Positions 1 to 64,000 of a DNA stretch of 64,000 nt are shown one piece after another. The stretch is from a virus, in IMG/VR virus record IMGVR_UViG_3300050343_000256, positions 20,979 to 84,978 of that record, one strand, 5' to 3'. Each line of letters opens with the position of its first letter. Position 1 is the stretch's first letter. The translations under genes and the position numbers were made by a program. Below the pieces are notes generated by a model that was given only the letters and a program-made list of their open reading frames with translations, was not told where the DNA came from and did not search any database.

Positions 1-257
1 TGAAGAATCTAAAGTCATCGTCATTGAGACCGAGTCAAGAACTGCTTCTCGCGGCACTGAAACGTGCATCAACCAAAGAAGACGTTCGAAACCTGTTGGA
101 CACATATGGCCACGAACCAGTGTCTTCTGCATGGAATCATCTTGATTCGATTGACAAGGCTGCGTTGTCTCTAGTCAGAGTTTTCAATGGATTCCTTCTC
201 CATGACACTGGATCAGAACCTGACCCTGTTCGAGACCAACAAACAAATCCTCAGTGA
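1..257 (+). CDS. Hypothetical protein, cut by window edge
   Basis: The frame is already open at base 3, so the true start is probably outside the window; the first internal start is a TTG at 24. The visible part is a charged, mostly helical polypeptide ending in a polar tail. I do not recognise a domain. Its 3' end overlaps the next gene by about 70 nt in another frame, which is long for this compact genome, so one of the two starts may be wrong. Confidence 0.45.
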   Translation, partial: KNLKSSSLRPSQELLLAALKRASTKEDVRNLLDTYGHEPVSSAWNHLDSIDKAALSLVRVFNGFLLHDTGSEPDPVRDQQTNPQ

Positions 258-633
258 ACTAAAGAACACCAATATCCAACTGCGTCAGGTAGTTATCTAC
301 CAACAGCAGACCTGCGAGCAGCTACATGCGCTCAATCAATTGATGCAGGGGTTTACTAATAACGGTGCCTCCTTAAACGGTTACATCCCTGATGCTTTCG
401 TTTCGGCCTATGTTTCTGTCCTTGGGCCTGTACTTGCAAAGCGCCTAGATAAAGACGACATTGGTCTAGAGGAACTAATGAAAGGAGCAACGCTTTTAGC
501 AAGGCGATTGCTCGAAGAACTCAACGCTTACAGGAGTGAGCAAGAAGGTCGAGACGTACTGGCTGATGTGTTGGCAAACTCCAACGATCCTTGGGAGCGA
601 CCAGACAACGCACCATCCGAGCTTGAGTCGTAA
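187..633 (+). CDS. Hypothetical helical protein
   Basis: A 148-residue protein; a second ATG at 202 (Met-Thr-Leu-Asp) would shorten the overlap with the upstream gene. The N-terminal half (residues about 10-55) is Gln/Asn/Leu-rich and looks like a coiled coil. The middle (about 65-120) is a hydrophobic and basic helical stretch, and the C-terminus is acidic and Pro-rich. No known domain was recognised. It is followed immediately by an 8-bp hairpin (634-652) with no T-run, and then by a structured non-coding region. Confidence 0.6.
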   Translation: MDSFSMTLDQNLTLFETNKQILSELKNTNIQLRQVVIYQQQTCEQLHALNQLMQGFTNNGASLNGYIPDAFVSAYVSVLGPVLAKRLDKDDIGLEELMKGATLLARRLLEELNAYRSEQEGRDVLADVLANSNDPWERPDNAPSELES

Positions 634-707
634 GTCTTGCACTCTGCAAGACAAGCTGCTAATCTTAGGGCCATCGCTACGTATATAGCGGTGACCTAGG
701 CATCAAG

Positions 708-808
708 GTGTCTGACAATCACTGTGATGATCCATGCGCAGTGATTGGGGTTTGGAGTGTCTCACTCTCTTCAAGCCTTGCGAGGATTCAAGGGGCTCGC
801 TCAGACAC
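708..808 (+). ncRNA. Candidate branched structured RNA
   Basis: An 8-bp perfect closing stem (GTGTCTGA 708-715 with TCAGACAC 801-808) encloses three hairpins in a row: CAATCACTG/CAGTGATTG (716-747, 9 bp), GAGTG/CACTC (755-767, 3-nt loop) and AGCC..TTG/CAA..GGCT (774-797, with bulges). Together they make a cloverleaf-like multibranch junction. It is not a tRNA: there is no T-loop consensus and arm sizes do not fit. The strand is uncertain, because the inverted repeats fold either way. I do not recognise the family. Confidence 0.4.
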
Positions 809-903
809 ACGTAGTAGCTTGTGTAAGTCCTTAAGAATCAACTGCGCGTTGAAGCCATAAGTAGATAGAGGTGGTCAGTCCTCAGCCTTTATCTGCTTTG
901 CTC

Positions 904-954
904 AAGTAAGTCGCAAACCTTTTCATAAGTCACCAGCGTTTAGATGACTTACTT
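904..954. promoter_or_regulatory. Mutually exclusive pairing element
   Basis: AAGTAAGTC (904-912) and TAAGTCA (926-932) can each pair perfectly with overlapping parts of TGACTTACTT (945-954). Two competing stems of 9 and 7 bp therefore share one 3' strand, about 150 nt before the nuclease start at 1100. As RNA this could switch between two folds; as DNA it is a set of direct and inverted operator-like repeats. Function is inferred only. Confidence 0.35.
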
Positions 955-1099
955 AAATAAGCAGACATACTGACAGCGAGAGCCACGCAACCGGCGACAG
1001 CAAGGAAACCCATGAGTTTTAATGCGGGTAATCAAGGGAATATTCCCTGAATAATCTAGTGCAACAAAATCGTTACATTCATTAAAAGCTTCGGCGTTA

Positions 1100-1867
1100 A
1101 TGGATGAACCAACAAGGTTCGAAATAGATGGTGCCAGGCACTACCGAACTGATAAGCCTGGAAAAATTTACCCAAGTGTGACGACTATCCTCGGCAAAAC
1201 TGCGAGCGAACATTCCAAGAAAATTCTGGCCAACTGGGGCAAGAAGAACCCCGGCGGAATGGAGAAGGCAGCGGCCAGAGGCACTGCAATACATAAAGCC
1301 TGCGAGGATTACATTCGTGGCTTTCCTGTTGACGTACCAGATGACTACCTGCCGTTCTGGCGAGGCATCAGCAAACACTTGGATAAATACGATTACTTTG
1401 TATGGTCTGAGAAACCGCTAAAGCCAGAGTGGAATTACTGCGTTGGGCATGACGGAATTGCCAGGGTCTGGAGCCACGAATACGGCTTCGTCGGTTGCCC
1501 AGATATCGTAGGAGTGAGAAGTGGGGTTGTTATCCTGGGAGATTTTAAAACCTCAAACCAACCTTATTGCCGGTACTACGGTAAGGAGAATCCAGTATGG
1601 AAAGCCAACTTTACTGGCTGGAGCAAATTAAACAAATGCGGTCTGCAGCTCGGTGCTTACGCCCTTGCGGTCGAGGAGACTTTGGGACTCAAAGTGGACT
1701 GTGCGCAAATAATTGTTTCCACGCCAGAGATCGATCAGTCGTTCATGTTCCAAGGCGACGAGCTATCTAGGTTTCAAACGAAATGGCTTCAACGAGTCAG
1801 GCGCTACAAAGAGCTCAAGGAGATCGAGCACCAGGAGGAAATTGAGCGGCAAGCTAATGAAAGCTAG
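1100..1867 (+). CDS. PD-(D/E)XK exonuclease, RecB/Cas4-like
   Basis: A 255-residue predicted nuclease of the PD-(D/E)XK superfamily, the group that includes RecB, Cas4 and phage exonucleases acting on DNA ends. Visible motifs: YPSVTTIL (24-31), RGTAIH (60-65), Asp135 in CPDIVG, GDFKTS (147-152, supplying Asp148 and Lys150) and QLGAY (183-187), the QxxxY element of RecB-like enzymes. The C-terminal 40 residues are a charged helix. Likely roles are recombination, replication-end processing or host DNA breakdown, as for similar cyanophage proteins. It starts at an ATG after the structured region, without a strong ribosome-binding site. Confidence 0.85.
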   Translation: MDEPTRFEIDGARHYRTDKPGKIYPSVTTILGKTASEHSKKILANWGKKNPGGMEKAAARGTAIHKACEDYIRGFPVDVPDDYLPFWRGISKHLDKYDYFVWSEKPLKPEWNYCVGHDGIARVWSHEYGFVGCPDIVGVRSGVVILGDFKTSNQPYCRYYGKENPVWKANFTGWSKLNKCGLQLGAYALAVEETLGLKVDCAQIIVSTPEIDQSFMFQGDELSRFQTKWLQRVRRYKELKEIEHQEEIERQANES

Positions 1868-1901
1868 ACGAATTTAGAATAATGGATATTACTAACTGAT
1901 A

Positions 1902-2648
1902 GTGTCTAATAACTTTCTCCCAACTCTCTACGACGCACGCAACAATCGACTATTTGGTGCTCGCCCTGATGGCACATATGCTTACGTAGATCCCAACCCC
2001 ACGACAAGGAATAGTCAGAACCCTGACTACATTTACGTTTCAGATACAGAAAATATAATCGAATTCGAAGTCCCAACAGGGAAGCATTACGTTGTTTACC
2101 TACCTGATGGGACCCTCGATAATTACATCAATAACTCTTACCCAACTAACAGCGAAATCCAAGTCGTCAACATCGGACAGGGCTCGCTCGAGGTCATTTT
2201 CTTTGGTTATACCTACGAACCCAAGTCTGTAAACGGCACTCAGCTCACCGGCCAATGGGCGGAAGCAAAGCTGCGATGCCGTGGCGAAAACGACTGGATC
2301 GTCAATGGTCAAGTCGGACCATCAAACGCCAAGAATTACTCAGTAGTCAACAGTGGTTCTGGCGCCTACGCTTTTACCGGCGAGGGCCTCACAAGCGAGT
2401 CAAATCCAAGCTTGACACTCATGGTGAACCAGGAACTTATCCTTACCGTGGACGCCACTGGACATCCACTATGGATAAAAGATGTCGGAGAGACTGGCGA
2501 AGGGACTGCAAGTATTGATGGTGCGGGACCTGTCGATAACAACGGCGCACAAACAGCGGTTATCAGGTTCCGTGCGTTCACTGCTGGCACTTACTATTAC
2601 AACTGCCAGTACCACGCTGGAATGAGGGGAACAATTACGGTCAGCTAA
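1902..2648 (+). CDS. Virion-type protein with C-terminal cupredoxin domain
   Basis: A 248-residue protein. Residues about 1-135 resemble fibre-type modules (Tyr/Asn/Pro-rich beta strands ending in a KLRCRG..DWIV element). Residues about 146-248 form a cupredoxin fold like that found in many cyanophage structural proteins. All type-1 copper ligands are present: His188 (TGHPLW), then Cys235, His238 and Met241. The short C-x2-H-x2-M spacing is like amicyanin rather than plastocyanin (C-x2-H-x4-M). No signal peptide is seen. The start is a GTG with no clear ribosome-binding site, chosen because the frame is closed just upstream. Copper binding is inferred. Confidence 0.75.
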   Translation: MSNNFLPTLYDARNNRLFGARPDGTYAYVDPNPTTRNSQNPDYIYVSDTENIIEFEVPTGKHYVVYLPDGTLDNYINNSYPTNSEIQVVNIGQGSLEVIFFGYTYEPKSVNGTQLTGQWAEAKLRCRGENDWIVNGQVGPSNAKNYSVVNSGSGAYAFTGEGLTSESNPSLTLMVNQELILTVDATGHPLWIKDVGETGEGTASIDGAGPVDNNGAQTAVIRFRAFTAGTYYYNCQYHAGMRGTITVS

Positions 2649-3275
2649 TTAACCCAGAGCAGCTTTCGCACTAAAGGCTGCAGTGATGTCCTCGGCAGTC
2701 TCGTCAAGAATCCAGGCGAAACTCTCGACGCAATCATTGTCAAACTTTCCGTGCGACAGATCTTCCAAAACTTCACCTGTCAACCCAAGTTTCGTGAGAA
2801 TTTTCTGGCTGACATTCTTAGCTTTTAGCTGCTCAGCTGGCCATGTATAAAGAGGGTCTTCATGAACGACCTCAACGTTTTCAGCAAAGGGGAGACTGTA
2901 AGCATCACTCGCACTGGCCGCTGCGAGGATCTTTGGCATATCAGCTTGCACGCTTTCCTTGCGTATCCAAGACGTTACATCCTCAATGGTTACCTGTGAT
3001 ACATATTCTCCTGTCTTGTAGTAAGCACTCAATGCAGTCAGGCTGACCCCTAAGGTCTTTGCAAGGTTCTCCTGAATCTCCAAACCGACCTTGAAAGGCG
3101 ATATAGAACCCCTCAAATACTTTGTCAGTGTTCCAATCGTGATCGATATTTCAGCACACAACTCTCGCTGCGACAGCCTGTTGGTGATCATGCTTTGCTT
3201 TAACGCATTAACAAAGCGTTGATTGACCTCAGAGCAACTGTCGTGTGTTAGGTGTCGTTCGATTTGCGCGTTCAT
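2649..3275 (-). CDS. HTH repressor, Cro/CI (XRE) type
   Basis: A 208-residue DNA-binding protein. Residues about 20-80 make an XRE-type five-helix HTH (RLSQRELCAEISITIGTLTKYLRG, followed by a helix and LGVSLTALSAYYKTG). The C-terminal half is acidic and unlike a LexA/CI autoprotease: I see no Ser/Lys protease motif. It is transcribed divergently from the primase gene across a 200-bp control region, as expected for a lysogeny or early-gene repressor. It converges with the cupredoxin gene, whose stop lies immediately beside its own. Confidence 0.8.
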   Translation of the reverse strand: MNAQIERHLTHDSCSEVNQRFVNALKQSMITNRLSQRELCAEISITIGTLTKYLRGSISPFKVGLEIQENLAKTLGVSLTALSAYYKTGEYVSQVTIEDVTSWIRKESVQADMPKILAAASASDAYSLPFAENVEVVHEDPLYTWPAEQLKAKNVSQKILTKLGLTGEVLEDLSHGKFDNDCVESFAWILDETAEDITAAFSAKAALG

Positions 3276-3476
3276 GAAAAGAAGTTTACGACCAACCGCA
3301 ATAGGCGTGAATGCCTAGCAGCCTCACTTTGTACATCACTTTTTATAGCTGAATGCGAAGGGTAGTAGTACAAGGCTTTATACGTTTTTTGCATTTCCGT
3401 CAGAAACACGCACTATCGGGATCAAAGCTCGTCTTACGCATTGATTGCCAAGAGCAAATAACTCGCCATAATCGAG
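3276..3476. promoter_or_regulatory. Divergent control region, repressor / primase
   Basis: About 200 bp between the repressor start (3275, minus) and the earliest primase start (3477, plus). Two inverted repeats could be operators: TTGTAC (3329-3334) with GTACAA (3368-3373), and AGGC/GCCT (3303-3316). AT-rich blocks near 3341-3348 and 3375-3390 could hold -10 elements, but I could not fit a promoter with proper spacing. Confidence 0.4.
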
Positions 3477-5995
3477 GTGACATGTCACTCATTTTGTATG
3501 CCAGACCAAAGTTGTATCGTCGAATACAGTATTCATAGCACCTGCTACCAGAAACGTCATAAGAAAAGTGATTTTTCGGACTCTTGGTCCCGTGATTGGC
3601 AACCAAAGGAAACCCCTTTAGAGGAACTCAGGGACTGGGTTGGATCTGGTATGGCTTTCATTGGTGCTCGAATGTCCTCACACCATAGGTCCAGCAGTGC
3701 GTTTGAGTGCAGCGATCTTGCAGTTGTTGATATCGACCACGGCTTGTCGATCAAAGAGTTTCTCGAACACCCACTAGCTGCAAGTGCGGCCTGGTCATAT
3801 ACACGAGCTCTCGCCATGGCCAAATGCCGGAAGATCGATTTCGAGTCGTGTTCAGACTGCCGCAGCGAATCCACGATCCTGAAATCTATAAGGGTGTCGT
3901 CACCCTTTTGATCAGGTCACTCGGCAGTGATAAGAGCTGTTCTGACCCCTGCCGCATCTTCTATGGCAGCGATCCAACAGAGCATATTTTGTGGCAGCCA
4001 GAGGCTCAACTACCTGATTCAATTCTTGACGCTGCGGAAGATCATGCTCGGAAAATGGCAGCGCGAGCAGCTGTCTCTACAAACACGATTGATCAGCAAT
4101 CAATCGACCAAGCCGTCTTCGTTCTCGAGCAAGTCCTCGAGCCGACTGTTGATGGAGACCGAGACAGATTCCGATGCATCACCGCATCAGCAGCAACTGC
4201 TGGCTCAGCACTGTTTCCGGCCTGGAGCGACTGGGCGAGCAGAGGGCATCACGGCAAAGGAAAGAATGCAAAACAATCAACTGAGAAATTCTTCAGAGGA
4301 TTCCGTGGTTCAGGCCTCGGAACTCTGTTTTTCTGGGCATCAAAAGAGGACCCTGACTGGAGATCCAGGCTCCCTGCAGAGCTTCGACGATCCAGTGAAA
4401 GCTCTTCCCAATGCTTTGGGTCGGCACTTGGTTATGACCACAGCGATTTCATTGGAGATCCTGATGATGATTTCTTCTATGAGGGACCAACTCCCAACAC
4501 CGGAACCACTCAAGGTCTCTTTGACGCCGAGCGCCCATGGACCCAAGTGGCAGTCATTGAAAGACCGCCGGTAGAAGCACCGCCTATCAACACGAGTGAT
4601 TCAGATGACGACGATGGAGGCGATGGTTTCGGGGGTGATAACGAACCGCCTACAGAAGAAGGAGTTCCTCGAGTTCGAGCTGGTCGGGGCAGACCTCGCG
4701 GAGATGGTGAGGTTCAAGTTGTCGTCGATATCAAAACGAGACTGCAGCGCCTCTATCCAGGCTTGCGAATGAACTCCATGTCTCAAGACTTGGAATATGG
4801 ATCAGTCGAGAAACCAATCAAAGTTGACGACGCATCAACCGCTTATGTCCGCATCAGCAATGGGGCGGGGCAAGTATTCCCAAAGACGCTTACTTATGAC
4901 ACCGCTTTAATTGTCGGCAGAGAAAATGCCTATCACCCAGTTACCGCCTACCTAGAGAAGTGTGCCCTTAAAGGAGAGACCTGCGGCTATTTCGATCGGA
5001 TCGCATCGGAGCTACTCGGACTCAGGGGCGACGAGCTCACTAATCCAACGATGCCCTGCGGGAATCTGCTCGCCGATGTGATCATGAAACGCTTTCTGGT
5101 GGGAGCCGTTGCTCGAGTCTTGGAACCAGGCTGCACTCATGACTGGATGCCGATTCTCATTGGCTCTCAGAACTCAGGCAAGACAACATTTTTCCAATAC
5201 CTCACTCCTCCTGCTCCTGACTCACCGGGTTCCCACCCTTGGGTAAGCACTGTGCAGCAAGGGATCAATCTCCTGAAGGACCGGCCTCACATCCTCCACG
5301 CAGGCTGGTTGGTTGTTATGGATGAATGCGAGCGCTATTTCCGGCGTCAGTACACCGAGGAGCTCAAAAACATCGTCTCAATCGGAGTCGATCGCAGCGC
5401 AAGAAAATACGAGAACGAACGCAACTTCCTCCGCTCCTTTGTCCTAGCTGGTGCAACGAACTCAACCGATTTCCTGGTCGATCCAACCGGTAATCGCAGG
5501 TTCATGCCAATCGTCGTTGACGGCAAAGTTCCCAGCAAGGAAAACCCCAACATCCGCATCATTGACCTGGACCGTCTCAAAGAAGACCGGGACAAGATCT
5601 GGACGTCTGCGTATCAGGCCTATTTAGATAAACCGGTCCATACCTTCAGCAGCTATGAGCTGTCGTTCATGAAGGAGTATATGGAAACGTTCCAGTCAGA
5701 TAGTCCTCTGGAGTACCAGCTTGACCTAGTTATGACGACCAAGCACTCGGGTGAGCATGGCTCCGACCAAAGGAAGCAGCGGTACTGGCTGATGGCTGAT
5801 CTCTTTGAATGGCTCGAGATCCCTCTCAAAGAGGAACGGTCCATGGCTCGACACATCTCAGACGCCTTGAAGAAGAAGGGATTCACAAAGCGCCGTGTCA
5901 AGGTGCGGGGCAAGGTTCTCAATATGTGGCTGACAAGCGATCCGCTTTACAACGAGAGCCTTGGATCCGCTGCTCCGATGTCTCGAAACTGGTAA
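3477..5995 (+). CDS. AEP primase-VapE/D5-type helicase, apparent -1 frameshift
   Basis: The replication primase-helicase, split over two frames. The first frame (3477 or ATG 3498 to about 3800) carries the AEP primase DxD motif (VVDIDHG). A -1 shift near 3800-3803 restores the expected S-x-H region and DRFRVVF, which continues in the frame ending at 5995. The second part (from Met at 3824) has SCSDPCRIFYGS, an acidic linker (about residues 259-290 of that part), Walker A GSQNSGKTT (447-455) and the VapE-type block VVMDECERYF...AGATNSTDF...GNRRF. No slippery heptamer is seen at the junction, so an indel or sequencing error is as likely as recoding. Without the shift the primase active site is divided. 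A strong terminator follows. Confidence 0.85.
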
Positions 5996-6550
5996 TATGA
6001 GACTGTTGTGAGACGGGACTCATCTGAGACTCATGCCATTCCCTTGCTGGGAGTGGCTTTTTTATTTAGGGGCTGATCCAATCACCTGCTGGTTTGCTAT
6101 CAAGACACCGCTTAATCGCTGTTCACGATATGAGTCTCATCAGGTGACACTAGGTGCCATGCTCCTACAACCTTTCTCCAGGAAAATAAATTCAAATCAC
6201 CCTTCTTTTCTTGCTGTCTTCCCTCTAGCGAATAGCTTTCATTTCGCTAGACTCATCACACGATTGGAAGCGGTTTCTTGGTTGTCCGTATAAACCAAGA
6301 GGGAAAGGAATTACCTGGAGAAAGGTGGGAGGCACGCGACACCGCATGTCACCTGAAAGGAACCCAGTCATATCAACGGATCTGCGGTGACATGCCAAAC
6401 GGGCAGGTTACAAGATCTGCAAAGGAGGGCAAACGCATTGCAGCGCAACGAGTTACGGCGAACTGCATTTGACAAAATGACAACTAAAACCAAAACAGCT
6501 TGCAAAACGCCTGACATCTTTTACTATTCCGGCACCAGCGAAGAGCATCC
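5996..6550. other. Repeat-rich non-coding block, candidate origin/operator region
   Basis: 555 bases with no credible gene directly after the primase-helicase. TGAGAC boxes occur at 5998, 6009 and 6025 (the last as TGAGACTCAT), and as the near-palindrome ATGAGTCTCAT at 6130-6140. GGTGACA occurs at 6143 and 6386, with its inverse TGTCACC at 6347. Hairpins: CTAGCGAA/TTCGCTAG (6225-6250), TCTTGGTT/AACCAAGA (6276-6300) and GCATGTCACC/GGTGACATGC (6344-6395). Iteron-like repeats next to a replication gene suggest an origin or a regulator-binding site; this is inference. Confidence 0.45.
6035..6066 (+). terminator. Rho-independent terminator after primase-helicase
   Basis: A stem GCCATTCCC / GGGAGTGGC (6035-6043 and 6049-6057, one wobble) with a 5-nt loop is followed by TTTTTTATTT. 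It lies 40 nt beyond the primase-helicase stop, on the correct strand. Confidence 0.85.
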
Positions 6551-6844
6551 ATGGCAAATCTGACAATCAATCACCCCCTGTACGCAACTGATCGAGAGAT
6601 AGTGGATGGGCTCCTCGCTCAATCGCAGCCAGACACGCTCGCACTCAGTCATGCAGGGCGGCTTTTCATCCGGTATGAAGGATTCCCTGGCGCATACGAT
6701 ATTAAAGAAGACTTGGCCAAATGCCTAAACAATTGGGGCATGGATCGGGATCAAATGAATGCATCCTGCATCAAGCTTTGGGGCGAAGGGTTTCGACCTG
6801 GCGATGCCTCAAATGAACTTTCTATAGGCTCTGGCGCAAGCTAA
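6551..6844 (+). CDS. Small picocyanobacterial-type hypothetical protein
   Basis: 97 residues. The core (residues about 25-70: LALSHAGRLFIRYEGFPG, then a helical DLAKCLNNWGM segment) resembles small hypothetical proteins of picocyanobacteria. It is the first gene after the long non-coding block. The next protein shows a similar pattern (a short hydrophobic strand, then helices ending in Asn/Asp-x-W-Gly-Met/Ile), so the two may be diverged duplicates. Function unknown. Confidence 0.65.
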   Translation: MANLTINHPLYATDREIVDGLLAQSQPDTLALSHAGRLFIRYEGFPGAYDIKEDLAKCLNNWGMDRDQMNASCIKLWGEGFRPGDASNELSIGSGAS

Positions 6845-6846
6845 CG

Positions 6847-7104
6847 ATGAACGGATCATTCGAGATAAAAGCCATGCTGCGTAGCACTGAGCCTTCCTGT
6901 CATGTGCTTCTCGAATGTCAAAGGGCATTAGAAGCCAGCAAAGACATTAAGCTCCACCGACTTATCGGCCAAGCATTGGATCGCTGGGGAATTTCGAAGG
7001 ATGAACTGAGGATACGGAATCGCCTATGTGAGCTGGACTTTAATGCTTCTCCAGTTTCCGAAGCCTGCTCTCGTGATCTTGCAATCGAGTATCAAGGGCA
7101 TTAA
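6847..7104 (+). CDS. Small hypothetical protein, possible paralogue of preceding gene
   Basis: 85 residues beginning 2 nt after the previous stop. The segment GQALDRWGISKDELR parallels the KCLNNWGMDRDQM region of its neighbour. The C-terminus overlaps, on opposite strands, the end of the minus-strand gene at 7040-7246. Function unknown; probably co-transcribed with 6551-6844. Confidence 0.6.
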   Translation: MNGSFEIKAMLRSTEPSCHVLLECQRALEASKDIKLHRLIGQALDRWGISKDELRIRNRLCELDFNASPVSEACSRDLAIEYQGH

Positions 7105-7246
7105 TATCCTGGCCAATATCAATACGAAGCAATTGGACTTCTTTTAATATTGCTTCCATACCGCGCTGCATTTTGCCTTGCTCGAACGCCATGCGCCACA
7201 GAGCTCCAACAGCAGCAACACCAATAAGAGCACCAACTTCAAGCAT
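7040..7246 (-). CDS. Small membrane protein with coiled coil
   Basis: 68 residues. The N-terminus carries one hydrophobic segment (about residues 4-18), followed by an amphipathic helix and a charged coiled coil rich in Leu/Asp/Arg heptads. An AAGGAG-like site lies about 17 nt upstream on the minus strand. It is a lone minus gene within a plus-strand block and converges with its neighbour (65-nt overlap). The architecture resembles XhlA/hemolysin-type phage membrane proteins, but the identity is unproven. Confidence 0.55.
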   Translation of the reverse strand: MLEVGALIGVAAVGALWRMAFEQGKMQRGMEAILKEVQLLRIDIGQDINALDTRLQDHESRLRKLEKH

Positions 7247-7286
7247 TTTATTTGCTTGTATTTTCTCCTTCTATTCTAAGAAGAAC

Positions 7287-7793
7287 ATGGACAATCTTCG
7301 TGCTCCAAAAGCTCCAACTCATTGGGATCAAAGATTTCTCGTCATCGCTTCTCACTTTGCTGGCTGGTCGAAAGATCCATCCACAAAAGTAGGCGCAGTA
7401 GCGGTACGCAATAGAAGAATTCTTGCGCAAGGGTACAACGGACTACCCGCTGGAGTTTCTGATACAGAGGCGAGACTTATGGACCGGACGACAAGACTTG
7501 CGATGACTGTGCATGCAGAAACCAATTGCATCTGTCATGCCGCACAGAACGGAGTGTCGTTGATTGCAGCCACCATGTATGTATGGCCTTTGATGACATG
7601 CAGTAACTGCGCATCAATGCTGATCCAGTCAGGAATTATCAAGGTAGTGGTTCCAAACTTTGTAGAGCCGCAGCGCTGGCAGGATTCATTTGACCTAGCT
7701 CGAACGATGTTCCTAGAAGCTGGAGTTTCGGTTGACCGAATCCCAATGTCAGGCCCAATCAATCCAATGGAAGAAGATGATTCAGCGCTCTGA
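7287..7793 (+). CDS. Deoxycytidylate (dCMP) deaminase family
   Basis: 168 residues from ATG 7287; the longer frame upstream overlaps the minus gene and adds no homology. It is a zinc-dependent cytidine/deoxycytidylate deaminase: HAE at 76-78 gives the zinc His and catalytic Glu, and TCSNC (104-108) supplies the two zinc Cys (usually PCxxC, here Thr replaces Pro). An N-terminal substrate loop KDPSTKVGAV is also typical. It would convert dCMP to dUMP, feeding the ThyX encoded at 9923-10648. Confidence 0.85.
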   Translation: MDNLRAPKAPTHWDQRFLVIASHFAGWSKDPSTKVGAVAVRNRRILAQGYNGLPAGVSDTEARLMDRTTRLAMTVHAETNCICHAAQNGVSLIAATMYVWPLMTCSNCASMLIQSGIIKVVVPNFVEPQRWQDSFDLARTMFLEAGVSVDRIPMSGPINPMEEDDSAL

Positions 7794-7850
7794 AATAGCA
7801 AGCAACGAAAAATGACTAACCTATCTTGCAGAGCGCAAGACTTCTGATTA

Positions 7851-8093
7851 ATGTTGGCTTTACAGGTTGGACATCGAATCCTGCATAAGGTCACCGGCCA
7901 GGCAGGGTTTGTGACGTCCGCTTCTTCAGCCACTGGCTGGAATAAAGGATTAGTCACCGTCACACTTGAAGGTTCAACGCGATCGGAAGATTGGCCTCTA
8001 AGCCAAGTCCGCCTTCGCCAAAGCTCTGAGCAGCTGGCAATTCATGGCGGCGAGTTCATTCCACCAAAGGGTTTTCCCCTAAATACAAAATGA
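7851..8093 (+). CDS. Small hypothetical protein, SH3-like barrel pattern
   Basis: 80 residues. The pattern VGHRILHKVTGQAGFV...GLVTVTLEGSTR..WPLSQVRL has short beta strands and turns like small SH3/KOW-type domains, but this is weak. Its stop overlaps the ATG of the next gene (ATGA at 8090), so the two are translationally coupled. Confidence 0.6.
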   Translation: MLALQVGHRILHKVTGQAGFVTSASSATGWNKGLVTVTLEGSTRSEDWPLSQVRLRQSSEQLAIHGGEFIPPKGFPLNTK

Positions 8094-8386
8094 GCACAAA
8101 AGAGTCAAGACGACAGGCGCCGCGCTTTGGTATTGGCGACCGTGTCGTCGAGGTAAAAAACTTTGGCGACCACTGTATTCGGCCAAGTCATCCTGACTTT
8201 GAGAAAATTACACGGATGATTCACCACCGCCGGCAAGGCTGCGTTGTCGGATTTAAGACAGCGAAGAACACTCGTGGCCATGCCATTAATTATGCGCTTG
8301 TGATTTGGGATCAATTCAAAACACCAACTCAACACTGTGTGTCGAGATTGCGCCGAATGGAAGCACCCGAAACTGTCAACGCATGA
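8090..8386 (+). CDS. Small hypothetical protein, cyanophage type
   Basis: 98 residues, coupled to the preceding gene by ATGA. The pattern GIGDRVVEV...RQGCVVGFKTAKNTRGHAINYALVIWD..KTP..H..SRLRR resembles the preceding product (a beta-barrel-like domain with a W-D turn), so the pair may be related. Function unknown. Confidence 0.65.
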   Translation: MSTKESRRQAPRFGIGDRVVEVKNFGDHCIRPSHPDFEKITRMIHHRRQGCVVGFKTAKNTRGHAINYALVIWDQFKTPTQHCVSRLRRMEAPETVNA

Positions 8387-8418
8387 AATCGATACATTCT
8401 CAGCATTAGGAATCACAT

Positions 8419-9108
8419 ATGGCACAGTGGCCGCTACCACCTGATCTGCATTCAAGAACAGAGGCTGGTCCGCTGTGCCCTTTCAGCGACCACTCCCTTG
8501 GGAGTAGAGACGGACGAATCGCGAGATATGACGACAGCCATGCTTGCGTGAGATGCGTCTCAGCACTAACAGAGGGAAGGCTGACTCTGGATGTTCACAA
8601 GATTCACCGCAATCATCGTCGTCGTTTTCTCGAGTTCTGGTCGTTCGTAGAAATAAATGAACCAGATGAATGCTGGCCATGGCGAGGCAAGCAGCATTCA
8701 AAGACTCACTCTACATATTTCTCTATCCCACGATTCTGGGGAAGCGCACGTCAATACTCCGCTCAGCGTGCTGCTTTCTGGTACAGCTGGGGTGACGTTG
8801 GGAGACTTCCCATTAAGGCAGTTTGCGGAAATAATCAGTGCTGCAATCCGTTACATCTGAAAGCAAAGGGAGTTCCCCACTTTCATCACAACAGACATAT
8901 GAGCAAAATTGACTTGGAGTACAACTCAAACAAACTCGAGCACGATACGCTTTTATTCTTAGAAGCAACCAAGGAGAAAGACTCAAGACGCTTTGAAAAG
9001 ATTCAAAAAACCAACAAGCTCTGGATTGATTTCCGGATGTCATCAGACAAGCCAGTCCAAATTGAAGACCTGATAAAGGCTGCGATGACAGAAGAAGACA
9101 GTCCTTAG
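8419..9108 (+). CDS. HNH-type endonuclease-like protein
   Basis: 229 residues. The N-terminus has Cys20 and a CVRC pair (43-46), suggesting a zinc ribbon. DECWPW (83-88) and the C-terminal CGNNQCCNPLHL (136-147) match the pattern of phage HNH endonucleases (ECWxW...HxCdNxxCCNPxHL). The first His, expected two residues before Cys136, appears to be Ala here, so catalysis is uncertain. A charged helical tail follows. It may be a free-standing homing-type nuclease. Confidence 0.7.
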   Translation: MAQWPLPPDLHSRTEAGPLCPFSDHSLGSRDGRIARYDDSHACVRCVSALTEGRLTLDVHKIHRNHRRRFLEFWSFVEINEPDECWPWRGKQHSKTHSTYFSIPRFWGSARQYSAQRAAFWYSWGDVGRLPIKAVCGNNQCCNPLHLKAKGVPHFHHNRHMSKIDLEYNSNKLEHDTLLFLEATKEKDSRRFEKIQKTNKLWIDFRMSSDKPVQIEDLIKAAMTEEDSP

Positions 9109-9152
9109 AATTAGTCAATTAGAAAAGAAACTTACACAGTACGTTTAGAGCT

Positions 9153-9851
9153 ATGGGATCAAGCGCAAACTACGACACCAGAACAGGCAATTCAAACAAC
9201 TACGATGCAGGGCATTGGGGAAAAGGCAACTTTGATATCAAGGAATTAGCCGAGCGCTATGGCCTTGACACCAGTAATCCAGGCAGAACAGAGCATGACA
9301 TCTACGGGAAAGATGCAGATGGCAATGAGGTCTACATTGGGCGATCCAATATGGGCATGGCGTCCAACAAGGATCTAATCAGAGCACACTCAAATCAAGC
9401 GCATCCAGATGAGGGCGATCATTTCGCTGAAGGCTCAAACCTAAGCAGCAGTGGAGATATTCGAGGTGCAATTCTCAATCAATGGAATAGAGGTGCAGCT
9501 GCTAAAGCAGAGCCAGAGCCAGAGCCAGAACCCGACCTTGTCCTTGAAGAGTCGACTCAAAAGTACAAAGACACTCGACTAGATCTACCTGAAAACGCGC
9601 AACCAGAATTCGGTTACTCAGACGACGTTTACAAGGACGCCATCAGCCACGGAGACGATTTAAACAAGCACTATGCACGAAAATTTCTTCCAAGTCTTGA
9701 AGCAGAAGCGAAGCTGACTGCTCACGAGATAGGAAGAAGCGGCCTAAAGCACATGCAAAATATGAAGGGCACAGTCGGAGGGCAACTAGGTGACGGAAAA
9801 GATTTGTTTGAGTATTACGCCAACTATTTAAATGACGCCTACGACGCGTAA
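9153..9851 (+). CDS. Hypothetical acidic protein with Glu-Pro repeat
   Basis: 232 residues. The N-terminal 100 residues are Asn/Gly/Asp-rich (KELAERYGLDTSN, GRSNMGMASNKDL). A short Glu-Pro repeat (about 118-126) separates them from an acidic helical C-terminal half. The GRSN and HSNQAHPDE segments resemble phage virion-associated low-complexity proteins. No domain recognised. Confidence 0.6.
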   Translation: MGSSANYDTRTGNSNNYDAGHWGKGNFDIKELAERYGLDTSNPGRTEHDIYGKDADGNEVYIGRSNMGMASNKDLIRAHSNQAHPDEGDHFAEGSNLSSSGDIRGAILNQWNRGAAAKAEPEPEPEPDLVLEESTQKYKDTRLDLPENAQPEFGYSDDVYKDAISHGDDLNKHYARKFLPSLEAEAKLTAHEIGRSGLKHMQNMKGTVGGQLGDGKDLFEYYANYLNDAYDA

Positions 9852-9922
9852 CAATTCTTTGCACGACTGAGCAAGCATTTTGCACGACAACCCGGTAACT
9901 TCTGCTCAGTTGCATTTCCGAC

Positions 9923-10648
9923 TTGGAAGCCCCGGCATTCGAACCGTTCAAAGCCACTTTTGTTGATGGCAATCAGTTCCCCCAGCGATTGGCCTATACG
10001 GCTTTGCATGCTGATTACTCAGAGAACTTTTCTGATAGCAGCGAGCTCCCTGAAGACAAAGCTGGACGAATCGTTGTTGATCGATTACTGAAGGGCGGCA
10101 AAGGCCACTGGGGGCCTCTCGAGCACCCGTCCATGAGCCTGATGCTTAGGGCAGATCACAACACCATGATGCAGCTGCGAACTCACCGCGTGGGCTGCAC
10201 GTTCGATTATCAGTCAATGCGGTATAGCGGTGAGCGCATTCGTAAATGTGCCCAACGAAAAATCAGGCCTGAAGAAGTCTTTTACGTGCGGCCACCTGGC
10301 ACTTATTGGGACCGCCAGGGCGATAAATATATCTGGACAAATAGTCAAGCCGAAGAGACATTGGCGATGTGTCTTTCGTCTGCAATTGATTACGACCGTC
10401 TACGACAATCAGGAGCCTCAGAAGAACACTCGCGGTCAGTGCTGGCAACTGGATACCTTCAGCATGGGCTAGTAACTGGAACGCTCAGGTTCTGGCTTCA
10501 TCTTCTAGATGTACGAGCGAAAGCCGATGCTCAAATGGAAATTCGAGACTTAATGAACTTAATCGAGTTACAAGTTCAGCGCTGGGTCCCCGAAATATGG
10601 GGATGGTATCAACAACACCGCCACCACAAAGCACTACTCGCTCCGTAA
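9923..10648 (+). CDS. thyX: Flavin-dependent thymidylate synthase ThyX
   Basis: 241 residues. ThyX methylates dUMP to dTMP using FAD and methylenetetrahydrofolate. The signature region RTHRVGCTFDYQSMRYSG corresponds to RHRxxSxxxxSxRYS, with Cys in the place of the first Ser, as in the cyanobacterial-type branch. The C-terminal TGTLRFWLHLLDVR..ADAQMEIR matches the helix that binds dUMP and FAD. It starts at TTG 9923 without a good ribosome-binding site; no better start is in frame. Together with the dCMP deaminase it completes a dCMP-to-dTMP route. Confidence 0.92.
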   Translation: MEAPAFEPFKATFVDGNQFPQRLAYTALHADYSENFSDSSELPEDKAGRIVVDRLLKGGKGHWGPLEHPSMSLMLRADHNTMMQLRTHRVGCTFDYQSMRYSGERIRKCAQRKIRPEEVFYVRPPGTYWDRQGDKYIWTNSQAEETLAMCLSSAIDYDRLRQSGASEEHSRSVLATGYLQHGLVTGTLRFWLHLLDVRAKADAQMEIRDLMNLIELQVQRWVPEIWGWYQQHRHHKALLAP

Positions 10649-10909
10649 ATGCCATTGAACGCCACTCGCAATTCCATTGTTATGGATCAAATAAAAAAAG
10701 CTGAACTCTATGGTCCCGTAAAAACTGACGAGACCGAACAGCAGATCATGCTGATATCCGCTTACGGAGAGTTGCAGGCTTTCTGCCAAGCGACACAAGA
10801 CAATCCGTGGCAACGCGAACTACGAGGTACTGCACAAGCTGCGCTGTTAATCGTGGACAACCTTCTCGACACTTTTGAATCTTTAAGGGATCTTAGAAAA
10901 AATGATTAG
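10649..10909 (+). CDS. Small hypothetical helical protein
   Basis: 86 residues starting directly after the thyX stop; an internal ATG at 10682 (MDQIKKAEL) is an alternative start. All-helical, with a central hydrophobic stretch (AALLIVDNLLDTF). It overlaps the next gene by 8 nt. Function unknown. Confidence 0.6.
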   Translation: MPLNATRNSIVMDQIKKAELYGPVKTDETEQQIMLISAYGELQAFCQATQDNPWQRELRGTAQAALLIVDNLLDTFESLRDLRKND

Positions 10910-11345
10910 ACCAGAACCAATTGAAATGCTTGCAAGCTTGTTCCCAGAGCTGCTTAAGGCGAAATCAAAATCTGAACGCGAATCTACAGTCAAGTACAGC
11001 CTTCTGGCTTCTGAGGTTGTATGCCTGGACCTAATCCGACTATTCGACCAGGGCCTGCAGCGCTATGGCCGTGGCGTCTTGGTGATGCGTCTAAACAAGG
11101 GAGCAAGGGACTCAACCTATCTCACTAATAACGACTTAAGCCAGGACTATGAAATAGCTAAAGCTGATGGCGACAAGAAGACGGCTGAGGCCTTGAAGCA
11201 GGTAATCAAATTGATCGACAGCACAAATCCTGAGAAGTGGGCAATTCTGATGCGTGTCGACAATTCAGGTATCTCTGCGATGCGAATCAACCGAGAAAAT
11301 CCGACTGAAAACCTCGAAGCAAAATTGGAGCAAATCGCAGAATGA
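10902..11345 (+). CDS. Hypothetical helical protein
   Basis: 147 residues, mixed alpha/beta, with RGVLVMRLNKG and a Lys/Asp-rich helix (AKADGDKKTAEALKQVIKLI). It overlaps both neighbours by a few bases (ATGA with the 35-residue gene at 11342). No domain recognised; part of the plus-strand early operon. Confidence 0.65.
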   Translation: MIRPEPIEMLASLFPELLKAKSKSERESTVKYSLLASEVVCLDLIRLFDQGLQRYGRGVLVMRLNKGARDSTYLTNNDLSQDYEIAKADGDKKTAEALKQVIKLIDSTNPEKWAILMRVDNSGISAMRINRENPTENLEAKLEQIAE

Positions 11346-11449
11346 GTGACTCCAGTCTTGGCTATTTCACAGTTGGCATATTACTGGGCCTGGTAATTGC
11401 CATCACAGCCGATCTTGCACTCACACCCTTAATGGCATATGGGGGTTGA
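11342..11449 (+). CDS. 35-residue single-pass membrane protein
   Basis: A tiny gene starting in an ATGA overlap with the previous stop. After MSDSSLGYF, almost the whole protein is one hydrophobic helix (TVGILLGLVIAITADLAL). It ends by overlapping the next start (ATG 11439) by 11 nt. Position and overlaps argue that it is translated. Function unknown; it could be a regulator or membrane anchor. Confidence 0.6.
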   Translation: MSDSSLGYFTVGILLGLVIAITADLALTPLMAYGG

Positions 11450-12071
11450 ACATCGGATCGAGCTTGGCCCTCCAAAGAATTTAGTGGAAGCCGCTAAAGC
11501 AGTGATGGGGGCAATCGACTTTGACCCCTTCTCTACAAAAGACATTAATCGTCTTGTTCAAGCGGCAAGGTTCTTAGACAGAGACCGTGACGCTGAGCCA
11601 GAGATTGCGCTTGAAAACGTATTAGCTCCTGACTGGGATCTACCTGGAGAGAAACGAGCCTTTATCGCACCAGCTCATGGGGCTCAGTGGAGTCGCAAAC
11701 TGATTAATAAAACTCTGCGGGAATACCAAAGAGGCAGAGTTGATCAGGCTGTTATCTGGATAAGCAATAACGAAACGCTTACCAAAGTCCCCTGGATCTG
11801 GAATTTTCCAGTCTGCATACCATTCAAGCGATTACGTGCAACATGGTATGACGACGAATTGGAAAAATTTAAGAACACAGTCCCTGCAAGTTGGTCATCG
11901 GTTGTTTATCTGCCGCCTTCAGATCCACAACGCTTTCATTCCAAGGTCTCGCTTTTTCATGCCTCATTTTTCACGATGGGCGCGATCATCTTCAACGAGA
12001 TGAGCGGGCACACTGACTGGGAAAAAGCTTACGAGCTAGGCATGAAAAAGAAATACAACTATTACACCTAA
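11439..12071 (+). CDS. Phage DNA N6-adenine methyltransferase-like, catalytic motif lost
   Basis: 210 residues with the order seen in phage-type Dam-like methyltransferases: an IDFDPFST element (SAM-region DPxS), LAPDW, a hydrophobic strand with a downstream W..K, then ISNNETLTKVPW and FPVCIPFKRLRATWYD. The decisive NPPY (motif IV) position reads APAH, in FIAPAHGAQWSRK. If the assignment is right, the enzyme cannot methylate in the usual way and may be a DNA-binding or decoy derivative. Overlaps the next gene by 1 nt. Confidence 0.5.
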   Translation: MGVEHRIELGPPKNLVEAAKAVMGAIDFDPFSTKDINRLVQAARFLDRDRDAEPEIALENVLAPDWDLPGEKRAFIAPAHGAQWSRKLINKTLREYQRGRVDQAVIWISNNETLTKVPWIWNFPVCIPFKRLRATWYDDELEKFKNTVPASWSSVVYLPPSDPQRFHSKVSLFHASFFTMGAIIFNEMSGHTDWEKAYELGMKKKYNYYT

Positions 12072-12499
12072 TGCTCTTACCATTTTCACATTCGGAATTA
12101 GATGAGTTCTGCATGCCGGACGGGGAAATTTTCTACGTCTTGCGCTCTATCGTGTACGACTCATGGCTTACATGGCAAGACGCACTGCCTGAGCCAATAG
12201 AACAGAGAACGCTGCTTAACGAAGACGTAGTTTCTAATGTCGTCAAGTTGGCATCTTCTCTTCATTCGTTTCATCAAAGCCTTCCCGACTATCGACCTCT
12301 TACAAAAACACCTTTTAAGGTGACTCGATGGTGGGACCCAGACGATAGAGATGAACGCTGGAATAGCGGATCCGCTTGTTTATTTTCAATGACAGACTAT
12401 TCTGCCACTGATTTAGTACGGCTGATTCAGAAGAAGACAGAGCTAGCAGTAACACCAGTATCTAAGCGCTACGTTGAGGCATACCTTCCTGACTCGTAA
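12071..12499 (+). CDS. Hypothetical protein
   Basis: 142 residues, coupled to the preceding gene by a TAATG overlap. Acidic N-terminus and a Trp/Asp-rich middle (KVTRWWDPDDRDERWN). No membrane segment and no recognised domain. Confidence 0.6.
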   Translation: MLLPFSHSELDEFCMPDGEIFYVLRSIVYDSWLTWQDALPEPIEQRTLLNEDVVSNVVKLASSLHSFHQSLPDYRPLTKTPFKVTRWWDPDDRDERWNSGSACLFSMTDYSATDLVRLIQKKTELAVTPVSKRYVEAYLPDS

Positions 12500-12504
12500 A
12501 AGGT

Positions 12505-12687
12505 TTGTACGTAATACTGAACTTTGTAAGCTCATTCTTTACGACCGTTGTCCTGTCCTGCGCAGATCCAGTCAACTGGGACAACTGCTATCCGCCTGAC
12601 AAGTGGCTTGTCCCTTGGATACACGATGTGGTCCACTTGCATAAAGATGGCGCTTATCACGAAGAGAAATGTGCGCTAAATCAATAA
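12505..12687 (+). CDS. Small secreted or membrane-anchored Cys protein (TTG start)
   Basis: 60 residues from a TTG preceded closely by AAAAGG. The first 20 residues are hydrophobic (VILNFVSSFFTTVVLSC), like a signal peptide with a poor lipobox-like end at Cys19. The mature part is Trp/Asp/His-rich with three further Cys. It could be a small lipoprotein or spanin-like subunit, but this is weak. It converges with the minus gene at 12681 (7-nt overlap). Confidence 0.4.
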   Translation: MYVILNFVSSFFTTVVLSCADPVNWDNCYPPDKWLVPWIHDVVHLHKDGAYHEEKCALNQ

Positions 12688-13154
12688 GCGGAATAAGTAC
12701 CACCACTTAGACCACTCAACCCAGTCGAGTCCAGACCAGTTGAGTCGGCCTTGGGCTCGTCATCAAAATCGTCTCGATCTTTGCTGAACTGTCTATCGAT
12801 CATTGCTTTGCGCTGCTCAGGATCGAATTGCTTGCCAATCCATGACTCCTTGCGAGCACCGAAGCGGCCAGTTCCTTGCTGATCAAAGATCTTACGGTTA
12901 TCGGCTTGCTTGGCTTGGCGCTGCTGGATAACACGAGTACCGGTTCTTCTGCCTTCTAGAGATTTTCTTCCTCCTGTACTGCCACCATAATTTTCGGCCT
13001 TACGTGCCGTAGCTTTGATATTGCTCATGTAACGACCAAGCAAAGCTTCACGTTGATCTACGGTTTTATTAGAAGCTTTGACTCCGTTATAGAAGCGCAT
13101 CCCTGAATATCTTCTATCCATGACCAGTCTTTTTATCTGAGGTATCCACGACAT
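12681..13154 (-). CDS. Hypothetical basic low-complexity protein
   Basis: 157 residues, or about 146 from the second Met (MDRRYSGMRF). Basic Gln/Arg/Lys-rich middle, an acidic stretch DRDDFDDEP, and a Ser/Gly-rich C-terminus ending TYSAY. The style matches the low-complexity virion proteins on the same strand at 35-40 kb. No domain recognised. Confidence 0.55.
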   Translation of the reverse strand: MSWIPQIKRLVMDRRYSGMRFYNGVKASNKTVDQREALLGRYMSNIKATARKAENYGGSTGGRKSLEGRRTGTRVIQQRQAKQADNRKIFDQQGTGRFGARKESWIGKQFDPEQRKAMIDRQFSKDRDDFDDEPKADSTGLDSTGLSGLSGGTYSAY

Positions 13155-13192
13155 ATCACATACGTCTCATCTATCCTAGTTCTAATAGCAGA

Positions 13193-13537
13193 ATGTTCTT
13201 GACGGTGAAGACGCGATACGACCTTATCCCCTTCAAATCCATAGGAGAAATCGCAGACGTTCTCGCCTATGGAGCTGATAAATACACAGCCAACAACTGG
13301 TGTCGAGGCACAAACTGGGGCCGGTATTTCGCTGCTCTGTGCAGGCACATCTTTGCCTGGTGGGCTGGAGAAGACAAAGACCCAGAGACTGGCTTCTCCC
13401 ATCTCGCTCATGCAGGGTGCTGCTTGATCTTCCTAATGGAATATCAACGCAATCAGTGGGGAGAAGACGATCGCTTCTCCGGTCCCGATGGGAAACACTT
13501 CACTAAATACGACGGTATCGATTTAGATCTCAGCTAG
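13193..13537 (+). CDS. dATP/dGTP diphosphohydrolase-like (DUF5664 family)
   Basis: 114 residues. The pattern LIPFKSIGEIADVLAYGADKY, NW..GTNWGRYFAALCRHIFAWW.GE..D and SHLAHAGCCLIFLMEY matches the phage all-helical dATP/dGTP pyrophosphohydrolase N-terminal family (MazG-like metal ligands in the GED/E and RH helices). It would hydrolyse purine dNTPs to monophosphates. In some phages such enzymes serve unusual-base synthesis, but no PurZ-like gene is seen here. It is the only plus gene in this stretch, 38 bp from a divergent minus gene. Confidence 0.8.
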   Translation: MFLTVKTRYDLIPFKSIGEIADVLAYGADKYTANNWCRGTNWGRYFAALCRHIFAWWAGEDKDPETGFSHLAHAGCCLIFLMEYQRNQWGEDDRFSGPDGKHFTKYDGIDLDLS

Positions 13538-14150
13538 TATGAATCGCTCTTGCGTTGAAGGCAATAGACCACCGCTCACCCTCACCTTTGAACGGACCTA
13601 CCGAATGCTGCTGTAAAGCAGGGAACACATAGAAGTCTCGCTCAACAGGTGTAAACGTAGTTTTCATTCCCATTTGGAACTTGTCTGGGTTGAAGCTTTC
13701 TGGCCCATGGAATTCAATACAGCCTCCTTGTTGTTCCAAGATTTGCTCCGGTACTTTTAGATACAAAACACCAGAAAATTCTTGACTATGAACATGGGGA
13801 GGGTTGTAATCACCAGCCTCCTGCACATTCAGCCACATATCATTTACTTGGATTGAATATGTACCTGCAGTCCAATACATTTGCCCCATAAGCGGCCAGT
13901 CTTTCTTGGATTCTTCAATCCAATCGACGCATGACTTGCTAAAGAGAATGTCTAGCTCATTCCACGTGAAATGATTGGTTGGTATTGCAAGCTGCTGCTT
14001 AAGGCTCCCTGCAAGATCGTTCGATTTGTCAATGGCATCCGGGCTATCTATGAGCTCTTCACAGAGGACAACTAGATCCTCATGCAGCACTTCGCTGATC
14101 ACACCTTTCCCGACGTTCCTCGGGAACAAGTGAAACATTTTCGCAAGCAT
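13530..14150 (-). CDS. Putative 2-oxoglutarate/Fe(II) oxygenase
   Basis: 206 residues. The double-stranded beta-helix core carries NPPHVHSQEFSGVLYLKVP (iron His region), DFYVFPALQQHSVGP (distal His) and GERWSIAFN (2-oxoglutarate Arg). This matches the putative 2OG-Fe(II) oxygenase family (TIGR02466-like) frequent in marine cyanophages. Substrate unknown. Its 3' end overlaps the convergent diphosphohydrolase gene by 8 nt, and it starts in a 1-nt overlap with the next upstream minus gene. Confidence 0.8.
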   Translation of the reverse strand: MLAKMFHLFPRNVGKGVISEVLHEDLVVLCEELIDSPDAIDKSNDLAGSLKQQLAIPTNHFTWNELDILFSKSCVDWIEESKKDWPLMGQMYWTAGTYSIQVNDMWLNVQEAGDYNPPHVHSQEFSGVLYLKVPEQILEQQGGCIEFHGPESFNPDKFQMGMKTTFTPVERDFYVFPALQQHSVGPFKGEGERWSIAFNARAIHTS

Positions 14151-14503
14151 TACTCTGGAGCGAACTGACTATTTAGTTGGTTCATCCGCTCACCAAGAGC
14201 AGCAAGCTGTTCATTGATCTTCTTATTCATTGCAGCAGGTGTCTGTTCGTTCCCACCGAAAACTGCTGATTGCCTAGCAATCTGCTGTTGCTGCTGTTGC
14301 TGTTGTGCCATTCGTTGGGCCTCGATCTGAGCTACTTGCTGAAATGCGCTCTGCACTTCGTTTCGGGTAATCAGCTCAGGAACAGATTCTTCGAGCAATG
14401 CAAGTCGCTTACTAAGTTGACCGCTACGAAACACGGCGCTCATTCCTTGCCCGGAAAGAACGCCGATCAGCGCAGCTAGCGCTCCAATTGCAACTGAGCC
14501 CAT
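14150..14503 (-). CDS. Membrane protein with poly-Gln coiled coil
   Basis: 117 residues. Residues about 3-25 form one transmembrane helix (IGALAALIGVLSGQGMSAV). Then come a Leu/Glu coiled coil, a run of about eight Gln near residue 70, and a second helix. It lies just downstream of the lysozyme on the same strand, so a role in lysis or in the virion is possible. The CAG/CAA run could vary in length. Confidence 0.65.
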   Translation of the reverse strand: MGSVAIGALAALIGVLSGQGMSAVFRSGQLSKRLALLEESVPELITRNEVQSAFQQVAQIEAQRMAQQQQQQQQIARQSAVFGGNEQTPAAMNKKINEQLAALGERMNQLNSQFAPE

Positions 14504-14535
14504 GAATAAATATGATTCTCAGCTGAATGTAACAA

Positions 14536-15174
14536 CTAAAGACCTACGATCTCCCTGACACGATTCAAGACATTACCTATAGCCCCAAAGCGTTGTACCT
14601 CTTCGGGAGGGATATTTTTCATTTTATCCATTGCCATTCTGTTCTTTCCCGCAGGTGATGAAGGCAAGTTGAGAGAAGCCCCTCCCATGTTCTGATACTG
14701 ACCTCCATACACTGCTTGCAGCTCGTTAAGAGACTTGCCCCCTTGGCCGTAATACGAGGTGCCTGTTGCTGCTGTGGGGAATGATGCCCATTCCGGAGCT
14801 AAGGCATCAGCTACCCTCTCGCTCATCCCGTCACTTGTAATTACATCCAAGCCTCCCAACCCTTGTAGCCGGCGATCCGCTAACGCCAACGCAGCAATAT
14901 CTTGATTGATCGGAGAGAAATCGTTGAGGCCTAGGCTTTTCGCCAAGGGCTCATATGTCGTGCTTAGGAATTGGTACGCTCCTGCCGCATCGCTAGAAAG
15001 GCCATTACCAGATTGAATAAGCCGTGGGTGCCTACTTAAATCATTAAACTTGGCACCTGTGAACATGGTGTTATAACCATCCTCCCCCGCTGTCCCTTCA
15101 GCGAACCGTATCGTTTGCAGAAGCTTTTGCCCCGCAGGAGTATTTCTAAATTGTTCGTAGTAACCCCTACTCAT
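14536..15174 (-). CDS. Lysozyme/transglycosylase, GH104 (lambda R)-like
   Basis: 212 residues. The N-terminal 110 residues match lambda-endolysin-type muramidases: IRFAEGT with the catalytic Glu26, a GYNTMFTGAKFNDLSRHPR loop, LSSDAAGAYQFLSTTYEPLAKSLGL, and DFSPINQDIAALALADRR. The C-terminal 90 residues are extra, Gly/Ala/Met-rich and unrecognised. It would cleave the glycan backbone in lysis, or locally during entry if virion-borne. It overlaps the NblA-like gene by 8 nt, so it shares that operon. Confidence 0.85.
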   Translation of the reverse strand: MSRGYYEQFRNTPAGQKLLQTIRFAEGTAGEDGYNTMFTGAKFNDLSRHPRLIQSGNGLSSDAAGAYQFLSTTYEPLAKSLGLNDFSPINQDIAALALADRRLQGLGGLDVITSDGMSERVADALAPEWASFPTAATGTSYYGQGGKSLNELQAVYGGQYQNMGGASLNLPSSPAGKNRMAMDKMKNIPPEEVQRFGAIGNVLNRVREIVGL

Positions 15175-15508
15175 TGTCTACGCCTAAAACAATTTCGTCC
15201 ATGTCCAACTCCATTGTGGCAGATTCATAGACATCCTTTATGTAATTAACAGCTTCTTCTTCTGTAGGTTCGTAGCCAAATATTGATTCCAGATCTTCCA
15301 TGCTGTCAGGGGAGAAAGGATCCCTTTGCTCATCAACCCGGAAAACTATTCCAGCCCCTCTACTGAATTCCATGAAGCTCTGCTTCAGCTGAAACCTCAC
15401 CTCCCAACAACCCAGCAAGGCTTCGACGAGTTCCTCCCTGTTGAGATCTTTCGCTTCTAGCTCGACCCGTTTTAGGATGAACTTCTGTTCTTGCGTTAGT
15501 TCGTACAT
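15167..15508 (-). CDS. NblA-like phycobilisome-degradation protein
   Basis: 113 residues. The N-terminal 48 residues (ELTQEQKFILKRVELEAKD, then NREELVEALLGCWEVRF) follow the NblA helix-turn-helix pattern (LTxEQxF.LR...LSREQ....L), and a longer acidic C-terminus follows, as in picocyanobacterial homologues. NblA tags phycobilisomes for Clp proteolysis, and some cyanophages carry it to free amino acids and cut light harvesting. A GAGG ribosome-binding site lies about 8 nt before ATG 15508, inside the HNH gene, which it overlaps by 149 nt. Confidence 0.6.
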   Translation of the reverse strand: MYELTQEQKFILKRVELEAKDLNREELVEALLGCWEVRFQLKQSFMEFSRGAGIVFRVDEQRDPFSPDSMEDLESIFGYEPTEEEAVNYIKDVYESATMELDMDEIVLGVDNE

Positions 15509-15881
15509 TTAAAGCCTCGCCGATTGTCCAATGCGTCGAGATGGGCGCGACCCACGCGGACACCTTGTCGGCTCGCTTTTGACAAAACCAAGACGTCGAC
15601 CTCCACCAATCTAAGTAATTCGGACTAGACCCTTTGGCCCGATTGCAGCGAACGCAGCATGGAACGATGTTGGTTCGAGCCCATCGGTCACCGCCCCACC
15701 TTCTGGGTAGAACGTGATCCAATGTCATTTCCAATGTAGTGCCTTCAGAATCTTGGGATCGACCGCAGTAAGCGCATCCGTCCCAGGCATCTTTTATTGC
15801 TTGCCTATATCTTCTGATCGCTGCCCTTGGTTGCAAATCTTGCAGAGTGATTATGTACCACTCGGGATGTTCAGGCGTCAT
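15360..15881 (-). CDS. HNH endonuclease
   Basis: 173 residues. Classic HNH core: CAYCG, TLEMTLDHVLPRRWGG, NIVPCCVRCNRAKGS and YLDWW, with two CxxC zinc pairs and the catalytic His in DH. The last 50 residues are overprinted by the NblA-like gene in another frame. It is the first gene after a promoter and structured leader (16105-15882), so it heads the HNH / NblA-like / lysozyme operon. It may be a free-standing homing nuclease. Confidence 0.85.
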   Translation of the reverse strand: MTPEHPEWYIITLQDLQPRAAIRRYRQAIKDAWDGCAYCGRSQDSEGTTLEMTLDHVLPRRWGGDRWARTNIVPCCVRCNRAKGSSPNYLDWWRSTSWFCQKRADKVSAWVAPISTHWTIGEALNVRTNARTEVHPKTGRARSERSQQGGTRRSLAGLLGGEVSAEAELHGIQ

Positions 15882-15943
15882 AAGCTAGCAATAGCTATAT
15901 GGCAACCCTAAATATATTTTTTAGTGAACAAAATACATCAACA

Positions 15944-16070
15944 CCCAAGCTCGATTAGCCTGGGCATTCGACTTAATTCTTCCAGGTGCGGCTAAGGCCC
16001 CATCAAAACCTTGAAGTCCTTACGGATACTTCACACCTGGAGGCTCAGAGGCTTCGCCACCCCACCGAGC
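15944..16070 (-). ncRNA. Structured 5' leader with three-way junction
   Basis: On the minus strand, the transcript expected from the promoter at 16077-16105 starts with a G-rich run and folds strongly. A 10-bp stem (15979-15988 with 16034-16043, one wobble) encloses two hairpins: GAAGT..CC/GG..ACTTC (16013-16032), closing a GUAA tetraloop of the GNRA class, and AAGG/CCTT (15994-16012). A further 8-bp hairpin (15944-15964) follows before the HNH start at 15881. The layout is like a riboswitch or protein-binding leader; I do not recognise the class. Confidence 0.5.
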
Positions 16071-16076
16071 TCCCAA

Positions 16077-16105
16077 AGCATAGCGAGTAAGCATGCATAG
16101 TGCAA
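16077..16105 (-). promoter_or_regulatory. Sigma-70-like promoter for HNH / NblA-like / lysozyme operon
   Basis: On the minus strand TTGCAC (16105-16100) and TATGCT (16082-16077) are separated by 17 bp, a close match to the -35/-10 consensus. Transcription would start near 16070 and give a leader of about 190 nt. Confidence 0.6.
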
Positions 16106-16118
16106 GAGCTTTCTCGCA

Positions 16119-16161
16119 TAAAAAAGCCCCTCTGGTGGCGGCCAGAAGGGCTTTCGTTTTG
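16119..16161 (-). terminator. Strong terminator after outer-membrane-type gene
   Basis: AAAAGCCC..TCTGG / CCAGA..GGGCTTT forms a long GC-rich stem with a 6-nt loop, flanked by A-runs on one side and T's on the other, so it can work on both strands. It lies just beyond the stop of the minus gene at 16169 and insulates it from the HNH operon promoter. Confidence 0.85.
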
Positions 16162-16168
16162 AATGCTA

Positions 16169-16528
16169 CTAGAACGAGTACTTGGCTCCGAGCTTAGTGC
16201 CGTAGGAATTAAGCTCGTCTCCGGTCAAAAATGCTGCTTCCCAATAGGCAGAAAGCTTTTCGGTGACGCCAATACTGCCGCCCACCTTGCCGCTGAGTTC
16301 TACCTCCCCGTCAGCTCCTGCAGGAGTCACGTAGGCCGGTCCAGCCTGGGCGTAGACAGCCATTGCGCCGAGCTGGCCTTCAGCACCAATGGCCAGCTCA
16401 GTGATCGCACCGGAGTGGTCTTGTCCAACGAATCCGTCGTTGCGTTCGCCGTTCACGTAGAAGCCACCGGCTTGGGCGGGAATAGCCAGGGCGAAAGCAC
16501 CGGCCAAAGCGAAAATAGATTTAAACAC
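16169..16528 (-). CDS. Small outer-membrane beta-barrel-type protein
   Basis: 119 residues. A clear Sec signal peptide (residues 1-20, ending IPAQA) precedes a mature part of alternating strands (AVYAQAGPAYV, ELSGKVGGSIGV, SAYWEAAFL) and ends in a C-terminal aromatic (GAKYSF), the usual outer-membrane insertion signal. Similar small proteins occur in picocyanobacteria and their phages. It is a single-gene unit with its own terminator, so it could be a lysogenic-conversion (moron) gene that alters the cell surface. Confidence 0.7.
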   Translation of the reverse strand: MFKSIFALAGAFALAIPAQAGGFYVNGERNDGFVGQDHSGAITELAIGAEGQLGAMAVYAQAGPAYVTPAGADGEVELSGKVGGSIGVTEKLSAYWEAAFLTGDELNSYGTKLGAKYSF

Positions 16529-16637
16529 TGCGTAGGTAAAAATACGTCAATACAATTTTAGTAATAATCTTGCGTTATGAAATCCTTGTCATGCGGACAA
16601 GCAATCGCTACGCTGCACGACAAGTCACACACGGCGC

Positions 16638-16913
16638 ATGACCGATAACGCCACAGCTGCTCGGCTCCGTCGAGAGTTTTACCTTGCCAAGGCGCAAAAG
16701 GTCCGCGACCGCCCTGGGCTCAAGTACTCATTTACTGAGAACGGCAAGATACGCTTCGGCTTCGCTTCAGGCAGCTGCAAGCGCCAGATTCGTGATGCTG
16801 TGCTGAAGGCTCACCCCGACGCCACTTTTATTCCGTCAGGGTCACACCTTCCTCGGTCGTCACAGTCGTTAAAGAGTGACCGCCCTCTGCAAGCAGCTCA
16901 TAAGCGGCACTGA
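16638..16913 (+). CDS. Small basic hypothetical protein beside integrase
   Basis: 91 residues. The first 75 (LRREFYLAKAQKVRDRPGLKYSF..., KIRFGFASGSCKRQIRDAVLKAHPDA) look protein-like. The end overlaps the 3' end of the integrase gene by 86 nt on the opposite strand and may be read-through of an original stop lost by recombination. The spot next to a serine integrase is where an attachment site would be expected. Confidence 0.45.
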   Translation: MTDNATAARLRREFYLAKAQKVRDRPGLKYSFTENGKIRFGFASGSCKRQIRDAVLKAHPDATFIPSGSHLPRSSQSLKSDRPLQAAHKRH

Positions 16914-18603
16914 AGTCGATTGGCTGCCAGTCGATCTCCCCCTCGCCAATCGAAAGGCCAAGAAGCAATGCTTCGCTGTCGACATGAATGCCAATGCCGA
17001 GTTGCTTTAAAGCTGCATTGGCTTGATGACGTTGCTCCTGAGAGCTAGTTCCGTTAATTAGATCAAACTTCAGGGGTTCAATAATTGTCTCCACAGCTTC
17101 GAGAGCTAATGGATTTTCGTTCCTCGACAGCTTGGCCCGTATATCAGCCAGCCGTATGTCGACACTTCGCTCTTCCTGATCTTTGTCTGCGATCCGATGC
17201 TGCAGAGTGCTGAAAATACTGTCGAAAGCTGGACCTCCAATTTCAGCGGCACGGCCAATGCTTTCCTGAATGTTTAAACGTTCGGTGTTGACCTGTTCTT
17301 TCTTAAGTAAAAGTCGATCTACTTGAGATCGCAGGTTCACAGCTTCTCCTTCTACGTTTCCACTGCCGCTTAATTGCAGCAAGGAATTTAGGTTTATCCG
17401 GGACAAGACAATTGCCAATACGTCACGCATCGGCAAGTAGGGACGTCGACATTCTTCGCTGTTCATTCGTGAGCGACATGCGATATATCTGATCAATGCA
17501 TTCGGTGGATGGCCTCCGACACACGTGGACATCGAGCCGCCGCATGCACAACGAGTCAGGCCGCGCCCAATCCAATGCATCTTGGTGTTTGGGCCTGGAC
17601 GATTTTTTGTTCTATTCCGAGCGGCGATGATCGAGATCACTTCTTCGACTTCTCGCTTTGGAAGAACAGGAGGAAATACGCCCTCAACGATTTCTTTTGG
17701 CTCTTGCGCAGCTCCACGAACAACGCCTTGCTGAGCGCGTGGGTCGTAGTAATTACCACTGCCATCCTTCAGCTCTCCATTTGGACCCCGCTTAAGAGGC
17801 TTCCACGCCCCTTTCGGCTTGATCGCTACAGCTCCATAAATCTGGTGTGACGCACGGATCATTGAAGAGAGATTGCTAGCCGTCCACATAGATGCCTTCA
17901 TCGGCTTGTGGCCCTCTTCGTTGAGAACTTTTGCCGTCTGCGAGTACCCGTAATTCTTAAGCAGTTCCATCGCCTTGGCGATAGCAACCGCCTTTTCGTT
18001 CAGCTCCCAACGCTGACGCTTCTCATCCCAGCTCACCCAACAAGGAGCGTTTTGCTTCTTCCTGCTTACAACACCACTGGCTAATTGTTTACGAACCTCT
18101 TCCCAGTTGTATTCCTGTCGACGCGCAAGCCGCAGCGAATACTCATGAGCAGCTTGACATTTCAGGACCAGCATTATGAGTGCTGCGCCATCCCCATCGA
18201 TTTTCTCTTTGTTGTAAAAATTATTGTCTTCTATCGTCACGATCGTGACGTCTGCGTTGATGAGCCTTAGGAAGACTCCTTCCAGCGCCTTGCGACTCTT
18301 CATCCGAGATACCCGATCGACAGCTTCGATAAGAAGTACCGGGTTAGTACCAAGCAAGCGCCGATCAGCCATCTCTAGAAAGCGGTCCAGGGGGCTTCCT
18401 TTCCGCATGTGCTTGGCGTGATATGCCGATTTACCTGGATCGCTTAGCGCTCGATCGTCAGCCAGTTCGAGCCCATGCCGATCGCACCAGTTGAGAGCGT
18501 CGGATCCCTGCCGGGCAAGGCCAGAACCTTTGGTCTGAATGATATGAGAGACCCTCTCGAAAGACCAGATCGTGCCTGCCTTGAAGCCCAGATCTCTGTC
18601 CAC
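16828..18603 (-). CDS. int: Large serine recombinase (phage integrase)
   Basis: 591 residues from a GTG. The N-terminal resolvase domain has SFERVS with the nucleophile Ser (about residue 19), GLARQ, EAVDRVSRM (DRxxR region) and a helix E leading into the recombinase domain (residues about 190-310). Zinc-ribbon cysteines lie in TRCACGGSMSTC and ACRSRMNSEEC, followed by a coiled coil (LRSQVDRLLLKKEQVN) typical of large serine integrases. It would integrate the phage genome at attB without host factors. No excision factor was recognised nearby. Confidence 0.93.
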   Translation of the reverse strand: MDRDLGFKAGTIWSFERVSHIIQTKGSGLARQGSDALNWCDRHGLELADDRALSDPGKSAYHAKHMRKGSPLDRFLEMADRRLLGTNPVLLIEAVDRVSRMKSRKALEGVFLRLINADVTIVTIEDNNFYNKEKIDGDGAALIMLVLKCQAAHEYSLRLARRQEYNWEEVRKQLASGVVSRKKQNAPCWVSWDEKRQRWELNEKAVAIAKAMELLKNYGYSQTAKVLNEEGHKPMKASMWTASNLSSMIRASHQIYGAVAIKPKGAWKPLKRGPNGELKDGSGNYYDPRAQQGVVRGAAQEPKEIVEGVFPPVLPKREVEEVISIIAARNRTKNRPGPNTKMHWIGRGLTRCACGGSMSTCVGGHPPNALIRYIACRSRMNSEECRRPYLPMRDVLAIVLSRINLNSLLQLSGSGNVEGEAVNLRSQVDRLLLKKEQVNTERLNIQESIGRAAEIGGPAFDSIFSTLQHRIADKDQEERSVDIRLADIRAKLSRNENPLALEAVETIIEPLKFDLINGTSSQEQRHQANAALKQLGIGIHVDSEALLLGLSIGEGEIDWQPIDFSAAYELLAEGGHSLTTVTTEEGVTLTE

Positions 18604-18685
18604 GTCCCAAACCGGTAATGTACTTCGATCACCGTAGTGAGGACACTGCCACCGGTCAAGTACATCGCTTAAGTGCCTGGTATCA

Positions 18686-18877
18686 CTACATCCAGGGCCA
18701 ACTAATTACTACATCTCCCTTCCAGAGCTCGGGGTCGATGGGAGTCTTCTTGACATAATTTCTAAATGCCTGCTGAAATTCAGCCAGCGGCATCCCGACA
18801 TTTTTCGCCGCATGGGCGACATTTGTTTGGCCTCTGTAGCAATCGTGCAGGGCTTCCTCCAGAGAGGTAATCATCAA
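18686..18877 (-). CDS. Small picocyanobacterial-type hypothetical protein
   Basis: 63 residues: EEALHDCYRGQTNVAHAAKNVGM (a short HTH-like helical pair), then TPIDPELWKGDVVISWPW. This matches a small conserved picocyanobacterial protein type. It lies 80 nt upstream of the integrase on the same strand. It could be a small DNA-binding partner of the integrase (recombination directionality), but this is only position-based. Confidence 0.6.
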   Translation of the reverse strand: MMITSLEEALHDCYRGQTNVAHAAKNVGMPLAEFQQAFRNYVKKTPIDPELWKGDVVISWPWM

Positions 18878-18939
18878 GAAAAATCCGTAGAAAGAACGCT
18901 AACGATTTCGCTAAGGCCTACTCGGCACTGCCCCTGGAT

Positions 18940-19128
18940 TTAGCACTCCATATTTTCAAGGTTGTAATCCAGTAGACATCGGTAAACCTGATCCTTTTTC
19001 TTAACGAGAAATGCTTGCTCAGCTGGGTCCCCTCCAGGCCAGAGCTCAAGCGCCTTGCATGTCGTTCTGTACTCAAGCCTGAGGCTGTTAATGCAGTAAG
19101 AGAAACTAGCGACTGGCTGAGAGTCCAT
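18940..19128 (-). CDS. Small picocyanobacterial-type hypothetical protein
   Basis: About 62 residues from the second Met (MDSQPVASF); an in-frame start four residues earlier also exists. Helical, with RLEYRTTCKALELWPGGDPAEQAFL, a pattern shared with small hypothetical proteins of Synechococcus. Function unknown. Confidence 0.55.
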   Translation of the reverse strand: MDSQPVASFSYCINSLRLEYRTTCKALELWPGGDPAEQAFLVKKKDQVYRCLLDYNLENMEC

Positions 19129-19164
19129 TACTAATAACAATTAGTTGAGTTCATCACAGTTATT

Positions 19165-20037
19165 TTATGGAATCCTAATGTCAATGTCATACGGCTTGGG
19201 CTTGAACGGTGACAAATACAAGGCTGCACGCGCTGCTCGAGTCAGCGGAGATGCGGTTGAGTCTTTACCAGCGGCGTGCATTTTTTGCTTGTAGTTGCGA
19301 CTGTCCGCAGGAGGACGCATCATCATTCTCTCTGGCGTGTTTTGCTCTTCTGAAATCAAGTTATTAAGTCGAACCTTGGCTTCAGGGTCGTAGATGCTTT
19401 GGACCTGCAGCAAGGCCTTGTCGGGGCGGAAGGAGCCTGAAACAAGATCGGGATCCTCTGCCTCATTGACCATGTCGTAGGTATCTTTAATTCGAACAGA
19501 ACCGTCATCACCGACGTCAGCCATGAAACGACCCAGCGTCTGCGTAACAGCTTTGTCGCTTGTCAATCCGTAAGGATTAACAGGGCCAGACGTCGGCACA
19601 CCAGGCCCCGCTTTCATAGTGATTTTCTGAACGGGTTCTTTACTAAGGCCTCCAGGGAACAGTGAGTCAAAGTCCCCGCTTCGCGCTGCTTGGCTCTTTC
19701 GCAGCCTTTCAGCAAGCGATTGGTCCAAGGGGGTGACTTCGGGAAGCCCTAGCTGTTTGTTTTCCAGCTTGCGTGCATCGGTTTTTGCTTCATCAACCAT
19801 GGCTGCAAAACGAGATTCCTCTTCTGGGCTCATCAGGAACAAATCTCGAGCGACTTCTTTGGTGTCGACATATTCGACAGTCTGATCAGGCTGTTCCGTA
19901 GCCGCCCTGAGCGAACGGATTGTTGAGTCATCAAGCTCCAAGCTTTCATTGCCGACACCAGACACGTACCTAAGGAACAGGTTCATGCGGTCGGGAAGAA
20001 TATTTAGAGCATGACCTGCCAAACGCTTTAAGGGCAT
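19165..20037 (-). CDS. Virion-associated hypothetical protein
   Basis: 290 residues. The N-terminal part (LAGHALNILPDRMNLFLRYVSG) is helical, the middle low-complexity. The C-terminal block TLGRFMADVGDDGSVRIKDTYDMVNEAEDPDLVSG resembles a conserved phage virion or internal-protein element. It ends in a run of minus genes with overlapping ends (20044-22094) that look co-transcribed. Confidence 0.6.
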   Translation of the reverse strand: MPLKRLAGHALNILPDRMNLFLRYVSGVGNESLELDDSTIRSLRAATEQPDQTVEYVDTKEVARDLFLMSPEEESRFAAMVDEAKTDARKLENKQLGLPEVTPLDQSLAERLRKSQAARSGDFDSLFPGGLSKEPVQKITMKAGPGVPTSGPVNPYGLTSDKAVTQTLGRFMADVGDDGSVRIKDTYDMVNEAEDPDLVSGSFRPDKALLQVQSIYDPEAKVRLNNLISEEQNTPERMMMRPPADSRNYKQKMHAAGKDSTASPLTRAARAALYLSPFKPKPYDIDIRIP

Positions 20038-20043
20038 CTTTAC

Positions 20044-20331
20044 TTACCAGGAGTAATTACAGGACCAATAGCCAGGCGTCGTCTTATCTTTTTTCTCTGA
20101 ACAATTGTGGCGACTGCGAAAGTTTTTTCTCCGATCAGCATCACCATGACCGGAGCCTTTTTTTCCGCCCTCGGAATGATGCTCCATATTTGGATCACCA
20201 AAGCGGACGATTTTATCTTTACCGTTCTTGTCTTTGACTAAGACTGCAAACTTCTTATTTTCGCCAGGAGTTTTTTTGGGCTTGTTGTAGCCACTAAATA
20301 CTTCTCCTGCATAGCGAATTTTCTTGCTCAT
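20044..20331 (-). CDS. Conserved small phage protein (RFGDPNM / RHNC type)
   Basis: 95 residues. Contains KKTPGENKKFAVLVKD, KDKIVRFGDPNMEHH and RRKNFRSRHNCSEKK..TPGYWSCNYSW, the signature of a small basic protein conserved in many marine phages near capsid genes. The His/Cys pattern suggests metal binding. Function unknown. Its ATG overlaps the upstream stop (ATGA). Confidence 0.7.
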   Translation of the reverse strand: MSKKIRYAGEVFSGYNKPKKTPGENKKFAVLVKDKNGKDKIVRFGDPNMEHHSEGGKKGSGHGDADRRKNFRSRHNCSEKKDKTTPGYWSCNYSW

Positions 20332-20534
20332 GATTTACTCCGGTACGCAGTGGCACGCCGACGAGCCTCCGCTGCTGCCTTTGTGTTCTTGACCTGATGA
20401 TTCACTGGCTTGCCTTTCGACGCACGCTTCTTCTTGTCGTCAGTCGCTTTGCGCTCCTCTTTCGTCATCGAGGCCCAGGCTGCCTTGGGGAGGTAACGCT
20501 CTGTACGACCTTTCTCGCGTGCTTTATCAGTCAT
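20328..20534 (-). CDS. Small basic phage protein
   Basis: 68 residues, highly Lys/Arg-rich: RYLPKAAWASMTKEERKATDDKKKR then an Ala-rich helix. It overlaps its neighbours by 4 and 1 nt in the operon. Likely nucleic-acid binding or structural; function unknown. Confidence 0.65.
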   Translation of the reverse strand: MTDKAREKGRTERYLPKAAWASMTKEERKATDDKKKRASKGKPVNHQVKNTKAAAEARRRATAYRSKS

Positions 20535-20896
20535 TAAAAGGGCATGTCCGAATCATTGGGTACAAGGTTTTTTGATTGCAGGTAACTTGCAATGCGGACA
20601 ATTTGCTCAGCCGCTGCTCGCTTCGTCTCAGGCGTTTTTAGGTATTCCGGTCCTTGGCCACTAGGGTCTACATATCGATAATCTGGATTAGCGCTAAGGG
20701 CCTCTAGGATCTGACGAAGTTCCAACTCATGGTCTGCAATCTCCTGGATCGATGGTGATTCGACCATGCCGTATTGGTCGTAACCAAGATCTTCGTCCGA
20801 TAAATACATCGGTCGACCCTTTGCATCTCGACCACCCTTATCTTCAGCCAAAAGCCGAAGGACATCAACATTGCCAGCCAGACGTTGAGCAATCAT
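20534..20896 (-). CDS. Hypothetical protein
   Basis: 120 residues, acidic and helical (SIQEIADHELELRQILEALS, ETKRAAAEQIVRIASYLQ). Overlaps the upstream DUF5872-like gene by 1 nt. No domain recognised. Confidence 0.6.
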   Translation of the reverse strand: MIAQRLAGNVDVLRLLAEDKGGRDAKGRPMYLSDEDLGYDQYGMVESPSIQEIADHELELRQILEALSANPDYRYVDPSGQGPEYLKTPETKRAAAEQIVRIASYLQSKNLVPNDSDMPF

Positions 20897-21123
20897 TATT
20901 TCTTCCCCTCGTACTCCTCTTTAGTCTGCCAATCTTCTTTGGACCACTTACTTAATTTATTGCTAGAAGATTTCTTCCCTTCATACTGACCACCTTCCTG
21001 TTTGTAATATTTAGTGGCAAGTTGCATCGCACGAGCAGAATGCCCACCCATTTTTTTCTGGGCTTTAGCTTTTGCTTTTGCCCAAAGCTCGGGGTTCTTT
21101 TTCTTAGCAGTACCGTCTGACAT
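20896..21123 (-). CDS. DUF5872-family small phage protein
   Basis: 75 residues. NPELWAKAKAKAQKKMGGHSARAMQLATKYYKQEGGQY.GKKSS.NKLSKWSKEDW matches the DUF5872 pattern (W..SARKAQLA...YK..GG.Y.GKKS..N.LSKWSKEDW) of many marine phages. Role unknown; usually close to virion genes. Overlaps the next gene by 1 nt. Confidence 0.8.
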   Translation of the reverse strand: MSDGTAKKKNPELWAKAKAKAQKKMGGHSARAMQLATKYYKQEGGQYEGKKSSSNKLSKWSKEDWQTKEEYEGKK

Positions 21124-22094
21124 CAGGAAAAACGCTGGTTGTAATAATCACGAGTCGAATTTGTCAGCCCACGAGTTAATTCGCCCCTGTTCCGCTTGAG
21201 CTGACCAGGGACGTAATTCTTAGCGGAACCTGTACTGCCGCTGATAGGTTTCACCACGCTTGAGGATTCAGCATCGCCAGGTGTCGGACCAGCTGAAGTT
21301 ACGTCCTGAACAGATACCGATGTTTTAGGCCCAGAGGAGATTTGATCGCCACCAGTATCAAAAGTTCCAGTAATATTTTCTGGCACATCTCTAGGAGACC
21401 CGTCTTCATTAAATGTACTAATTCTCCCTGAGGCTGAAATGGGAACCGTATTAGGCATGCCCCCACCTTCGGCAACAACCTCGTTGAACTTGTCTTGATA
21501 TTGCTGCGGAGCGTTGCTTGCCGCCTTAGCCCGAATGGACTCGACGTATCCAGCAGGGGCCTGGTCGCCAGGCTTCAATGAACGTAGTGGATGGGTGCTT
21601 TCCTTTGCAGCCCTGTCGTCTTTAATCTTTTTAATCGTTTTTTCGTAAGAGCTTAGTTGTGGTCCAGCTTCGACATCAGCTTGCACTTGCGAATAGTAAG
21701 CATTGTCCCGATACTTGGGGGCAACGTACTTTGAAGGCCCGACACTGGAACGCTTGGGACTCGCTACTGCCTCCTCAATGGATTCACCAACATAACCAGC
21801 TTTCCTGATCTGGTTATCATCCATCCCCCTGTATTTAGCTTGCAAGTAAGCCGCTTTGCTCGTGGCTCTCGCTCCTCGGAATGGATTGTGATACTGCTGA
21901 AAACTGGCATGATTTCCGCCCGGTGTTTGGGCGTACATGTCTTGTTTCGCCGCATGAATCTCTGCATTATGTTCTTTATGCGCTTTTGCAAAGTTGGCCA
22001 TCCTGGCCCAACCGTCAACCGCACCTTTATTAAGTTGTGCTTGACGCGCCTTAACCTTGGCCATGGCGGCGTCATAGCGGGAATAGTTAATCAC
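21123..22094 (-). CDS. Virion-type protein sharing a C-terminal YY..RF tail
   Basis: 323 residues from a GTG that overlaps the stop of a 14-codon ORF. Helical basic N-terminus, a low-complexity middle, and a C-terminal block (SAGPTPGDAESSSVVKPI...GLTNSTRDYYNQRFS) that recurs in the product of 36506-37690 and, for the last 15 residues, in the products of 35772-36503 and 37693-38472. These genes are 14 kb away, so this is a dispersed paralogue or a shared targeting tail. Probably virion-associated. Confidence 0.65.
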   Translation of the reverse strand: MINYSRYDAAMAKVKARQAQLNKGAVDGWARMANFAKAHKEHNAEIHAAKQDMYAQTPGGNHASFQQYHNPFRGARATSKAAYLQAKYRGMDDNQIRKAGYVGESIEEAVASPKRSSVGPSKYVAPKYRDNAYYSQVQADVEAGPQLSSYEKTIKKIKDDRAAKESTHPLRSLKPGDQAPAGYVESIRAKAASNAPQQYQDKFNEVVAEGGGMPNTVPISASGRISTFNEDGSPRDVPENITGTFDTGGDQISSGPKTSVSVQDVTSAGPTPGDAESSSVVKPISGSTGSAKNYVPGQLKRNRGELTRGLTNSTRDYYNQRFS

Positions 22095-22131
22095 TTAATT
22101 TGCCCTCGGCTTGTTTATCTTGAGTTGCCAT
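22087..22131 (-). CDS. 14-codon leader peptide ORF
   Basis: ATG at 22131 with a strong AAGGAG ribosome-binding site 8 nt upstream, reading MATQDKQAEGKLSD. It starts 1 nt after the preceding gene's stop, and its own stop overlaps the GTG start of the 323-residue protein. The ribosome-binding site is far better than any other site for that gene. It is either a coupling peptide that delivers ribosomes to the downstream GTG or a real micropeptide. Confidence 0.45.
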   Translation of the reverse strand: MATQDKQAEGKLSD

Positions 22132-22132
22132 A

Positions 22133-22462
22133 TCAGACTCCTTTTAAAAATCCAGGAAGCGCTGTCTTGCCTCTAATTTGCCTGTGCTTTTCTTCTGCTA
22201 AACCACTATTAGGAAGCTCCTCAAGGGCTTGTTTAGTCATGTATTCCAATCCACCCCGGCGTGGATTGATTTGACCGTAGTCTCCACCACGGAAACCACC
22301 TGCGACTAGCTCACCGGAGAGGGCATCAAGAAAACCTTCTGCAATAGCCTCCTCCATAGCAGCATCTTGCGGCCTAGCGCCCTGGGCAGCTTCACCCATA
22401 TAGACAACAACGTCAGGACTCAGTCCTAACCCTGCTCCTGCCAATCGCGAAACAGAGTTCAA
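22133..22462 (-). CDS. Hypothetical protein (TTG start)
   Basis: 109 residues. The N-terminus has SRLAGAGLGLSPDVVVYMGEAAQG; the rest is Gly/Glu-rich with NPRRGGLEYMTKQALEELP. A TTG is the only start that keeps the hydrophobic N-terminus. It is followed 1 nt later by the 14-codon ORF. No domain recognised. Confidence 0.55.
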   Translation of the reverse strand: MNSVSRLAGAGLGLSPDVVVYMGEAAQGARPQDAAMEEAIAEGFLDALSGELVAGGFRGGDYGQINPRRGGLEYMTKQALEELPNSGLAEEKHRQIRGKTALPGFLKGV

Positions 22463-22494
22463 AATACAACGGTCTAAGTATTGACACTATTCTA

Positions 22495-22710
22495 TTATTT
22501 TTTAACACCCAAACCTTTTTCCAGCACTGGCCTTAGCTCAGATGCAATGGGAAAATGCCGAAGCAAAGCTCTGGCTTCCCGGCGTATTTCGCCAGGAACG
22601 CGAGGACTTTCCTTGGTATCTGTAAGTCTCAGGAGAAAATCCCTAGTCGCAACCACAGCACTGACCTGCTGCATTGGATTGGAAATGAAACGACGAACTC
22701 TTTCAAGCAT
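22495..22710 (-). CDS. Small picocyanobacterial-type hypothetical protein
   Basis: 71 residues, basic and helical: SAVVATRDFLLRLTDTKESPRVPGEIRREARALLRHFP. A very similar pattern is common in small conserved proteins of picocyanobacteria, suggesting host origin. Overlaps the upstream gene by 8 nt. Confidence 0.65.
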   Translation of the reverse strand: MLERVRRFISNPMQQVSAVVATRDFLLRLTDTKESPRVPGEIRREARALLRHFPIASELRPVLEKGLGVKK

Positions 22711-22891
22711 CTTTCAAATGCCAGTTACGAACTTCTTGATCAGCAGCTTCTTCACCAATGAGAAGGCAGTGAGCTTTATACAGACCCGTATATGTACTGC
22801 GAAGGCCTAGAGGCGCTTTTTCTCTGTTGTACAGGTTGTAAAGATACTGGATATGTGCGGCCCTATTTCTTTGCAGCTGTACGTCCGACAT
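22703..22891 (-). CDS. Small hypothetical protein
   Basis: 62 residues, helical and Tyr-rich (QYLYNLYNREKAPLG). First gene of this minus run. It is back to back with the plus gene that starts at 22901 or 22991, so a divergent promoter should lie in or near this gap. Function unknown. Confidence 0.5.
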   Translation of the reverse strand: MSDVQLQRNRAAHIQYLYNLYNREKAPLGLRSTYTGLYKAHCLLIGEEAADQEVRNWHLKDA

Positions 22892-22990
22892 CAGAGATAA
22901 ATGCTTTTCGAAAGCCTAGGCACTCACGAGCCGTGTCAGGCAATCAAATCGAAAGACTATTGCCATAATGTGGTGAAAATCCACGGTCCC

Positions 22991-23170
22991 ATGACGAAGC
23001 CGACGCCAATCGAGATCGATGACTTCTACAAAACATGGTGGCTTGAAAATTACATGACGCCATTAAACAGGACCCCCATGGGGCTTGTTGAATTCGCTGA
23101 GGCTTTTCATGACAAGTATTGCAGCACTCAGGAATCAAGCGACTGCATAAAGCCAGGATTGACGGATTAA
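22991..23170 (+). CDS. Small hypothetical protein
   Basis: 59 residues from ATG 22991 (MTKPTPIEIDDFYKTWWLENY). The frame is open to a start at 22901, but the extra residues look non-conserved. The pattern WLxENYxTPLN...FAEAF...KY resembles small proteins near lysis genes in cyanophages. It begins the plus-strand block that holds the holin-like genes. Confidence 0.5.
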   Translation: MTKPTPIEIDDFYKTWWLENYMTPLNRTPMGLVEFAEAFHDKYCSTQESSDCIKPGLTD

Positions 23171-23204
23171 AAGTTTCTAGACTTGGCACAGCAAGTTACA
23201 CGTC

Positions 23205-23348
23205 ATGTCTAGCGAACACCTCGCTCTGATTGCCATCATCGTGGCAGCAGCAAGCGAAATCATCGGGATGAACAAAAAGCTCAACAGCAACAGCGTTGTT
23301 CAGCTTGTCTTGTCTGGCTTGAAGTCAGCTTTCCCGAAAAAGAAGTAG
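23205..23348 (+). CDS. 47-residue membrane protein, cyanophage type
   Basis: MSSEHLALIAIIVAAASEIIGM is one amphiphilic transmembrane helix, followed by a polar and basic tail ending FPKKK. Small proteins of this layout (helix, then Asn/Ser linker, helix, Lys tail) are common in marine cyanophages. Position before a two-helix membrane protein suggests a lysis or holin-like role, unproven. Confidence 0.65.
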   Translation: MSSEHLALIAIIVAAASEIIGMNKKLNSNSVVQLVLSGLKSAFPKKK

Positions 23349-23431
23349 ACATGCGGTGACGAAAAACTGCTTGGGACTCATCATTCCAAGCGGCTTCGTG
23401 GCGTAGCTTGTCGCCTCTTCGCCGTCTCAAA

Positions 23432-23719
23432 ATGTCCATCGAACAAACGGTTAAACCCAAACCAAAGACAAAAGAAAATAAATTTGAATGGGCCGACGAG
23501 GGCGTATCTGTTCTTGTACGAGTCGTCATCCTGGGCTGGTCAGCAGCAATTCTGACCCTCAACTATGTAACTGTCCCAGGGATCCCACAAAAGAATATAG
23601 ATCCGACTTTTATTGCCAGCGTCTTCACAACGACCTTGACGACATTCGGCGTCATGGCAGCTAAGAAAAAAGAAGAGAAGCAACCCGAACCCCAAAAAAC
23701 TGAAGGCCTTACCAAATGA
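23432..23719 (+). CDS. Two-helix membrane protein, holin candidate
   Basis: 95 residues from ATG 23432 (a TTG at 23408 is possible). A polar N-terminus is followed by two membrane segments (VSVLVRVVILGWSAAILTL and FIASVFTTTLTTFGVMAA) and a highly charged C-terminus (KKKEEKQPEPQK). Size, two helices and charged tail fit a class II holin. No endolysin is adjacent on this strand. Overlaps the next gene by 4 nt (ATGA). Confidence 0.55.
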   Translation: MSIEQTVKPKPKTKENKFEWADEGVSVLVRVVILGWSAAILTLNYVTVPGIPQKNIDPTFIASVFTTTLTTFGVMAAKKKEEKQPEPQKTEGLTK

Positions 23720-24231
23720 AAAAGCATCTCATTGTCTTAGCAGTGATTGGAATGGCATCGGCAATTCCAGCTCATGCTGATATCACTCATCGAATCCAGA
23801 CATCGGTCCAGATGTCAGTTGACGCTGCTGCCTCTGCGGCGACCAGAATCGGTAGCACCTATTCAGTCAGTGGTTCAAACTTGACCACGACAGATGGAAC
23901 GACTGCAGGCAACATCGGAAGACTGGGAACACTTTCATCTGGTAGCGGTGTTGGCTTTACTGGTACAACCGCCTCGGTGAAAGATGCAGGAGAAAGCTTT
24001 AACTTTGCCGAGACGTATATCGAAGGCGATGCGCATCATGCCGGTAGCTCTGTTTCATCAGGTGTTGTCGGAACTCTTCCCGTCTACGGCGTGACGGTTA
24101 CTCAAGCTGGCGGTGTGGCAGGGAATCTAGCCGGGACCATCGGTACAGACGGGGCTATGACCTTGACTCCAGGGGGAGCAGGCACTTCTATCACTGGGCA
24201 GCACGTGAGCGAAATCTCTATTTTTAATTAG
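23716..24231 (+). CDS. Secreted cyanophage-type protein
   Basis: 171 residues. Sec signal peptide (residues 1-21, ending IPAHA). The mature part starts DITHRIQTSVQMSVDAAASAATRIGSTYSVSGSN and is Ser/Thr/Gly-rich with repeated beta segments. This type occurs in cyanomyovirus gene clusters of exported proteins. Overlaps the upstream gene by ATGA; followed by two similarly exported proteins. Function unknown; may sit in the host periplasm or envelope. Confidence 0.7.
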   Translation: MKKHLIVLAVIGMASAIPAHADITHRIQTSVQMSVDAAASAATRIGSTYSVSGSNLTTTDGTTAGNIGRLGTLSSGSGVGFTGTTASVKDAGESFNFAETYIEGDAHHAGSSVSSGVVGTLPVYGVTVTQAGGVAGNLAGTIGTDGAMTLTPGGAGTSITGQHVSEISIFN

Positions 24232-24236
24232 TCATA

Positions 24237-24668
24237 ATGCTGATCTTTTTCTTGGCACTGTTTGCAATAACCGCAAACGAAGCGAAAGCTGTCCCAGTAG
24301 TGCCCTCATTTACACAAGGAAGCATGAATTCCCATACGGAAACGAGCACTAAAATAACCGAGCTCATTAAGTCTGTAGATTACAACACAGGTTATACGTA
24401 CTCAGTCAGCGGAGAGAATGTTGCACCAAGCTCTGGGCGAATAAGTCCAAACGCTGCCGCAACAAACATCCAAGTTGACGCGGAGACGCAAGCAACGTGG
24501 ACACAAGCAGATTTAGCCAGCAAGCCGGATTGGAAGATCGTCAGCCCTGGCGGCAGCTTTCAATTCGTCGAACATTACACAGCACCGGGACTGGCAAACG
24601 TAACCCTGATCGATCGAACAATCGAGACGCAAAGCGTAACCGATACCGTAAGTATCTTTCAGCGCTGA
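24237..24668 (+). CDS. Secreted cyanophage-type protein
   Basis: 143 residues. Signal peptide (residues 1-18, ending NEAKA), then VPVVPSFTQGSMNSHTETSTKITELIKSVDYNTGYTYSVSGENV, a pattern seen next to the preceding family in cyanophages. The mature parts of both proteins share Ser/Gly beta segments (TYSVSG). Member of the three-gene export cluster. Confidence 0.7.
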   Translation: MLIFFLALFAITANEAKAVPVVPSFTQGSMNSHTETSTKITELIKSVDYNTGYTYSVSGENVAPSSGRISPNAAATNIQVDAETQATWTQADLASKPDWKIVSPGGSFQFVEHYTAPGLANVTLIDRTIETQSVTDTVSIFQR

Positions 24669-25426
24669 TTGCAATCTGTGTGACACCAACTTCCGCCTTC
24701 GCCAACAACGTAGGCGGAGTTAGTGCAACAGCTAACCCTATTGCCCAGTCATCTTCTTCAGTACAGAACCAGGCCATTCAGGTACTGCAGGGGCCGTACA
24801 TCAACTCTGCGGTCACAGCGGGAGTTCAGTGCCAAGGCCCGACACTAAATATCACCCCGTTTGTGACGCATTCGCATTCGTATCAGATGCCATTCGAGGG
24901 GGTATACCAAGAGCCGGTGTACAACACAATTGATATTGTCGGCGCTTTCGATGAAGACGGGAATGCAATACCTGACGGAATACCAGACAACGGCTGGGGC
25001 AGTGTTGCTTACTACAAGCCAGTGAGAACCGGGCAAAAGGCAAGCAACAACCTGAACCTAGGTCTGTCAGCAACGGTTTCATTCCCTCTTGATGGTGGGA
25101 TTCAAGAGCGTTGCAAAGCTGCAATGAGTACTCAAAACAAGATTCAAGAGCAGATCCTTGCTAACAAAGCACTTGATTACACCTTGGCTCGATTACGTCA
25201 TTGCGGTGAACTCAGCCAAAAGGGCATTCAGTTTGCAGCCAACTCACCGTTTTATACGGTCTGCTCTGACGTGATTGCCAACCCGAAGAGAGTCAGCATT
25301 GCGCCTCATAAGCATGAGGTCACAATTACCCCATCAGATCTCGGGCTTGACGAATCAACTGATTCCTTGAACGCTGGGCAAGGGTCCTCTCCCGAAGCGA
25401 TCGAGGTTTCACCTGTTTCCCCATAG
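24497..25426 (+). CDS. Secreted cyanophage-type protein, start codon unclear
   Basis: The mature region (NNVGGVSATANPIAQSSSSVQNQAIQVLQGPY..., CQGPTLNITPF, NNLNLGLSATVSFPLDGGIQERCKAAM, LARLRHCGELSQKGIQF) matches a widespread cyanophage protein. A signal peptide RYRKYLSALIAICVTPTSAFA lies just before it, but the only ATG/GTG/TTG starts are far upstream (GTG 24497, TTG 24530), deep in the previous gene. The plausible nearby starts are CTG 24665 or ATT 24668, the latter overlapping the previous stop (TGATT). The 3' end overlaps the convergent gene at 25326 by 101 nt. Confidence 0.65.
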   Translation: MDTSRFSQQAGLEDRQPWRQLSIRRTLHSTGTGKRNPDRSNNRDAKRNRYRKYLSALIAICVTPTSAFANNVGGVSATANPIAQSSSSVQNQAIQVLQGPYINSAVTAGVQCQGPTLNITPFVTHSHSYQMPFEGVYQEPVYNTIDIVGAFDEDGNAIPDGIPDNGWGSVAYYKPVRTGQKASNNLNLGLSATVSFPLDGGIQERCKAAMSTQNKIQEQILANKALDYTLARLRHCGELSQKGIQFAANSPFYTVCSDVIANPKRVSIAPHKHEVTITPSDLGLDESTDSLNAGQGSSPEAIEVSPVSP

Positions 25427-26081
25427 CTTTTTTAATCTTGGCAATGATCTTTTTGATCATTGGCTTAATTAGTTTTAGCAAAAAATTAGATATTGGCTTA
25501 GCTAATAGTGCAGATACCGTTGCAATAATTGCAATCGTCGCAGTAGTCGTTGCAGCCTCGAGTGGCGGCAAATATTGCGTTACTGTCTCAATAGCTTTAT
25601 TTTCTGGTTTCGCAACTGTAATACATTTGCCTTTCACTAGTATCTCTTTGTCTTTGCAACGAGGCTTTGAACTACTACTATTTTCAGTATTAGCAGTATT
25701 AATCGAATGCTTAGGCGTTGTCATTGCAGGGGGTATAGCTGGTGCTTCGGGCTTGTCCGCCTCTGCATTGCCGCCAACTTTCGGAACTTCAGTCTTTGGA
25801 TGAATTACGCTTAGCTCTGGCGTGTAATTCATTGAATTAAACGTTGGCATTCCTGCGTCACAGAAAATTGCAACTCGAGACGGATCGTTCTCAGTTAACG
25901 CTGGTGACAACTCCGAATCAATATGAGCCTCAACGCATCCAGGCATTTGAATGATTGGCAGCTGCATGCTGACACCATCTGGCAGGGACGGAATGGCTTC
26001 CGTGTAGAAGCTGATCGGAATATCCTTTATATCTACGTCTTTAACGGTATTAGCATTTATGCCAATATCCGGTATGGACAT
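25326..26081 (-). CDS. Cyanophage virion protein with C-terminal membrane segment
   Basis: 251 residues. The N-terminal half (SIPDIGINANTVKDVDIKDIPISFY, SMQLPIIQMPGCVEAHIDSE, NDPSRVAIFCDAGMPTFNSMNY) matches a conserved cyanophage structural protein. A Pro/Ser linker leads to a hydrophobic helix (AATTTATIAIIATVSALLA) and a strongly basic tail (KPMIKKIIAKIKKAMG). It converges with the plus-strand secreted gene (101-nt overlap) and overlaps the next upstream gene by 1 nt. Confidence 0.75.
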   Translation of the reverse strand: MSIPDIGINANTVKDVDIKDIPISFYTEAIPSLPDGVSMQLPIIQMPGCVEAHIDSELSPALTENDPSRVAIFCDAGMPTFNSMNYTPELSVIHPKTEVPKVGGNAEADKPEAPAIPPAMTTPKHSINTANTENSSSSKPRCKDKEILVKGKCITVAKPENKAIETVTQYLPPLEAATTTATIAIIATVSALLAKPISNFLLKLIKPMIKKIIAKIKKAMGKQVKPRSLRERTLAQRSRNQLIRQARDLMG

Positions 26082-26341
26082 TATTTAAACACTGGTAGTC
26101 CAGTCATAACCTTGCCACCTTTCGGCATAAGTTTTTCTTGAGACTTAAGCAAGTCAGTTTTCATGGCTTCCATATCTTTCGTGATATAACCAAACTCTTC
26201 CGTCAATCTTTCTTCGACTTGAAGAGCAACATCAGCCTGAAACAGCATAAGCTTCGCCAGTACAGTTTTATAAGCCCCATAAAAAACCAAGTTCAATGCG
26301 ACTAAATTTGCAGTAACTAACAACTTAAATATTAGATTCAT
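26081..26341 (-). CDS. Small membrane protein, cyanophage type
   Basis: 86 residues. The N-terminus contains one or two hydrophobic segments (LIFKLLVTANLVALNLVFYGAY), followed by a charged helix (EERLTEEFGYITKDMEAMKTDLLKS). It sits between a virion protein and the tail-fibre array with 1-nt overlaps on both sides, so it is in the late operon. Could be a spanin- or holin-like protein, or a tail-associated membrane protein. Confidence 0.6.
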   Translation of the reverse strand: MNLIFKLLVTANLVALNLVFYGAYKTVLAKLMLFQADVALQVEERLTEEFGYITKDMEAMKTDLLKSQEKLMPKGGKVMTGLPVFK

Positions 26342-27459
26342 TATTCTGATCCGTCAACAATTATTCTGGCGTATTGAACAATTACCAAGCCATCGCCACC
26401 GGCAGGAACTCCAGTCATTTTGTAATACCCAGTACCACCACCACCACCGGCATTACCGCCTGATCCGGGCTGAGCGTAGCCAGGAGAACCACCACCACCA
26501 CCAAGCATCCCTCCATTTCCAGAATTTGGTGGATACTCAGTGGTGGTATATTTTCCACCACCGCCACCACCAGCTCCAGGCCCACCGTCAGTGCCAGGAA
26601 CTTGCTGTCTGTAACTGCTTTTTACGGTGTACATACCTGATGTTCCACCACCACCGCCTAAAAAAATTAAATTTGCATCGATAATCGAATTACCTTTACC
26701 TGATTCGCCTCTTGATTGGCAGCCATCTCCATAAGTGGTGTAATTCATAGAAATGCATCCAGAGCTGCCGCCGGCTCCTGAAAGTCCACCACCTGCCGGG
26801 TCGGGATGGTAGGAAGTCGAAGGAGACGCATTCTTCGGACATGTACTCATTGAGCCGCCACCTGAGCCCCCTGTGTAGTTTCCATTACTACCTACTCCTC
26901 CAATTCCGCCACCACCGCCACCTGCATATGTACTGCCTGAACCACCGGCAAAACCATCGCTAACTCCATAAGGAGCAGGGGCCGAACCGCCTCCGCCTCC
27001 ACCTGCATTGTTAGAAGCAGCGTAATAACCACTTCCTCCAGATCCACCTCTTTTATTTACATCTCCACCGACACCTAGTCCGCCAACTCCATAACCACTA
27101 GAGCCTTGATTGGCCGTATTAAATGAACCTCCATTTCCACCAGTCGCAGAGCAGTGACTGCCAAAACTTGAAGATCCTGCAACTGCATTGGCATTATTTG
27201 TGCCGCTGCCAATCGTTACCGCTTCGGTACTACCAAGTGCGCTTACGTCAATCAATTTGACCGCAAGTCCACCACCACCTCCGCCATACGCAGTAGTGGG
27301 AGAAAAACTGTAGTAGTCGTCTCCCATACCTCCAGCTCCCCAGACATGGACCAAGACTGGCTTTGTTTCGTCTATGTCAGAAGGCTTTGTCCATGTGAAT
27401 GAACCTCTGCGAGTATAGATTCTGTATTCGTTGTATAAGTAAGAATTAAAATTCGCCAT
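26341..27459 (-). CDS. Glycine-rich tail-fibre protein, type A copy 1
   Basis: 372 residues. N-terminal MANFNSYLYNEYRIYTRRGSFTW then KPSDID..KPVLVHVWGAGG, followed by about 280 residues of glycine-rich strands containing SSSFGSHCSATGGNGG and GGGGGGSAPAPYG, and ending GGDGLVIVQYAR. This glycine-rich sandwich is typical of phage receptor-binding fibres. One of four tandem paralogues; the closest is the type-A copy at 28651-29763. Confidence 0.8.
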   Translation of the reverse strand: MANFNSYLYNEYRIYTRRGSFTWTKPSDIDETKPVLVHVWGAGGMGDDYYSFSPTTAYGGGGGGLAVKLIDVSALGSTEAVTIGSGTNNANAVAGSSSFGSHCSATGGNGGSFNTANQGSSGYGVGGLGVGGDVNKRGGSGGSGYYAASNNAGGGGGGSAPAPYGVSDGFAGGSGSTYAGGGGGGIGGVGSNGNYTGGSGGGSMSTCPKNASPSTSYHPDPAGGGLSGAGGSSGCISMNYTTYGDGCQSRGESGKGNSIIDANLIFLGGGGGTSGMYTVKSSYRQQVPGTDGGPGAGGGGGGKYTTTEYPPNSGNGGMLGGGGGSPGYAQPGSGGNAGGGGGTGYYKMTGVPAGGDGLVIVQYARIIVDGSE

Positions 27460-27460
27460 C

Positions 27461-28585
27461 TCAGGCCACCTTGTACTGAATAATAATTAGGCCATGTCCG
27501 CCAAATCCGGGATAGCTGGTAGCACCACCACCACCGCCAGCGCTACCTCCATATCCTGCAGAGTTTTGTCCAGCAGCTCCACCACCACCGCCAAGGATTC
27601 CACCACCGCCGGCAACTAGGTAGGGATTGACTTCGCCATGGGTGCCGCATCCACCACCACCACCACCAGGGCCCCCTGGTGCGCCTGATGAATAAGCAGT
27701 TCCACTGCTGACCAACTTGGAAGTTCCGCCACCTCCACCACCGCCGCCAAACAAGATCTGGTTAGGAGTAAGTTTTACGCCTCCATCTCCTGATTTTGCG
27801 GGTGTCCCGTTACCGCCGCCGTAAGTGACATAGCCGTAATAGAGGCAACCTCCTGATCCACCGCCTCCTAATAAGCCTGGACCTCCATTACCGCAAGCGG
27901 CATACGAGCTGTTATCTGCGTATTGTCCTGCCCCAGCGGATCCACCGCCTCCGCCTCCTGTGTAAGACCCGTATCCACCAGGCCCTCCGATTCCGCCTCC
28001 GCCGCCAGCGCCATACGAGCTAGTACCGCCACCGGGGAAGCCATCAGAATCGCCATAAGGAGCAGGGGCTGAACCACCACCACCACCGCCACAGTTAGTA
28101 CCTGTGGAGTAATACGCACTGCCACCTGTTCCACCACGCTTATTAATATCTCCGCCGATACCTAGTCCGCCAACACCCCAATTAGCCCCAGAACCTTGAT
28201 TGGCAGTGGAATTACTACCACCATTTCCGCCAGTCGCAGAACAATGAGACCCGAAAGATGAAGATCCGCCTGTACCACTTGTCGACTGGTTTCCTGTGCC
28301 AATTGCTAAAGATTCAGAAGAACCTAAGGCGCTTGCATTTATGTATTTAACGGCGAGTCCGCCACCGCCTCCCCCATAGAGACTACTACTACTACCTCCA
28401 GAGCCTCCAGCTCCCCAAACATGAACAAGAATTCTCGATCCATCAACTAAACCAGCTGGCTTTTCCCAGGTTATAGAACCTGGATGCCAAAACATTTCAA
28501 ATTTATTAAATTCTCCTGGGAGTCCGCCACCGCCGCCGCCGCCGCCTCCGCCTGATCCACCTGTGCCCGGAAATCTTCTGCCCAT
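27461..28585 (-). CDS. Glycine-rich tail-fibre protein, type B copy 1
   Basis: 374 residues. Begins MGRRFPGTGG followed by a Gly-rich linker, then FNKFEMFWHPGSITWEKP, ILVHVWGAGG, GGSSSFGSHCSATGGNGG and the end GGHGLIIIQYKVA. The N-terminus differs from type A (MANF..SYLY) while the glycine-rich body is shared. Adjacent genes alternate A-B-A-B, which suggests duplication of an A-B pair. Confidence 0.8.
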   Translation of the reverse strand: MGRRFPGTGGSGGGGGGGGGGLPGEFNKFEMFWHPGSITWEKPAGLVDGSRILVHVWGAGGSGGSSSSLYGGGGGGLAVKYINASALGSSESLAIGTGNQSTSGTGGSSSFGSHCSATGGNGGSNSTANQGSGANWGVGGLGIGGDINKRGGTGGSAYYSTGTNCGGGGGGSAPAPYGDSDGFPGGGTSSYGAGGGGGIGGPGGYGSYTGGGGGGSAGAGQYADNSSYAACGNGGPGLLGGGGSGGCLYYGYVTYGGGNGTPAKSGDGGVKLTPNQILFGGGGGGGGTSKLVSSGTAYSSGAPGGPGGGGGGCGTHGEVNPYLVAGGGGILGGGGGAAGQNSAGYGGSAGGGGGATSYPGFGGHGLIIIQYKVA

Positions 28586-28650
28586 TTAATTAATTAACGC
28601 GCAACAATTGAGCGTCGGCTCTTGACTAAGTTTAGCGGTTACAGGAATTA

Positions 28651-29763
28651 CTAAGATTCGTGCAATCGTGCGTACTGGATGATAACAAGACCATCTCCGC
28701 CTTTTGGCGCTCGATATGACGAATAGCCGTTCCCGCCTGATCCACCAGCATTGCCGCCGTCAGCAGAGGTGTAGCCACTGCCAGAGGCACCACCGCCGCC
28801 ACCAAGAACTCCGCCGCTGCCGGGGCTTTGGAAAACGTAGTTTGCTGCATCGCTATGGCCTGTCCCCCCACCTCCAGCACCGGGGCCTCCACATGTGCCA
28901 TGTGCGTGAGCATTGCCGTTACTTGTGAAATTCATGCCGCCAGTGCCACCTCCGCCCCCGAAAAAGATTTGATTGGGGGTAAGGATCATTCCGCCTTTTG
29001 CATTTTCTGGCTCTTGCGCTACGCCGCCGCCGTAAGTTGTGTAGTGATGCCTGGGGGCGCCACCACTGCTCCCAGCCCCGAAAAGCCCACAACCACCTGG
29101 AACTTGGTTGTAAGAACTGCTAGGAGATGCTGAAGACGCAGGTGCAGACATCGAGCCGCCGCCAGAACCAGCGACATAACTCCCATTAGTACCTGATCCC
29201 CCTATACCTGCTCCACCGCCACCTGCATATGTACTGGCTGAACCACCGGTGAAACCATTACTAGTTCCGTAAGGAGCAGGGGCCGAACCGCCTCCGCCTC
29301 CCCCGGAATTTGAGTTGGTTGAGAAATAACCACTGCCACCTGTTCCACCACGCTTATTAATATCTCCGCCAACGCCCATCCCGCCGACAGCGTAATCAGC
29401 CGAAGAACCTTCATTAGCAGCGGAATATGCGCCGCCATTTCCGCCAGTCGCAGAACAATGAGACCCGAAAGATGAAGATCCGCCACGGGCATTGGAATTA
29501 TTACTACCTAAGCCGCAGACAACAGTTTCGGTAGAGCCAAGTGCGCCCACATTAACCAATTTGACAGCAAGGCCACCGCCACCACCACCATTGCGAGTTT
29601 TGGTTGATTGATGATAATTTGCGCAACCTCCCCCACCAGCTCCCCAAACATGCACCAAGATTGGCTTTGATGCATCTATATCAGATGGCTTTGTCCAGAC
29701 ATGAGCGCCTTCAAACGAGAAAATCTCAATAGCTGTATAAAGATAGGAGTGAAAGTTAGCCAT
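28651..29763 (-). CDS. Glycine-rich tail-fibre protein, type A copy 2
   Basis: 370 residues. MANFHSYLYTAIEIFSFEGAHVW, KPSDIDASKPILVHVWGAGG, SSSFGSHCSATGGNGG, GGGGGGSAPAPYG and end GGDGLVIIQYAR. The head and end match copy 1; the glycine-rich loops between differ, as expected where receptor binding diverges. Separated from the next downstream gene by 65 nt; directly abuts the type-B copy upstream. Confidence 0.8.
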   Translation of the reverse strand: MANFHSYLYTAIEIFSFEGAHVWTKPSDIDASKPILVHVWGAGGGGCANYHQSTKTRNGGGGGGLAVKLVNVGALGSTETVVCGLGSNNSNARGGSSSFGSHCSATGGNGGAYSAANEGSSADYAVGGMGVGGDINKRGGTGGSGYFSTNSNSGGGGGGSAPAPYGTSNGFTGGSASTYAGGGGAGIGGSGTNGSYVAGSGGGSMSAPASSASPSSSYNQVPGGCGLFGAGSSGGAPRHHYTTYGGGVAQEPENAKGGMILTPNQIFFGGGGGTGGMNFTSNGNAHAHGTCGGPGAGGGGTGHSDAANYVFQSPGSGGVLGGGGGASGSGYTSADGGNAGGSGGNGYSSYRAPKGGDGLVIIQYARLHES

Positions 29764-30912
29764 TTACGCGATTACTTTGTACTGGATGATGATGAGGCCG
29801 TGACCACCTCTTCCAATCGTTACTGAGCTAGGTGAATACCCGGCGCCGCCACCGCCGCCGCCGTTACCGCCAGCACCTGCATACTGATTTTCACTGGCGC
29901 CTCCACCACCGCCAAGCATTCCTCCGTTCCCTGCGTAGTACCTGAAGGCATGCCCATTAGTGGAACCCATGCCACCACCACCACCGCCAGGGCCTCCATC
30001 AGCTGCGTTAGCTCCTACGTGATATGTAGAGCGAACAGCAGTTGTAGAACCGCCGCCACCTCCACCGCCAAACCATATGAAGTTTGGCTCGATCAAGGCA
30101 CCACCTGACCCAGTGGTCGCATTAATACCAGCACCACCGCCGTAGCTGTAATAGAGATAATCAGTAGACGCGCCTACTCCTCCAGAACCATCCCAACCGG
30201 GCCCGCCTTGAGCGCCGCCACAATAATTTTGGAAAGCATCACCACCGCGACCGCACGATCCACCGCCGCCACCACCTGCGTGATTAATAGATGTTCCGCC
30301 TTCTCCACCTATGCCCGCACCTCCTCCCGCTGCCGAGGTCGAAGTTCCGCCCCCTCCGCCGTAGCCATTTCGCAACCCGTCAGGATGTGGAGCTGATCCG
30401 CCACCTCCGCCTCCTGCATTAGTCGATCCTCCGTTATAACCAACGCCTCCAGTACCACCTCTTTTATTTACATCTCCACCGACACCTATTCCGCCAATTC
30501 CATAACCAGTAGAGCCTTGATTGGTAGTGTTATAGCATCCACCATTTCCGCCAGTCGCGGAACAATGAGAACCGAAAGATGAAGATCCGCCTAAAGTACC
30601 TGGATTTGAATTGCCAAGCCCAATAACCAAAGACTCAGTAGCTCCAAGGCTTCCTACGTCGATGTACTTAATAGCTAACCCACCGCCGCCTCCTCCATGT
30701 CCAATTGGAGTGCCTTGGTTTCCTCCACTGCCTCCAGCGCCCCAGACATAAACACGAATACGATTACCACCTAAATTAGATGGCTTCGTCCATGTGAAAC
30801 TACCAGCGTGACTGTAAGAGCGAACCATATTAAATTCGCCGAGGCCGGCTCCGCCGTCCCCGCCGGCATTACCGCCACCGCCACCGCCGCTGCCAGGAAA
30901 TCTGCGTCCCAT
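29764..30912 (-). CDS. Glycine-rich tail-fibre protein, type B copy 2
   Basis: 382 residues. MGRRFPGSGG, a Gly-rich linker, FNMVRSYSHAGSFTWTKP, RVYVWGAGG, GGSSSFGSHCSATGGNGG and end GGHGLIIIQYKVI. First of the four paralogues in transcription order. One block in the body (DGLRNGYGGGGG) differs from the APAPYG block of the others. Confidence 0.8.
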   Translation of the reverse strand: MGRRFPGSGGGGGGNAGGDGGAGLGEFNMVRSYSHAGSFTWTKPSNLGGNRIRVYVWGAGGSGGNQGTPIGHGGGGGGLAIKYIDVGSLGATESLVIGLGNSNPGTLGGSSSFGSHCSATGGNGGCYNTTNQGSTGYGIGGIGVGGDVNKRGGTGGVGYNGGSTNAGGGGGGSAPHPDGLRNGYGGGGGTSTSAAGGGAGIGGEGGTSINHAGGGGGGSCGRGGDAFQNYCGGAQGGPGWDGSGGVGASTDYLYYSYGGGAGINATTGSGGALIEPNFIWFGGGGGGGSTTAVRSTYHVGANAADGGPGGGGGGMGSTNGHAFRYYAGNGGMLGGGGGASENQYAGAGGNGGGGGGAGYSPSSVTIGRGGHGLIIIQYKVIA

Positions 30913-30915
30913 CCT

Positions 30916-31341
30916 TTAATCCAATACTGAATTAAGCTTGTCTACGGACGATTGAGAAATAGTTTTTGCTGCAAGCAGATCGGCGATCAAATCCTTATTA
31001 TCTGCATCATCGTATTGGTAGTGATTTGTGTCTTGCATGAACTCAAGAAGTTCAACCACGTCTTCATCTGTGCTGGCTTTAAGAGCTTTACGCTCAATCC
31101 GAGTGAAACACTCTAAAAATTGCTGTCGAGTGATCCTCCGGTCAGTTTCTTTGACGATTGGAGGAGGCTCGGGAGCTACGTACTTAGTTACCTTCCCATC
31201 AGCGACAGTGTCGCCAGGCTCGGACCCATCAGGCAGGTCGACAAACTGTTTCGCAAGATCTGGGTGGAAGCTGGTAGCTACATCTCCAGAACACGTTTCA
31301 AGAACAATTCCGTCTTCTGCAAGACGACCTTTAATAGACAT
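30916..31341 (-). CDS. Tail-fibre assembly-like / hypothetical protein
   Basis: 141 residues from ATG 31341, chosen because it lies 1 nt past the previous stop with a GGAG site 8 nt upstream (the longer frame to 31398 lies within the upstream gene). N-terminal MSIKGRLAEDGIVLETCSGDV; acidic C-terminal helices (DRRITRQQFLECFTRIERKALKAS, LLEFMQD). Just upstream of the fibre array, so a chaperone or fibre connector is possible. Confidence 0.6.
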   Translation of the reverse strand: MSIKGRLAEDGIVLETCSGDVATSFHPDLAKQFVDLPDGSEPGDTVADGKVTKYVAPEPPPIVKETDRRITRQQFLECFTRIERKALKASTDEDVVELLEFMQDTNHYQYDDADNKDLIADLLAAKTISQSSVDKLNSVLD

Positions 31342-31342
31342 A

Positions 31343-31678
31343 TCAGGACTCCAAGCCGTAAGCAACGAATGAAAGACTTCCAGCGCCAGAACCGACAATC
31401 AATCGGGCGCCAGATTCAAGAGTTACGCCAGTTCTCTCCATTGCAGCATTAGCGCCCAAAGAGAAGTCAAACTCAATGTAATATTGCGTAGCGATTGCGC
31501 CAGAGCTGGCAGATTCTGAAGCAGGAACAACCGCAACCCGTACAGTGTCAGCCGCTGCAGACTGATTGCAAACTGACAAGATCAATGTTGTCGTCGCAGT
31601 CGCAGTAACTAAAGCCGTTGATGCATAGGTTGGAGCGCCACCGCCGGGTTTCGAGGTCCCCTTAATACCTGAAGCCAT
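31343..31678 (-). CDS. Virion structural protein (beta-rich)
   Basis: 111 residues: MASGIKGTSKPGGGAPTYASTALVTATATTTLILSVCNQ, ..QYYIEFDFSLGANAAMERTGVTLESGARLIVGSG. A single small beta domain of a kind common in cyanophage tail regions. A pattern of paired aromatic and Gly turns suggests an immunoglobulin-like or jelly-roll fold. Related in style to the protein at 32886-33233 and the product of 38472-39008. Confidence 0.65.
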   Translation of the reverse strand: MASGIKGTSKPGGGAPTYASTALVTATATTTLILSVCNQSAAADTVRVAVVPASESASSGAIATQYYIEFDFSLGANAAMERTGVTLESGARLIVGSGAGSLSFVAYGLES

Positions 31679-31736
31679 GTAATAAAAGCGATCAGTCGGG
31701 CAGATTCACTGCCTCTTCTCCTAAGTATAAAGTTTA

Positions 31737-31895
31737 TTAGCTCTGCTCGTTTTCCGCTTGGACATGTGAGCGTAATTGCTGCCTGGAAATGATACGCTCT
31801 CCAGGTGATTGCCTGTTCACAGCGTTTACTCTTTTCTTGCGAGCAGTAAGCGCCCGTTGCTGCTTAGCCTTTTGTGCAGCAGCTCGTTTAAACAT
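31737..31895 (-). CDS. 52-residue basic protein
   Basis: ATG 31895 overlaps the upstream stop (TAATG). The product starts MFKRAAAQKAKQQRALTARKK and is strongly basic and Gln-rich, with no acidic residues before residue about 33. Too small for many gene finders, but the overlap and codon spacing argue that it is real. Possibly nucleic-acid binding or a small virion component. Confidence 0.55.
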   Translation of the reverse strand: MFKRAAAQKAKQQRALTARKKRVNAVNRQSPGERIISRQQLRSHVQAENEQS

Positions 31896-32623
31896 TAGCC
31901 GGAAAGACCCATGAAGAACGAATACTGCTTATCAGCAACAGAGGACGTGTACTCACCAGCAATTAGTCGTGTCCACTCGGAAGACTCAGGAGCTGTGCCA
32001 GGGTCGGCAGTGCTGTTCGAAGTGTGATCTGTCAGGCAAATGAAGTGATCGAGGTTAGGCGCAGTACCTGTCTGAACTAGATCACCTTTGAAGTAATCAG
32101 TACTAGTGGCATAAACAGTACGATTTTCAGTGCCCTGTGCATACCGTTCCCAGTTACTGCCTGACAAGTCTGCTAGGAAAGTCCCAGCTGACGTGTGATT
32201 GGTAAGGGCTCTGTAGCTCTGCCCTAAATAGACAACTGAATCGTCTTTTTTATAGGCAGTAGCGGTAACCCAAGTGCCTCGGAAGTTGTAACCACCTACG
32301 AGAACTTCCCAGAAAGAAGCATTGGGCGGGATTTCATTGGTACTCGCGGCAATTGCTCTATAGCTCGAACCGCCTTGGATTACGACATCATTGACTTGAT
32401 ATGCAGTCGCTGAGCTCCAAGCACCCTTGGCCGCTAGGCCTGATACCATCAGCGACCAATACGTGGTATCGCTTGGCGCATTCCCTACAGTTGCCGAAAC
32501 ATTGATGTAGCAGTAAACATTGCCACCATACTTGACAACATCGTTGTACTCGTACTGAGTAGTTGCAACGTAATCTCCTCGGTACTGAAAACGAAGCTTG
32601 CCGAGATCAATAATAGTACTCAT
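31895..32623 (-). CDS. Tail protein with four carbohydrate-binding-like repeats
   Basis: 242 residues. Four modules of about 40-60 residues share the pattern [F/Y/A][R/K]G.[W/Y]...T.Y...D.V...G..Y (YRGDYVATTQYEYNDVVKYGG, AKGAWSSATAYQVNDVVIQGG, FRGTWVTATAYKKDDSVVYLG, and a weaker fourth). This is the layout of chitin-binding or CBM5/12-like modules, used by phages for surface binding. ATG overlaps the upstream gene. Confidence 0.75.
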   Translation of the reverse strand: MSTIIDLGKLRFQYRGDYVATTQYEYNDVVKYGGNVYCYINVSATVGNAPSDTTYWSLMVSGLAAKGAWSSATAYQVNDVVIQGGSSYRAIAASTNEIPPNASFWEVLVGGYNFRGTWVTATAYKKDDSVVYLGQSYRALTNHTSAGTFLADLSGSNWERYAQGTENRTVYATSTDYFKGDLVQTGTAPNLDHFICLTDHTSNSTADPGTAPESSEWTRLIAGEYTSSVADKQYSFFMGLSG

Positions 32624-32886
32624 ACGATCTCACAGTTCAGGTGTCCGAGGTTTGCTGTTGACCAGCTAAAATTCAAAAGCTTGTCAGACCACACAGTTGC
32701 CTTGTAGTCCTCAATATTGATTATAGAAAGGTCAGGCTGCTTGAACTCTGAACCTCCTGGGTTTCTAACGATCTGAAGATTGCCCGTAGCGACATTCAGA
32801 TTAAAACTGTATGAGTTCTTACCAGCCGGGGGAGCGAACTCATGAATTTGAGGGCTTACGACCTCTTTAATTAACTGGATAGACAT
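32620..32886 (-). CDS. Small tail-region protein
   Basis: 88 residues from ATG 32886, which overlaps the upstream stop (TAATG); a longer frame to 32913 adds a run of Arg and lies in the upstream gene. MSIQLIKEVVSPQIHEFAPP, then beta strands (YSFNLNVATGNLQIVRNP) and ATVWSDKLLNFSWSTANLGHLNCEIV. Small beta domain; function unknown. Confidence 0.55.
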   Translation of the reverse strand: MSIQLIKEVVSPQIHEFAPPAGKNSYSFNLNVATGNLQIVRNPGGSEFKQPDLSIINIEDYKATVWSDKLLNFSWSTANLGHLNCEIV

Positions 32887-33233
32887 TAGACGTCTTCGTA
32901 AACAGAGAGCCAAACGACGAACGTGTCAACGGAATTGCCATCAACGGTGGGGGCGTCAGACTTGACAATGTCCTCCGCACCGAGAACCATCTTCTCCATG
33001 CCAGTCAGTCGCTTTTGTTCGCCTGGGCCAACACGCAGATTCTTTGCCAAGTAATAATCGTCAGATCCGATAGTTACAAGTAAGCTGATAGGCAGCTCGA
33101 AATCAGAGACATTCGAAACAGTCAAACCAGTGACGACAGATGTCATCGAGCTGGGAACGGTGTAAACCGTCGTCGCTGAAGGTGCAGACGTTGGACTACC
33201 GACAGATGCCTGAAATCTTTTAAAAGTTGCCAT
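32886..33233 (-). CDS. Small virion beta-domain protein
   Basis: 115 residues from ATG 33233, which overlaps the upstream stop; a longer frame to 33287 starts within the upstream gene and is Cys/Phe-rich in a way unlike the rest. MATFKRFQASVGSPTSAPSATTVYTVPSSMTSVVTGLTVSNVSDFELPISLLVTIG is an immunoglobulin-like single domain common in cyanophage tail operons. Confidence 0.7.
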   Translation of the reverse strand: MATFKRFQASVGSPTSAPSATTVYTVPSSMTSVVTGLTVSNVSDFELPISLLVTIGSDDYYLAKNLRVGPGEQKRLTGMEKMVLGAEDIVKSDAPTVDGNSVDTFVVWLSVYEDV

Positions 33234-33730
33234 CAACCAAAAGCAAGAATATCTGTCACAGAAAGCTGTGAACCCATCACAACCCAACTATTCGTTGAGC
33301 CTGCTATGTACATGCTAAAGGTCCCAAGCAAAGGCGAATACCAGATATCGCCTTGCATCATTCCCGAAGACGGGGCAGCATCCTGAACGAAAAATGTCAT
33401 CTGACACGGCACCCATTCCACCGTGCTCGCTAAGTAGACCTGTAGAAATCCATTTGTAGTGTCATACCAAAGACTTCCATTCGCTGGGGTGGTAGGAGCC
33501 GTGGGAGACACAACGACTGATCCACCTCCACCACCACCGCCGACTGACGTCCAACTAGCACCGTCGTAAACCTTTAGCAGATTATTGGCAGTGTCAAACC
33601 AAAGATCACCGGTAACTGCAGAGCCAGGAGCGGTCCCTTGACTAGGAACATTTCCCCCTCCTTCGACTCGATCTGTTGCAGATATCTCTTGAGGATATCC
33701 ATTGACAAGAACTAAGGGATAACGATTCAT
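33233..33730 (-). CDS. Short-tail-fibre-like protein with GDxWxD repeats
   Basis: 165 residues. Three modules follow the phage fibre pattern: TGDLWFDTANNLLKVYDGASW, NGSLWYDTTNGFLQVYLAST.EW, and QGDIWYSPLLGTFSMYIAGS.SW. A Gly linker (about residues 66-72) separates the first two. Probably trimeric fibre or baseplate fibre. Overlaps both neighbours by 1 nt. Confidence 0.7.
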   Translation of the reverse strand: MNRYPLVLVNGYPQEISATDRVEGGGNVPSQGTAPGSAVTGDLWFDTANNLLKVYDGASWTSVGGGGGGGSVVVSPTAPTTPANGSLWYDTTNGFLQVYLASTVEWVPCQMTFFVQDAAPSSGMMQGDIWYSPLLGTFSMYIAGSTNSWVVMGSQLSVTDILAFG

Positions 33731-34302
33731 CAGGTAGTGAGCATTGGGGGCAAAGGCTGGACGTCCATAACGGTGTCTGTGATGGCTTGCCCAACCAAGA
33801 CTGAATAGATGCCACCACCCCCTGGGGCAGTGGTTGTTTTACCACCGTCGACATCTAAAAAATAATCAGAACCAACTTCAAGCCCCGTATAACCATCAAA
33901 AGGACCTCTGGCTACGATCGTTACCGGCAGGCCTGCCTCGGCGGCTGAATTTTTAGCGACTCCAACAATGTTGGCTTGTTCTCTGCTGAAAATATTAGTT
34001 GCTTTATACGCTCGTCCATCAGAAGCTTTGACATAGATCGCATCACCAGACGCGAATGTTTCACCAGATGTAGAAGGGACAAGCGTGGCTACTGACTGAG
34101 AGCCAGATCCACCACCGCTGATGGCAAGCTGTAGGTCAATTAACGCCTGAATAATGCCAGCGGTATTAGCGGGATATGCCTTCAATGAACCTCCAGCGGC
34201 TTGGATGCAAGTTGTAATTGCTGCAATAATGCCTGACGTGTTTTCAGCAAATCGCCCCTGGAATAATGGGGTTACTGAAGGATTAAGAGGCTCTGTTGTC
34301 AC
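33730..34302 (-). CDS. Virion fibre/adaptor protein
   Basis: 190 residues. MTTEPLNPSVTPLFQGRFAEN, helical N-terminus, then a beta domain: GDAIYVKASDGRAYKATN, ANIVGVAKNSAAEAGLPVTIVARGPFDGYTGLEVGSDYFLDVDGG. This C-terminal pattern is frequent in phage fibres and head fibres. Function inferred from family style. Confidence 0.65.
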   Translation of the reverse strand: MTTEPLNPSVTPLFQGRFAENTSGIIAAITTCIQAAGGSLKAYPANTAGIIQALIDLQLAISGGGSGSQSVATLVPSTSGETFASGDAIYVKASDGRAYKATNIFSREQANIVGVAKNSAAEAGLPVTIVARGPFDGYTGLEVGSDYFLDVDGGKTTTAPGGGGIYSVLVGQAITDTVMDVQPLPPMLTT

Positions 34303-34338
34303 GGCTTAAAAAATGCCTCCTCATGTATTCTATTAAAA

Positions 34339-35769
34339 TCACGGAACAATTACTGGACTGCCTGGATCGCCTGGGTCAAGAAAACTAATGACAGGGTATT
34401 CGACTCCACCTTTCGAAACTGTCTTACTGAACGAATTGGTTGATTGATTAAAAGATTGCAGGCTTTGGGTTCCACGTTCCATCCACCAATCATTATTTCT
34501 GCACCAGCTTGAAAGAGGTTCAGCTTTATCGTTCCACAGCATTGGCGCAACATTCGGTCTGATATTGTCACGAACGTCACCACCTGGGAAAATAACGAGC
34601 CCCGATGATTCCGCAAGAGTAAGAATAAACCTGTCCCAACTAAGTTGACGATTACGAAAATACGACATGAACTCGTCGGGTTTCATCGACCTCTCTGATT
34701 CAGACAGAAACTCAAGAAAGTCTCTATCGGTCTGAGTGGGGTAATCATCTGGCTCGAGCCAAGGACAACCGCAGGCCCACCTTTGAGCATGAATATGCTT
34801 GCACTCACGTCGATCGTCGCGCCTGTTTCCAAGCGATCTCCACTGCCTGTAATAACCAACACCTTCTTTTTCCCAAGCCGAAAAGACGCTCCTGTTGGCA
34901 TTTGGCAATGGAAATGTTTCGAGCGTTGCCTTTGGCTCAGGCGAATCTAAGTTCGCTAAAGCGCCCCCCAGGTGATCAGGGCAGCAACAGAAGAACGAGA
35001 AAGAAGAACACAAGTGCCGACTGCCATCCGTTCTCCATGTCGGAGGCTCTTCGGGGTCGTACTTCTCTTTCGACCAATACATGGTCTTATTACGCTCGAC
35101 ACGTCTATACGGCCTGGACAAGTCGAAAGTCAGTGTCATGCTGCCTAAGCTGACGCCGATCAAAGTAAAACCCAGACTGCCTACATCCTTGCGGACGAGG
35201 TCATCAGGGAAATTAGGGCCACTAGCAGAGTCTTCGAAAACATCGCCAATAACCGAGTAAAAAATAGCAAGCTGATCCGTGTTGTACTGGGAGGAGACGT
35301 TGTAAGTAAAGGTATGTTTTGTCGGGTCAGGGTCGGCATTGTTAATCGTAATATCAGATGACTGGATAGCGCCAGGGAACATAAAACTACCCCTAACTCT
35401 GGTAGCCACGTACCATGTATTTTCTGGGCTTACATCACTAGGGAAAAGGGTTACAACTTCTTTACTTCCTTGAGAGTTGATCTCATCAGTAAGAGAAGCA
35501 TTGGCGTTATGAAAACGTGCAAGGATGTTGAGTTGCAAGTCGCCCCAAGTCCTCCCTTCACCGAAATAGTATTCCTGGCCAAGTTTCCAGCGCTTGTAAT
35601 CAGACTGACGGTTGTATTGTTCAATGATCGTAGGAAACTGAATTGATCCATACTGACCAAGACCAGTTTCTGCGTTTGGATATAACCCCTTTGCCCTGCG
35701 CTTGACACTTTTCTTGAATGGGCGGAGGGCAAAGCTATTGCCCATGTCGGAGCCAAGGCCTTTAGCCAT
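34339..35769 (-). CDS. Large Cys-rich virion protein, possible tail/neck component
   Basis: 476 residues. N-terminus basic (RPFKKSVKRRAKGLYPN), then a beta-rich body (RTWGDLQLNILARF..., FTYNVSSQYNTDQLAIFYSVIGDVFEDS). The middle has a Cys cluster CSSFSFFCCCPD, then CKHIHAQRWACGCPWLEP, which may bind metal. C-terminus Ser/Asn-rich. The Cys pattern recurs in cyanophage particle proteins of unknown role. Confidence 0.65.
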   Translation of the reverse strand: MAKGLGSDMGNSFALRPFKKSVKRRAKGLYPNAETGLGQYGSIQFPTIIEQYNRQSDYKRWKLGQEYYFGEGRTWGDLQLNILARFHNANASLTDEINSQGSKEVVTLFPSDVSPENTWYVATRVRGSFMFPGAIQSSDITINNADPDPTKHTFTYNVSSQYNTDQLAIFYSVIGDVFEDSASGPNFPDDLVRKDVGSLGFTLIGVSLGSMTLTFDLSRPYRRVERNKTMYWSKEKYDPEEPPTWRTDGSRHLCSSFSFFCCCPDHLGGALANLDSPEPKATLETFPLPNANRSVFSAWEKEGVGYYRQWRSLGNRRDDRRECKHIHAQRWACGCPWLEPDDYPTQTDRDFLEFLSESERSMKPDEFMSYFRNRQLSWDRFILTLAESSGLVIFPGGDVRDNIRPNVAPMLWNDKAEPLSSWCRNNDWWMERGTQSLQSFNQSTNSFSKTVSKGGVEYPVISFLDPGDPGSPVIVP

Positions 35770-35771
35770 TC

Positions 35772-36503
35772 CTATCTGAATCGAGACTGGTAATACCCGC
35801 TGGTAGAACCAGATGAAAGGCCTTGACTAGGTGCTTGCGTAGGCCCTCGCTGCCTTTGTGTATTAGTCTGCATTCGCTCAACAACAGGGCCTTTTCTGTT
35901 TAAAACGCTGTCAGTTAAACCACCTTCTGCCTTAACTCTCTCGGTCAATGATTCATTGTCCCCTGCCTGGAATCTTGGACCTCCCGCCGCAAGTCCTCCA
36001 GCTCCTCCGCCTGTCGTCGCGTTCGAGCTTGTAGTGCTCGCGCCGCTTCGCAATGACTGCAGCTGCCTACCAACCGCCTCATTGCGATAACGCTCTGCTT
36101 CGTCGTTAGCCTTGTCGTAGTCAGCAGACTTTGTTTTAAATTGATCTTGCCAGTCATCTGATTGCTTCTTGTATTCAGCCGACTGAGCTAATGCACCTTG
36201 ATATTGATTGGTGAGATTGTTGACTTGTGATTGATAGTTTGAAAGCTGACTTTTGTATCCAGATATTTGACTTTCATACTGATTGCGTACACTCGCCGCT
36301 TGCTGCTGGGCTTGCCGCTGAGCTGCGGCTCCCGCATTGACTGCGTTAGCAGCATCCCTAAGCCTCCAGCCAACACTAAGACCTGAGCCACCAACGGCAG
36401 CTGCGATTTGCTGCGGAGAGTAACCATCATCGATGGCTCGATCCCAGGAGCCCATTCCGGTTCCGCCGCCAGGCCCTTTGTACCTTGTAAACCAATTAGC
36501 CAT
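35772..36503 (-). CDS. Coiled-coil virion protein with YY..RF tail
   Basis: 243 residues. N-terminal Gly-rich module (WFTRYKGPGGG), a long coiled coil (residues about 65-145, Gln/Ser/Tyr heptads), then RYRNEAVGRQL and low-complexity sequence, ending in the tail STSGYYQSRFR. The coiled coil is paralogous to that in 37693-38472 (shared DQF.TKS..Y and DEAERYRNEAVG). Likely tail-needle or internal particle protein. Confidence 0.7.
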   Translation of the reverse strand: MANWFTRYKGPGGGTGMGSWDRAIDDGYSPQQIAAAVGGSGLSVGWRLRDAANAVNAGAAAQRQAQQQAASVRNQYESQISGYKSQLSNYQSQVNNLTNQYQGALAQSAEYKKQSDDWQDQFKTKSADYDKANDEAERYRNEAVGRQLQSLRSGASTTSSNATTGGGAGGLAAGGPRFQAGDNESLTERVKAEGGLTDSVLNRKGPVVERMQTNTQRQRGPTQAPSQGLSSGSTSGYYQSRFR

Positions 36504-36505
36504 GA

Positions 36506-37690
36506 CTAACCAAACCGAGACGAGTAGTAATTACGAATACGGCCAGAAGTTAATTTGCCAACATTGCTATCAAGCTGCTTAATCTCGTTCCTGGCTTCAG
36601 CTTGTACCTTAATCGGCTCGACGACGGCATTATTATCTGCATCGCCAGGAGCCGGTGCCTCGGAGGTGGGTTCTTCAGCAACTGCTTTTACCGCCGAACC
36701 CACAGTGCCGACCGGAGCTTGAGTGGGAGTACCACCACCACTTTCGACAGCTTTATTAAATGTGTCCTTATACCTTAATTCTGGTGGAGTGTTATCAGTC
36801 CCTGCAATGGCGTTGCCTCTTGCGTCGACGCTGGGGAAAGCGCTGTTGTAACCGTTCTCACCTGTAAAGCTTTTCCACTCAGGCTCCGAATAAGAGCCAT
36901 ACTCCGCTTGGCTAGGCACCGATCCATAGTTGGACATAGTCTCGCCGTCGCTCTCACCACCAGCCACGAACAAATAGTTGCTCGAAAAAGGCTTGTCGAT
37001 TAGACGGTTATAGGCGTCTTTAGGAAGTAAGACAGGCCTAGATCTTCTATCGCCAGCTTGACCAGAGTATGAATACTCTGTGTTATCAGGGCGCTGCTTT
37101 CCTTGGGGTCCTGTGTAATAAGTCTTGCCGGCCATTACACCCAGCTGATCAGCAGCTTTGCCGCCAATTGTGACACCTGACGCAGCCAATGTTGAGCGAA
37201 TTTGAGCATCGGTATACCCCGAACCTCTAGCCCGCGCTAAAGCCGAGGCCCCAAAGCCTCCATTCCCCATCGAATCATTGGTAGCACTGGAAAAATTGGT
37301 CGGGTCAAAGAATCTTCCGGTTTGCGGAAGGCCCCGATTGGCAGAATAATCAGCACCGCGATTAGCAGCATTGCTAAACATCGCCTGCGCTTTAGCGCCA
37401 ACTGTGTAGCCCTTCTGCGCTGCTTCGTTTTGAATCTGCTGCAAGCTTTTGCCTGCATCCATCTGCTGCTGGACGTAAGTGGCGCCAATGCCAGTCCTTT
37501 GGGCTGGGGCTGGAGCGGGGGCAGGGGCGCCTCCGCCTCCACCACCACCGCCGCCAGACGAAAACATCGCTGCAGCTGCTGGGCCAATTTGATATCCATT
37601 AGCAGCAGCTTCGTTTTGAATAGAAGCCATTGACCGACCTGCGGCCATTTGCCTTTGGACGTAGCTTGCGCCGATGCCTGTTCTTGCCAT
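36506..37690 (-). CDS. Virion protein with duplicated N-terminal modules and YY..RF tail
   Basis: 394 residues. Two repeats at about 1-45 and 65-107 (RTGIGASYVQRQMAAGRSMASIQ... and RTGIGATYVQQQMDAGKSLQQIQ...) are joined by Gly- and Pro-rich linkers, and a weaker third (ARARGSGYTDAQIRSTLAA) follows. Then comes a beta domain (TYYTGPQGKQRP...), ending APAPGDADNNAVVEPIKV...GRIRNYYSSRFG. Repeat and tail are shared with the neighbours and, at the C-terminus, with 21123-22094. Confidence 0.7.
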   Translation of the reverse strand: MARTGIGASYVQRQMAAGRSMASIQNEAAANGYQIGPAAAAMFSSGGGGGGGGGAPAPAPAPAQRTGIGATYVQQQMDAGKSLQQIQNEAAQKGYTVGAKAQAMFSNAANRGADYSANRGLPQTGRFFDPTNFSSATNDSMGNGGFGASALARARGSGYTDAQIRSTLAASGVTIGGKAADQLGVMAGKTYYTGPQGKQRPDNTEYSYSGQAGDRRSRPVLLPKDAYNRLIDKPFSSNYLFVAGGESDGETMSNYGSVPSQAEYGSYSEPEWKSFTGENGYNSAFPSVDARGNAIAGTDNTPPELRYKDTFNKAVESGGGTPTQAPVGTVGSAVKAVAEEPTSEAPAPGDADNNAVVEPIKVQAEARNEIKQLDSNVGKLTSGRIRNYYSSRFG

Positions 37691-37692
37691 GA

Positions 37693-38472
37693 TTAACCGA
37701 AGCGGGAAGCGTAATAACCGTTTGTGGAGCCGGAAGCTAACCCTTGGTTTGGATTACCTTGAGGTGCGGTCTGGCGGCGTTTAGCGGTAGACATCTTCGC
37801 CACAACTGCCCCCTTAGATGACAGTGCACCACTCTCTGCAGTTATATTTTTCTCAACATCAATGCCATCATCACGTGAAGTTTGATACTGAGATCTACCA
37901 CTAGCTAATCCACCTTGCTGGGCTGTTGAATTAGAGCCACCAGAGGTAGCTCCAGACTTCATCGCACGAAGCTGTTGCCCAACCGCTTCATTCCTATATC
38001 GCTCGGCCTCATCACGAGCAGTCTCGTACTCTTGTGATTTAGTAGTGAACTGATCCTCCCAGTCACGCGCTGAAGTCTCAAATTCACCAGCTTTAGTTTG
38101 CCAAGTTTGGACTTGCCCCAAGGCATCATTGTATTGATTCTGTAACCCACTAACTTGATTCCGATAGTCACCAATCTGACTTTCAAATCCTGCGATCTGG
38201 CTTTGGTAACCACCAAGCTGTGCCTGTAAGGCAGCATTTGCAGCTTGCGCACTCGAAAGCTGGCCGGCTTGTGCTTGAGCTTGCCGCTGAGCGTTTTGGG
38301 CCTGCGTAGAGCGTCTGTTACGGGCTTCAGATGAATTCTGAATATCAGCGGCTACTTCATAGATATTATGCCCTGAATTCAGGCGATTCATGTAGTGGTC
38401 GTAGCCGCCTTGATCAGGAGCACGCCCTAAATAGTTTTGATACCATTCTCTAATATTGGCGTCGTAACTCAT
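37693..38472 (-). CDS. DUF4214-like coiled-coil virion protein with YY..RF tail
   Basis: 259 residues. Residues about 5-45 (IREWYQNYLGRAPDQGGYDHYMNRL) match the DUF4214-type segment found in adhesins. A long coiled coil follows (residues about 55-160), then RYRNEAVGQQL and low-complexity, ending STNGYYASRFG. Paralogue of 35772-36503 in the coiled coil and the tail. Overlaps the upstream gene by 1 nt. Confidence 0.7.
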   Translation of the reverse strand: MSYDANIREWYQNYLGRAPDQGGYDHYMNRLNSGHNIYEVAADIQNSSEARNRRSTQAQNAQRQAQAQAGQLSSAQAANAALQAQLGGYQSQIAGFESQIGDYRNQVSGLQNQYNDALGQVQTWQTKAGEFETSARDWEDQFTTKSQEYETARDEAERYRNEAVGQQLRAMKSGATSGGSNSTAQQGGLASGRSQYQTSRDDGIDVEKNITAESGALSSKGAVVAKMSTAKRRQTAPQGNPNQGLASGSTNGYYASRFG

Positions 38473-39008
38473 TAAAAGAATCCTCCTTGTGCGAAGACAT
38501 GAACTCGAGTAGAGGAGCTGGGTGCGGTTAGCGCAGCACTTACTCCTACGTATAAAACTGCACCAGATGGGACATATAAACCGGTATTCTTCTTGTCTGT
38601 CTCTGAAGCGAACGTCGTCGTCGTTGCAGCGGGTCCTGCCAAGTTAGGGACAGGAACGCTTAGTGGCGGGAGTGAAATATTAGTACGCTCGCCAGCAGCA
38701 CTTGAGCTAATTGCATTACTGGCGACTACGACTGTATTGGCAGAAGTAATAGATGACGCTGAACCCGCAATACTTAGAAAAACAAGAACATGAGCTGCTG
38801 TAGTACTAGCCTCATTGGACATAATTGACAAACTGTCAACTACTGCACCATCATTGCTCAAACAATCAACAAGTAAGACACAGCCGCCTCCGTTTGGAGT
38901 GTTGTAGTCCGTAGCTGTGGTCAGTGCTGCCGCGCCGCCGAGCGTTGCGAACGAATGCAGCGGTCTGTCAACCAGCAGCGGCATCTTATTAGAACTACTG
39001 GTTGCCAA
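38472..39008 (-). CDS. Beta-rich virion protein
   Basis: 178 residues, Ser/Thr/Ala-rich beta strands: MATSSSNKMPLLVDRPLHSFATLGGAAALTTATD, then LLVDCLSNDGAVVDSL, HVLVFLSIAGSA, and TGLYVPSGAVLYVGVSAAL. The pattern resembles small head-decoration or tail beta proteins. A TAATG-type overlap joins it to the downstream gene. Confidence 0.65.
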   Translation of the reverse strand: MATSSSNKMPLLVDRPLHSFATLGGAAALTTATDYNTPNGGGCVLLVDCLSNDGAVVDSLSIMSNEASTTAAHVLVFLSIAGSASSITSANTVVVASNAISSSAAGERTNISLPPLSVPVPNLAGPAATTTTFASETDKKNTGLYVPSGAVLYVGVSAALTAPSSSTRVHVFAQGGFF

Positions 39009-39060
39009 GGCATCTCCTCTTCTTTAACTATGTTACTTAATTGATTCGATCGATATTTAA

Positions 39061-39567
39061 TCAAGCAGGTCGTTTCTTGCCGCCTCTTGGTTCATTACGT
39101 CGTGCACCTGTACCGAATGCTGACATTCCAGTATTCATTCCACGAGGCGGATCCATAGACCTAGGAGTGCTCATCTCAGAGCCAGGACCTGGTGTCTGAA
39201 GAAAGTTTGGTTTGTCAACATCTTTTGCTATTTTTGATCCATAGCCGTAACCGCCCCACTGGGTAGGACGCTTATAAGTGGGACCTTGGGCTCGCTCTAT
39301 CCGCTCAGCATCACCGTAAGGATTGCGACTGAATACAACGTCAGCATCGGACTCACTATTAGGAGCGAACCGAGAAGCAACAGGAGTGAATGTCTGATAG
39401 TTGGTGGGATTATTAGGAACACCATCTTTAGTTGCTGAGAAAAAATCCTGAGCCTCCTTATGGCCTTTTGCATCCATGTACCACTCATTTATCCGAGCTT
39501 GGCGCTTAGGCCCTTCACGGTTCTTGAAGAAGTCGGTGCTTGAATAATTTCGCTTTGAATTAGCCAT
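39061..39567 (-). CDS. Hypothetical virion-operon protein
   Basis: 168 residues, Pro/Gly/Arg-rich, with no obvious secondary structure: NYSSTDFFKNREGPKRQARINEW, VASRFAPNSESDADVVFSRNPYG, and a basic end EPRGGKKRPA. A likely disordered particle component. Position between tail and neck genes; no domain recognised. Confidence 0.55.
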   Translation of the reverse strand: MANSKRNYSSTDFFKNREGPKRQARINEWYMDAKGHKEAQDFFSATKDGVPNNPTNYQTFTPVASRFAPNSESDADVVFSRNPYGDAERIERAQGPTYKRPTQWGGYGYGSKIAKDVDKPNFLQTPGPGSEMSTPRSMDPPRGMNTGMSAFGTGARRNEPRGGKKRPA

Positions 39568-39570
39568 GAT

Positions 39571-40392
39571 TTAAAAAAGACGTTCAGCTTCTGCTGCGTT
39601 CTGAAAATGCTTTCTCATTGTTTCTCGAAGCGTATTCATTCCATTGAGCCCAGGAATGCTTTGAGCTTCTGGGTTTTGCAGCTCACTAGTCTTTTGATTA
39701 TTGCTCTCGGTAATCCGCCCCGTGCCGCCCATGATCGCTGCGGCATTCTTTATTGCTGCTGCCTGGTCTGCGCCTGCGGTCATGCCGTTTGCAAGAACGC
39801 TATTGGCATCACCTGAACCCTCACCTTCGTATGAGTTGCCGAACTTCTTGTTGTATTCACGCATCGCCAAAGCTGGATTGGCCTTAGCCCAAGTCTCCAT
39901 GGGGCTGCCCTTTTCGTAGCCAAGGGCCTCGATGATTTCGGGATTAGCGCCAATACCAGCTTGACGTTGCTGAGTATTGAACTGGGCTAGTCCAGCGGCA
40001 TCACCGCCGTAGCTGTTGGTCCTGGCAGCTTCGAGGATTGCCTTACCTTCATCAGTACTCCAGATGTCAGCACCTGGGGCGTACTGCTGCCTCATTGAGG
40101 TCAGCGCAGAATCACTGGAGTTGGCATCGTCACTGCGAACTGGAGGTTTTAAATCATTAGGAGGTGCTGGCTTGTCAAATTCAGCAGCTAGACGCTTAAT
40201 CGCATCCATGTCCAGGTCAGCGCCCTGGTCGTCACGGCCCGAAGAGTCGAGTACCGCCTCTGTCGGAGAAACCGGCTTAACAGGTTTTTGCCTGTTAGTG
40301 CGTGAGTACCCGTCAGGGTTGCGATTATTTATGCCGCCGCTAATGGCGTCAAAAATTTCACCAAGTAATGTGCGGCTATACCGTTCTGCCAT
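39571..40392 (-). CDS. Hypothetical virion-operon protein
   Basis: 273 residues, Asp/Ser/Asn-rich. N-terminus RYSRTLLGEIFDAISGGI, then low complexity. The middle has SMRQQYAPGADIWSTDEGKAILEAARTNSYGGDAAGLAQF and YEKGSPMETWAKANPALAMREY, which is helical. No domain recognised; probably internal or tail protein. Confidence 0.55.
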   Translation of the reverse strand: MAERYSRTLLGEIFDAISGGINNRNPDGYSRTNRQKPVKPVSPTEAVLDSSGRDDQGADLDMDAIKRLAAEFDKPAPPNDLKPPVRSDDANSSDSALTSMRQQYAPGADIWSTDEGKAILEAARTNSYGGDAAGLAQFNTQQRQAGIGANPEIIEALGYEKGSPMETWAKANPALAMREYNKKFGNSYEGEGSGDANSVLANGMTAGADQAAAIKNAAAIMGGTGRITESNNQKTSELQNPEAQSIPGLNGMNTLRETMRKHFQNAAEAERLF

Positions 40393-40395
40393 GAG

Positions 40396-40881
40396 TTACC
40401 TCCAGTTCATTGATCCTTGGGCTTGCATCACTCGAGTGCCCACGGCAGTGTCTGCGGGGCCTGGTACGGACATGATGAATTCCGAACCAGCTCTGTCGTA
40501 GGCGTAGCGCCTAACTTCATCGCGGCGATAATTAGCCACGTACAAGACTTCGGCGAGACGATCACACTCACGTGTGTAAATCTCCCAGTAATCTTTGTCC
40601 GCTTTTAACGGCTCGGACTGGAAGATTGCACGATCCGTGTCACCCGTAATGCGCTCGACACGACTGGGCTGTGGCTGATCTTCAACGCGAAAAACCTGCG
40701 AAACCTTAAAAGATTTATCGCAGCGATCCATGTGTTCCAGGATGCGCGAATAGAAATAACTATCCGGCACTCTGGCCATCGCCTCTTCCAGACGGGCAAT
40801 ATCACCCGCCGGGAGGTTAGCTCCGACGTTGTATCCCAAATGGAAGCGACAACGGCTTTTGTCGTAGTCGTTGAGCTCCAA
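40396..40881 (-). CDS. Head-tail connector/neck-like protein
   Basis: 161 residues: SRCRFHLGYNVGANLPAGDIARLEEAMARVPDSYFYSRILEHMDRCDKSF, then CDRLAEVLYVANYRRDEVRRYAY. The helical layout, size and position two genes downstream of the major capsid and capsid-associated genes fit an adaptor or head-completion protein of the type found in marine phages. Function inferred. Confidence 0.65.
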   Translation of the reverse strand: MELNDYDKSRCRFHLGYNVGANLPAGDIARLEEAMARVPDSYFYSRILEHMDRCDKSFKVSQVFRVEDQPQPSRVERITGDTDRAIFQSEPLKADKDYWEIYTRECDRLAEVLYVANYRRDEVRRYAYDRAGSEFIMSVPGPADTAVGTRVMQAQGSMNWR

Positions 40882-40916
40882 TGTTATTCAGCGACCTTTC
40901 AGTAATTCTATGCGAA

Positions 40917-41348
40917 TCAGTCGATGTAAATTAAGTCAGCTCCGATCACCTCGTCCCAGTCGACACGACCGATCTTTTTAAGCTGCTCAAGATTCTTGAA
41001 TCGTTCGCCAGGAAGAGACAACCTCAGCTCAACAATCTTCTTAGCCGTTGCGTAGCCGATGCCTTTGACATGCTTGGCGATACCTTCAGCAGTACCGAGA
41101 TTGAGATTCAATCTCGTGTCGGAAGGAATGATTGTTTCGGGAAGCTTGTCTTCGTCTACTTCGACCTCTGCACTCTGAGGTTCGATTGAGACTCCAGTTC
41201 TACCTTTCCCCGCCTCGTAGCCGACTAAGTCAGCAAGAGCTACATAAGCAACTGCCCCGCTGGAGTTCTTCACCATTGCCCACTCTTTGTCGTGGTGTGA
41301 AATGAACTCGACCAACTGGCCAGTCTTGGTGTTTTGAAACAGCGCCAT
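40917..41348 (-). CDS. Helix-hairpin-helix protein, ComEA-like C-terminus
   Basis: 143 residues. The C-terminal 65 residues (LNLNLGTAEGIAKHVKGIGYATAKKIVELR, LEQLKKIGRVDWDEV) form a double helix-hairpin-helix like ComEA, which binds DNA backbones. The N-terminal 50 residues are a small beta module (VEFISHHDKEWAMV). A DNA-contacting portal or neck role is possible. A terminator on the same strand precedes it (41355-41389). Confidence 0.75.
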   Translation of the reverse strand: MALFQNTKTGQLVEFISHHDKEWAMVKNSSGAVAYVALADLVGYEAGKGRTGVSIEPQSAEVEVDEDKLPETIIPSDTRLNLNLGTAEGIAKHVKGIGYATAKKIVELRLSLPGERFKNLEQLKKIGRVDWDEVIGADLIYID

Positions 41349-41354
41349 ACATGC

Positions 41355-41389
41355 AATAAAAGAGGGCGGCTGGTGGCCCAGACGCCCTC
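41355..41389 (-). terminator. Terminator between capsid and neck genes
   Basis: On the minus strand GAGGGCG / CGCCCTC (7 bp perfect; 41383-41389 with 41362-41368), with an inner CTGG/CCAG and a TTTTATT run. It lies 24 bp past the stop of the capsid-associated gene, so capsid mRNA can end here and neck genes be expressed at a lower level. Confidence 0.8.
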
Positions 41390-41412
41390 ATACTAGAGAA
41401 AAGATTTGAGAA

Positions 41413-42060
41413 TCAGCTCTCAGTCAAGTAAGGCAGCATCGTGTTATCGGCGCTGGCTACTTCGTCATCGAGATAGTACGAGACTTCACAGATGATTGGA
41501 GTGCCGCCAGATGCAGTAGAGCTCAGAGTGTTAGAGCTGGCTACGTTGCCTGCGGATGTGCAGAGGAACACTTTCAGCGTCAGATCGCTGGAAAGAGTTG
41601 CACCTGCAGCGCTGCTTGCTCGGCCAGTGCCAGGAGCAATAGTTGTACTTGCAACGGTCAATGAAGCGGCCACAGTACCGAGAGCGGTAGCGGCGATTTG
41701 ACCAGTTGCAGTTGCAGTTGCAGCTGAAGCAAGCTTCAAGGTCTCGGTGTTAGTGCCAACGAGACCAGAAGTTGCAGTGCCTACGCCTTTTTCTTTGCGA
41801 GTGTCAGACACACGCAGTCCAAGGGAATAAACAGTTGCGCCCTGAGGCACAGTCAGTCCAGTGATGTCAGGGCGAACCTTGTCATCAGCACGCATGTCGG
41901 GGCTAGGGATGACAACGTCGAATGACGCTGCACCAGTAGAACCAACGAGCGCATAACCAACCTTGTGGTAGTACACACGGCCAGGAACGGCTACAACAGG
42001 CTGACCCTGGTAGCTACTCAGATCGGTAACCCAGTTACCGGGGAAAATTTTCTTTGCCAT
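41413..42060 (-). CDS. Capsid-associated structural protein
   Basis: 215 residues. N-terminus PGNWVTDLSSYQGQPVVAVPGRVYYHKVGYALVG, then alternating Ala/Thr/Ser-rich strands (about residues 105-150). Adjacent to and downstream of the major capsid gene on the same transcription unit, so a decoration, head-stabilising or major tail component is likely. The long Ala/Thr stretch is unusual. Confidence 0.65.
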   Translation of the reverse strand: MAKKIFPGNWVTDLSSYQGQPVVAVPGRVYYHKVGYALVGSTGAASFDVVIPSPDMRADDKVRPDITGLTVPQGATVYSLGLRVSDTRKEKGVGTATSGLVGTNTETLKLASAATATATGQIAATALGTVAASLTVASTTIAPGTGRASSAAGATLSSDLTLKVFLCTSAGNVASSNTLSSTASGGTPIICEVSYYLDDEVASADNTMLPYLTES

Positions 42061-42076
42061 TGTTTAGTTACTCCTA

Positions 42077-43472
42077 TCAATAAACGAAGGAATAAGCAAT
42101 GGTGATGAAGTCGCGGTTAAGCACTTCAAAACCAGCAAACAGCGACCAGATCATGATGATGAATCGTGAGAAATCATCATTGTTGTTCAACAAGATCTGA
42201 GCGTTGTTACCACCAATGCCAACGCCGACTGCCTGAGGACCGAAGAAAATCATCGGAGCAGCAGTGGTCACCGTGTTGGTGATCGATGCGTCGTTAACAG
42301 TTACTTGCAGAGATTTCTCAGCAAGGTTGGTGGATTCAAACCAGCGAACTCCCTCAAATAGGAATCCCGTAGGCATGATTGGCTGTCCAGCCACGAAACC
42401 AGCCTGTCCGTAAGCGGGACCCATGCCATAGAAGAAGTTGGCATTAGGAGCCTGCTCAGGTTGCAGGGGGTTGACCATGCCATTACCCGCGTAGCGAGCA
42501 ATTTCACGGAAGGCGTCATTCTGCAGTGTTGTTATCCCAGAAGCTCTTTATCTCCTGGTTCTCAATCTTTGTCATCGATTGAGCTCAGACTATATCTTCA
42601 TCCCTGTGGGATGGAGGGCACTCGTGGATCCATTACTGAGTTTCCTCTCGGGATCTAGTCGTTGAACCTTCCAGATTGTGATCTGGCTTGGCTGCTGATT
42701 CCCCGAATGTGTGAAGGGGTCCCAGCAATTCACCCTCTGTTCACCCGGCTGTTACCAACCGAGGGCGCAAGAATCGTTTACGCAGGTGCATCATTGCAGT
42801 TGGATCTGCAATGCAACGGTAATAACCATCAGCAAAGGTTGGGACGTTGCGCTTCCGCATGTCCTTAACAACCTGCAGCAAGTCTGTCTTTACGTCAAAC
42901 TTGGCTGATTCACCGGCTGCGTAGTTAAGGAACGGAGCGGCGGATGCCTTGGTTTTGCCGAGTGGGTAGTAATAACCACCAGCATTATCGCTAGCAGGAC
43001 CAGCAGCTTCTGCTTTGAAAAGTTCGTCAGCAAAAACGCGATCACGCCAACGGCGGTAATCGTCCAACAGTGTCAGTGAACCGATTGACTGGTGGAAGAC
43101 GTTCAGGTTGCCGGTATCAAGCAGCAAGCGCTGAGCGGTGAGCAGAGTTTCACGAGCAACCTTAAAGGTCGAAGGTGAAGTTGCATCGGTAGGGTCTGCA
43201 GGTCCGGTGTATTCCTTGAGGTTCACCAGAACCTTGTCTTTAACAATAGAGCGGCTAGATGCTGTGCCCAAAGTTTGATCAGCAGTGCGCTCACGGGAAT
43301 CCTTGTTACCAGGATTGCCCCAGAAGCGGTAGCGATCAAGTTGGACAGTCTGACCGGGTTGCTTCGCGAAATCGTGAACAACCACAGGCTCTACGGCCAT
43401 CTCGATGATATAACCGGGATGTGGGCGGTAGAGCTCAGCACCTAGCAGCTTAGGGAACGTGTATATCCACTG
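42077..43472 (-). CDS. Major capsid protein, split by group I intron(s)
   Basis: Two exons are visible: 43472-42780 (231 codons, from QWIYTFPKLLGAELYRPHPGYII to DPTAMMHLR) and 42523-42077 (from QNDAFREIARYAGNGM to AYSFVY and stop). They join in phase after removal of a 256-nt intron, giving HLR-QND. The residues RYRFWGNPG, GSLTLLDDYRRWRDR and IWSLFAGFEV are typical of a cyanophage coat protein. The first exon (roughly the N-terminal 30-40 residues) should lie upstream of a second intron, and I could not find it. Expected total is about 410 aa. Confidence 0.8.
42524..42779 (-). ncRNA. Group I intron 1 in the capsid gene
   Basis: 256 nt on the minus strand with no ORF. The 5' splice follows a U (CTGCGT, then AAACGATT), and the internal guide GCGC pairs with GCGU including the U:G. 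P/Q elements (GAATTGCTGGGA and AATCAGCAGCCAAGCC), R (GTTCAACGACTAGA) and S (AAGATATAGTC) are all present. The intron ends in G directly before CAG. Removing it restores an open reading frame, the strongest support. Confidence 0.85.
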
Positions 43473-43769
43473 CTTTCGCAGGGCACCGACTATATCTTCA
43501 CCTTTAAAAGGGCTGGACGCTTAATCCTGTTATTAAGGAGACTTTACTCCTCAGGTAGTCTGTGAACGTTCCTTAGGTGTACCCAAGGCTTCGCTGCTGA
43601 TTGCCATATCTTTCGACTTAGGGTTCCAGCAATTCATCCAGTTTTACAACGACCAGGTGTTTTACCAATCGTTATCAATCCACATGGATCGAAATTCCTC
43701 AGCTGTAAGGGTTTATAAGCACATCGTTGTGCTTCTTATTACTATAAGGGTGTTCTATAGGGAGCAAAT
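43473..43769 (-). ncRNA. Group I intron 2 (3' part) before capsid exon 2
   Basis: On the minus strand, GAATTGCTGGAACCC, AATCAGCAGCGAAGCC, GTTCACAGACTACC and AAGATATAGTC are the same P/Q/R/S elements as in intron 1, with different peripheral sequence. It ends in G at 43473 before CAG, again at a G|CAG junction. The 5' splice site and first exon were not located; the region up to 44958 or beyond may belong to it. AAGCACA/TGTGCTT (about 43717-43734) may be part of a peripheral stem. Confidence 0.75.
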
Positions 43770-44477
43770 TTGGACGTAGTTGATGTCCGTGGATTACTTG
43801 GTCTTCTTTTAACCGATGGGAGTCTTGTCCCATATCGCACTCCTGGCGGTGGTTATATTCAGTTGACTCTTACAACAGGGATCAAGCAGTCGACATTTCT
43901 CGAGGAGAAGGTTGCAGAATTTAAGCAATTTCTACCTTCAAAAGCTGTAATTACTCCCTACAGGAGTTCTCCTAGGGCTAACGGCAAGCAGACGTTGGTT
44001 CTAAGGTTTCGAGTTTCGACCGACAAGCTCCGCCCTGTGTACAACTTGCTTTATCCATGTGGAGAGCGATTAATCAATCAGACGGCTCTCGACTTGTTAG
44101 GAGCAAGCGCTGCAGCATGGTGCTGGGCGCAAGGCGCTCGAGTTCACAAAGACATGAGCTCTGAGCTATCCCGCGTTGGCAATACATACGTAGAAGGCGC
44201 ACGACTGCAAGCATGGTTCGAGATGTTGACCGGCGCAGAGTCAGATCTCAGAGATCACAGGCAGAAGCCACGTCTATATTTCAAGCCGGGAGAGACCAAG
44301 AAGGTGCAAGACGCACTAATAAATTATGCGCCATCAAGTCGACTACATCTATTTACCGGAGTAACCCCAGATGTCAGCTCAATTCGTAGCTCGCGCACTG
44401 AGTTATTGCATGGGAGTGGGATCGATATCTTTAAAAGGGAGACGGCAAAGGCCTTGGCTTCAGATCGTAAGGAGTGA
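43770..44477 (+). CDS. LAGLIDADG-like homing endonuclease, copy 1
   Basis: 235 residues from TTG 43770, with GGGAG 5 nt upstream. First motif LLGLLLTDG (residues 9-17) keeps the catalytic Asp16; the second, AAAWCWAQG (about 114-122), has Gln in that position. The spacing (about 105 residues between motifs) and the end, RLYFKPGETKKVQDALINYAPSSRL, fit two-motif LAGLIDADG enzymes. The gene is opposite in strand to the capsid gene and intron, which is unusual for an intron homing gene. It overlaps copy 2 by 107 nt. Confidence 0.65.
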   Translation: MDVVDVRGLLGLLLTDGSLVPYRTPGGGYIQLTLTTGIKQSTFLEEKVAEFKQFLPSKAVITPYRSSPRANGKQTLVLRFRVSTDKLRPVYNLLYPCGERLINQTALDLLGASAAAWCWAQGARVHKDMSSELSRVGNTYVEGARLQAWFEMLTGAESDLRDHRQKPRLYFKPGETKKVQDALINYAPSSRLHLFTGVTPDVSSIRSSRTELLHGSGIDIFKRETAKALASDRKE

Positions 44478-44958
44478 GACAGAGCGTCCCTACTTAAGTC
44501 ATCAGCTAAAACAGCTGCGAGAAGCTCACTTAGGTGCGCTGGAATTTGACCTGGACGTACTTCCTTGCGACGGCTTTTACGATGACGTTCGCCTGCGAGT
44601 CAGGAGTGACGAGCTATACCGAGCCTATGAATTGATGTACCCACGAGACAAGAAAGTGGTAACGCCTCAAATTGTCGGATTAACCGGAATCGTAGGGATG
44701 TCAGCGCTGTGGTCAGACAGAGGCAGGATCGTCGGTAAAACAGCAAAGATCAGATCACGACTAACGCCAGAAGCGAACATAGCTTTGGTCGATTGGTGCA
44801 ATAGCCACGGCTTCGAGAGCAAACACATCGCAAGACTGGACCGCAGCTACGGAGTCCAGTTCACTCCAGACGCAACTCGGAAATTTATTAGCGCCATACG
44901 GCCACACACGCACAAGATCATGAGAAAGACTTTTAAACAGGCTTCTTCTCGTCGATAA
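44371..44958 (+). CDS. LAGLIDADG-like homing endonuclease, copy 2
   Basis: 195 residues from ATG 44371. First motif ALSYCMGVG (9-17) has Val16 instead of Asp; second motif, in GMSALWSDRG (about 109-118), keeps Asp116. Both copies share a middle LLYP/LMYP segment before the second motif, so they are tandem paralogues. The C-terminus (VDWCNSHGFESKHIARLDRS..VQFTPDATRKFI) is like the LAGLIDADG C-terminal domain. The acidic residues lost in the two copies are complementary. Confidence 0.6.
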   Translation: MSAQFVARALSYCMGVGSISLKGRRQRPWLQIVRSETERPYLSHQLKQLREAHLGALEFDLDVLPCDGFYDDVRLRVRSDELYRAYELMYPRDKKVVTPQIVGLTGIVGMSALWSDRGRIVGKTAKIRSRLTPEANIALVDWCNSHGFESKHIARLDRSYGVQFTPDATRKFISAIRPHTHKIMRKTFKQASSRR

Positions 44959-45000
44959 GATAAACGGGCTCCGAAGAAGAACTACGTCAGGAGCTCATAC

Positions 45001-45116
45001 ATGACATTCCAGGAGTTCGGGTTTTTGTAGTTTCAACGGACTGGCAACTGATCTGCCCCGCGTTCGGCCAATGTGGGGGTGGCACCTGGAAGATTTCTCT
45101 TACTTTTTGCGCATGA
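45001..45116 (+). pseudogene. Possible short gene with frameshift before CP12
   Basis: AGGAG at 44988-44992 precedes ATG 45001 by 8 nt, but that frame stops after nine codons (MTFQEFGFL) at a run of five T's. A shift by one base at the T-run would give FFVVSTDWQLICPAFGQCGGGTWKISLTFCA, ending at 45116 in an ATGA overlap with the CP12 gene. Either an indel, a slippery site or chance; weak evidence. Confidence 0.25.
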
Positions 45117-45307
45117 CTGACAGCCAAGAATGCACCGATGGCTTCTGCCCAGCGACAAGGCCCGTCGCAGAGAAGGATCCTAAGGATGTCTTTTTTCAGC
45201 CGATCACGGAAGAAAAAGCAAAGTCTGAGCCGAACATGCATGAAAAATTTATTCAGTTTTGCGACGACAATCCCAATGATGTCGAATGCAGGCTGTTTGA
45301 CGTATAG
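45113..45307 (+). CDS. cp12: CP12-like Calvin-cycle regulatory protein
   Basis: 64 residues from ATG 45113. The C-terminal HEKFIQFCDDNPNDVECRLFDV matches the CP12 GAPDH-binding end (C-x3-NP-x3-EC-R-[LV][FY]D), with Cys50 and Cys59 at the usual 9-residue spacing. A second pair, Cys7 and Cys12, lies in the N-terminus, closer than in cyanobacterial CP12. CP12 locks GAPDH and PRK under oxidising conditions; cyanophages use it to slow carbon fixation and favour NADPH use for nucleotide synthesis. Very short for a CP12. A T-rich stretch follows. Confidence 0.8.
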   Translation: MTDSQECTDGFCPATRPVAEKDPKDVFFQPITEEKAKSEPNMHEKFIQFCDDNPNDVECRLFDV

Positions 45308-45355
45308 TCCTTTTTTGTTTTTCTTAGACTGACGCAATAACTTAGTTGCGGCAGA

Positions 45356-45796
45356 ATGGCTGTCTTTAATAAACTCAATGGCTTTGTCGAGCACTTGAGT
45401 GAGGGAGTTCACAACCTCGGCAGCGATCAACTCGTGCTCGCACTGAGTAATGTTGCCCCAGCTTCAGAGACAACTCCACCTTCATCTACTACCGCTGGCT
45501 GTGTCTTAGCAAACGTCACTGAAATCAGCTACGTCGGACTCAGCTCACGAGATCTAACAACGACAAGCTCAGCTCAGTCATCAGGTACTTATCGGCTGGT
45601 ACTTGACGATCTAACTCTTAGCTCCACGGGCACTGTTGGACCTTTCCGGTACATCTATCTCTACAACACCACGCCAGTCAGTCCAGCAGACCCGCTGATT
45701 GGCTTTTTCGATTACGGAGCAAACCTCACCCTTAATACGGGTGAGAGCTTGACAATCGACTTTGACCAAGCGTCAGGCGCAATCACTCTGGGTTGA
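45356..45796 (+). CDS. Virion protein, fibre-adaptor type
   Basis: 146 residues: MAVFNKLNGFVEHLSEGVHNLGSDQLVLALSNVAPAS, then ANVTEISYVGLSSRDL and TYRLVLDDLTLS. This pattern recurs across marine phage tail regions. Begins a plus-strand run of three tail-type genes downstream of CP12. Beta-rich, no signal peptide. Confidence 0.7.
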   Translation: MAVFNKLNGFVEHLSEGVHNLGSDQLVLALSNVAPASETTPPSSTTAGCVLANVTEISYVGLSSRDLTTTSSAQSSGTYRLVLDDLTLSSTGTVGPFRYIYLYNTTPVSPADPLIGFFDYGANLTLNTGESLTIDFDQASGAITLG

Positions 45797-45816
45797 TCCA
45801 CCGTTAGAGGTTAAGT

Positions 45817-47844
45817 ATGCCAGCGGTTTATTCCGATCTCGCCGCTGGGACGGCATCGTTTACATCTACATCCAGTAACGCCGAATTGATTTGTCGGCGA
45901 GAGATTGCTGGCACTGGAACCTTTAATGCAAAAGTCAACGCTGTTTACAGATTAAACAGCGATGTCGCATTCGTGGGCGCAAACACAAGCGAGAATGCGT
46001 CGGCTGTCATGCCGAGCCACGAGCCTAATGACCTGCTTCTCGTATTAGCAGTAAACGCAAGTGGGAGCACAACTCCAACAGCTCCAGCAGGGGAGGGATG
46101 GGAAACCCTGCGATCACATGGAGGGAGCCTGCTTGGCTATCGACTCGGATACAAGTTTGCCAAGACGAATACTGAAACGGTAGGCGGCTGGGCTGGATCG
46201 ACCAGGACAACAGCCGTGGTCTACAGAAACGTTCGCAAAATACCTGGGGAAACGGTTAGTTCAAAAAACTTTTTATCGACCAAAATCCTCTATCCGACTG
46301 TAGCTACAGAAAACTCTGGCGGTACTCGAGTTGTATATTTCAGCACTAGTAAGCAAAACCTAGATTCTGCCTTAACACCCGCAGATACAACCACAAGAAT
46401 ATCCACTCAAGCGATCAGTGGCTCAGCTCCAGGCATTGGAGTACACGATCGACTCCTGCCAAACGGCACTGAATCCCTAGGCGGTAGCAATACCATTGTT
46501 GCCTCAACCAAATCGCAAGTTATTGCGGTCGAGCTGCTCTCTGGCGTACCAGAGATGGATGCAGAATCGAGCACATACGCGACAAGCCTGAATGGCGACA
46601 TATTTAAAAATACGCTTCTACTTACTAGCAGGAGATATAACGTAACCCTGCCTCAAGTCTTTTGGCTATACAAAAGCTTTTTCTCTACATCTGCAGGATC
46701 ATTCTCAAGCGCCATTTCGCCGGTAGCCACGCCAAGAGGTTACTACTACGAAGGATCGGCGGGGCAGTTTAGCCTTGCAGCATCGGATGCGATCCTAGAT
46801 CGATACTTAATATTTACTCCACTAACTACAAACTTTGCATTCACTGAAGGATTAATTGAATTCGCAAAGGGATTCTTCACAAGTGCTGATCCAGCCACCT
46901 TTGCTACAACTTTCTACGCCTCACTTGTTACTCATGAAGCACTCCTGCAAACGCTGTCGGGAAGCTATAACGCCGAAAGCCGGAATACTCTTTTAAAAAG
47001 GGCGTTAATAGAAGCTCTTGCTGCAGCGATATTCAATAGCTCAACCTCGCAGGTAGGCTTCAGAAATGACACGCCATTCCCCACCAATGGCGGTCCATTT
47101 AGGCCATCCGTTCCGTTTCATCTGCAGCCGAGCCTTGTCAAGTACAACTCGGTAAGCAAGTCAAAGGACCTTGGAATCGTCAACAACTTCTTAGGTCAAT
47201 TTTCTGGACTAATAGGCTCTGAGACTGGAGCGCCAACTCTGTTCTTTAAAATCACGACACTCGGTACGGCTGATCTACGAATACTTATCAAACCTGTAAA
47301 CAGATTCACTGATAACTACATCTCGGTAGGCATTTTAGATAGCAACCGGAAGCCACTTTCTATAAATGACTTTGGCTTCGCTTATCGCAACGAGATAAGC
47401 AGCACCGAGAGAAAAGAATTCTTAGATCCAATGCCAGCTGGTGATTACTACTTCACGATAAGTAGCAGTCAATGGCAAAAGATCCTTTACAACGTGGAGA
47501 TCCAGGCCATTCGCTTTATGTCACTGACTGGGCTCGTAACACTAACCAACCAGTCGACCGCACGATTTGCCATATCGAAAATGTCTGGACCAGCGCTTGT
47601 CACTGGTCCTTTGCAAGCGATAATTCCAAGCAATGCTCAACTCAAGCAACCAACAGGACCTGTTCTACTAACTTCAGGAAGTCGTGGAGCTTTAACAACG
47701 CCAGAAGGAATAGCGACGATGCGAATGTTGCCTACAGGTCGATTAAAGCTCACTCATAAAATCGGTGGCGCTGCTTCAGTAAGCGGAGCGAATGTAGCTA
47801 CGCTTAGTTCAGCTCCGCCATACGGTGGTGGTTACGGCCCATGA
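45817..47844 (+). CDS. Large fibre-like tail protein
   Basis: 675 residues. N-terminal beta modules (AELICRREIAGTGTFNAKVNAVYRLN, LLLVLAVNASGSTTPTAPAGEGWETL) resemble secreted beta-sandwich domains. The middle contains a Ser/Thr-rich body and an Arg-rich segment (RRYNVTLPQVFWLYKSFF). The C-terminus has repeated short strands (TGPLQAIIPSNAQLKQPTGPVLLTSGSRGALT). Likely a receptor-binding fibre or tailspike; no catalytic motif recognised. Confidence 0.65.
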   Translation: MPAVYSDLAAGTASFTSTSSNAELICRREIAGTGTFNAKVNAVYRLNSDVAFVGANTSENASAVMPSHEPNDLLLVLAVNASGSTTPTAPAGEGWETLRSHGGSLLGYRLGYKFAKTNTETVGGWAGSTRTTAVVYRNVRKIPGETVSSKNFLSTKILYPTVATENSGGTRVVYFSTSKQNLDSALTPADTTTRISTQAISGSAPGIGVHDRLLPNGTESLGGSNTIVASTKSQVIAVELLSGVPEMDAESSTYATSLNGDIFKNTLLLTSRRYNVTLPQVFWLYKSFFSTSAGSFSSAISPVATPRGYYYEGSAGQFSLAASDAILDRYLIFTPLTTNFAFTEGLIEFAKGFFTSADPATFATTFYASLVTHEALLQTLSGSYNAESRNTLLKRALIEALAAAIFNSSTSQVGFRNDTPFPTNGGPFRPSVPFHLQPSLVKYNSVSKSKDLGIVNNFLGQFSGLIGSETGAPTLFFKITTLGTADLRILIKPVNRFTDNYISVGILDSNRKPLSINDFGFAYRNEISSTERKEFLDPMPAGDYYFTISSSQWQKILYNVEIQAIRFMSLTGLVTLTNQSTARFAISKMSGPALVTGPLQAIIPSNAQLKQPTGPVLLTSGSRGALTTPEGIATMRMLPTGRLKLTHKIGGAASVSGANVATLSSAPPYGGGYGP

Positions 47845-47882
47845 TTTGGGCGCTGCCTAACACACTTAGATATTGAAAGTTC

Positions 47883-48305
47883 ATGGCATTTTCGCAGTAC
47901 TTTGCGACGCAAGTTCTTAACTGGGTGAAAGGTTCACCCTTCCCGACTGCGCTCGCAAATGTCTACGTGTCTTTGCATTCTGCAGATCCTGGCACTGCCG
48001 GTACAAGTGGTGATGTTACTAATACCATTACTAACTCAGTCAACAGGACGACAATCTCTAGCGCTGCATTAAGCGCAGTTTCAGGAGCTTCTGGAGGTGG
48101 TTTCGAAGTCACGAATACAGGCGTTGTTCAGCTAACGACTTCAGCCAACAACGTCACCCCAATCACAGTGACTCATTTTGGAGTTTGGGATGCAGCTAGC
48201 GGTGGCAACTTCTTAGCGTCAGGAGAATTGACTTCATCTGTAGACGTTGAAGTTGGAGACACTGTTCAATTCAATATCAACGCTATGGCAGTGAGAGTCG
48301 TCTGA
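47883..48305 (+). CDS. Tail-fibre family protein
   Basis: 140 residues: MAFSQYFATQVLNWVKGSPFPTALANVYVSLHSADPG, then a beta domain ending DVEVGDTVQFNINAMAV. This N-terminus is a hallmark of a small phage tail-fibre family found in many cyanophages. Its stop overlaps the start of the next small gene (TGATG). Confidence 0.75.
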   Translation: MAFSQYFATQVLNWVKGSPFPTALANVYVSLHSADPGTAGTSGDVTNTITNSVNRTTISSAALSAVSGASGGGFEVTNTGVVQLTTSANNVTPITVTHFGVWDAASGGNFLASGELTSSVDVEVGDTVQFNINAMAVRVV

Positions 48306-48433
48306 TGAAGATGAGCAAAAGTCTTACGGCAGAACCTCACAAGGACCCGGTTAAAAAACGAACAACGCAAGGCCAAGGTCAACGCAGTAGACCTAAGAGA
48401 GGCAAGAAACTTCTTCGAGGGCAGGGGCGCTAG
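48305..48433 (+). CDS. 42-residue basic protein, cyanophage type
   Basis: ATG 48305 overlaps the previous stop. MKMSKSLTAEPHKDPVKKRTT, then SRPKRGKKLLRGQGR. A very basic small protein of this composition is conserved in cyanophages. Its stop overlaps the convergent endolysin gene by 4 nt. Function unknown. Confidence 0.6.
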   Translation: MKMSKSLTAEPHKDPVKKRTTQGQGQRSRPKRGKKLLRGQGR

Positions 48434-49599
48434 TAGCCCCAGGTACAGCAGGGGGTTAGTCCGCCACGAGAAGAGAACTTACCGTGATCTCGTGTATCAA
48501 GATGGATGAATCCTTTGCGGCATCCATCACCAAGCCCGCCGCTCCAGCGCCGACTAATCCACTTATAGAAGACTGAGCAGCTTTCACCTACCGGATAAAT
48601 ATCTAAAGCCATTCCTTTTGCATGAAAGGATCCCGGCCTACCGCCTACCTCTTTGTTGATGGGTTCAGGTCTGTAGCCACTAGTCACGCCTAAGGGACCT
48701 CCCCATGCTTCCCTAATAGCGTCAAACTGCTTAGCAAGACTCATTACGGCAAGTTCTTCTTCACTGCCCTTGTCCGGCTTTCTACGGGCATCGTTTTGCA
48801 ATACCTCGCCAACAGTCAAATACTTACTGACTGGTGCGTCAAAATCATCCCAATCAACATCATCTTCGCCTGAATCGAATACCTCTACGTGATGCTCAGG
48901 CCTTGTCCACCAGTGAGGCTTGTAAATAGTCCACCGTTCACCACTTCCTTCGAGCGTCACCCACTCATGGGAGTCAGCTGGAATCTCATCCGTGGCAACT
49001 ACTCGAAGTGTTTCACCCGTTTTAAATGGACGCAAGGCAAGCTCAGAAAGCCACTCGCTTGGCAGCGGTGCTCGTTTTAAATAAGTATCGTTCACACAAT
49101 CCAAAACCCTTACGCCATCACTCTCGCCCATCCATATATCTGCTTCCATTTGACGTCTTTTAGCAAGACCTTCAAGCCGAATACCGTCAGCCATGTTGTA
49201 GAGATTTAGCGCCTCTGGCATGAGTTCATAAGCCTCAGGATTTTTAGCACCGTCCTTGAGCACTTTGGAGATGGTTTCGAACCCCTGGTGATCATAAAAA
49301 TTTGACCCCATATTCCACGCGAAACTAACCAGGACTGACTGCCTGCAGCGACCAAGCCTTTCCCAGCCTGGGATTCTGGCTAACTTTGGTATAAATTCAT
49401 TTTCAAGCATTCCTTTTAGATACGCCTGGCAGACTGGTTTACTGCAGACATCACCACTTCTCACTGGCGCTCCATCTGGATAGCGAGTCAGCCCAGCGCA
49501 AATCGTGGGCACTCCAACTGAATCGACATACGCGCTTTCTTCTATTCCCTCAAATTTTTCAATCAGCCCCATCGACAGGGCTAGCGTTCCCTGAATCAT
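48430..49599 (-). CDS. Bifunctional endolysin: GH24 lysozyme + M15 peptidase
   Basis: 389 residues from ATG 49599; ATG 49617 and TTG 49629 are alternatives. N-terminal GH24 domain: Glu17 in KFEG, Asp26 and Thr32 in YVDSVGVPTICAG, with the exact E-9-D-6-T spacing of T4 lysozyme. The C-terminal 120 residues match peptidase M15: SGYRPEPIN, SFHAKGMALDIYP (H..G.A.D) and FIHLDTRDHG. Together they cleave glycan and peptide bonds of peptidoglycan. It is near tail genes, so it could be virion-borne or the lysis enzyme. Confidence 0.85.
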   Translation of the reverse strand: MIQGTLALSMGLIEKFEGIEESAYVDSVGVPTICAGLTRYPDGAPVRSGDVCSKPVCQAYLKGMLENEFIPKLARIPGWERLGRCRQSVLVSFAWNMGSNFYDHQGFETISKVLKDGAKNPEAYELMPEALNLYNMADGIRLEGLAKRRQMEADIWMGESDGVRVLDCVNDTYLKRAPLPSEWLSELALRPFKTGETLRVVATDEIPADSHEWVTLEGSGERWTIYKPHWWTRPEHHVEVFDSGEDDVDWDDFDAPVSKYLTVGEVLQNDARRKPDKGSEEELAVMSLAKQFDAIREAWGGPLGVTSGYRPEPINKEVGGRPGSFHAKGMALDIYPVGESCSVFYKWISRRWSGGLGDGCRKGFIHLDTRDHGKFSSRGGLTPCCTWGY

Positions 49600-49828
49600 T
49601 AGAAGGTGAATCTCCATAAATAGCTGCAAACCTTGGACTTGCTTCCACCGCTTCTTCTGTGCCCTTCCAAATATTCAGCCCATGCTGAATTGCGGCCTGG
49701 TCTCCCAGGCCTTTAGCTCTAAGGACCTCAATCTGCTCGACCACGCTGTCAACGTGATCGGCAGTTGAGGATTGATTAGATGTAGCTGATAATTTGTCAA
49801 AGACATCATCACTACCAGCAAGACGCAC
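49559..49828 (-). CDS. Small acidic hypothetical protein
   Basis: 89 residues from a GTG. Acidic, with helices (DHVDSVVEQIEVLRAKG, QAAIQHGLNIWKG) and a disordered Asn/Ser/Pro end. The C-terminus overlaps the endolysin start region by about 40 nt. Function unknown; may be a head or tail accessory protein. Confidence 0.55.
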   Translation of the reverse strand: MRLAGSDDVFDKLSATSNQSSTADHVDSVVEQIEVLRAKGLGDQAAIQHGLNIWKGTEEAVEASPRFAAIYGDSPSNDSGNASPVDGAD

Positions 49829-49875
49829 AGTTGGATGTCAGCTTTTGCTAGATCCTAACGACGATTTAATAATGA

Positions 49876-50199
49876 CTAAACCAGGCCAAGCTGACGCGCA
49901 ATTGAAACGGCATCCGTACCCAGGTTAGTGATAGGCAGTCCAGAGTTCTGCTGAATACCCTTCGCAGTTGCTACGGCTAACACGTTTGCGTCCTCTTGGG
50001 CGTTACGAGTATCTATAGCAGCTGTAATTCGCTTGGCTTCGTCCATAATGCTTGCCGCATTTTGCGCAGAAGTAGTGCCTGCGTTAGCTGAAGCCTTGGA
50101 TAACTCCTGCGACATTGCCATCCCAATTCCACTGGAACTAGGAGCACCTGACTGATCGTTGAACGACCGCGTTGCGTTGTGATTCGGTGGAAGATTCAT
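49876..50199 (-). CDS. Small hypothetical protein after scaffold
   Basis: 107 residues, Ala/Asn/Ser-rich and helical (SQELSKASANAGTTSAQNAASIMDEAKRI). It starts 35 nt after the scaffold stop. Could be a minor head protein. Confidence 0.6.
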   Translation of the reverse strand: MNLPPNHNATRSFNDQSGAPSSSGIGMAMSQELSKASANAGTTSAQNAASIMDEAKRITAAIDTRNAQEDANVLAVATAKGIQQNSGLPITNLGTDAVSIARQLGLV

Positions 50200-50233
50200 T
50201 GTTTAAGCCCCGGATCACCGGGGCACGTATTGA

Positions 50234-51238
50234 TCAGTCCTCCTGAACGAGGATCTTGCTGCGAAGAGCGTCAGGGCCTGCCTGGCTTAGAAGCTGCCAA
50301 GCTGCGGCTGGATTGCGCTCACTGATTGTGCTGAATGTTGACCAGAAGTCATCACCACCTTGAGGAGCCTGAACACCTGGCTGAGGCATCTCCATCTGCG
50401 GACGCTGATAAGCGGGAGCTGGAGCTCGGAAGCTCTGCTCGCTAGCAGCAATCTCAGCAGCTAAGCGGTCTTGGGCAGTTTCCTGTGGGTAAGGACCATC
50501 AACGCCGAAGAAGTCATTGACATATGCAGCCAACATGTCGGGGTTGGTCAACATGACGTGATAAGCAGCGTTGTCTTCCGCTGCGGCATCGATCACTTGC
50601 TGAGCAGTCGTGAGATTGACGCTGAGCTGCTCGGCGACTTGCATGACTTCAGCGGTCTGCTGAGCCTGTGCAAGAAGAGCATCTTCTACGACGCAGGAGT
50701 ACTGATTAAGGAGAGCTGGTGCTTCAGCGCCGAAGTGCTGAAGAACTTCAAGACTTTCGCTGCTTACGCTTCCTAGATACTCGTCTATCGCGGGTGCGCT
50801 CTGCTCGTTGCTCCAGCTGGGCGCCTGTGTCTGCTGGGAATACGCCTGCGTTGCTTGGGGAATTGAGGTCTGCAGCCCCGAAACGGAAGGAGCCGCCTGG
50901 TACTGCGGGGCTACCGAACCCTGCCATGCCTGCTGCTGCGTAGGGGCTGCCTGAGGGGTCGGAGTTGAGTAAGCTGCCTGGTGAGGGGAGTTCTGCGTCC
51001 CGTTCAAGCTTGCGCTGAGACTCTCGAACGCCTGCTGCCATGGGCTCGGAGCCGCTGGCTGGGGAGCCGCCTGTTGGTACGCCACCGGAGCCTGCTGAGG
51101 CGCCGAAGGTGTCTGGTAAGAAGGTGGGGCGCTCTGGACCGGAGCTGATTGGTAGCCCTGCGTCTGCACGGGCACGCTCGATGGGATCGAGGCTTGAGGG
51201 GTCGCCACCGCCTGTGTCGTCTGAATACTGTCCTGCAT
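50234..51238 (-). CDS. Head scaffolding protein
   Basis: 334 residues. N-terminal 160 residues are a Pro/Gln/Ala/Ser disordered segment (QPAAPSPWQQAFESL). The C-terminal half is acidic and helical (EVMQVAEQLSVNLTTAQQVIDAAA, LTNPDMLAAYVNDFFG) with a GGDDFWSTFSTIS end. Location immediately after the portal and acidity fit a scaffold. Its N-terminal 163 codons are overprinted on the end of the portal gene in the +1 frame. Confidence 0.75.
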   Translation of the reverse strand: MQDSIQTTQAVATPQASIPSSVPVQTQGYQSAPVQSAPPSYQTPSAPQQAPVAYQQAAPQPAAPSPWQQAFESLSASLNGTQNSPHQAAYSTPTPQAAPTQQQAWQGSVAPQYQAAPSVSGLQTSIPQATQAYSQQTQAPSWSNEQSAPAIDEYLGSVSSESLEVLQHFGAEAPALLNQYSCVVEDALLAQAQQTAEVMQVAEQLSVNLTTAQQVIDAAAEDNAAYHVMLTNPDMLAAYVNDFFGVDGPYPQETAQDRLAAEIAASEQSFRAPAPAYQRPQMEMPQPGVQAPQGGDDFWSTFSTISERNPAAAWQLLSQAGPDALRSKILVQED

Positions 51239-52973
51239 AAGTAAGCTCTTGCTTCAAGAAATCGAGCGCTCGATAGACATATGGCGTCAAGTCGAGTTTC
51301 GGGTCCGCAAGCATTGGAAGATCAGGTGCCTGCGGGTGTGGGACCTGACGCATGTTTTCAATCAGCGTCAGGAATGTGCCAATACTTTGTTGTGTGGCCT
51401 GTGCCATCCTGAATGGATAGCCACTGAGCATTGCGCTTCTCTCTTCATCAGTTTTGTCTGGGAAAAGATAACGAAGGGCCTCGATGGAATTAACACCGAG
51501 CTCCTGTAAGTTACGAACAACAATACTTGAATTAAGTATATCCTCTGTGCCATCCTCGAAGACTGGACCCTTCCACCTCCACTCAACCTTTCTATCTCCA
51601 TCGGGTATAAGTCCGACAACTCCCTCTGGTAGTTGGCGGTTTTGGACAGAGTCACCGATGGCTTGCTCTAGGGTGCCCTCATATAGACGAAGGTTTTCCT
51701 CAAATGCTTGAGTCGCTTGGCTAAATGTTTGACCGTCAGGGAATTCTTCTCTGATAGGAGCCGGAGGTCTCTCTAAGGCAATAGCAGCGGCAAACGACTC
51801 TCGAAAGATCTTTTCTTCGTTAAAAATTATAAGACTAAATAACTTGCACAATCCATAAGTCAAGAGACCACGGCAGCGACGGCTAGCTGTCGTTGCAGCG
51901 CGTCCATAGAGAGACTTGATCTCATACGCAGTTGCACCAGCCGTAATTCCCAGCTCGTCCACGCCGCCAAGGGCTGTACGAATCTCTTCACGATACTGAC
52001 GAGCATATAAGTTTTGGTCACCTGAAACTGCGTCAGGCGTCAAGTACATAGCCCTATCCGTGGACTCAACATTGGCAATAATCCGTGGCACTTTCATGCC
52101 GCCGCCAGCGCTGCCTCCCATGGGCGAACTCACTCGCGTCGAAGGTCGGTTTGCAGAATAGAAACCTGCCTGAGAACTAATCGTGGGGCGAATACCATCC
52201 TGGTCACCGTTTTCGACTAGATCATGCTTCGGGCGACTGGAGACAAGTGTGGGATTACCAAAGAAAGTAATATTGGTTCGGATGTTTTTGACTAAATCGT
52301 CATGAGTAACAATCTGTTCAGCCAGCCAATCGAATTCACCGGTCGCATCCATGCCGGTGGAGCGCATGTTATTGAATGACTCCACTGCAGGCACGAAACC
52401 AAGACTGTTTGTCAGGGTCCTTGTCTTGTTGACGGCGAAAGCTAATGACTGTGCGCCAGCATCAAATGAAGGCTTTTCCGTTGTGATTGTCTCTTTGATC
52501 TCATCTTTACGGACACGAAGCTTGACGTACCGCATTGACCCTTGCTGATCACTAGCAGCAATAGGAGCATTCATGGACTCCCTAACCGTGAAGGAGTAAA
52601 TCAGGTCTACCTCTTCCAGCTGACCAACGGAGTCGTAGTAAGCCCGGTAGTTTTCGGAGCTGAACCACATAATGCGATACGTATCGCGAACAGGCCGGAA
52701 GTAGAAAAGCCCCTTGCCGTCAATCAGAAAATCATCAACGATTCCTTCAAGACGTGTATCAATCTCATTGTCATCAATGAGTTGAATTACAAATTGCTTT
52801 CTAAAGCCAAACGTGTCCTGCGCTGGAAAAAATTCCAGTCCTTGACGGAGCATGAACAGCTTCATCTGTGATAGATGACTGTTCACGATCATCGTGTCAG
52901 TATTTGATCCTCCGTCTTTTTTCCTCGCGGCTTCGAGAATGCGACGAAAACGGTCTTGGCTAGCTGAGCTCAT
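50748..52973 (-). CDS. Portal protein
   Basis: 741 residues. Recognisable portal features: LFMLRQGLEFFPAQDTFGFRKQFVIQLIDDNEIDTRLEGIVDDFLIDGKGLFYFRPV, ENYRAYYDSVGQLEEVDLIYSF, a long helical clip and barrel region, YGLCKLFSLIIFNEEKIF, and a Pro/Gly-rich C-terminus. Size (741 aa) is close to P22-type portals. The C-terminal 163 codons overlap the scaffold gene. The terminase lies 9 nt upstream. Confidence 0.85.
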   Translation of the reverse strand: MSSASQDRFRRILEAARKKDGGSNTDTMIVNSHLSQMKLFMLRQGLEFFPAQDTFGFRKQFVIQLIDDNEIDTRLEGIVDDFLIDGKGLFYFRPVRDTYRIMWFSSENYRAYYDSVGQLEEVDLIYSFTVRESMNAPIAASDQQGSMRYVKLRVRKDEIKETITTEKPSFDAGAQSLAFAVNKTRTLTNSLGFVPAVESFNNMRSTGMDATGEFDWLAEQIVTHDDLVKNIRTNITFFGNPTLVSSRPKHDLVENGDQDGIRPTISSQAGFYSANRPSTRVSSPMGGSAGGGMKVPRIIANVESTDRAMYLTPDAVSGDQNLYARQYREEIRTALGGVDELGITAGATAYEIKSLYGRAATTASRRCRGLLTYGLCKLFSLIIFNEEKIFRESFAAAIALERPPAPIREEFPDGQTFSQATQAFEENLRLYEGTLEQAIGDSVQNRQLPEGVVGLIPDGDRKVEWRWKGPVFEDGTEDILNSSIVVRNLQELGVNSIEALRYLFPDKTDEERSAMLSGYPFRMAQATQQSIGTFLTLIENMRQVPHPQAPDLPMLADPKLDLTPYVYRALDFLKQELTYAGQYSDDTGGGDPSSLDPIERARADAGLPISSGPERPTFLPDTFGASAGSGGVPTGGSPASGSEPMAAGVRESQRKLERDAELPSPGSLLNSDPSGSPYAAAGMAGFGSPAVPGGSFRFGAADLNSPSNAGVFPADTGAQLEQRAERTRDRRVSRKRKQRKS

Positions 52974-52982
52974 AGTTCTATT

Positions 52983-54515
52983 TTAGTTCCACTCGATCTG
53001 CGCACTTCCGCGACGCATAAGGCCTTGTACCACGATATTCAATGAGTCGGCACAGTCGTCGTGAGGGGAATGTCCGAAGTTGACGATCTCATCAATCATG
53101 CAGCTAAAATCTCTGTATTTATTGAAGATAATTTTCTTATGCTCGAACAAGCCCATAATCCCCCGCAACCTAGCGAGCTTGTCGCCACGGAAACCCTTTA
53201 CCGCGCTAATGGAGAGGTTATAAAGCTGCCAGTCATTAAAGAGAATCCTCTTCATATCGCCCTCAAACGATTTTTGATAGGCGACGACTTCTGGGAAGAT
53301 AGTGACGGGTGACATCGATTTAAAATATTGGCCTTCGTCGTTAACTTCTAAAAGATTCCACTCAACGAGCAATTCGCAAAGAGCCTCAATCTTGTCGATA
53401 TTGCCCATCGACCTCATTCGCCTGTAGTCAATGATGTAGACCTTGTCGCCAACCCTGCCAGCAAGGGTGAAAACGGTCCAGTCATTCCTCTCAGTCATCC
53501 CAGCCGAGAGGTCGATACCCACACCGATACTGTCGTAATCGTCAGGTACTTCACCCTTCACAAATAGCTCAGGGGAGATACCAAGTTCTTTAGAGCGAAC
53601 GGGTTGATTCAGATACTGATATGAAAAAGCAACACGGTCGTCCATCTGCAATTTCAGCAGATACTTGGCAGACCACATGTCAGGCCAGTACGACTTTGGC
53701 CGTCCATCATCGTCGTAATGCAGCGCAGACTGGGTGATGCACTTCCAGCCCTTCTTTTCGGTGAAGATCGTTGCGAACAAATCATCGAAGTGAAACCTCG
53801 TACCCAAAGCAATCGCACGAGCGCCCTGGAACATTGTGGGGACAATCACATTTGTCCAGTTCGTTTCCATCTCACGCCGGATATCCGGGTTAGCGATACT
53901 TGCCGCACTCTTAATCGCGTCATCCACAACGATCAAGCTTGAGCGCTTGGAGGTAATCGTTCCTTTCAGTCCGGCGCAGGCAACAGTGAAAGCATCTTCA
54001 CCTCGAACATCAATCTCTGCGAAATCCCAGTCAATACTCCAGAGTTCATCTGAAGTACGCATTTTTGATAGTCGTACACAGGGGAACACCTCCTGGTACT
54101 CCTTTGAACAAATAAGATTCTTGATTGCTGCGCTTTTGTTTCTCGCGACGTCGACGTTGTATGAGACGTAAAGAATTCTCAGCAACGTACTTTGCATTGC
54201 GTGCCTTCCGATCAGCCAACCGAGCAGTAGGCCCAGGACCGTGGACTTGGCGCTACCCCTGGGGCTCAGCAGGCACGTGTTTGGGCCAGCAATGTCAAGC
54301 AAGTGTTCATTGCTTTTGCCAGTCAAGAAAACCTTGTGCCACTCGCGCATATGACGAGCAGGTTTCTTGCCCATTAATTCGCAGAAATAAGCAAAGTTAT
54401 CCCTGGCCTTCATGATGTGATCGGGTACTTCTACCTCGATCTGTTTTTTCACAATTGCCTTAGCAGCCTGCTTTGCAGACCGCATCTTGGCTTGGGCGAT
54501 TGAGCTTCCTGCCAT
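52983..54515 (-). CDS. terL: Terminase large subunit
   Basis: 510 residues. Walker A SPRGSAKST (84-92), Walker B LIVVDD (194-199), the nuclease Asp in GIDLS (333-337) and a second acidic cluster HDDCADS (485-491). This is the ATPase-nuclease that packages DNA into the prohead. Gene order small terminase - large terminase - portal - scaffold is typical. Confidence 0.92.
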   Translation of the reverse strand: MAGSSIAQAKMRSAKQAAKAIVKKQIEVEVPDHIMKARDNFAYFCELMGKKPARHMREWHKVFLTGKSNEHLLDIAGPNTCLLSPRGSAKSTVLGLLLGWLIGRHAMQSTLLRILYVSYNVDVARNKSAAIKNLICSKEYQEVFPCVRLSKMRTSDELWSIDWDFAEIDVRGEDAFTVACAGLKGTITSKRSSLIVVDDAIKSAASIANPDIRREMETNWTNVIVPTMFQGARAIALGTRFHFDDLFATIFTEKKGWKCITQSALHYDDDGRPKSYWPDMWSAKYLLKLQMDDRVAFSYQYLNQPVRSKELGISPELFVKGEVPDDYDSIGVGIDLSAGMTERNDWTVFTLAGRVGDKVYIIDYRRMRSMGNIDKIEALCELLVEWNLLEVNDEGQYFKSMSPVTIFPEVVAYQKSFEGDMKRILFNDWQLYNLSISAVKGFRGDKLARLRGIMGLFEHKKIIFNKYRDFSCMIDEIVNFGHSPHDDCADSLNIVVQGLMRRGSAQIEWN

Positions 54516-54593
54516 GAAAACAATCTACCCAGTTTTCACTATTGGCCCCCTAGGGGAATCACAAAACGAGTATCAGAAAAATTTTGACCCTGA

Positions 54594-55106
54594 TTACTTC
54601 TCTTCGCTGAGATCAGACCAAATAGATTCGAATGCCAGCTCTAATGCAGGAAGCAATTCATCTGAGCTTTTGAAGATCACGCGCAAGTCACGCATCACCT
54701 TGTCGGCCCCGGACATGACCAGACCCCTGCGATCAAGGCTCTTTGTCAGTTTGTCCACGTCCATGACATGGCCACGCAATTCTTTTGACAAGTGAGCGAT
54801 CCTTGTCGCAGCTGCGTCAGCCTTGATCAGATCTGCTTGCACTTGTTGTCTCAAGAAGTCAATATCCCCTTCTAGCTTGACGATCTCGGCGAGCATGATC
54901 TCACGACGATTCAGCTTTGGATAAGCCTTCTTAAGCCATTTCTCAAGTGCTGGGAAGCTGCCCTCATATCCGAGCACACCCGCGTAGAGCCAAATTTCGT
55001 ACACCGAATATGTATTCTCGGCATACGCAAGAAATCCCTCGCGGTGATTGTTGTCTAGGGCAACTAAAAAATCTTGAATCTGTTCTTCGCTTGTTCTAGG
55101 CATCAA
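54594..55106 (-). CDS. Probable terminase small subunit
   Basis: 170 residues immediately upstream of terL. Helical with a long coiled coil (EIMLAEIVKLEGDIDFLRQQVQADLIKADAAATRIAHLS), usual for DNA-recognition subunits that oligomerise. The N-terminus has a small helical module (YSVYEIWLYAGVLGYEGSFPALEKWLKKAY) with an HTH-like feel. Homology to a specific family was not seen; function is inferred from position. Confidence 0.6.
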   Translation of the reverse strand: MMPRTSEEQIQDFLVALDNNHREGFLAYAENTYSVYEIWLYAGVLGYEGSFPALEKWLKKAYPKLNRREIMLAEIVKLEGDIDFLRQQVQADLIKADAAATRIAHLSKELRGHVMDVDKLTKSLDRRGLVMSGADKVMRDLRVIFKSSDELLPALELAFESIWSDLSEEK

Positions 55107-55711
55107 CCAAAGAATCGAGCACCAAGAGAACGAATCGCACCACGAGCATCAGATCTCATATTGCGCTCCTCTGTATATCGCTTGCCAATATTGAGCCTTT
55201 CTTCAGACCCAGCTGTACGAATACTCTTGCGATCTTCAGATCCCTTGACTCCAAGGTTTAATCGATCCTGGATGCCTTGAGCGCCAATATTTAAACGCTG
55301 TTGCGTGCCTGTTGCTCCAATATTCAGGCGGTCCTGAGTACCTTGCGCTCCAATATTCATACGCTGCTGAGTACCAGTTTCCCTAATGCCCAATCGCTGC
55401 TGTTCGCCTTGAGCCCCAATCAGGTCTTTAGCAATTCGCCCTTCGGCGCCCATTAACTTCATGGTATTACCTGTCCTGAGATTTTCCATCCCCTGCTGTA
55501 TTCCGGCCATATGGCTGGACATCGCAGTGTTATAAGACAGTGCTGTACCCATATTCATTTGGGTACGAAAGCTATCCGCAAAGGAGCCAGCAACCAAGCC
55601 GCCGATAACTTCGTTGTCTGGATATTTATTTTTAAGCTCGCTTAAGCCTTTGGCACCCTGGTCAAAAGAAATTCCACCAATCGTGGAAGGAGTGTATGCG
55701 TGGGAGGGCAT
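55103..55711 (-). CDS. Virion protein with seven 11-residue repeats
   Basis: 202 residues. Residues about 100-175 repeat an 11-residue unit, consensus [E/Q][Q/D]R[L/M]NIGA.G[T/S], about seven times, which predicts an undecad coiled coil. The ends (FFG) and a Gly-rich start flank it. Overlaps terS by 4 nt, so the two are coupled. Likely internal head or tail protein. Confidence 0.7.
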   Translation of the reverse strand: MPSHAYTPSTIGGISFDQGAKGLSELKNKYPDNEVIGGLVAGSFADSFRTQMNMGTALSYNTAMSSHMAGIQQGMENLRTGNTMKLMGAEGRIAKDLIGAQGEQQRLGIRETGTQQRMNIGAQGTQDRLNIGATGTQQRLNIGAQGIQDRLNLGVKGSEDRKSIRTAGSEERLNIGKRYTEERNMRSDARGAIRSLGARFFG

Positions 55712-55713
55712 AT

Positions 55714-56250
55714 TTAACCTAAGAGCATGACGAGGGCGCCTAACCCAAGCCTACCCATTAAATCCTTGGTGGCCTGTTTACCCGCAAACTCATAGTACTT
55801 ACTATCCCGATTTGCGGTAAACTCGTTCTGAGCAGCTATGTTGCTATCTCTTATACCAAGGGATTTATTGGCAAACTCATATTGAGGTTCCTGGAGTGTT
55901 TGAGCAGCTTGCGTTAAAGCTCCGATTGACCTTAGCTGATTGTTAGTGGAATTATCAGCCCTTGCCTTCTCCGCGTTCGTGCTCTGCTCAATCATCGAGC
56001 CTCTCCGAATCACGCCTTGATCAAAGCCCCTGCTCAGATTTTCGCTTTCGATTCCGAGCCTTTCTGCGTAATCCTTTAGAGACGTAACGGGTGGCCTTTG
56101 CTGAATACTGTCCCTCGCATCTGAAGTCTCACCTTCAAGCTTAAGCGCCAAGTCTTCTAATAATTGCTTTTGCGCTTCGCTGGCGTCAGGGTTTTGCAAC
56201 GATCCTATCTTTGCAAGAAAATTGTCTTTTACGGTTGCGGGATTGAGCAT
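55714..56250 (-). CDS. Probable internal/ejection protein
   Basis: 178 residues, helical and Asn/Gln-rich (NLSRGFDQGVIRRGSMIEQS). The C-terminus is hydrophobic (GRLGLGALVMLLG), a possible membrane-insertion helix. 2-nt gap to its neighbour. Fits the run of small particle proteins that phages eject into the cell. Function inferred. Confidence 0.6.
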   Translation of the reverse strand: MLNPATVKDNFLAKIGSLQNPDASEAQKQLLEDLALKLEGETSDARDSIQQRPPVTSLKDYAERLGIESENLSRGFDQGVIRRGSMIEQSTNAEKARADNSTNNQLRSIGALTQAAQTLQEPQYEFANKSLGIRDSNIAAQNEFTANRDSKYYEFAGKQATKDLMGRLGLGALVMLLG

Positions 56251-56918
56251 TACTTGGTCTCCTTCTTCTTTGTGCTAAAAAAACCTGGAACTGCATTTGG
56301 GAAAGCTTTATTCAGCGAGTTCTCCCTCATTTCAATCTTAGGCGCTGCAGACGGCTGAAAATTAGAAGTCAAGCCTTGACCGCTAGCGCCGGAGCTACTG
56401 CGTTGTCTTTGTGGTTTAGCTTTAGACAAGGTGTCGACTCCCGCTTCCGTATACATCTGCGGGAATATCCCAAGGGATTGACCGAACTTATCATCAGAAT
56501 ATGTTTGTCGATCAAGCCTGTCAGTAATACCATTTAGGCCATCAAGAGGTGAAGCGAAATCCGGCATTGCAATCTGCGATGCACCGCCCACGAGCCGTAA
56601 CAAAGCATTTAGCTTATTTGTTTTTTTGTTTGCATCTCTAGCCTTTTGGTTGTCTTCAAGGTTCATAGCTAACAGTTGTTCAGAAGTTTTATTAACACTG
56701 TTTTGCTGAAGTGCACTACCTAATGCACCGAAGGCTTCACGAGTCAATGCGGATTTAGCCAAAAATTCAAGCTCAGCCGCTTTAGCCATCATCTGAGTTC
56801 CCGCAGAACTTTGTACCCCCTGATATCCTTTTGCGAGAGACGCGGCATTAAACAGAGGGTTAAAGTTAGCTGCGTAACCATAAGCAGAATTAAGAGATGG
56901 AATTGAGATAGTAGCCAT
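56250..56918 (-). CDS. Probable internal virion protein
   Basis: 222 residues, helical (AKSALTREAFGALGSALQQ) with polar linkers and a C-terminus ending in KKKETK. No domain recognised; overlaps both neighbours by 1 nt, so part of the same late operon. Confidence 0.6.
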   Translation of the reverse strand: MATISIPSLNSAYGYAANFNPLFNAASLAKGYQGVQSSAGTQMMAKAAELEFLAKSALTREAFGALGSALQQNSVNKTSEQLLAMNLEDNQKARDANKKTNKLNALLRLVGGASQIAMPDFASPLDGLNGITDRLDRQTYSDDKFGQSLGIFPQMYTEAGVDTLSKAKPQRQRSSSGASGQGLTSNFQPSAAPKIEMRENSLNKAFPNAVPGFFSTKKKETK

Positions 56919-57742
56919 CAGTATGCAGTTGCGGCGATAATATTATTGAAGTTGGCCAATTGGTTTTGCTGCGCAAGAGATCCTTGGTCCAAAGAATTTT
57001 GATAGTTGTAATTGGCCTGGATTGCTGCCTGCTTTTCAAATGCTCTTAAGTTTCTCGCATCCTCCATCTCTGCAAGCTTGGCGAGAATAGGGCCAATTGT
57101 TTGTGCCGATTCCGCTTTTAACGCAATGTTTTGGCGTTGTCTTGCAAGATCATTGGCAAGTCTCTTCTCGTCGTCAGTTTGCTTTGTAATTCCTGTAATT
57201 CCCGAATACAACAATTCTCCCAGGCCAGCGCCACCCTTGCCCAACTTATCTTGGACACCAATCATGGATGCGATAGCTGGCAGCGCAACAGTGCCAACTC
57301 CAGGCATCATCATCGTACCAATGGCTGCTAAGCCTCCAGTTGCCGCTAACTGAGCCAAGAAATTACCGGTGGCCTGACTTGTATTGATTCCAATCCCTTC
57401 ATCATCTGCAAACTCTCCAACCGCGCCCAGCCCTGCCCCGAGAACCGAAAGTCCAGCTATGGGCAACTTATTTCTTCCAACTAAAGCTGCGGACTTCTGT
57501 AGAAAGCCTGGCGACCCTGCAGCGCGTCCAGTCTTGAACGCTTGAGCCATAGCGTCTCTGGAATACCCATCCGCACCGAGCAACTGCTGACCACCACTCT
57601 TCCTCAGCTGGTCGAGGAATGCAGCGGCATTAGATACGTTATCCACTTGGTCTACTACAGCAAGAGCACCACCTGGCCTACCACCAGCGACTGACGTCCT
57701 CAGCTGAGGCGGGATCTGATTGCCTGAGTATCTGTACGACAT
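56918..57742 (-). CDS. Probable membrane-active internal virion protein
   Basis: 274 residues from ATG 57742 (MSYRYSGNQIPPQL); the longer frame to 57772 adds ten residues. Two hydrophobic segments (LPIAGLSVLGAGLGAVGEF and LAAIGTMMMPGVGTVALPAIASMIGV) suggest insertion into membrane during DNA entry. The C-terminal half is a charged helix. Fits the ejection-protein group. Confidence 0.65.
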   Translation of the reverse strand: MSYRYSGNQIPPQLRTSVAGGRPGGALAVVDQVDNVSNAAAFLDQLRKSGGQQLLGADGYSRDAMAQAFKTGRAAGSPGFLQKSAALVGRNKLPIAGLSVLGAGLGAVGEFADDEGIGINTSQATGNFLAQLAATGGLAAIGTMMMPGVGTVALPAIASMIGVQDKLGKGGAGLGELLYSGITGITKQTDDEKRLANDLARQRQNIALKAESAQTIGPILAKLAEMEDARNLRAFEKQAAIQANYNYQNSLDQGSLAQQNQLANFNNIIAATAY

Positions 57743-57833
57743 TAAGAGACTACGCCATGGGCTTTCACCCATTCTAGATATCTTTTAGTCACGCATATAT
57801 TCAAGCCATTAGACAGCTTTTGCGGCTGTTACT

Positions 57834-58217
57834 CTAAAAAGGAAGCAGGCTTCCAGCCGCCGAACCGATCGCACCGCCAATGGGGTTGCCGCCACTAATA
57901 ACAGTGCCAAGGATTCCACCAGCGAGCCTGCCAAAACCGCTGCTACTTTTCTGCTCACTCTCTGCTTGGCTTTGTCGCTGATCCTCTCTCTCCTTTAAAT
58001 ATTCCATGACTTGCTTATCGCTCTTTGCCTGGCCAAGAAGGCCTAACGCGCCTGCCGCCATTTGACTATCTAATTCAAACTTATCTTCCTGGAGGCCGGA
58101 CAAGGTGCTAACAGCTTCATTGCTTGCTATTTGGTCGTAACCGTCAAAGCCAGAGGTGAGATCTACGCCAAACAACTCTCCCGCGTTACGTCTTCTGCCG
58201 AATGATGAGTAAGCCAT
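57834..58217 (-). CDS. Probable internal virion protein, Gly-rich C-terminus
   Basis: 127 residues. N-terminus SSFGRRRNAGELFGVDLTSGFDGYD; coiled coil in the middle (KSDKQVMEYLKEREDQRQSQAESEQ); C-terminus Gly-rich and hydrophobic (LAGGILGTVISGGNPIGGAIGSAAGSLLPF), like proteins that insert in bilayers. A 60-bp gap follows. Confidence 0.6.
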   Translation of the reverse strand: MAYSSFGRRRNAGELFGVDLTSGFDGYDQIASNEAVSTLSGLQEDKFELDSQMAAGALGLLGQAKSDKQVMEYLKEREDQRQSQAESEQKSSSGFGRLAGGILGTVISGGNPIGGAIGSAAGSLLPF

Positions 58218-58223
58218 AGTTAA

Positions 58224-58598
58224 TCAGAAAAAGCTTTTGCCCAAGTCGAATGCTCCAGCGCCATAGTCGCCTGAAAAGCCGCCCAAGCCCTCACTAGCGG
58301 TAACACTATCCATAAAGCTCAATCCGCCACCGCCACTATCCCCTGGCGATTTAAATAAGCTGCTGACCCCAAGTTGCAAGCCTTTACCAAGAAGGTCTCC
58401 AAGCGGGTTTGATTGCTGAGACTGACGCGGCTGAGCCTGAAGCTGTCGGTCCAAAAACCCTGAATTTATTACTGACTCCGAACTCAGCATTTGTTGCTTA
58501 GCTTTTAAAGCAGCAGAAACCATAGCACTATTACGTTTAGCATTAGCACCGCTAAATCCGCTTAATAAGTTTGTCCCCTGAGATGGATCAAAAGCCAT
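58224..58598 (-). CDS. Probable internal virion protein
   Basis: 124 residues, Ser/Gly-rich with a Gln-rich middle (LQAQPRQSQQSNPLGDLLGKGLQLGVSSLF). Overlaps the upstream gene by 1 nt. No domain recognised; same operon style as its neighbours. Confidence 0.55.
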   Translation of the reverse strand: MAFDPSQGTNLLSGFSGANAKRNSAMVSAALKAKQQMLSSESVINSGFLDRQLQAQPRQSQQSNPLGDLLGKGLQLGVSSLFKSPGDSGGGGLSFMDSVTASEGLGGFSGDYGAGAFDLGKSFF

Positions 58599-59950
58599 TA
58601 GGTTTCTTCATCCTCTGAGTATTGCGGAGCGCGTCCTTTTAGTCCACGTCTTGCTGATTCTAAGACGTATCCTGCAAGCGCAGTGCCAGCAGTTGCAGCG
58701 CTGCTATTCATCAACACAGACTTAAGAACTTGGCCTTCGTTCTTTTCTGACTGATCACGATATTCGTAAAAAGCAGCTTCAACATCTTTTGGATTAGGCG
58801 GCTTACCTTTCACGTATTGCTGCGATTTTTTATAGTCATCTTTCAGGCTACGCTCGACTTTATATCCCTTATCAGCAGCTACTCGTTCAACACCTTTACG
58901 AATACCGCGACGAGCACCAATCACCGCAGCAGCCATCGGGAGAATTCCAGTAGCTAGCGGAATACTTTTACCCATGAAAGTGACCTCAGGGCCTTGAATC
59001 CCATCAGCAGTCGCCTTGATCGGAGACTTGCCACTAAACAAGTAATTCTTATATTGATTGTATTCAGCCTTGCTTACGTCGGGCCTTTCCTTTCTGAACT
59101 CGTCGTAAGGAAGTAAGGAGCCATTACGTCCCAGGAAATAGCGACTTCCAAGCTCAGCAATTGGATCAGTTGTTTGAGTTGGATCATTCTCACTTGGCAG
59201 CACTGCTTTGTATCCAGGTTGCCGCATGAAGTTGCCAATACCCATCGAGGCAGCAATCCATGCAGGAGCAGCAGCAGCCATTCGAACGCTTCTGCGTTTC
59301 AGGAGTGGCTCGTTGGCGCCTACGTAATTTCTTTGGTCAAAGCCACCCTTGTTCGGGTATTGAGCGTTGCTTGGACCAGTTGCCTTTTCACTCGCTTGGC
59401 GCATGCCCTGAAACATTGCCACCTGCGCAATTGCTTGAGGAGCATTGAGGAACCACCAGATATTGCGCATGCCATCGCTGGCCAGGTCAGCAGCTACAAC
59501 ACCTGCCGCTTGAGCTGCTTTGGCCCTGTATTGCCCAGGACCAAGAGTTGCCTCGCCCGGTCCCATTGTCGTCGGGACTTTCCCTATCTCAACCGTGTCT
59601 CGCCTGAGTTCAGCATTCTCAGGGTTAACGCGAGTTTCGGAGTACTCAGCTTTTGCTTCAGGAGTCATTCCTCCCAGCTTGATATTCCGAGCAGGCTCTT
59701 GCGCTCGTGCTGGCAGAAAGTCGGCAAGCGCATTACCAATCTCTGTGTCACCGACTCGGTTTGGGAGTGCCTGCTTGAGATAACTGGTGACCGGAGATGA
59801 CGAGGCCATCTCTGCAACTGGAGAGATCTCGTAGTCACCAGCATTCGAGCGCCTCAGCGCTTGCTCATAGCTTTTAGGTGAAGCTCTGAATGCTTGTTTA
59901 AAAACCTCAGAGAGATCACCCCAAGTAGGTTCACCAGTGAATTGCGCCAT
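58598..59950 (-). CDS. Large membrane-associated internal/ejection protein
   Basis: 450 residues. Helical N-terminus with polar linkers. Hydrophobic segments include NIWWFLNAPQAIAQVAMF, VRMAAAAPAWIAASMGIG, PLATGILPMAAAVIGA and SSAATAGTALAGYVL; between them are charged stretches (KDDYKKSQQYVKGKPP). The multi-segment layout in a late operon fits a DNA-ejection protein. Overlaps both neighbours by 1 nt. Confidence 0.65.
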   Translation of the reverse strand: MAQFTGEPTWGDLSEVFKQAFRASPKSYEQALRRSNAGDYEISPVAEMASSSPVTSYLKQALPNRVGDTEIGNALADFLPARAQEPARNIKLGGMTPEAKAEYSETRVNPENAELRRDTVEIGKVPTTMGPGEATLGPGQYRAKAAQAAGVVAADLASDGMRNIWWFLNAPQAIAQVAMFQGMRQASEKATGPSNAQYPNKGGFDQRNYVGANEPLLKRRSVRMAAAAPAWIAASMGIGNFMRQPGYKAVLPSENDPTQTTDPIAELGSRYFLGRNGSLLPYDEFRKERPDVSKAEYNQYKNYLFSGKSPIKATADGIQGPEVTFMGKSIPLATGILPMAAAVIGARRGIRKGVERVAADKGYKVERSLKDDYKKSQQYVKGKPPNPKDVEAAFYEYRDQSEKNEGQVLKSVLMNSSAATAGTALAGYVLESARRGLKGRAPQYSEDEET

Positions 59951-60474
59951 TAAACAATTCTTCCTCCGTAGTAACCGGCATTAAGCAACAAGTTCATGAG
60001 CTCTTGATCAACCTGTTGTTCTTGCACTTCCTGCTGAGCCTGAGCGACCTCAGCTTGCGTGGCTTGGTTCTCTCGATTAATTCTTTCGTAGGCGTTTTCG
60101 AGAACAGGACGCGGTGCAAGCATCTGCAATGGAGCCTGAACTCCCATGTCTCCCAGCGTGACCGCAAGGTTGCCTGCGTCAGAGCCGAGCTTCTTGCCCA
60201 TAGCTCTAGCGGCACCAGCGCCAGCGGTTTGGCCTAAGACTGAACCTAAAAGGCTGATAGCTAAATCTTCTGCGCCGGCTCCAACTCGCTCACCAGCCGT
60301 TGCTCCTGATGGAAGCATCCCAGACGTAAGCCCTGAGTACAGGATGTCTGGCGCATACCTAAGAGCAAGCTGCGTCTTATCGATAGTGCCAGCGGCAGTT
60401 TTAGGGACAAGAAGTTTCTGTAAAAATTGACCCGCCTTTCTCAGTTTGTTGCCATTCGCTAAAGCGCCAATCAT
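59950..60474 (-). CDS. Probable internal virion protein
   Basis: 174 residues. Hydrophobic Gly/Ala segment (AISLLGSVLGQTAGAGAARAMGKK), then a Gln-rich coiled coil at the C-terminus (QAEVAQAQQEVQEQQVDQELMN). Same design (membrane segment plus coiled coil) as its neighbours. Confidence 0.6.
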   Translation of the reverse strand: MIGALANGNKLRKAGQFLQKLLVPKTAAGTIDKTQLALRYAPDILYSGLTSGMLPSGATAGERVGAGAEDLAISLLGSVLGQTAGAGAARAMGKKLGSDAGNLAVTLGDMGVQAPLQMLAPRPVLENAYERINRENQATQAEVAQAQQEVQEQQVDQELMNLLLNAGYYGGRIV

Positions 60475-60860
60475 GCTGTTTTCTCGGATCCTGGAGGTGG
60501 AGGAGGTGCTCCGTCCATCGGAGGACCAAAGGGACTAAATGGTCCACTAGCAAACAAGTTGGCCCATTGACCTAGCTGTGCCTTGGATTCAGTGTCATCA
60601 CCATTGGCGATGCCACCGAAATCACCATTAAGAAAACGCACTATTCCTTCACCTCCAGCAAACCTGGGATTCAACTTATCGCTTGCTTTCTGTTGAGGGG
60701 ACCCGAATTCGTATCCGAAAGCAGTGCCATTCTGCTCACCCTTCATCCCCTTAGCTTTAATAGCAGCATCAAGCTGCGAACCTAAAGCCTCTGGTCCACG
60801 CTCCGTAAGCTTAAAGCCAGGAGTGGAATTATTCCAGGTATATGGTCTGCTGGCTGCCAC
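60471..60860 (-). CDS. Hypothetical Pro/Gly-rich virion-operon protein
   Basis: 129 residues, low complexity, C-terminus GPFSPFGPPMDGAPPPPPGSEK. Helical segment AALGSQ..AAIKAKGM. Overlaps the downstream gene by 4 nt. No domain recognised. Confidence 0.55.
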   Translation of the reverse strand: MAASRPYTWNNSTPGFKLTERGPEALGSQLDAAIKAKGMKGEQNGTAFGYEFGSPQQKASDKLNPRFAGGEGIVRFLNGDFGGIANGDDTESKAQLGQWANLFASGPFSPFGPPMDGAPPPPPGSEKTA

Positions 60861-60886
60861 TCAGTAAGCCGCTATGTCTACTAATC

Positions 60887-61036
60887 TTAGCTATTTTTCT
60901 TTTTCTTACCTTTAGCTTTACTCTTGAAATGCTCAAGTAGTTCTTCAGGCATCTTGCCTTTTTCACTCTTGGACTTGTTGCCACCCTTTTGGAACTTGTT
61001 GGCCTTATCTTTGGCCTTTGACTTGTCGGAATTCAT
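60887..61036 (-). CDS. 49-residue Lys-rich protein
   Basis: ATG overlaps the upstream stop (ATGA). MNSDKSKAKDKANKFQKGGNK, then EELLEHFKSKAKGKKKKNS. Very basic; probably nucleic-acid binding or packaged with DNA. Too short for standard gene finding but positioned like a real gene in the late operon. Confidence 0.55.
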   Translation of the reverse strand: MNSDKSKAKDKANKFQKGGNKSKSEKGKMPEELLEHFKSKAKGKKKKNS

Positions 61037-61935
61037 CGCACAAGATTTCTCAGAGATTGCTTAATTTTATCGATCTTTGTTCTAGCGAAATTATCAGGGG
61101 CACTCGGCGCATTTAGAGGTGAATCATTTGCCTGCGCATTATCGTTAGCCATTTGGGCTATTCGTGCAACCTGACGACGTGTCGCGAAGTCCACAGGTAT
61201 GTCTTCTGCAGCTCTTCCTCCGCCCATCGCTGCATCTACCTCGGCTTGGCTGGCTACGGATTCGAGTCCTCGGAACATAGCTCGAGTTTTACTCATTTTC
61301 GCAGAAGACGGTTCGCTATCGCTACCCGCAAAGGCTTCTGCGTAATCGACAAAGCTCTTAGGGTTTGCACCAGGCACGTCCCGATATTTTTGACGCAGCC
61401 TTTGGACTTCAGGGTTAACTCCCGTAGCCTTTCTAAGATCAACGATGACATCATTCACATCGCTGACGTCACCTTTACGAATCAGCTCAGCAACGTCTTT
61501 CTCAATATCTTGCGGAGGCAAAGACCGACCAGCGCTTAAAGCTGAGATTATGTCATAAGTGGGATTTCTTTCGGGATCTTGTACGCCCTTCCCGCCCTTG
61601 AAAAGTTCACCGTCAATGTACTGATCGAGCAACGCATTTTGCATCCGATTCACAAGAGGATCCTGCAGCGGATTATTAACTGCCGCAACATAGTCAGCAG
61701 CTTGCCTGGCTGGCCCGTAAACAACATCACCCTTTTTGTTCATAGGCTCTTTGGCAAAGACACGATTCTCTGGATCTGATGCAGGGACGACTGCGCTGAT
61801 TAGATCATTAAGCTCTCGCATGCCCTCATCGGTGATTTCACCTTTGCCCATCCTTATTTCGACAAGTCCTTGTTCGGCGAATCCTTTTGGCTGATTTTTT
61901 AGTGCGGTGATCGGCTGATTGGATTCGCGCCCCAT
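61033..61935 (-). CDS. C-terminal part of a large internal virion protein (frameshifted)
   Basis: 300 residues if read alone from an ATG at 61935, but the sequence looks like the continuation of the upstream ORF. After ADG, the frame of 61838-63397 turns Arg/Lys-rich and unlike a folded protein, while this frame reads ...RESNQPITALKNQPKGFAEQGLVEIR. The two meet at a run of four G (about 61931-61934), where a +1 shift would fuse them into about 800 residues. Domain unknown; helical, charged. Confidence 0.6.
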   Translation of the reverse strand: MGRESNQPITALKNQPKGFAEQGLVEIRMGKGEITDEGMRELNDLISAVVPASDPENRVFAKEPMNKKGDVVYGPARQAADYVAAVNNPLQDPLVNRMQNALLDQYIDGELFKGGKGVQDPERNPTYDIISALSAGRSLPPQDIEKDVAELIRKGDVSDVNDVIVDLRKATGVNPEVQRLRQKYRDVPGANPKSFVDYAEAFAGSDSEPSSAKMSKTRAMFRGLESVASQAEVDAAMGGGRAAEDIPVDFATRRQVARIAQMANDNAQANDSPLNAPSAPDNFARTKIDKIKQSLRNLVR

Positions 61936-63397
61936 CAGCAGTCAGCAACTTGTAATAAGGCCGTCCAGTCGTTTCACTAATTTTTTCTACAACGTCAATA
62001 CCAATCCGATAAGTGCGAATGGGGGTACGATTTCGCATGGCGATGTCTTGGACAGCCTCCCCCAACGTCATGTTCTGTCCAATCCTTATAGATGCTGGGT
62101 CAGAGCCTGCTGCGAAGCCAGGTACCTCACTGCCGCTTTCCCCTATGCCTGCGCCGTAGTAAGGCTGACGTTCGCCGGTCGGCACATTCATATTTTTTCC
62201 GGCACGTTCACTATCTGCAGACTGCTGTCTAGCTTCGCGATTAAAGATGTAACCGAGGCGTGAGTCGAGTTCTACGCTGGGATCGAGCATTGCAACCATC
62301 ATGTTGCGCGTGTCGTACTGCTTTTTATTGAAACCGGTAGCTGCACTTTTTTCCCCAGGCACAGTCGTCGAAGTTGGCTGATATACAAAGTCGCCAGCTT
62401 GATCACGCATAAACTTGAACCCAAGACTTTTGCCGCCTCTTCGCGCTTGATCCGCAGGGGCTATCAGCACTGGAACCCTGTAACCTTCGTCAACTTTGAC
62501 ATTGACAGGTTCTTTATCAAGTGGATTACGTCTACTTTGCCTGGGAATACTTCTATTACGGCCAGACTCTGCGTTTAAATCTTGGGACTGTTTCCCAGAG
62601 ATCTGATCAAATGGCTCAGACTTGTTCATAAATGCACGAACTTCAGCCTTGCCTCGTTCGTCAAGTGCCATGACAGTGGCAGCCATCTCAGCCGGAGACA
62701 TAGTTCCGGCGTCACGCTTGACTAAAGCGCTGAGCAGCTCCTGATCGCTCGTTGAAATATCAGCAGTACCGGCGTCTGAGCTGCCTTGAGCCGCTTTTTC
62801 GTTTGCAATGGCGTTAAATAGCGCCAATTCGGGCCTTAATTCGCTCATCTGGCCGATTTTATCGACCGTTTCTTGCGAAATTCGCCGATTTACATCTCTC
62901 GGATAGCGTCTTGTGGTCGGTGACCCCGCACGAAACTCGGCAGTAGCAATTTTCAATGCTCCCATTGGCCCAATTTCAGGCATCACCGCTGCTAATTCAG
63001 CTGCTCTTGATGTCACTCTGACATCTAACTCGCCTTTTCCGTAAGCATCACTAAAGAATCTGCGAGCAACTTCTGGATCTTCAGATGTGATCGAATCTTC
63101 CATTCGCATCTGATCAATCTCAGCCGTGATCAGGCGCTCTTTTTCAGCACGTTTACCAGCGTCGGATCGGCGACCACGCGGCACTGCTTCAATTGATACT
63201 CCTTTTTCAGGGCTGTAATAAACAAGTTTGCCGTCAACCGTCCTAGCAATTTCACGATCGTCTGTAGGAAGACCAGCAATCTCAGCAGATTGAGGGACGC
63301 CGCCTAAGTTACGCCGGGGGTCGTAAGGATCACCTAAGTCGCGAAATCCGCCAATACCTACAACCATTACCGCCAAGTCTTGCACTTCGTAAGACAA
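61838..63397 (-). CDS. Large internal virion protein, N-terminal part
   Basis: 519 residues. First gene of the leftward late operon. Mixed helical and charged (ERLITAEIDQMRMEDS, RDVNRRISQETVDKIGQM), then low-complexity Arg/Ser stretch and YYGAGIGESGSEVPGF. After ADG near residue 489 the frame runs into R/K-rich sequence and stops. Likely joined to the next ORF by a +1 frameshift at GGGG. No domain recognised; probably an internal protein. Confidence 0.65.
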   Translation of the reverse strand: MSYEVQDLAVMVVGIGGFRDLGDPYDPRRNLGGVPQSAEIAGLPTDDREIARTVDGKLVYYSPEKGVSIEAVPRGRRSDAGKRAEKERLITAEIDQMRMEDSITSEDPEVARRFFSDAYGKGELDVRVTSRAAELAAVMPEIGPMGALKIATAEFRAGSPTTRRYPRDVNRRISQETVDKIGQMSELRPELALFNAIANEKAAQGSSDAGTADISTSDQELLSALVKRDAGTMSPAEMAATVMALDERGKAEVRAFMNKSEPFDQISGKQSQDLNAESGRNRSIPRQSRRNPLDKEPVNVKVDEGYRVPVLIAPADQARRGGKSLGFKFMRDQAGDFVYQPTSTTVPGEKSAATGFNKKQYDTRNMMVAMLDPSVELDSRLGYIFNREARQQSADSERAGKNMNVPTGERQPYYGAGIGESGSEVPGFAAGSDPASIRIGQNMTLGEAVQDIAMRNRTPIRTYRIGIDVVEKISETTGRPYYKLLTADGARIQSADHRTKKSAKRIRRTRTCRNKDGQR

Positions 63398-64000
63398 TTC
63401 TATCGACGAAATACTTAGGGCTTTTTAATCAGCAGCGGCCTATAGCAACAGAGGCAAAATAATTTTTTGGAAAATTTTTCAGGAGAACATAAATAGGGAG
63501 CTAAAAAAAGGACCAAAAAATAGCAAAAGAATTACCTACGAACCTTTTGTTATTAGGACTGCCCTCGCGGGACAAATCTGAAAAACGCTGCGCCGCGTGA
63601 AATACATCAAACACCCCCTCACAGCTCGAATACCGGTCAAACAAAAAAAGAAGTAGGCACTAACAGCAACCGCAGCCGCGACCGCGTTCTCGCTACGCGA
63701 GTGAACGCAGTGTCGCTGTGATGCATGTGATAACCGAGGAGTACACGAGTAAGCGACGCGATGAGCGACGCGGTTACCGCGACTGTGTTCGCGCAATTCG
63801 CTGCCGCGATTCCGCTCTCACTCGTGTCGCTGGTTACCTAAGTAAGCGACGCGATCCGCGCAAGCGACGCGTTCATTCGTACAACGATCAGTATTACTTA
63901 TGCTTCGGCTGCATCCACGCGCCCTCAACAGACACCCCGCACGCTCGCGAATGCGCGATCCGCGGTCCACCACCCCCGCGATGACGCGATACGCGCCCGC
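63398..64000. other. Non-coding CpG-rich right end
   Basis: 603 bases with no credible gene: the open frames here are repeat artefacts rich in Arg/His. The first 150 bases are A/T-rich (poly-A tracts near 63455-63530), the rest CpG-rich with many GCG, CGCG and ACGCG words and several inverted repeats. It lies upstream of the leftward late operon, so a late promoter or packaging site may be here, but no clear promoter was seen. Confidence 0.6.
63669..63871. repeat. Direct and inverted repeats, AGTAAGCGACGCGAT
   Basis: AGTAAGCGACGCGAT occurs at 63748-63762 and 63841-63855. GCGACGCG occurs four times (63753, 63765, 63846, 63864). CGCGGTTACCGCG (63769-63781) and CTCGCTACGCGAG (63679-63691) are near-perfect palindromes, and CACGAGT (63744-63750) is inverted as ACTCGTG (63820-63826). 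Could be iterons, a partition site, or a packaging site. Confidence 0.6.

Follow-up and report, generated by a model that had tools for sequence, protein, structure and literature searches.

Two overlapping LAGLIDADG paralogs, one of active type and one probably without catalytic acids, upstream of the capsid gene of S-EIV1-like cyanophages

Two tandem LAGLIDADG-like genes adjoin an intron-containing capsid gene (MCP) in the window, the 64,000-nt stretch of viral DNA analysed here. A first-pass annotation described them as a duplicated pair with complementary lost active sites, antisense to the introns. The locus raises the question of whether the two proteins complement each other in DNA cleavage, and what the pair is kept for.

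The window is part of an 84,978-bp IMG/VR virus record. Its MCP showed 76% identity to the capsid protein of Synechococcus phage S-EIV1, the sole match in the phage-record collection, and the virus is an S-EIV1-like cyanophage. The MCP gene is on the minus strand and is interrupted by two group I introns (RF00028), the junctions of which were placed by hand using intronless relatives. A scan of the whole 84,978-bp record gave no further group I intron beyond these two. The gene is composed as follows.

43668..43685, minus strand: MCP exon 1 (MWIDND, six codons), from comparison with intronless relatives
43458..43667, minus strand: group I intron 1 of MCP, 210 nt, no ORF (RF00028, 86.2 bits; junctions from intronless relatives)
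42780..43457, minus strand: MCP exon 2, from comparison with intronless relatives
42524..42779, minus strand: group I intron 2 of MCP, 256 nt, no ORF (RF00028, 66.8 bits; junctions from intronless relatives)
42077..42523, minus strand: MCP exon 3, from comparison with intronless relatives

In the S-EIV1 entry (KJ410740.1), most of the capsid gene is annotated on the wrong strand, as a hypothetical protein, and the correct frame is given only for the C-terminal part (annotations 60784-61545 and 60859-62010, equal to L089:4851-5612 and 4926-6077).

The pair begins 84 bp upstream of the MCP start codon (43685) and is transcribed away from MCP. It is located upstream of exon 1 and outside both introns. 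The genes are indeed on the strand opposite to the coat gene, as annotated, but they are intergenic and antisense neither to the introns nor to MCP. The elements of the pair are listed below.

43757..43764, plus strand: ATAGGGAG, conserved element 5' of the ORF1 TTG start (weak ribosome-binding site)
43770..44477, plus strand: ORF1, 235 aa, LAGLIDADG_2 (PF03161) protein, TTG start (Pfam match, AF2 model)
43815-43817, plus strand: codon of ORF1 Asp16
44130-44132, plus strand: codon of ORF1 Gln121 (Glu in most relatives)
44358..44361, plus strand: GGAG, likely ribosome-binding site of ORF2, within ORF1 (from the sequence; GGAG-like site in most relatives)
44371..44477, plus strand: overlap of ORF1 and ORF2, 107 nt, different frames
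44371..44958, plus strand: ORF2, 195 aa, ATG start, ORF1 paralog in which the catalytic acids are probably replaced
44416-44418, plus strand: codon of ORF2 Val16
44716-44718, plus strand: codon of ORF2 Asp116
44719-44721, plus strand: codon of ORF2 Arg117

The overlap is present in all relatives, with a length of 47-161 nt. A programmed frameshift joining the two frames was considered and rejected: ORF2 has its own ATG in 96/96 loci and the GGAG-like site in most. In the window (43686-43769) and at the corresponding place in relatives, the MCP 5' leader contains a hairpin, the stem sequence of which varies between relatives. A role of this hairpin as an operator specific to the pair was also rejected, as a similar one is found 5' of MCP in the clade that carries an HNH gene instead (see below).

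Both genes are real members of a known fold class. ORF1 matches PF03161 (E 6.4e-9; 36.4 bits, above the curated cut-off of 25). ORF2 of the window has no match in Pfam, and that of one relative scored 16.7 bits against PF03161, which is under the cut-off of 25. The two proteins are homologous to each other. The duplication had been proposed from the middle segment, where BLASTP gave an E value of 7e-6; profile-profile comparison extended it to 167 columns, nearly the whole length (E 1.8e-14), which is beyond chance. The AF2 models of ORF1 (pLDDT 82) and ORF2 (pLDDT 94) have I-WcaI and I-SceI as their best fold matches (ORF1 with both, E 5e-9 to 5e-8; ORF2 with I-WcaI, E 2.4e-8), and WhiA and the bI3 maturase are also among the matches. 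According to these models, each ORF alone is a complete I-SceI-type two-domain LAGLIDADG protein. Sequence searches with the pair found no relative in the phage-record collection and none in the PDB. The genome collection gave four matches, all in metagenome-assembled bins; these appear to be phage contigs that were binned wrongly.

Viral contigs were searched with ORF1, ORF2, and MCP, which gave 96 nonredundant loci with both ORFs. Only four loci had one ORF, each cut by a contig end; in other words, all 96 nonredundant relatives with enough contig have both. The distance between the two starts is 601 nt in 86 loci, 604 nt in nine, and 598 nt in one, and the frame relation is constant. Across the 96 loci, ORF1 starts with TTG (92) or GTG (3), and ORF2 with ATG in all. 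The median dN/dS values outside the overlap are 0.058 for ORF1 and 0.051 for ORF2. Both ORFs are under purifying selection and the pair is not decaying. Since the two paralogs are kept together under this constraint, a joint function is plausible, including that of a heteromer.

The catalytic residues were examined in 91 complete pairs. The motifs of the window had been read correctly as letters: TDG then AQG in ORF1, and GVG then SDRG in ORF2. Asp16 of ORF1 is invariant (91/91). Position 121 of ORF1 is Glu in 84 of the 91, Asp in one, and Gln in six, and the six Gln121 members, which include the window, form a single clade in both trees (support of 0.997 and 0.992). Glu121 is likely to be a catalytic residue: the alignment to intact homologs leaves a one-residue uncertainty on it, and its A-E-G context fits the usual ending of the LAGLIDADG motif, as in Glu117 of I-DmoI. 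ORF1 of the window, with Gln in place of this Glu, is probably impaired, that is, reduced to a nickase or a binder.

In ORF2, the first acid is absent from 90 of the 91 members. Position 16 is Lys in 53, Val in 16, Arg in seven, other residues in the remainder, and Asp once. Asp116 is invariant (91/91), and it is followed by Gln (41), Arg (24), or others including Lys and Thr, never by Asp or Glu. Intact LAGLIDADG proteins (PF03161) encoded in MCP introns of two relatives, L230 and L225, are homologous to both ORFs. In a gapless alignment, their GDG corresponds to G(K/V)G of ORF2, and their WxDDG corresponds to WxD(Q/R)G. On this reading, the Asp of SDRG is the first, structural Asp of DDG, and the second acid of ORF2 is probably gone as well. 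From this alignment, it seems quite probable that ORF2 is fully dead, both catalytic acids having been lost. Two observations are contrary to such an assignment of Asp116. The profile alignment of ORF1 and ORF2 pairs this residue with residue 121 of ORF1, and in the AF2 models both residues are two positions before the next strand. In any case, the active sites do not appear to have been lost in a complementary manner. The Gln of ORF1 is a change of one clade, whereas ORF2 most likely lacks both acids family-wide; the Asp of its second motif, which had been regarded as active, aligns with a non-catalytic Asp, with some alignment doubt. Whether the losses are fixed in relatives had been left to phylogeny: the loss of the first acid of ORF2 is shared by 90 of the 91 members, but the Gln of ORF1 is confined to one clade.

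The surroundings of the pair were compared among relatives. Among the best 80 MCP matches, S-EIV1, and the window, those with at least 700 nt upstream of MCP were compared. The slot upstream of MCP is occupied by the pair in 45 cases and by a NUMOD4-HNH_3 ORF in 23; one, S-EIV1, has neither. The carriers of the NUMOD4-HNH ORF, which is in the same divergent position, are the sister MCP clade. In its own MCP clade, the pair is present throughout, not sporadically, and the two kinds of genes are mutually exclusive in the long (66-85 kb) records examined. Nuclease genes in and beside MCP of relatives include the following.

L066:3780-4478 (-) and L072:4111-4626 (-): NUMOD4-HNH_3 ORF in the slot, as examples from the L057-L088 loci
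L225:2359-3174 (-) and L230:2132-2839 (-): sense-strand, intron-encoded LAGLIDADG_2 with intact GDG/DDG, within MCP introns
L225:506-1360 (+) and L218:1239-2267 (+): LAGLIDADG_3 genes within MCP introns, antisense to both intron and capsid gene

The NUMOD4-HNH ORFs are 118-130 aa long with a weak HNH part in most of the intronless loci looked at, and 169-232 aa long in three intron-bearing loci. The introns holding the opposite-strand LAGLIDADG_3 genes are large (at nt 849 in L225 and at nt 872 in L218).

The MCP of this phage group is a hotspot of group I introns, which are inserted at 12 or more sites, with as many as four in a single gene (e.g. L124, L225, L192, and L230). The junctions are at approximately nt 12, 18, 51, 107/108, 111, 144, 321, 397, 414, 645, 696, 849, and 872, positions that come partly from an automatic search that misplaced some, those of the window's introns among them. 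Introns were found in three of six long records scanned, and, judged by position, all seven matches fell within MCP or next to it. L002 and L095 have an intron 1 identical to that of the window. An intron at the same site in L072 shows 97% identity to intron 1 of the window (183/188), which suggests that intron 1 moved horizontally in recent time. In the L072 record, the slot is filled by the HNH gene, and the search for an ORF1 relative found none; intron 1 thus appears to move without this pair, and presumably splices without it. Intron-bearing MCP genes were found in four of six Gln-clade loci and in 23 of 79 others, but this apparent enrichment was set aside, with a Fisher p value of 0.08 and loci that are not phylogenetically independent.

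The pair lies where a conserved head block gives way to a divergent tail block. Phage nucleases at such block borders have been described in other phages (PMC10448857). Distances for ORF1, ORF2, MCP, and the flanking genes show correlations that are modest in most cases (0.27-0.59) and reach 0.85 for two tail genes; they do not discriminate between vertical and horizontal inheritance. An early comparison suggested that the pair is a sharply bounded mobile island. This idea was dropped after longer profiles and all-pairs statistics, in which the tail-gene side diverges too and loci with similar flanks have similar cassettes. No coconversion tract spanning the pair was found, and the divergence of the pair is similar to that of the adjoining tail genes.

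Taken together, the pair might be a freestanding homing-endonuclease cassette composed of an active-type enzyme and a conserved dead DNA-binding paralog, a reading adopted here tentatively, at somewhat less than even probability. A slot shared with an unrelated homing nuclease, an intron-rich MCP, and homologous intron enzymes make an MCP-aimed homing cassette the most economical explanation of ORF1. The cassette would be placed divergently upstream of the capsid gene. ORF1 would be an I-SceI-type LAGLIDADG monomer that uses, in most relatives, the invariant Asp and the Glu as its two catalytic acids, and most likely cuts MCP of co-infecting phages without the cassette. Repair after the cut would spread the cassette and the adjoining capsid allele, together with any intron in that allele. 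ORF2 would be a duplicate without catalytic acids, retained as a partner that binds DNA, be it to regulate, to shield the site of its own phage, or to serve as a subunit. Its fixed pairing, its constraint, and the lost acids suggest that a non-cutting DNA-binding paralog is needed. Translation of ORF2 seems to start at an ATG of its own within ORF1, behind a ribosome-binding site of its own. By comparison, ORF1 has a weak but conserved TTG/GTG start, which suggests that the dead protein is probably in excess. In the clade of the window, where Glu is changed to Gln, the pair would nick or merely bind. Clade-wide fixation and the absent coconversion tract count against simple selfish homing, and universal presence in the MCP clade is unlike a mobile gene still spreading. 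A more specific form, possible but doubtful, is a two-component homing system, in which an obligate overlapping dead paralog in excess serves as an immunity or control factor for an active LAGLIDADG enzyme. In this proposal, the dead paralog would either restrain the enzyme or sit on the capsid site of its own phage, and the system would be kept clade-wide as it would enable the phage to destroy the capsid genes of co-infecting competitors.

Other explanations were compared with the homing cassette. ORF1 and ORF2 might act on one site as a heteromer or as paired nickases, each cutting one strand, most clearly in the Gln clade with Asp16 of ORF1 and Asp116 of ORF2. The obligate pairing, the overlap, and the conservation of both ORFs agree with this, as do the invariance of Asp116 and its placement at residue 121 of ORF1 by profile alignment and AF2 secondary structure. 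However, the intact intron-encoded homologs make Asp116 the first, non-catalytic Asp of DDG, ORF1 has both acids in 84 of the 91 relatives so that a complement is unneeded, and each ORF alone is predicted to form a complete two-domain fold; such cooperation is considered unlikely. It is likewise rather improbable that the pair has been domesticated, like WhiA, as regulators of transcription or capsid expression without present homing activity. Such a role would account for the clade-wide fixation, the low dN/dS without decay, the dead ORF2, WhiA among the fold matches, and the position between divergent promoters, but not for the invariant catalytic Asp of ORF1 with Glu in 84 of 91, nor for the homing-type HNH nuclease in the same slot of the sister clade.

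LAGLIDADG proteins that lack nuclease activity can function as maturases, and ORF2 or the pair might aid splicing of the MCP group I introns. The bI3 maturase among the fold matches and the intron-rich MCP point in this direction. Nevertheless, pair-bearing loci mostly have an intronless MCP (56 of 79 scorable loci outside the Gln clade), and the same intron 1 is present in L072, where an ORF1 relative was not found; a maturase is thus very improbable. Finally, the lack of catalytic residues in ORF2 and the altered ORF1 of the window might be taken as signs of chance ORFs or decaying relics. The annotation had named inactivity and decay of both proteins in relatives as grounds for doubt, and neither a truncated nor a decayed copy of either ORF was seen among the 96 loci. 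The dN/dS values are about 0.05, those of ORF1 remain 0.03-0.07 inside the Gln clade of the window (synonymous sites of ORF2 are mostly saturated there), and the folds are confident. The probability of this explanation is negligible.

Homing nuclease genes are expected to come, go, and decay. Here, a nuclease-type gene and its nuclease-dead twin have been kept jointly in about 100 phage loci, at the same spot and under strong constraint. Retention of the "dead" copy suggests that ORF2 has its own job. Were the dead twin to serve in protection or control, a homing nuclease would have a built-in antidote here, and we know of no description of such a role. Furthermore, the group I introns inserted in MCP form a dense natural series, and unrelated nuclease types fill one slot. 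With these, it can be tested directly how freestanding and collaborative homing arose. In the open literature, no description was found of this pair or of the MCP intron hotspot.

The fold of the pair is known, and its layout is similar to that of known collaborative homing; what is unusual is that an active-type protein is obligately combined with a dead paralog. The monomeric LAGLIDADG enzymes I-SceI and I-WcaI (PF03161) share with it the family match of ORF1, the best fold of both ORFs, and the two-domain monomer with two LAGLIDADG helices. Unlike them, the pair is not intron-encoded and its genes are tandem and overlapping; ORF2 seems to lack the catalytic acids, and the second site of ORF1 is Glu (Gln in the window). 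The enzymes of L230 and L225 are homologous to both ORFs, belong to the same Pfam family, and would share the target gene, MCP, but they are single, lie on the intron sense strand, and have intact GDG and DDG. The dead LAGLIDADG proteins, namely the WhiA regulators and the bI3 maturase, likewise keep the fold without a normal nuclease site. ORF2 differs in that it has no extra HTH domain of the WhiA kind, is not intron-encoded, and always accompanies an active-type paralog. An intron endonuclease has been documented to cause interference between co-infecting phages (PMC11620839). In collaborative homing, F-CphI is encoded beside psbA of cyanophage S-PM2 (PMC6083498). Both cases have a freestanding endonuclease gene adjoining a gene with ORF-less group I introns in a cyanophage. 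The enzyme there is of Endo VII type, whereas a LAGLIDADG protein and its paralog are found here, and intron 1 is also present in the L072 record, where no pair was found. Collaborative homing of the F-CphI type is the closest known arrangement.
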